The notes beneath the pieces are model-generated. The model saw only the letters and a program-made list of their open reading frames with translations. It searched no databases and was not told the origin of the DNA. A DNA stretch of 13,115 nucleotides from Planctomycetota bacterium (GTDB lineage Bacteria; Planctomycetota; Phycisphaerae; UBA1845), in NCBI GenBank assembly GCA_022566435.1, contig JADFIX010000022.1:1-13115 (forward strand), read 5' to 3'. Each line of letters opens with the position of its first letter. Position 1 is the stretch's first letter. Of this stretch, positions 1 to 13,115 are shown in pieces. The position numbers were made by a program, and so were the translations under genes.

Positions 1-2441
1 TCTTCGGTCTTAGCTTTCCCCATGGGCTCGATCTCGATCTCGCGTCGGGCCACATGTACTGGACCGACCAGATAACCGGTTTGGTGCAACGGGCCGCCCT
101 GGATGGTTCCGGCATGACGACATTGGTCGGCGGTCAGGTCGAGCCGGTTGACGTGGCTCTCGATCTTGCCGCCGGCAAAATGTACTGGGCCCAAAAGGAC
201 ATTCCCAGCCGAATCCGGCGGTCGAACTTGGACGGCTCGGACGTAGAAACGGTGATCCAGTTCCTCGCCTTTGGCTTTCCGGCGGGATTGGCACTCGATC
301 TCGGCGAAGGCAAGATGTATGTGACATTATCCGACGGCGTGGGGTTTCCCGAGGGGTCGGTTTTTCGGGCGAATCTGGATGGTACCGATAGAGAAGAACT
401 AGTGAGGGTCGGCCTCAACAATCCGGGCGAAATCGCCCTCGACACGGGTCCGTGTACATCGGATGTAGCCTGCGATGATGCAAACAGGTGCACGGACGAC
501 ATCTGTGATCAGGGTCTGTGCGTTTTTGAAACGAACACTTTATCGTGCCACGACGGCAATATCTGCACAAGTGGTGACATATGCTTCGGCGGCGTCTGTG
601 AAGGAACGCCAAACAGCGATCCTTGTTTCGATGGGAATCCGTGCACGGACGACGTCTGTGTCGGCGGTCAGTGCATAGGCACACCAAACACCGCGTCTTG
701 TAGTGACGGGAATGTCTGTACCGACGACGTTTGTTCGGGGGGCGAGTGTGTGGGCACGCCAAACACCGCGCCGTGCGATGACGGGAATTTCTGCACCGAC
801 GACGATTGTTCGGGCGGCGAGTGTGTGGGAACACCGAATAGCGAACCGTGTAGCGACAACAACGAGTGTACTGATAACGACACTTGCTCGGGTGGCGAGT
901 GCGTGGGAACACCGCATACGAGACTATGCGATGACATGAACCCCTGTACCGACGATGTATGCGCCGATGGCGTGTGTGTCTCTACGCCGAATAATCGTCT
1001 TTGCAGCGACGGAAACGGATGCACCCATGACGTCTGCACGAACGGAGAATGCGTGAGCACGCCGCATGGCGGAAACTGCAACGACCTGAACCAGTGCACC
1101 ATCGACGACCGCTGTACCGATGGAACTTGTTTGGGCACTGTCATCACCGGGCCGTCCTGCAACGACGGAAACAGTTGTACCAGCGATGACGTGTGTACCC
1201 ATGGCGTTTGTCGCGGATCGGCGATTCCGGGTGAGTGTCCGATTTTCCGAGTTTGGGTCAGAGAGGTTTACGATGCCGACCTTGTGCCAAAATGCGGAGC
1301 GACCTGCCCCACGCAGAACCTGCCCGAGGGGATCGCCGTGCCGGGCGACTTTGTCGACATCGAGTTTACGGTAGAGGGTTGGGCTTCGATAACCCCGGTT
1401 GGCAGGCACGCCGTAGTTTTCCAATGCACCTTGGATGGCGCTACATTTTCACTCGGGCACGCGCGGCCCGGATTCCGTGTCGCCGACTTTCCCTGTAGCA
1501 CGCACGAGGATTGCCTATGTACTTACACTAGCATCCAAGGCGAATTCAACGATTGCGCTGATTTTACCGCGATCAGTCCCGCCTTTTGCACATGCGCGGG
1601 AGCGACGTGTAACGCGGGCGCTCAAACATGTAGTATCGAGGCTTCGGTGTACATCGACAGGGGGCGATCCGATTTCTTGTTCCAGCCCGTGGTGAACGTT
1701 TCCGTCGTGGCCACTTTGCCCGTTCCGCTTCTCAAATGGGCCGCCTTGGATATCGGCTCCTTTGGCGTACCTGAATTCGACCCCGGTCTACAGCGTGTAC
1801 CGCCATACTATATGGGTACGCTTCTGGTTCAGGTGGAAGATGTCGTCGCGGGAACGTACGTCATCGATTTAGTGCAAGATGAAAACCAAACTTTCTTGAG
1901 CAAATTGCCCGATGGAATTTTCCCGTTCCCGGCAGTCGTTCCGCTTACGATTACACTCGGCGATTTTGAGGGCGATGACGACGATGACGGCGTGCCCAAC
2001 GCCGGCGACAACTGTCTTCTCATACCGAATCCCTCGCAGACGGACCAAGACGGCGACGGGGTCGGGAACGTTTGCGACAACTGCCCGGCTGTGGCCAACG
2101 TCGATCAGACGGACACGGACGGCGACGGGGTGGGAGATGCATGTGAAGGGGCGTGCTGCCTCGACGATGGTGCGTGTCTTGCCCAAGACGTCGAGACCTG
2201 CCTGTCGGCCGGCGGGACGCCCGGGCCCGAAGGCGCCGACTGCGAGGGCGACGCCGATGGCGACGGAATCGTCGACGCTTGCGATCTTTGCCGCGGCATC
2301 GACGATGCCGTGTTCGCACCGGAATGCGAAGGTGCCATACCGACGACATCTCAATGGGGGCTGATCGTACTGACGCTACTGCTTCTGGCGGGCGGAAAGA
2401 TTTACTTCAGCGGCCGGCGCTCGGTGCCGTCGGCGACATGA
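1..2441 (+). CDS. Secreted multi-repeat surface protein with IPTTSQWG sorting tail (5' partial)
   Basis: The reading frame is open to the left edge (first full codon at 3), so the true start and signal peptide lie outside; the ATG at 54 sits inside a YWTD repeat. Visible order: about three YWTD/LDL-receptor class B repeats (MYWTD, MYWAQ, MYVTL, each after a 'LDL..GKMY' type lead) to about base 450, forming part of a beta-propeller; ten cysteine-rich units (471-1235); a region of unrecognised fold (about 1236-1960); thrombospondin-type-3 calcium repeats (DGDGVGNVCDNCP, DGDGVGDAC; about 1965-2145); a 'GACCLDDGACL...C' module common in Phycisphaerae proteins; and IPTTSQWG followed by a hydrophobic helix and GRR near the C-terminus. 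That tail matches the IPTL-CTERM class, which is predicted to be processed by an exosortase-like enzyme. It is probably an exported, calcium-binding, disulfide-rich surface protein. The ligand is unknown. Confidence 0.9.
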   Translation, partial: FGLSFPHGLDLDLASGHMYWTDQITGLVQRAALDGSGMTTLVGGQVEPVDVALDLAAGKMYWAQKDIPSRIRRSNLDGSDVETVIQFLAFGFPAGLALDLGEGKMYVTLSDGVGFPEGSVFRANLDGTDREELVRVGLNNPGEIALDTGPCTSDVACDDANRCTDDICDQGLCVFETNTLSCHDGNICTSGDICFGGVCEGTPNSDPCFDGNPCTDDVCVGGQCIGTPNTASCSDGNVCTDDVCSGGECVGTPNTAPCDDGNFCTDDDCSGGECVGTPNSEPCSDNNECTDNDTCSGGECVGTPHTRLCDDMNPCTDDVCADGVCVSTPNNRLCSDGNGCTHDVCTNGECVSTPHGGNCNDLNQCTIDDRCTDGTCLGTVITGPSCNDGNSCTSDDVCTHGVCRGSAIPGECPIFRVWVREVYDADLVPKCGATCPTQNLPEGIAVPGDFVDIEFTVEGWASITPVGRHAVVFQCTLDGATFSLGHARPGFRVADFPCSTHEDCLCTYTSIQGEFNDCADFTAISPAFCTCAGATCNAGAQTCSIEASVYIDRGRSDFLFQPVVNVSVVATLPVPLLKWAALDIGSFGVPEFDPGLQRVPPYYMGTLLVQVEDVVAGTYVIDLVQDENQTFLSKLPDGIFPFPAVVPLTITLGDFEGDDDDDGVPNAGDNCLLIPNPSQTDQDGDGVGNVCDNCPAVANVDQTDTDGDGVGDACEGACCLDDGACLAQDVETCLSAGGTPGPEGADCEGDADGDGIVDACDLCRGIDDAVFAPECEGAIPTTSQWGLIVLTLLLLAGGKIYFSGRRSVPSAT
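471..1235 (+). repeat. Ten tandem cysteine-rich repeat units in the surface protein
   Basis: Ten consecutive units of roughly 24-27 codons follow the pattern C-x-D-x-N-x-C-T-x-D-x-C-x-x-G-x-C-x-G-T-P. The first begins at base 471 and the tenth at 1158. Each has four cysteines, suggesting internal disulfides in an exported protein. The pattern resembles the Dictyostelium CTDC-type repeat (established family; assignment from memory). Units 3-6 are the most alike (C-DGN-CTDD-C-GGECVGTPN), which suggests recent expansion, while units 1, 2, 9 and 10 are more divergent. The regular base pattern also produces several long open frames on other frames that are not genes. Confidence 0.9.
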
Positions 2442-2453
2442 CGGCTCCCGCAA

Positions 2454-2560
2454 GTGCCATGGCCCAGCGAGGCGGGTGCCATGGCCAAGCGAAGCGCCGC
2501 TATGTCTTCGCGGCGTCGGCATGCCGGCGCCCGACTTTGTCGGCATTGGGCATGGCACCC
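2454..2560. repeat. Intergenic palindromic repeat with 22-bp tandem duplication
   Basis: A 21-base segment beginning GTGCCATGGCC at 2454 recurs at 2476 with two mismatches, giving a 22-base tandem period. The ten bases GGGTGCCATG (2474-2483) have a perfect inverted copy CATGGCACCC at 2551-2560. The stretch lies between two convergent genes, so it may act as a bidirectional transcription end as well as being a dispersed repeat; either role is inference. No coding signal was seen here. Confidence 0.6.
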
Positions 2561-2704
2561 TCGACCCGACGGCGGTCATCATACCGGTGTAACGAAGCAC
2601 TGGCGTATCGTCAAACTCGAGTATTCCGGTTGACAGAGAGCCGGGTCGCTTACGCTCGCCGTACTGATTGGGGATGTCACCCTCGACCGGACGCCACTCA
2701 TCTT
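2546..2704. repeat. Imperfect 37-bp direct repeat, two copies
   Basis: The 37 bases at 2546-2582 (beginning TTGGGCATGGCACCCTCG) recur at 2668-2704 (beginning TTGGGGATGTCACCCTCG), with about eight mismatches by eye. The two copies are 122 bases apart in the convergent gap between the surface-protein gene and the TPR membrane-protein gene. They look like decayed members of a dispersed intergenic repeat. The rest of 2442-2734 holds no gene I can support. Confidence 0.55.
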
Positions 2705-2734
2705 GTCACGTGTCACGAAAGCCTATTGCTGCGC

Positions 2735-4744
2735 CTACGGCGCGGCGCCGAGCCTTTGCAACGCCCGAGCGGCCTTGGAATAGGATGGATCTATGTGCAG
2801 CACATTGCGATAGGCGGCGGTCGCCTCCTCATGCCGCCCGAGCTTCAAGTAGAGATTCCCCAGATTAAAGAATGCGTCGGCGTAGGCCGGTCGATAGCGT
2901 GTGGCGCTCTTGTAGGACTCGATGGCCTCGCCCGTTTTGCCCATACTGGTTAGCACCAGGCCCATATTGAAATACGCCTCGGCCGAGGTCGGGTCGGTTT
3001 TCAATGCATTGGTGTAGGCCTGCACGGCGTCGTCAAATCTCTTCACGCCGGCCAGCGCCAGTCCGAGGTTCGTGTATCCCGCCGTGTAGGTCGGCTTCAA
3101 TTTGACGGCCTGTTGCATGTGGACAAGGGCTTCGTCCATTTTACCCTGCCGCGCGAGGGCCACGCCCAAGCTGCTCTGCGCCTCGGCATAGCGAGGCTCG
3201 ATACGGACGGCCATACGATATTGCCGCTCGGCCACCTCCAGTTCACCGCGCCAGATGTGGATATCGCCGAGGTTTTTTTGGGCGAGCACGTAGTCCGGTC
3301 TCAACTTGACGGCCGCGGTGAAGTGCCCGAAGGCTTCGTCTCTTCGACCGAGTGCCCCCAAGTATTGACCGAGGTTGTTGTGTGCCATCCACGATGTCGG
3401 GTTCTTGGCGATCGTGTCGTTCCACAACGTCTCTTGATCGGCATAGACGCCGGCCTGCCGCCAGGTGAGGATGGCCAATACGACCAGGAGAATCGAAGCC
3501 GGCCCGACCCGCGACAGGTAATTTTTCGATGCGAACGAATCGCCGCCGGTTGTGGGTTTTCGCCTCGACCCCATCATCGCGATTCCGCGGGCGACGGCGA
3601 CCACGAGCCACGTGGTCACGGCGATACTTGCGAGGTATTGAAAGTGATCGGCGACGAAGGAAAAGCGCATCGGATAAATGTCGATGAATCCCAATGCGGG
3701 CAAAAGCGTGCCGCCGAACAGCAGCGCCGCGACCAGAGGACCCTTGCCGACACGCCTTCGTAGCATCCATAAGGACACGACTAACGCAATGGCCGCCGCC
3801 GGAAACAAGTATTGCCACCACACGCCGGTGTCGATGTCCCATTTCGTGTAACTGAACGTGAGGGATGTCGGCCAGACGAGTTTGCCCACGTAGAACCAAA
3901 GGGCTCTTCCGGCGATCAGGCATCGTTCCAAAGCGGAAAGGTCCCACATGGCACCCTTGGCCCCGACGTGTTCTCGCTCCACCCACACCGTCGTCAGTCC
4001 CAGCAATAACCCGACTGCGAACATCGGCACGAGCGGGGCGAGGTCCGCCACTCTGAGTCGCTTTCGTTTCCACCATAGAAGTAGAAGGAGTGCCGCGGGT
4101 AACGAGCAGGTCACGGTTTTGCTGAGCAACGCGCAGGCGTATAGAACGAATGCTGCGAAATAGGCCCGCCAATTCGTCGGTCTCTCGTGCGGTTCATCGC
4201 GGGATTCGGCAAATCGCAGATAGAGCCACATCGACGCGAGATAAAACACGCCGGACAAGACGTTCTTGCGCTCGGTGATCCAGGCGACGGATTCCACGTG
4301 TACCGGATGTAGGGCGAAGACGGCGGCCGCCAGACCCGCCGCCGGGACCGAAAGTTTCCGAAGTACACCGAACAGAAGGAGCGCCCCGCACGCATGAAGT
4401 AGGACGTTGACCAGGTGATAGCCGTGCGGAACGAGTTCCCAGATGTGGAATTCCATCCAAAACGTAGTGAACACCATCGGGTAGTATTGTATGGTCGCCC
4501 CGATCTCGAACCAGATTCGACCGAGTCCCGCGAGGCTCGTCAACGTGCGATTGTTCGACACGTAATAATCGTCGTCCCAAATGTACTGACCTCTGATGGC
4601 CGGTATGTAGACGATCAGGACCGCGACGATGAAGAGGCCGGCGACCAACCATGCGCTCGAGCCGCGCTTGGTGACGTTCCCGTTCTCGTTGTGCTTCCTA
4701 CGTGGCACCTCCGATTGTCGCGATTTTCGCGAGCGCTTGTTCAT
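2735..4744 (-). CDS. Multi-membrane GT-C-like protein with C-terminal TPR repeats (TMTC-like)
   Basis: This is a 669-residue membrane protein. The N-terminal two thirds carry about 11 hydrophobic helices with features of GT-C glycosyltransferases of the TMTC/protein O-mannosyltransferase type: an acidic WDDD motif (D57-D59) just after the first helix, the hallmark HPVHVESVAWITERKN segment, a later 'LLSKTVTCSLP' segment, and FVADHFQYLASI near the end of the membrane part. From about residue 448 there are six consecutive 34-residue TPRs plus a partial one (each with the N-L-G...A...Y...P pattern). The family suggests transfer of a sugar from a lipid donor to exported protein; substrate and donor are not visible. 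I chose the ATG at 4744 because the frame upstream offers only a GTG at 4795 and the next 17 residues lack family features. It lies 103 bases after the kinase gene on the same strand and may be co-transcribed. Confidence 0.85.
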   Translation of the reverse strand: MNKRSRKSRQSEVPRRKHNENGNVTKRGSSAWLVAGLFIVAVLIVYIPAIRGQYIWDDDYYVSNNRTLTSLAGLGRIWFEIGATIQYYPMVFTTFWMEFHIWELVPHGYHLVNVLLHACGALLLFGVLRKLSVPAAGLAAAVFALHPVHVESVAWITERKNVLSGVFYLASMWLYLRFAESRDEPHERPTNWRAYFAAFVLYACALLSKTVTCSLPAALLLLLWWKRKRLRVADLAPLVPMFAVGLLLGLTTVWVEREHVGAKGAMWDLSALERCLIAGRALWFYVGKLVWPTSLTFSYTKWDIDTGVWWQYLFPAAAIALVVSLWMLRRRVGKGPLVAALLFGGTLLPALGFIDIYPMRFSFVADHFQYLASIAVTTWLVVAVARGIAMMGSRRKPTTGGDSFASKNYLSRVGPASILLVVLAILTWRQAGVYADQETLWNDTIAKNPTSWMAHNNLGQYLGALGRRDEAFGHFTAAVKLRPDYVLAQKNLGDIHIWRGELEVAERQYRMAVRIEPRYAEAQSSLGVALARQGKMDEALVHMQQAVKLKPTYTAGYTNLGLALAGVKRFDDAVQAYTNALKTDPTSAEAYFNMGLVLTSMGKTGEAIESYKSATRYRPAYADAFFNLGNLYLKLGRHEEATAAYRNVLHIDPSYSKAARALQRLGAAP

Positions 4745-4847
4745 TGGGGCAGCATAGCCAGCAACGTGAATGGGAACAAGCAGGTGGAAACACACGCGTC
4801 CAACGACCGTCGGTTCGGTGACGCCCGCGCTTCGAGCGTTTCGTCAA

Positions 4848-5945
4848 TTACTGGGCGGGGGGTCGCGGAAGTGTAACGACAAAAGTTGCACCTTTTCCGC
4901 GTTCCGAAGTGACCTCTATCGTTCCGCCGATCGTCTGGACGAGACCATGGGCAATGGCCAGCCCCAATCCGGTTCCCTCGGCGGAATCGGAAAGGGGCGT
5001 CAATTCGCCCTTGGTGCTCCAGAAAGGCTCGAAGATCCGCGACTTGGCCGCCTCGTCCAAACCGACGCCGGTATCGCGAATGCGAGTGACGATTTTTTCG
5101 TCGTCCAAAGCGACATCGATGGTCAGCGTTCCACCATCCGGCATGGCTTCGATGGCGTTCTGCGCGATGTTGTGCAATACGGTCCGCACGCGCATTCGTT
5201 CCACACACATCACCGGCAACTTGGGCATCGTCAAGACGAACTCGATCTTGCGTCCCTCGACCGTTTTCTCGATCTCATCTGCCAGATCGTTGATGATTTC
5301 CGTAAAATCACTCAGGTCGGCGGCCTGGGGTTCTCCTTGGGAGAACGCGAGAAGACCGCGCACGAGCCCGGAGGCACGTTGCAGCGCCCGACTCGTACTC
5401 TTCAATACCTTGGCCGTCACGGCGGCGTTGTCACTGTCCATGGCGAAATCCACGCTGGTGATCACCCCGCCGAGTATATTGTTGAAGTGGTGGGAAATGG
5501 CACCCGCGACCGCACCGAGCGATGCCATCTTGCGACTGTCAGCTAGTTGCTGCTGGAGACGGATGCGCCGGGTGATGTCCCGGATACAAAGCGAAGCGCC
5601 GAGATTCTCCCCGGAATCCGAAATAACGGGCGCGATCGTTCCCACCAACTCGCGGTTTCGTCCTGCCTCGTCGCGGTGTTGAAACTCGAATTGAAACGTG
5701 TGCGCCGTATGGATGGAGCGCCGCAACATGCGTTCTGCAATCTCACGACTTTCCTGTGGCACGACCGACCCGATCGGCGTGCCGACCATCCTTTCGGCAG
5801 CGGCACCGAACATCCGCGTCGCCGCCGCGTTCCAGGTACGAATGGTCAATTCGCGGTCGGTGGAAATGAGCGTGACGCCCATGTGCTCGCACAACTGCCG
5901 AAAGTAGGCGTCGGGCACCGGTTGTTCCGTTGGTTCGCTCGACAA
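4848..5945 (-). CDS. Soluble PAS-domain sensor histidine kinase
   Basis: The 365 residues hold one PAS domain (about 13-125) and a histidine kinase core. The dimerisation/H-box is 'GAISHHFNNIL' with H152 as the probable phospho-acceptor (aligned with HDFNN-type kinases). The N-box is NAIEAM around N263, G1 is DTGVGL (291-296), the F-box is FEPFWSTK, and G2 is GTGLGLAI (324-331), so the ATP-binding domain is complete. There are no membrane helices and no receiver domain, so it should sense a cytoplasmic cue. No response regulator is in the window. The start is TTG at 5945: AGGA lies 10 bases upstream and overlaps the stop of the preceding lipoprotein gene, and the PAS domain follows directly. 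The next ATG is around codon 22, already inside the PAS region. Confidence 0.9.
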   Translation of the reverse strand: MSSEPTEQPVPDAYFRQLCEHMGVTLISTDRELTIRTWNAAATRMFGAAAERMVGTPIGSVVPQESREIAERMLRRSIHTAHTFQFEFQHRDEAGRNRELVGTIAPVISDSGENLGASLCIRDITRRIRLQQQLADSRKMASLGAVAGAISHHFNNILGGVITSVDFAMDSDNAAVTAKVLKSTSRALQRASGLVRGLLAFSQGEPQAADLSDFTEIINDLADEIEKTVEGRKIEFVLTMPKLPVMCVERMRVRTVLHNIAQNAIEAMPDGGTLTIDVALDDEKIVTRIRDTGVGLDEAAKSRIFEPFWSTKGELTPLSDSAEGTGLGLAIAHGLVQTIGGTIEVTSERGKGATFVVTLPRPPAQ

Positions 5946-5954
5946 TCTGAATCC

Positions 5955-5960
5955 GTCCTA
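5955..5960 (-). promoter_or_regulatory. Ribosome binding site overlapping the upstream stop codon
   Basis: On the minus strand the stop TAG of the lipoprotein gene (5960-5958) is the first part of TAGGAC, whose AGGA is followed by 10 bases and the TTG start of the kinase. This overlap suggests translational coupling and supports the TTG start choice. Confidence 0.55.
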
Positions 5961-6860
5961 TCGCGTCGCCACACTCGACTGCTGCAAGAATGTCGGCGTG
6001 ACGATGATGAGTTTTTCGAACCGCCGTGCGGCTCGAGTGTATCCGAAGAAGCGACTTCCGAGCAGCAGGTCGTTTTTTGCCTCCGCGCTCGGCCCGATTA
6101 GCAGTGATTCACCCGGATTCAGGGCCATGACCGCCGCCAGGTCACGGAAGACGTGGCTGTCATACGCGGGCACCTGCCGGAGTATGCCGTCTTGCCGTTC
6201 CCAGGTCATCACCCCGCGATCGTGACGTACCTCGAATGACACTTGCAAGTCGATGCGCCCGCCCATGGCGGCGTAGACCGCGTAGTCCAAGAGGATCAGC
6301 TTTTTTCCCATGGCGAACGTCTTTCCGACAAGCCGCCCGCCCGGCGAATATGAGAATATCGACTCGCCCCCATCAACAAGCCCTATTTCGAGCGTTAATG
6401 GCAGGCCGAATGGTGCCGAAACCTGTTCTCGATGGACACGGGCATTGGCGGTATCTAGGATTGCACGAATCGCCGGCCAAGCGCGTGGGGAAAACGCCCC
6501 GATACGCACACCGCTCCGGGCTCTGATTGCCACGTTCTCCGGATTGGCTCGGAGCTCGTCGACGTGATTCCAGAGCTTGAGGGAGTGTCGCGCGTCGCCG
6601 ATAATGGGCAAGTCCACGCGATACACCTGAAAGGCCAAACCCACGATATTTGTGGATGCCGGGTGCCCAGCGGTCACGTCGCGTACCGCCTGCGACTCGG
6701 AAAACGGGTTACCCGCAAGTTCTGGCTCGTCGTGCGCGGTCGTTGAATTCGGAGGTCCGCCAAGCCAAGGCAGAGTCTTGCAGCCGCCCACAGTCGCACC
6801 GAAGGCAAGAACGATGCCGAGCGCGGTGAACGTTCCGGCTCGTGTTCTGACGAAAATCAT
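5958..6860 (-). CDS. Putative lipoprotein with secretin-like C-terminal segment
   Basis: This is a 300-residue protein of unrecognised family. The N-terminus has basic residues (R5, R7), a hydrophobic stretch, and a lipobox-like V-G-G-C ending at C27, so it is probably exported and lipid-anchored. After a low-complexity linker there is a folded region with alternating beta-type sequence. The last 60 residues (NPGESLLIGPS..., LLLGSRFFG, KLIIVTPTFL) resemble the closing part of secretin domains, where a 'G..lviGG...LLGdiP.lg.lF...ELlIflTP' pattern is usual. The resemblance is by eye and partial; a complete secretin gate is not evident at this length. The ATG at 6860 is the first codon of a credible signal peptide. 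It is the first gene before the kinase (12-base gap) and is transcribed divergently from the rubrerythrin gene. Confidence 0.7.
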   Translation of the reverse strand: MIFVRTRAGTFTALGIVLAFGATVGGCKTLPWLGGPPNSTTAHDEPELAGNPFSESQAVRDVTAGHPASTNIVGLAFQVYRVDLPIIGDARHSLKLWNHVDELRANPENVAIRARSGVRIGAFSPRAWPAIRAILDTANARVHREQVSAPFGLPLTLEIGLVDGGESIFSYSPGGRLVGKTFAMGKKLILLDYAVYAAMGGRIDLQVSFEVRHDRGVMTWERQDGILRQVPAYDSHVFRDLAAVMALNPGESLLIGPSAEAKNDLLLGSRFFGYTRAARRFEKLIIVTPTFLQQSSVATR

Positions 6861-7071
6861 TCCGGCAGTATACCAGAGCCTCGGAAGTCGGTGTAGTCAC
6901 GGCCACGAGACCGGGGCGAAAATCTCCGGACCTGCACGAGACGTCGAGTCCCCTTCGGAAGCAGCACTCTCCCGCCAAAATGCGGACGTCGTCGCTGCAA
7001 AACCCCTGTGGATTGTCCCAGGAGGCACCTTGTCTTGCCGTGGCGGCCGCGGTGTGGTAGAAGTCGCCACC

Positions 7072-7545
7072 ATGGCTCGAGACTTTGAAGGTGCGGTGCG
7101 TTCGTTGTCCCAGCCCAAGGCGCTGGCAATCGGCTGTTATGGTGAGTCCGTGGCCGCGTACCGCTATCGCATGCTCGCCGAGAAGGCGACGACCGAGGAG
7201 CATCGAGCGATCTTCGTCGATATGGCCGAGGAAGAGCAGACGCACCATCAGGTGTTGCAAAAAATCTTCAAGGAAAAATTCCCCGACAGCGACTTCGTGC
7301 TGACGCCCGAGGACAAGGAATTGATCATCGCGGGCTCCCGCACGCTTGATCTGACTACGGAAAAATCGTTCGCCCGGGCTCTCGAACTCATCCACGACTC
7401 GGAGCAGCAGACGGGGCGGTTTTATGCCGCTTTTCACGATTCGGTTTCGCTGGTCGATCTGAAGTCTCTGCTGAAGGGCATGGCGGAAGAGTGTTTCGAG
7501 CATGCCCAACGTCTCGAGGACCTTTCGCCAATGCCGTGGTCCTAG
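7072..7545 (+). CDS. Rubrerythrin/ferritin-like diiron protein
   Basis: This is a 157-residue, all-helical protein of the rubrerythrin/ferritin-like superfamily, which typically reduces peroxide or handles iron at a diiron site. Likely ligands are E25 (CYGESVAAYRY), E55 and H58 (AEEEQTHH, an intact ExxH), E111 (HDSEQQTG) and H144. In the second half the expected ExxH reads E140-C141-F-E-H144, so the residue three before H144 is Cys rather than Glu. No rubredoxin CxxC domain is present, so electrons must come from elsewhere. The frame is open upstream to 6652, but those codons overlap the divergent lipoprotein gene and carry no family features, so I start at the ATG at 7072. The ribosome binding site is weak. 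The gene stands alone, with a 211-base divergent gap before it. Confidence 0.85.
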   Translation: MARDFEGAVRSLSQPKALAIGCYGESVAAYRYRMLAEKATTEEHRAIFVDMAEEEQTHHQVLQKIFKEKFPDSDFVLTPEDKELIIAGSRTLDLTTEKSFARALELIHDSEQQTGRFYAAFHDSVSLVDLKSLLKGMAEECFEHAQRLEDLSPMPWS

Positions 7546-7570
7546 GTGTACCGCCTCGTTGTCGTTGTTC

Positions 7571-7651
7571 GCCCCGAAGGGGCAGCGACATGTCAGCCCA
7601 GGGCAACGCCCTGGGGACCGGAACACAATCACGTAGGAGCCCTGAAAGGGC
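7571..7651. repeat. Cluster of three perfect GC-rich hairpins (dispersed REP-like element)
   Basis: Three hairpins sit in 81 bases: GCCCC-GAA-GGGGC (7571-7583), CCCAGGGC-AAC-GCCCTGGG (7597-7615) and GCCCT-GAA-AGGGC (7639-7651). The outer two share the GAA loop and flank the central palindrome. The arrangement matches a type of dispersed intergenic palindrome that I recall from planctomycete and related genomes, often mis-called as small ORFs containing 'QPRATPWG' and 'ALKGRN' strings, as here. It lies between convergent genes and could also end transcription from both sides, though there are no long T runs. The rest of 7546-7817 shows no gene. Confidence 0.7.
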
Positions 7652-7817
7652 GCAACAGCCAAGGACACGACATGCCGCAGTCATTGTCGATGAATCTCGT
7701 TCACCTTATCGACAGCACGAAAAACTAAAGATGCCTTTCTTACCCCGGCGATGGTAATCGGCGGCGCTTTCGATCAATTCCATGCGCCGCCTGGTGGGAC
7801 ATGCCGGCTAGCGCCGC

Positions 7818-8888
7818 TCAGCCTTGAAGTCGCTCAAACAAGAAGGCTGCTGATTCATCCTCTCCGACATATAATAGCAACGCTTTCGCGCGGTCGATGA
7901 CCCGGAGTCGGCAAGACCGTTCGTCTGCGCCCGCCCTGATTTTTATATTCAGAACGTTTTTCGCGATGCTTTCTAATAGCGGCATACTTCGCCCGCCGGC
8001 GCAGGGAATCTGCAACTCCACGACGCCGGGCAGTGTCTCCGTGATTCGCAGCGTACGGCACGCGGCGTCGGCAATCCCATTTGCCAGGGCGTCTTCAAAA
8101 CGCAAAGAATGAAACTGCGGATAGGTTCGACGCCAATCTCCGATAAGGTCTCGAGGTGTGACCATCGCCGGCGCTTCTAAATCAAACTTGCCGCAACGCT
8201 TGCCGTCGACGACAAGTGTGATTTGTCCTACGTGAGAGGGAATGAGGAAGACGAGATCCAGAATTTTGGTTTCCCCAGCCCCGAATACGATCGACTCCTG
8301 CGACAAGGGTGCCAGATGGTTTCGTCGATCGGTTAGGCGGCCGAGCGGGAGATAGCGATTGGACCTATCCGTCAAACGAACGGTGGGTAAGCCGCCCGAG
8401 GAAATCGTGGATGTAAGCATGTGTGAGTGCCCGCCATCCCAGGTGAGTGAAAGCGACGCGACAATGTAGCGTCGATCCGCCGGAGCGGGCCTGGACCATT
8501 GGGTGTGGGGCGGCTTTCCGACGGCGAATAGAAACACACTCGGCTCGATCGAGGCGCTTGCGATTTGCCAGGTCTCCGATGGCCTGCGCTCGACGAGGGG
8601 TGCCGGTCGCACTGGGTCTGCGGTTTCCGATTCGCTCGTTTTCGCTTGCGCCTCTTGCGATGGCGGTCGTGTGGGGTCAATGGGATCGGGTTTCTTCGGG
8701 GCGTTCGGCGTGCTTGCTCGGTGGATCGGAGGGATTGTCTCTTCGGGTCGACCTACGGTCGAAGACCCCGCGTTCGTCTCGTCCTTCCTCGGCACGATGA
8801 CGAAGATCGCCACCACCGCAAGAGCCGCCGCGGCGAGTCCACCGAGACTCCACACAAGTGACTTCCCGAGCTGAATTTCACGTAACAC
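7818..8888 (-). CDS. Single-pass membrane protein with a proline-rich linker; unknown function
   Basis: The 356 residues contain one N-terminal hydrophobic helix (about 11-32), then a Pro/Ser/Glu-rich linker (about 35-105), then a periplasmic/exterior region of mostly beta character. The middle part (YIVASLSLTWDGG, VRLTDRSNRYLPLG, FGAGETKILDLVFLIP, ITLVVDGKR) has the rhythm of DUF4352/Ig-like domains: a conserved strand, an L-x-D-x-x-G/N-x-x-Y strand, then a 'lvF.iP' strand. This is a resemblance, not an assignment. The C-terminal 120 residues are not recognised. The frame opens at a GTG at 8927, but the GTG at 8888 has AAAGGGG seven bases upstream, so I start there. It follows nadE by 47 bases on the same strand and is likely co-transcribed, with no functional link visible. 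Confidence 0.75.
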   Translation of the reverse strand: MLREIQLGKSLVWSLGGLAAAALAVVAIFVIVPRKDETNAGSSTVGRPEETIPPIHRASTPNAPKKPDPIDPTRPPSQEAQAKTSESETADPVRPAPLVERRPSETWQIASASIEPSVFLFAVGKPPHTQWSRPAPADRRYIVASLSLTWDGGHSHMLTSTISSGGLPTVRLTDRSNRYLPLGRLTDRRNHLAPLSQESIVFGAGETKILDLVFLIPSHVGQITLVVDGKRCGKFDLEAPAMVTPRDLIGDWRRTYPQFHSLRFEDALANGIADAACRTLRITETLPGVVELQIPCAGGRSMPLLESIAKNVLNIKIRAGADERSCRLRVIDRAKALLLYVGEDESAAFLFERLQG

Positions 8889-8895
8889 GCAAGAA

Positions 8896-8902
8896 CCCCT
8901 TT
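8896..8902 (-). promoter_or_regulatory. Strong Shine-Dalgarno (AAAGGGG) deciding a GTG start
   Basis: On the minus strand AAAGGGG ends seven bases before GTG at 8888-8886. The alternative GTG at 8927 has no comparable site, so the N-terminus of the membrane protein is probably 13 residues shorter than the longest frame. Confidence 0.6.
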
Positions 8903-8935
8903 GTGCGCGGCCAAGTGCGATCCGCACTCATCCGC

Positions 8936-10588
8936 TTAGTGCATCTTTGCGGCGATCGGCATGCGCCTGCCGGTTCCAAACGCTAGGCTGGTCACTTTCA
9001 GGCCGACCGGCAACTGCTTGCGTTTGTATTCCGCCCGTTGGACCATGGTCACGACACGTTGCACGAGTTCCCGATCGAAGCCCATCGCCACGATATCGTC
9101 CGGCGGCCGGTGTTCCTCCACACAGTGTGCCAAGACCCGGTCCAATATCTCGTAGGCGGGTAGCGTATCCTGATCGGTCTGATTCTCCCTCAACTCCGCC
9201 GACGGCGGCTTGGTCAACACGATTTCCGGAATCGGAGGTGTCGAACAGGAGTTATTAATAAGGTGGGCAAGCTCGTATGCGGTGGTCTTCGGCACATCGC
9301 TGAGCACCGCCAGTCCGCCGCACATGTCGCCGTACAACGTGCAGTATCCGACGGCCAGTTCGCTCTTGTTTCCAGTCGTCAAAAGCAGCCACCCATACTT
9401 GTTGGAAAGCGCCATGAGGATCGACCCGCGTATGCGCGCCTGGATGTTTTCCTCCGCGACTCCCGGTGCCTCGGTCCCGAAATGAGGCGCGAGCGTTTTC
9501 TCCATCGCGGCGTGCGCCCCCTCGATCGGAATGACATTGTATTTGATATTCAGATTCGATGCGAGTTGTGCCGCGTCTGTCAGGCTGCCTTCGCTACTGA
9601 AACGAGAGGGCATGGCCACCCCGATCACCCGGGCCGCGCCGATCGCCTCGACTGCCAAGGCGGCCGTCAGGGCGGAGTCAATCCCGCCTGACAAGCCGAT
9701 GACGACTTTCTCGAACCCGCACTTGTAAACGTAATCGCGAATTCCCAAGACAAGTGCCTGGCGCATTCCTTCGAGCCTGCCGGGATAGGGCTCGATTCGA
9801 TTGGCCGCCGCGTTGGAGAAATCGACGATCAGAAGGTCCTCTTCGAACGGTTTTGCGCGTGCGATCACGTTTCCCTTCGCGTCCAGTGCCAAGCTTGCGC
9901 CGTCGAAAATGAGATCGTCGTTCCCGCCTACCTGATTCACATACGCGAGCGGTACGGAGAGCTTTCGAATTTGTTCGCGAAAAATCGACTCGCGATCCGT
10001 CTGCTTGCCCGCCGTGTACGGCGACCCGGATAAGTTGATCAACAACTCCGCACCGGACTTGACCGTGTCGGCGATCGGATCGAATCCGTACACGCGATGA
10101 CCTGCGAATTGTCGGTCATTCCAAAGGTCTTCACAGATCGAGAGTCCCACGCCCACCGATTGATCGCCGGCGGGCACGTCGACGACCACACTGGTGAGCC
10201 CTTGGTCGAAGTGTCGCGTTTCATCGAAGACGTCGTACGTGGGGAGAAGTCGTTTGGCGTAGGACGTCAAAACCCGGCCGTTACGGCAAACGGCGGCGGC
10301 ATTGAGAATACCCTTTCCCGTGCTGCTGGAATCGGGCTTGACGAAGCCGACGATGACCGTGAGATTCGTACAATGCGACGCGATTCGATCAATCGCCGAC
10401 TGGGAACGCCGGACGAGGTCATCCCGCATTACCAGATCCTTCGGTGGGTAGCCGAAAACGGCCAGTTCGGGGAAAACGACGAGATGCGCGCCGGCATCAC
10501 GCGCGATACTGACGCGAGCGAGGATCGCGTCTGTATTGCCGTCAATATCGCCGACAATCGAATCGAGCTGGGCTAGTGCGACGATCAC
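8936..10588 (-). CDS. nadE: Glutamine-dependent NAD+ synthetase
   Basis: NadE catalyses the last step of NAD+ synthesis: nicotinate adenine dinucleotide, ATP and glutamine give NAD+, AMP, PPi and glutamate, in the cytoplasm. The 550 residues fit the two-domain form. The N-terminal nitrilase-type glutaminase (about 1-260) has the triad E41 (FPELAVFGYPP), K112 (SYAKRLLPTYDVFDE) and C152 (LSICEDLWND). The C-terminal synthetase has the PP-loop SGGIDS (300-305), MPSRFSSEGS, and TTGNKSELAVGY with the GD-MCGGLAVLSDVPKT segment, all intact. The start is GTG at 10588: the protein begins at the usual place (IVALAQLDSIVGDI) and an in-frame TGA stands just upstream, so no other start is possible further out. 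A candidate structured leader RNA lies about 130 bases upstream on the same strand. Confidence 0.97.
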   Translation of the reverse strand: MIVALAQLDSIVGDIDGNTDAILARVSIARDAGAHLVVFPELAVFGYPPKDLVMRDDLVRRSQSAIDRIASHCTNLTVIVGFVKPDSSSTGKGILNAAAVCRNGRVLTSYAKRLLPTYDVFDETRHFDQGLTSVVVDVPAGDQSVGVGLSICEDLWNDRQFAGHRVYGFDPIADTVKSGAELLINLSGSPYTAGKQTDRESIFREQIRKLSVPLAYVNQVGGNDDLIFDGASLALDAKGNVIARAKPFEEDLLIVDFSNAAANRIEPYPGRLEGMRQALVLGIRDYVYKCGFEKVVIGLSGGIDSALTAALAVEAIGAARVIGVAMPSRFSSEGSLTDAAQLASNLNIKYNVIPIEGAHAAMEKTLAPHFGTEAPGVAEENIQARIRGSILMALSNKYGWLLLTTGNKSELAVGYCTLYGDMCGGLAVLSDVPKTTAYELAHLINNSCSTPPIPEIVLTKPPSAELRENQTDQDTLPAYEILDRVLAHCVEEHRPPDDIVAMGFDRELVQRVVTMVQRAEYKRKQLPVGLKVTSLAFGTGRRMPIAAKMH

Positions 10589-10718
10589 GTGACCGAAATC
10601 CCATCACCAAGGGGAAAGCTTACGTCTAGTCGCATTGATTCTAGCGGATTCGAGCGTCGTCGAACATAAGGCGGTTTGAGTTGCGGGCGGCAGGTAGAAA
10701 ACGCGGCATGTGCCACCG

Positions 10719-10736
10719 AAAAAAAAACGAATCGTC
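10719..10736 (-). terminator. Candidate intrinsic terminator 3' arm with T9
   Basis: On the minus strand GACGATTCG is followed directly by nine Ts. Its nine-base partner is far away (10922-10914), enclosing other stems, so if it works as a terminator it closes a pre-folded multi-branch structure rather than a simple hairpin. Confidence 0.4.
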
Positions 10737-10750
10737 CACAGCGCGCAAAA

Positions 10751-10825
10751 AACGAGACCTGTGCGGATCCTCCGTGTTCGGGCCGGAGAGAGGAAGGTGG
10801 AGAACCCAAATGCACAGGCCTCGTT
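10751..10825. other. Long stem-loop, 13 bp with one mismatch
   Basis: AACGAGACCTGTGC (10751-10764) pairs with GCACAGGCCTCGTT (10812-10825) with a single A/C mismatch. The 47-base interior contains a smaller CTCCG/CGGAG stem (10770-10774/10784-10788). On the minus strand the stem is followed by a run of six Ts in total (counting those in the stem), giving a second terminator-like end within the same region. Confidence 0.6.
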
Positions 10826-11082
10826 ATATCGGCAACCGCTTCGGGCTTTCGCAAGCCCGCCCTAACGTCGTAGGGCAAGGCCCCCGATTCCAACCCTCAG
10901 AAGAATCGTCAAAGACGATTCGCGTCGGTAATCGAGTCACGAATTCTCGAACTTCAAACACCGCAATGGCGGCTTCAACCGTTTGAGTTCATGTTCCAAT
11001 AGCAGACGGTGAATCAATCGTCCGCTAAGTCCCAGCAATGCTAGCAAGTTTGATGCCACTAGGCAACATGTCTACCATGATT

Positions 11083-11110
11083 GGACCGAAAATTAGAAAG
11101 TTTTCGGACC
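11083..11110. promoter_or_regulatory. Inverted repeat of 10-bp arms between nadE and the copper genes
   Basis: GGACCGAAAA (11083-11092) and TTTTCGGACC (11101-11110) are inverted copies with one mismatch around an eight-base centre. It lies about 240 bases before the CopZ-like gene in a region with no coding signal. It could be an operator or a small hairpin; no promoter I would stand behind is visible next to it. The rest of 10923-11350 shows an AT-rich spot near 11185-11205 and nothing else I can name. Confidence 0.35.
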
Positions 11111-11350
11111 TCTTAACGCTGTTTTGGCCGAGACGTCCCGAATTCGAGGCAAAACGTGAGCAGGACACGGGCAGATCGTAAAGAGAAAATAATTATTTTT
11201 ACAAGAACAGGAAACACGACGCGTTCCAAAACTCCGATAGTTCGTCGTCGCTGCGTGGCTTCTCTTCAAATACGTAGACTATGAAACGCGGTGCGATAGA
11301 ATGGTCCGATCCCAGGTGGTAAAAGCTGCGGTCGGCTTGTCCGGAAATTC

Positions 11351-11569
11351 ATGAAAATCACTCTCTTCGTCACCGGCATGCACTGCGAACACTGTTGCGG
11401 CACTGTCGAGTCGGCCTTGATGGCGGTCCCAGGGCTTGAATCGTGCAAGGTCGAGGTTGGGGTCGTCGAATTCGTGTACGACGAAACGACAACACGAAAA
11501 TCAGACTTGTTGGCCGCGGTCCGTCGAGCGGGTGCGTTTAACATCGAACGATTTGAGGCCGCCAACTGA
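11351..11569 (+). CDS. CopZ-like heavy-metal-associated (HMA) metallochaperone
   Basis: This is a 72-residue single HMA domain. The metal loop is G9-M-H-C12-E-H-C15, with the two cysteines that bind Cu+ in this family; a third cysteine, C16, follows directly. The beta-alpha-beta-beta-alpha-beta order fits (KITLFVTG, CGTVESALMAVPG, SCKVEVGVVEFVYDE, KSDLLAAVRRAG). CopZ-type proteins carry Cu+ in the cytoplasm to the N-terminal domain of a P1B ATPase, and such an ATPase follows immediately. The ATG at 11351 gives the standard domain start; the ribosome binding site is weak (GGA five bases upstream). The stop TGA overlaps a CTG codon that may be the start of the ATPase. Confidence 0.9.
   Translation: MKITLFVTGMHCEHCCGTVESALMAVPGLESCKVEVGVVEFVYDETTTRKSDLLAAVRRAGAFNIERFEAAN
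11555..11568 (+). promoter_or_regulatory. Possible ribosome binding site and CTG start coupled to the CopZ-like stop
   Basis: GAGG (11555-11558) is followed by seven bases and CTG (11566-11568), which overlaps the stop TGA of the CopZ-like gene as CTGA. The frame from this CTG runs straight into the ATPase HMA domain. CTG starts are rare in bacteria, so this is tentative; ATT at 11581 is another non-standard option. Confidence 0.35.
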
Positions 11570-13115
11570 CAGGCGAATCAATTCGACAATCCGAACCCGA
11601 ACCATCGTCGAGCATCTTTCTTCGCCTCGAAGGGATGACCTGCGGTAGTTGTGCGGCGCGCATTGAGCGAGCCCTGAGCGCGACTGCGGGTGTTCAGCGG
11701 GTGACGGTTAATCTCGCCACGGCGCTGGCGACGGTTCATGTCGGCGCCGCTGATGTGACCGTCGGTCGATTGATCGAGGCCGTTCGTCATGTCGGCTACG
11801 ATGCCGAAAGAGTGCGGCCGGGGTCGCAGACATCTACTGGATTTGAAGAAACCCAGGTGGCTAATCTGCGGGCGCACAAACAGGCAATAGTTCATAGCGT
11901 CGGTCTAGGACTACCGGTCCTTGCGGTGTTCTGGCTCGCGCCGGTTGTTCAGGGGCGAGATTCTGCGAGCCATATCTGGCCGCAAGCGATTCAAGCCTTG
12001 TTGATGCTCACGTTGCTCGCATCTACCGCGGGTGCGCCGATTTTGGCCGGCGGTATTCGTGCGGTGATCCATCGATCACCGAACATGGACCTTCTCGTGA
12101 GTCTGGGCGTTTCGGTGGCTTTCCTGTCGGGCGTGGGTTGCCTTTTCGGTGCGCAGATCGACGCCGCCCACTTCCACGCTGCGGCGATGATCTTGATCTT
12201 TATCAATGTGGGTCGCTACCTCGAAACCCGCGCCAAAAGAGATGCCTCCGGTGCGATCGCCGCTCTGGTCCGTCGCCTGCCCCGCACCGCACAACTAGAA
12301 ACGAATGAAGGCATCAAGACGGTTCGCCTGGAGAGTGTAAAAGTAGGCGACCGATTACGTGTCGCCCAGGACACGGTCGTGCCGGTGGACGGTCGTGTGT
12401 TGGATGGAGAAGCGGCCGTCGACGAAAGTAGTGTTACCGGTGAGTCTGTTCCGTTGCATCGCTCCTCTGGCGATGATGGGGCGTATCATTCGTGCCGTGG
12501 AGGAGGCGCAATCGGGCAAGACGCGCATGCAGCGACTGGCGGACCGAGTGGCGGGCGGGTTCGTGCCTCTTGTGATTCTCTTGGCCTTGCTCACATTTGG
12601 GGTGAATTGGCTGGCCGATTTTTCGGTGGGGGTGGCCGTCAGTCGGGCGATTGCCGTGCTCGTCATTGCCTGTCCATGTGCGATGGGGCTGGCGACGCCG
12701 ACGGCGGTATTGGTCGCGACGGGCACCGCGGCCCTCGACGGGATTCTTGTACGAGATGCGGCCGCGTTGGAGGCCGCCGGTCAGGTCGACGTCGTGCTCC
12801 TGGACAAGACGGGTACGCTGACCACGGGCATGCCGGTTGTCAAAGAGGTGGTCGACGAGGCGATCGGACCGGCGACGCTGGATGATAATGAAGTGCTGCG
12901 GCTGGCGGCGTCGGCCGAGCAGTTTTCGCAGCATCCTCTCGCGAAGGCGATCGTCGCGAAGGCGAAGGAGCGGGGGTTGACGCTCTCGGATCCGGATTCA
13001 TACGAAAGCCGGGCCGGGCTCGGGGTGACCGCCCGGATGGAAGGACGAACGATTCGTGTCGGAAGTACGGCATTCCTTTCCGATGCCGGGATCGACACCG
13101 AAGCCGTTCGGGAGC
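11566..13115 (+). pseudogene. copA: Cu+-type P1B ATPase (CopA-like), frameshifted by internal deletion; 3' end outside window
   Basis: These pumps export Cu+ across the inner membrane using ATP. Part one (frame of ATG 11635) has an HMA domain whose first strand, IFLRLEGMTCGSC, begins before that ATG; four membrane helices (about residues 84-106, 118-146, 151-172, 180-197 counted from that ATG); and the actuator motif TGES (from 268). After SSGDD (ends 12477) the frame turns to nonsense and stops at 12885. Part two continues in the +1 neighbouring frame from about 12461 (APLAMMGRIIRAVEEAQ) to the window end, with the CPC motif (from 12671), DKTGT (from 12803) and HP (12932-12937). The actuator stretch between these parts (roughly 25 residues in the family) is absent. 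Codons upstream of 11635 are open to a TGA at 11554, with CTG 11566 the only start-like codon. It is a probable pseudogene or an assembly error. Confidence 0.8.
12461..12485 (+). other. Deletion/frameshift junction in the copper ATPase
   Basis: The segment CTCTGGCGATGATGGGG reads as S-G-D-D-G in the upstream frame and P-L-A-M-M-G in the downstream frame. Both readings fit conserved positions on either side of the missing actuator segment, so a short repeat of CTGGCGATGATG-like sequence probably recombined, removing 3n+2 bases. Confidence 0.65.

Follow-up and report, generated by a model that had tools for sequence, protein, structure and literature searches.

A predicted small RNA with a fixed-loop terminator hairpin and a sigma-54-type promoter in one order of Planctomycetota

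The stretch upstream of nadE in the window of planctomycete DNA analyzed here (contig JADFIX010000022.1, 13,115 nucleotides) carries on its minus strand a conserved hairpin that we consider likely to form the 3' terminus of an independent small RNA, a member of an apparently undescribed family which, as far as we searched, belongs to one order of Planctomycetota. The features that speak for this reading can be seen in the sequences themselves: the hairpin, the covariation of its stems, a fixed loop, a T-run, a sigma-54-type promoter, no detected Hfq, and independence from nadE at most loci. The RNA would be about 285 nt long, extending from approximately position 11032 to position 10747. Its transcription would start at the sigma-54-type promoter and stop at the hairpin, which would serve as both terminator and working part and would present an unpaired loop (UCCYCUCUCCGGCCCGAAC as an RNA consensus) on replaceable stems. 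The RNA may act in trans, in which case its most likely partner would be the ribosome-binding region of an mRNA, contacted through the CU-rich half of the loop in an Hfq-independent manner. The family offers predicted defined ends, a promoter, an operator candidate and a recognition loop in an order in which Hfq was not detected, and Hfq-independent action of small RNAs thereby becomes a testable question. It also corrects a tempting misreading, in which a hairpin before nadE is taken for a riboswitch.

Results and Discussion

Structure and covariation of the hairpin

The positions of the predicted RNA, its parts and its nearest neighbors are listed in Table 1. In most members of the family an outer helix is followed by a bulge on the 5' side and by an inner helix, which is capped by a loop of about 25 nt that holds TCCTCTCTCCGGCCCGAACA; in the aligned members having the outer helix, the bulge measures 4-8 nt on the 5' side and 0-1 nt on the 3' side. 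The loop is the most conserved part of the hairpin. In an alignment of 67 rows, 66 share the core CGGCCCGA without change and the remaining one is gapped there, and a loop profile shows mild variation in the CU-rich part 5' of the core and a stricter GGCCCGAAC half. Because members were found by the loop or by a model, selection accounts for part of the loop's constancy, though not for its contrast with the stems. One locus outside this alignment (L132, positions 600-690) has an altered loop core, CGACCCGA. The 67 rows were obtained from 81 matches by removing one weak source (L026), one chance match (L053) and five duplicates (L059, L086, L090, L094 and L097), and the first copy at L071 and six opposite-strand matches of five hairpins were also lost by way of a lower threshold.

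Table 1. Predicted RNA and associated features in the window.
Feature	Position	Strand	Remark
Sigma-54 (RpoN) type -24/-12 promoter, TGGCATcaaacTTGCT	11043..11058	-	14 of 15 points
Expected transcription start	11030..11034	-	placed about 12 nt past the -12 GC
5' part of predicted RNA	10825..11029	-	folds locally; missing where the promoter abuts the hairpin
Local hairpin GAATCGTC-TTT-GACGATTC (elements 1 and 2)	10903..10922	-	no match in relatives
Conserved hairpin, 3' end of predicted RNA	10746..10824	-	covariance model R1, 79.6 bits (not independent: the window is among the 15 sequences from which R1 was built)
Outer helix, 5' arm, ACGAGGCCTGTGC	10812..10824	-	pairs with 10764-10752
5'-side bulge ATTT	10808..10811	-	between outer and inner helix
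Inner helix, 5' arm, GGGTTCTCC	10799..10807	-	pairs with 10773-10765
Near-invariant apical loop sequence TCCTCTCTCCGGCCCGAACA	10775..10794	-	alignment of members
Inner helix, 3' arm, GGAGGATCC	10765..10773	-	pairs with 10799-10807
Outer helix, 3' arm, GCACAGGTCTCGT	10752..10764	-	pairs with 10812-10824
T6, putative intrinsic terminator, expected RNA 3' end	10747..10752	-	directly after the hairpin
Element 3 (GACGATTCG) and T9	10719..10736	-	lies past the terminator; no conservation observed
nadE, glutamine-dependent NAD synthetase	8936..10588	-	CN_hydrolase and NAD_synthase domains
Small metal-binding protein gene, divergent upstream neighbor	11351..11569	+	open frame

A short kind of hairpin lacks both the bulge and the outer helix (L002, L044, L142, L143 and L153); L145 and L151 were also grouped with it. 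The window's own genome carries the RNA a second time as L002 (contig C676, positions 1487-1544), so that it holds two copies with the same loop on unrelated stems. Two or three hairpins stand in tandem on one strand at nine loci, with L071 as a tenth. At L010 and L071 the T-run is found solely behind the last hairpin. At L075 and L082, two of the six tandem groups examined, both hairpins have a T-run of their own (7-8 T in 8) and may therefore end separate transcripts.

Evidence that the stems are maintained as paired structures comes from arm swapping and from alignments. The arms of 32 members pair with their own partners at a mean of -42.2 kcal/mol versus -24.4 ± 1.2 kcal/mol when swapped, a difference reached by none of 10,000 permutations, and in 19 of the 32 no foreign arm equals the member's own. 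(Four of 36 rows had been dropped: the second match of L052, the chance match L053, and L002 and L044, which have no outer helix.) When 15 members, almost all from family f1, were aligned with MAFFT without reference to structure, 17 of 21 pairs were found changed on both sides versus 7.6 in shuffles, and the 41 alignment cells changed on both sides compare with 12.6 ± 3.3 (0 of 500 shuffles) and with 3-11 in slid controls. The alignment of 65 distinct rows, unlike that of the 15 members, was fitted to the structure; it contains 356 such cells versus 83 ± 10 in shuffles (0 of 500) and 55-84 with slid partners. All 21 pairs covary in these 65 rows, an uninformative count given that shuffles average 19.0 and 38 of 500 reach 21. 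The covariation in relatives by which the original prediction proposed to be tested is thus found in the hairpin 10824-10752 and not in its three elements at 10922, 10910 and 10736. Open frames of 101 and 102 aa overlap this place; since bulge and loop lengths shift by single bases and the stems by paired changes, we do not take them for genes.

Distribution of the family

When the region was used as a DNA query, matches were found in 27 of 100 genomes (the window's own included), nearly all of them to the hairpin alone and often identical over 20-24 loop bases. The 19-base loop core occurs in 21 stretches of a genome collection with one genome per species (84,980 genomes), all titled as planctomycete and mostly as Phycisphaerae or Planctomycetota. 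The model R1 matched 41 of 51 genomes of the family and 44 of 298 genomes of the class, and all 44 are in the window's order. Within the order, a second model, R2, matched 81 of 114 genomes, seven of them with a best E of just about 7e-4 to 0.01, and the matching genomes carry one to five copies each. The other 33 gave no R2 match; in 18 of these, completeness is 90% or more and contamination 5% or less. Across the phylum, R2 matched three of 392 sampled genomes, namely the window's own genome and two at E of about 0.006, which we took as noise, rejecting occurrence outside the order. Occurrence in viruses was likewise rejected: the sole 17-mer match in viral contigs (L053) has no such hairpin and is taken as chance. 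The genomes are mostly incomplete assemblies and the E-values of the models are rough. Additionally, members of a clade are not independent of one another, a kinship that the clustered promoter count given below eases in part.

The original prediction had recognized no known RNA family here, and an Rfam search of the window (including NAD-I, NAD-II, 6S and Qrr) agrees, with no matches. When positions 10550-11300 were searched at E ≤ 10, the single match was on the plus strand (11125-11203) and far below the cut-off. Among 20 loci of the family (E ≤ 0.5) nothing matched at the hairpin on its strand; three tRNAs were above the cut-off and two other matches far below theirs, one of the two being mir-427 (E 0.2), which overlaps the L010 hairpin on the wrong strand. 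In the literature searched, which lay outside supplements and preprints, the exact loop strings occur in no paper and no description of the family was found among the best matches; the best matches of topic searches included no paper on small RNAs of Planctomycetota.

Terminator, promoter and candidate activator

The hairpin has the form of an intrinsic terminator, a GC-rich stem followed by a T-run. In 40 of 55 locus groups the eight bases behind the last hairpin include at least six T, a density reached by 2 groups at a control position 150 nt further on.

On the same strand upstream we identified sites resembling the sigma-54 promoter, whose consensus is TGGCAC-N5-TTGCW. The 56 unique loci out of 102 locus groups were clustered to 50 independent ones, and 39 of these have a site of at least 13 of 15 points within about 300 nt upstream; the corresponding control counts are 3 on the reverse strand, 2 and 2 further upstream (300 nt), and 1 and 0 downstream. 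In a second set of 28 loci such a site is present at 16, as compared with 4 when the reverse strand is scored and with 1 in the stretch further upstream; this last is L133, which may have a distant promoter. Good sites are lacking at 11 of the 50 loci and at 12 of the 28, the 12 including L154, where the contig ends early and the site scores 12, and which probably does not belong to the family. Copies of this sort, among them L002, L142, L143, L145 and L151-L153, indicate that not every member is sigma-54-driven. Upstream of L002 we saw by eye a sigma-70-like -10 box (TATAGT), and likewise upstream of some other copies of this kind. Of the order's 114 genomes, 105 have a detected rpoN gene, the window's own included. 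Both attributes looked for in a sigma-54-dependent small RNA, a -24/-12 promoter on the right strand and rpoN in the genome, were found.

Transcription from sigma-54 promoters starts about 12 nt after the -12 GC. The original prediction had placed the 5' end near 10930; the promoter-like site at 11058-11043 would put the start about 100 bases further upstream. In the window this promoter ends 218 nt before the hairpin, and for the intervening 5' part of the predicted RNA no similarity was found in the DNA search of 100 genomes. In nine of the ten family-f4 loci of the 28-locus set the best site (scoring 14-15 in seven, 13 in one and 12 in one) ends only 13-25 nt before the hairpin, and in the tenth 87 nt before it; where the promoter abuts the hairpin in this way, the RNA would contain hardly anything else. 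A weaker second sigma-54-like site, TGGTAGacatgTTGCC (11063-11078, minus strand), directly precedes the main one in the window.

A promoter of the sigma-54 type would probably require an enhancer-binding activator. Upstream of many of these promoters we observed a dyad, TGNGGNAWWTNCCNCA, matched in at least 10 of 12 positions at 22 of 42 loci, as against none and 3 of the 42 in the stretches downstream and further upstream, respectively, with the pattern derived from the same 42 loci on which it was counted. In the second set it is present at 7 of 16 loci versus 2% in shuffles, these loci being partly close kin of the first (L129 and L087, for example). The window itself has no enhancer-like dyad, its best match being 7 of 12. 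A gene for a sigma-54 activator lies directly upstream of the RNA at L073, L075 and L082, the last two from one genus. The encoded proteins have a Fis-type DNA-binding domain and, at L075 and L082, a receiver domain too; each is possibly the regulator of the adjoining RNA. Just upstream of the sigma-54 site, the window also contains an inverted repeat, GGTCCGAAAA / TTTTCGGTCC (11083-11110, 9 of 10 paired), a possible activator site or terminator. More tentatively, and with considerable doubt, these RNAs could constitute an order-wide, sigma-54-commanded regulon of Hfq-less Planctomycetota, in which one activator acting at the operator TGNGGNAWWTNCCNCA would drive one or several RNAs that present the same 20-nt loop on interchangeable stems to an RNA-binding protein or a conserved RNA.

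Relation to nadE

According to the original prediction, the region holds a terminator-bearing, switch-like RNA in the leader of nadE that perhaps senses NAD. Structure, terminator and lack of an Rfam family are borne out; the roles of nadE leader and NAD sensor are not. The three elements named there (10922-10914, CGAATCGTC; 10910-10903, GACGATTC; 10736-10728, GACGATTCG) are present to the letter, T9 follows the third directly at 10727-10719, and the start of nadE at 10588 is indeed 130 bases past 10719. The minus strand of 10922-10719 folds at -87.8 kcal/mol (z = -4.16, equaled by 1 of 200 shuffles), in keeping with a structured RNA, and a perfect 9-bp helix such as the long-range one is rare by chance (one present versus a mean of 0.022 per shuffle in 500 mononucleotide shuffles). 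A stem with a GCGA loop can be read in the sequence as claimed (GGGCTT GCGA AAGCCC) and is absent from the minimum-energy fold. Both of the mutually exclusive pairings exist, with best folds that differ by 1-4 kcal/mol, and in the folding model the winner depends on the assumed 5' end: the long-range pairing has P = 0.96 and 0.99 for ends at 10922 and 10930 and 0.87 for an end at 11060, and the local pairing has P = 0.96 and 0.97 for ends at 11031 and 11034. The most stable part is the stem 10824-10752 with its T6, a stem that had been listed merely among several, and T9 with the 9-bp helix stands behind it. Besides the region itself, the DNA search of 100 genomes gave 33 matches, none of which holds elements 1 and 2. 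Thirty-one fall within positions 135-214 of the query, 30 of them in the hairpin part and one weak match (G065, E 0.005) at element 3 and T6. Two (G040 and G059, E of about 0.006) fall between the hairpin and the elements; these two and the weak G065 match, the second in that genome, are probably chance similarities. We rejected the two-fold switch: its elements are real, yet they were not found in relatives, and its outcome hangs on the assumed 5' end.

Genomic context bears on the same question. A riboswitch or attenuator of nadE would always stand 5' of this gene on the same strand, an arrangement found at 16 of 56 loci, all in one orientation. Among the remaining 40 loci, the following frame is convergent at 20, codirectional at 17 and not seen at 3, as counted by a simple, uncurated rule from frames of at least 120 aa within a flank of about 1.5 kb, less at contig ends. 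The linkage to nadE occurs in family f1 and once in f7. Because copZ or copA also flank about half of the nadE-linked loci, our simplest conjecture for the linkage in f1 is a common ancestry of these loci. Upstream of the terminator no credible DNA similarity beyond the hairpin, and no aptamer conserved in sequence, was seen among relatives, and in several members the promoter stands 13-26 nt before the hairpin, which leaves no room for one. On genomic context, the lack of an Rfam match and the lack of a visible aptamer we rejected a riboswitch for NAD or any other ligand. We regard nadE as a neighbor whose regulation by the RNA is putative; a purely trans-acting RNA leaves the one-orientation linkage at 16 loci unexplained.

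Mode of action and alternative explanations

Since the letters of the loop are fixed while the stems swap freely, the loop is probably read by another molecule. None of the order's 114 genomes gave a hit for Hfq (PF17209), which was detected in 5 of 14 control genomes, including E. coli. A search for antisense targets by 13-mer complement gave 17 exact places outside the RNAs in 51 genomes, versus 8 for the reversed control; 16 of the 17 lie in stop-free frames of at least 164 codons and one in a frame of 95, and we rejected them as targets. In the start regions of nadE at 16 loci, pairing with the loop is no better than chance (mean z 0.11). The absence of a conserved long complement and the stricter conservation of the GGCCCGAAC half relative to the CU half speak against simple base pairing. 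Action by base pairing is speculative, and we judge it quite possible without calling it probable.

A different partner is conceivable. Csr/Rsm RNAs capture a protein through GGA loops, and the fixed loop could similarly capture an RNA-binding protein, which sigma-54 control would release or trap. The loop that is kept while stems are replaced, the tandem hairpins at ten loci (with a T-run behind the last alone at L010 and L071) and the failure to find an antisense target would all suit such a sponge, as would the weaker conservation of the CU half, the one expected to pair with ribosome-binding sites, relative to the GGCCCGAAC half. On the other hand, there is no candidate protein, most members have a single hairpin and would make a weak sponge, the hairpins at L075 and L082 may end separate transcripts, and a loop without GGA excludes CsrA. 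Protein binding, whether or not as a sponge, thus seems to us possible and rather doubtful, and we prefer mRNA binding by a small margin.

Readings without a separate RNA fit the data much less well. A terminator-controlled leader of nadE with a two-fold switch, perhaps a sensor of NAD or a precursor, would account for the same-strand position at 16 of 56 loci and for two pairings so close in energy. We find it very unlikely, given that no nadE follows in the flank examined at 40 loci, where the next frame is as often convergent, that no conserved aptamer was seen and the switching elements were not found in relatives, that Rfam gives no match, and that the local fold dominates in the predicted full RNA (P 0.96). 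An ordinary hairpin conserved as a terminator alone is about as unlikely: it explains the terminator form, but has no need of a fixed 20-nt loop as the most conserved part, nor of the sigma-54-type promoter that most copies have upstream. Least probable of all is a DNA element, for instance a transposase-mobilized hairpin or an attC-like recombination site. Several copies at different places in some genomes would be in line with it; however, the two copies of the window's genome share the loop and not the stems, and the promoter, like the T-run, is specific to one strand. The constant loop and variable stem seen here are also the reverse of what characterizes attC.

Comparison with known RNAs

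The small RNA interpretation can be compared with several known systems. Qrr RNAs of Vibrio are sigma-54-dependent, driven by an enhancer-binding response regulator, present in several copies with one kept stretch and a 3' terminator, and require Hfq. The present family shares the sigma-54 type of promoter, a candidate enhancer-binding activator, several copies, one kept stretch and the 3' terminator; it differs in that Qrr gave no Rfam match here, Hfq was not found in the 114 genomes, and the kept stretch is the terminator loop. The sponges CsrB/RsmZ and CrcZ carry repeated loops of one sequence per transcript, and CrcZ is sigma-54-dependent, whereas the present family has no GGA loop, no CA-rich Hfq motifs and mostly one hairpin.

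LhrC of Listeria is a multicopy small RNA with CU-rich loop motifs, one of them in the terminator loop; it masks a Shine-Dalgarno sequence and, in the case of lapB, works without Hfq (PMC4132741). It has three UCCC motifs (PMC4132741), in contrast to one 20-nt loop and a sigma-54-type promoter here, the two having been compared via Rfam only; action of the LhrC kind would leave the GGCCCGAAC half of our loop unexplained by ribosome-binding sites. The Rhodopirellula-1 motif, a candidate structured RNA, is listed for Proteobacteria and Planctomycetes (PMC2864571). We set it apart by that description and not by alignment, and identity with the present family is possible; its listed range differs from that of our model, which in the 392-genome sample of the phylum gave no convincing match beyond a single order.

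Other genes near the RNA

Besides nadE, with copZ or copA in some cases, no neighbor gene was found in common, and the neighbors differ between loci. Genes for pyruvate dehydrogenase E1/PrsW, a PMT-type glycosyltransferase and an amidohydrolase are each neighbors at two or so loci, partly in relatives. A malic enzyme gene adjoins the RNA in two genera (L050, the same place as L009, and L070), once convergent downstream and once upstream of it, and genes of the pyruvate:ferredoxin-oxidoreductase type lie near L050 and L083. In the window, we take the product of the divergent metal-binding protein gene to be CopZ-like. A P-type ATPase gene, presumably CopA-like, occupies 11635-13114 of the plus strand and seems to be split over the frames 11635-12885 and 12359-13114, either by an assembly error or as a broken gene; HMA and E1-E2 domains were seen in a relative of this ATPase. 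At the other end of the window, an open frame of more than 800 aa (3-2441, plus strand), rich in cysteine repeats, is cut by the window edge.
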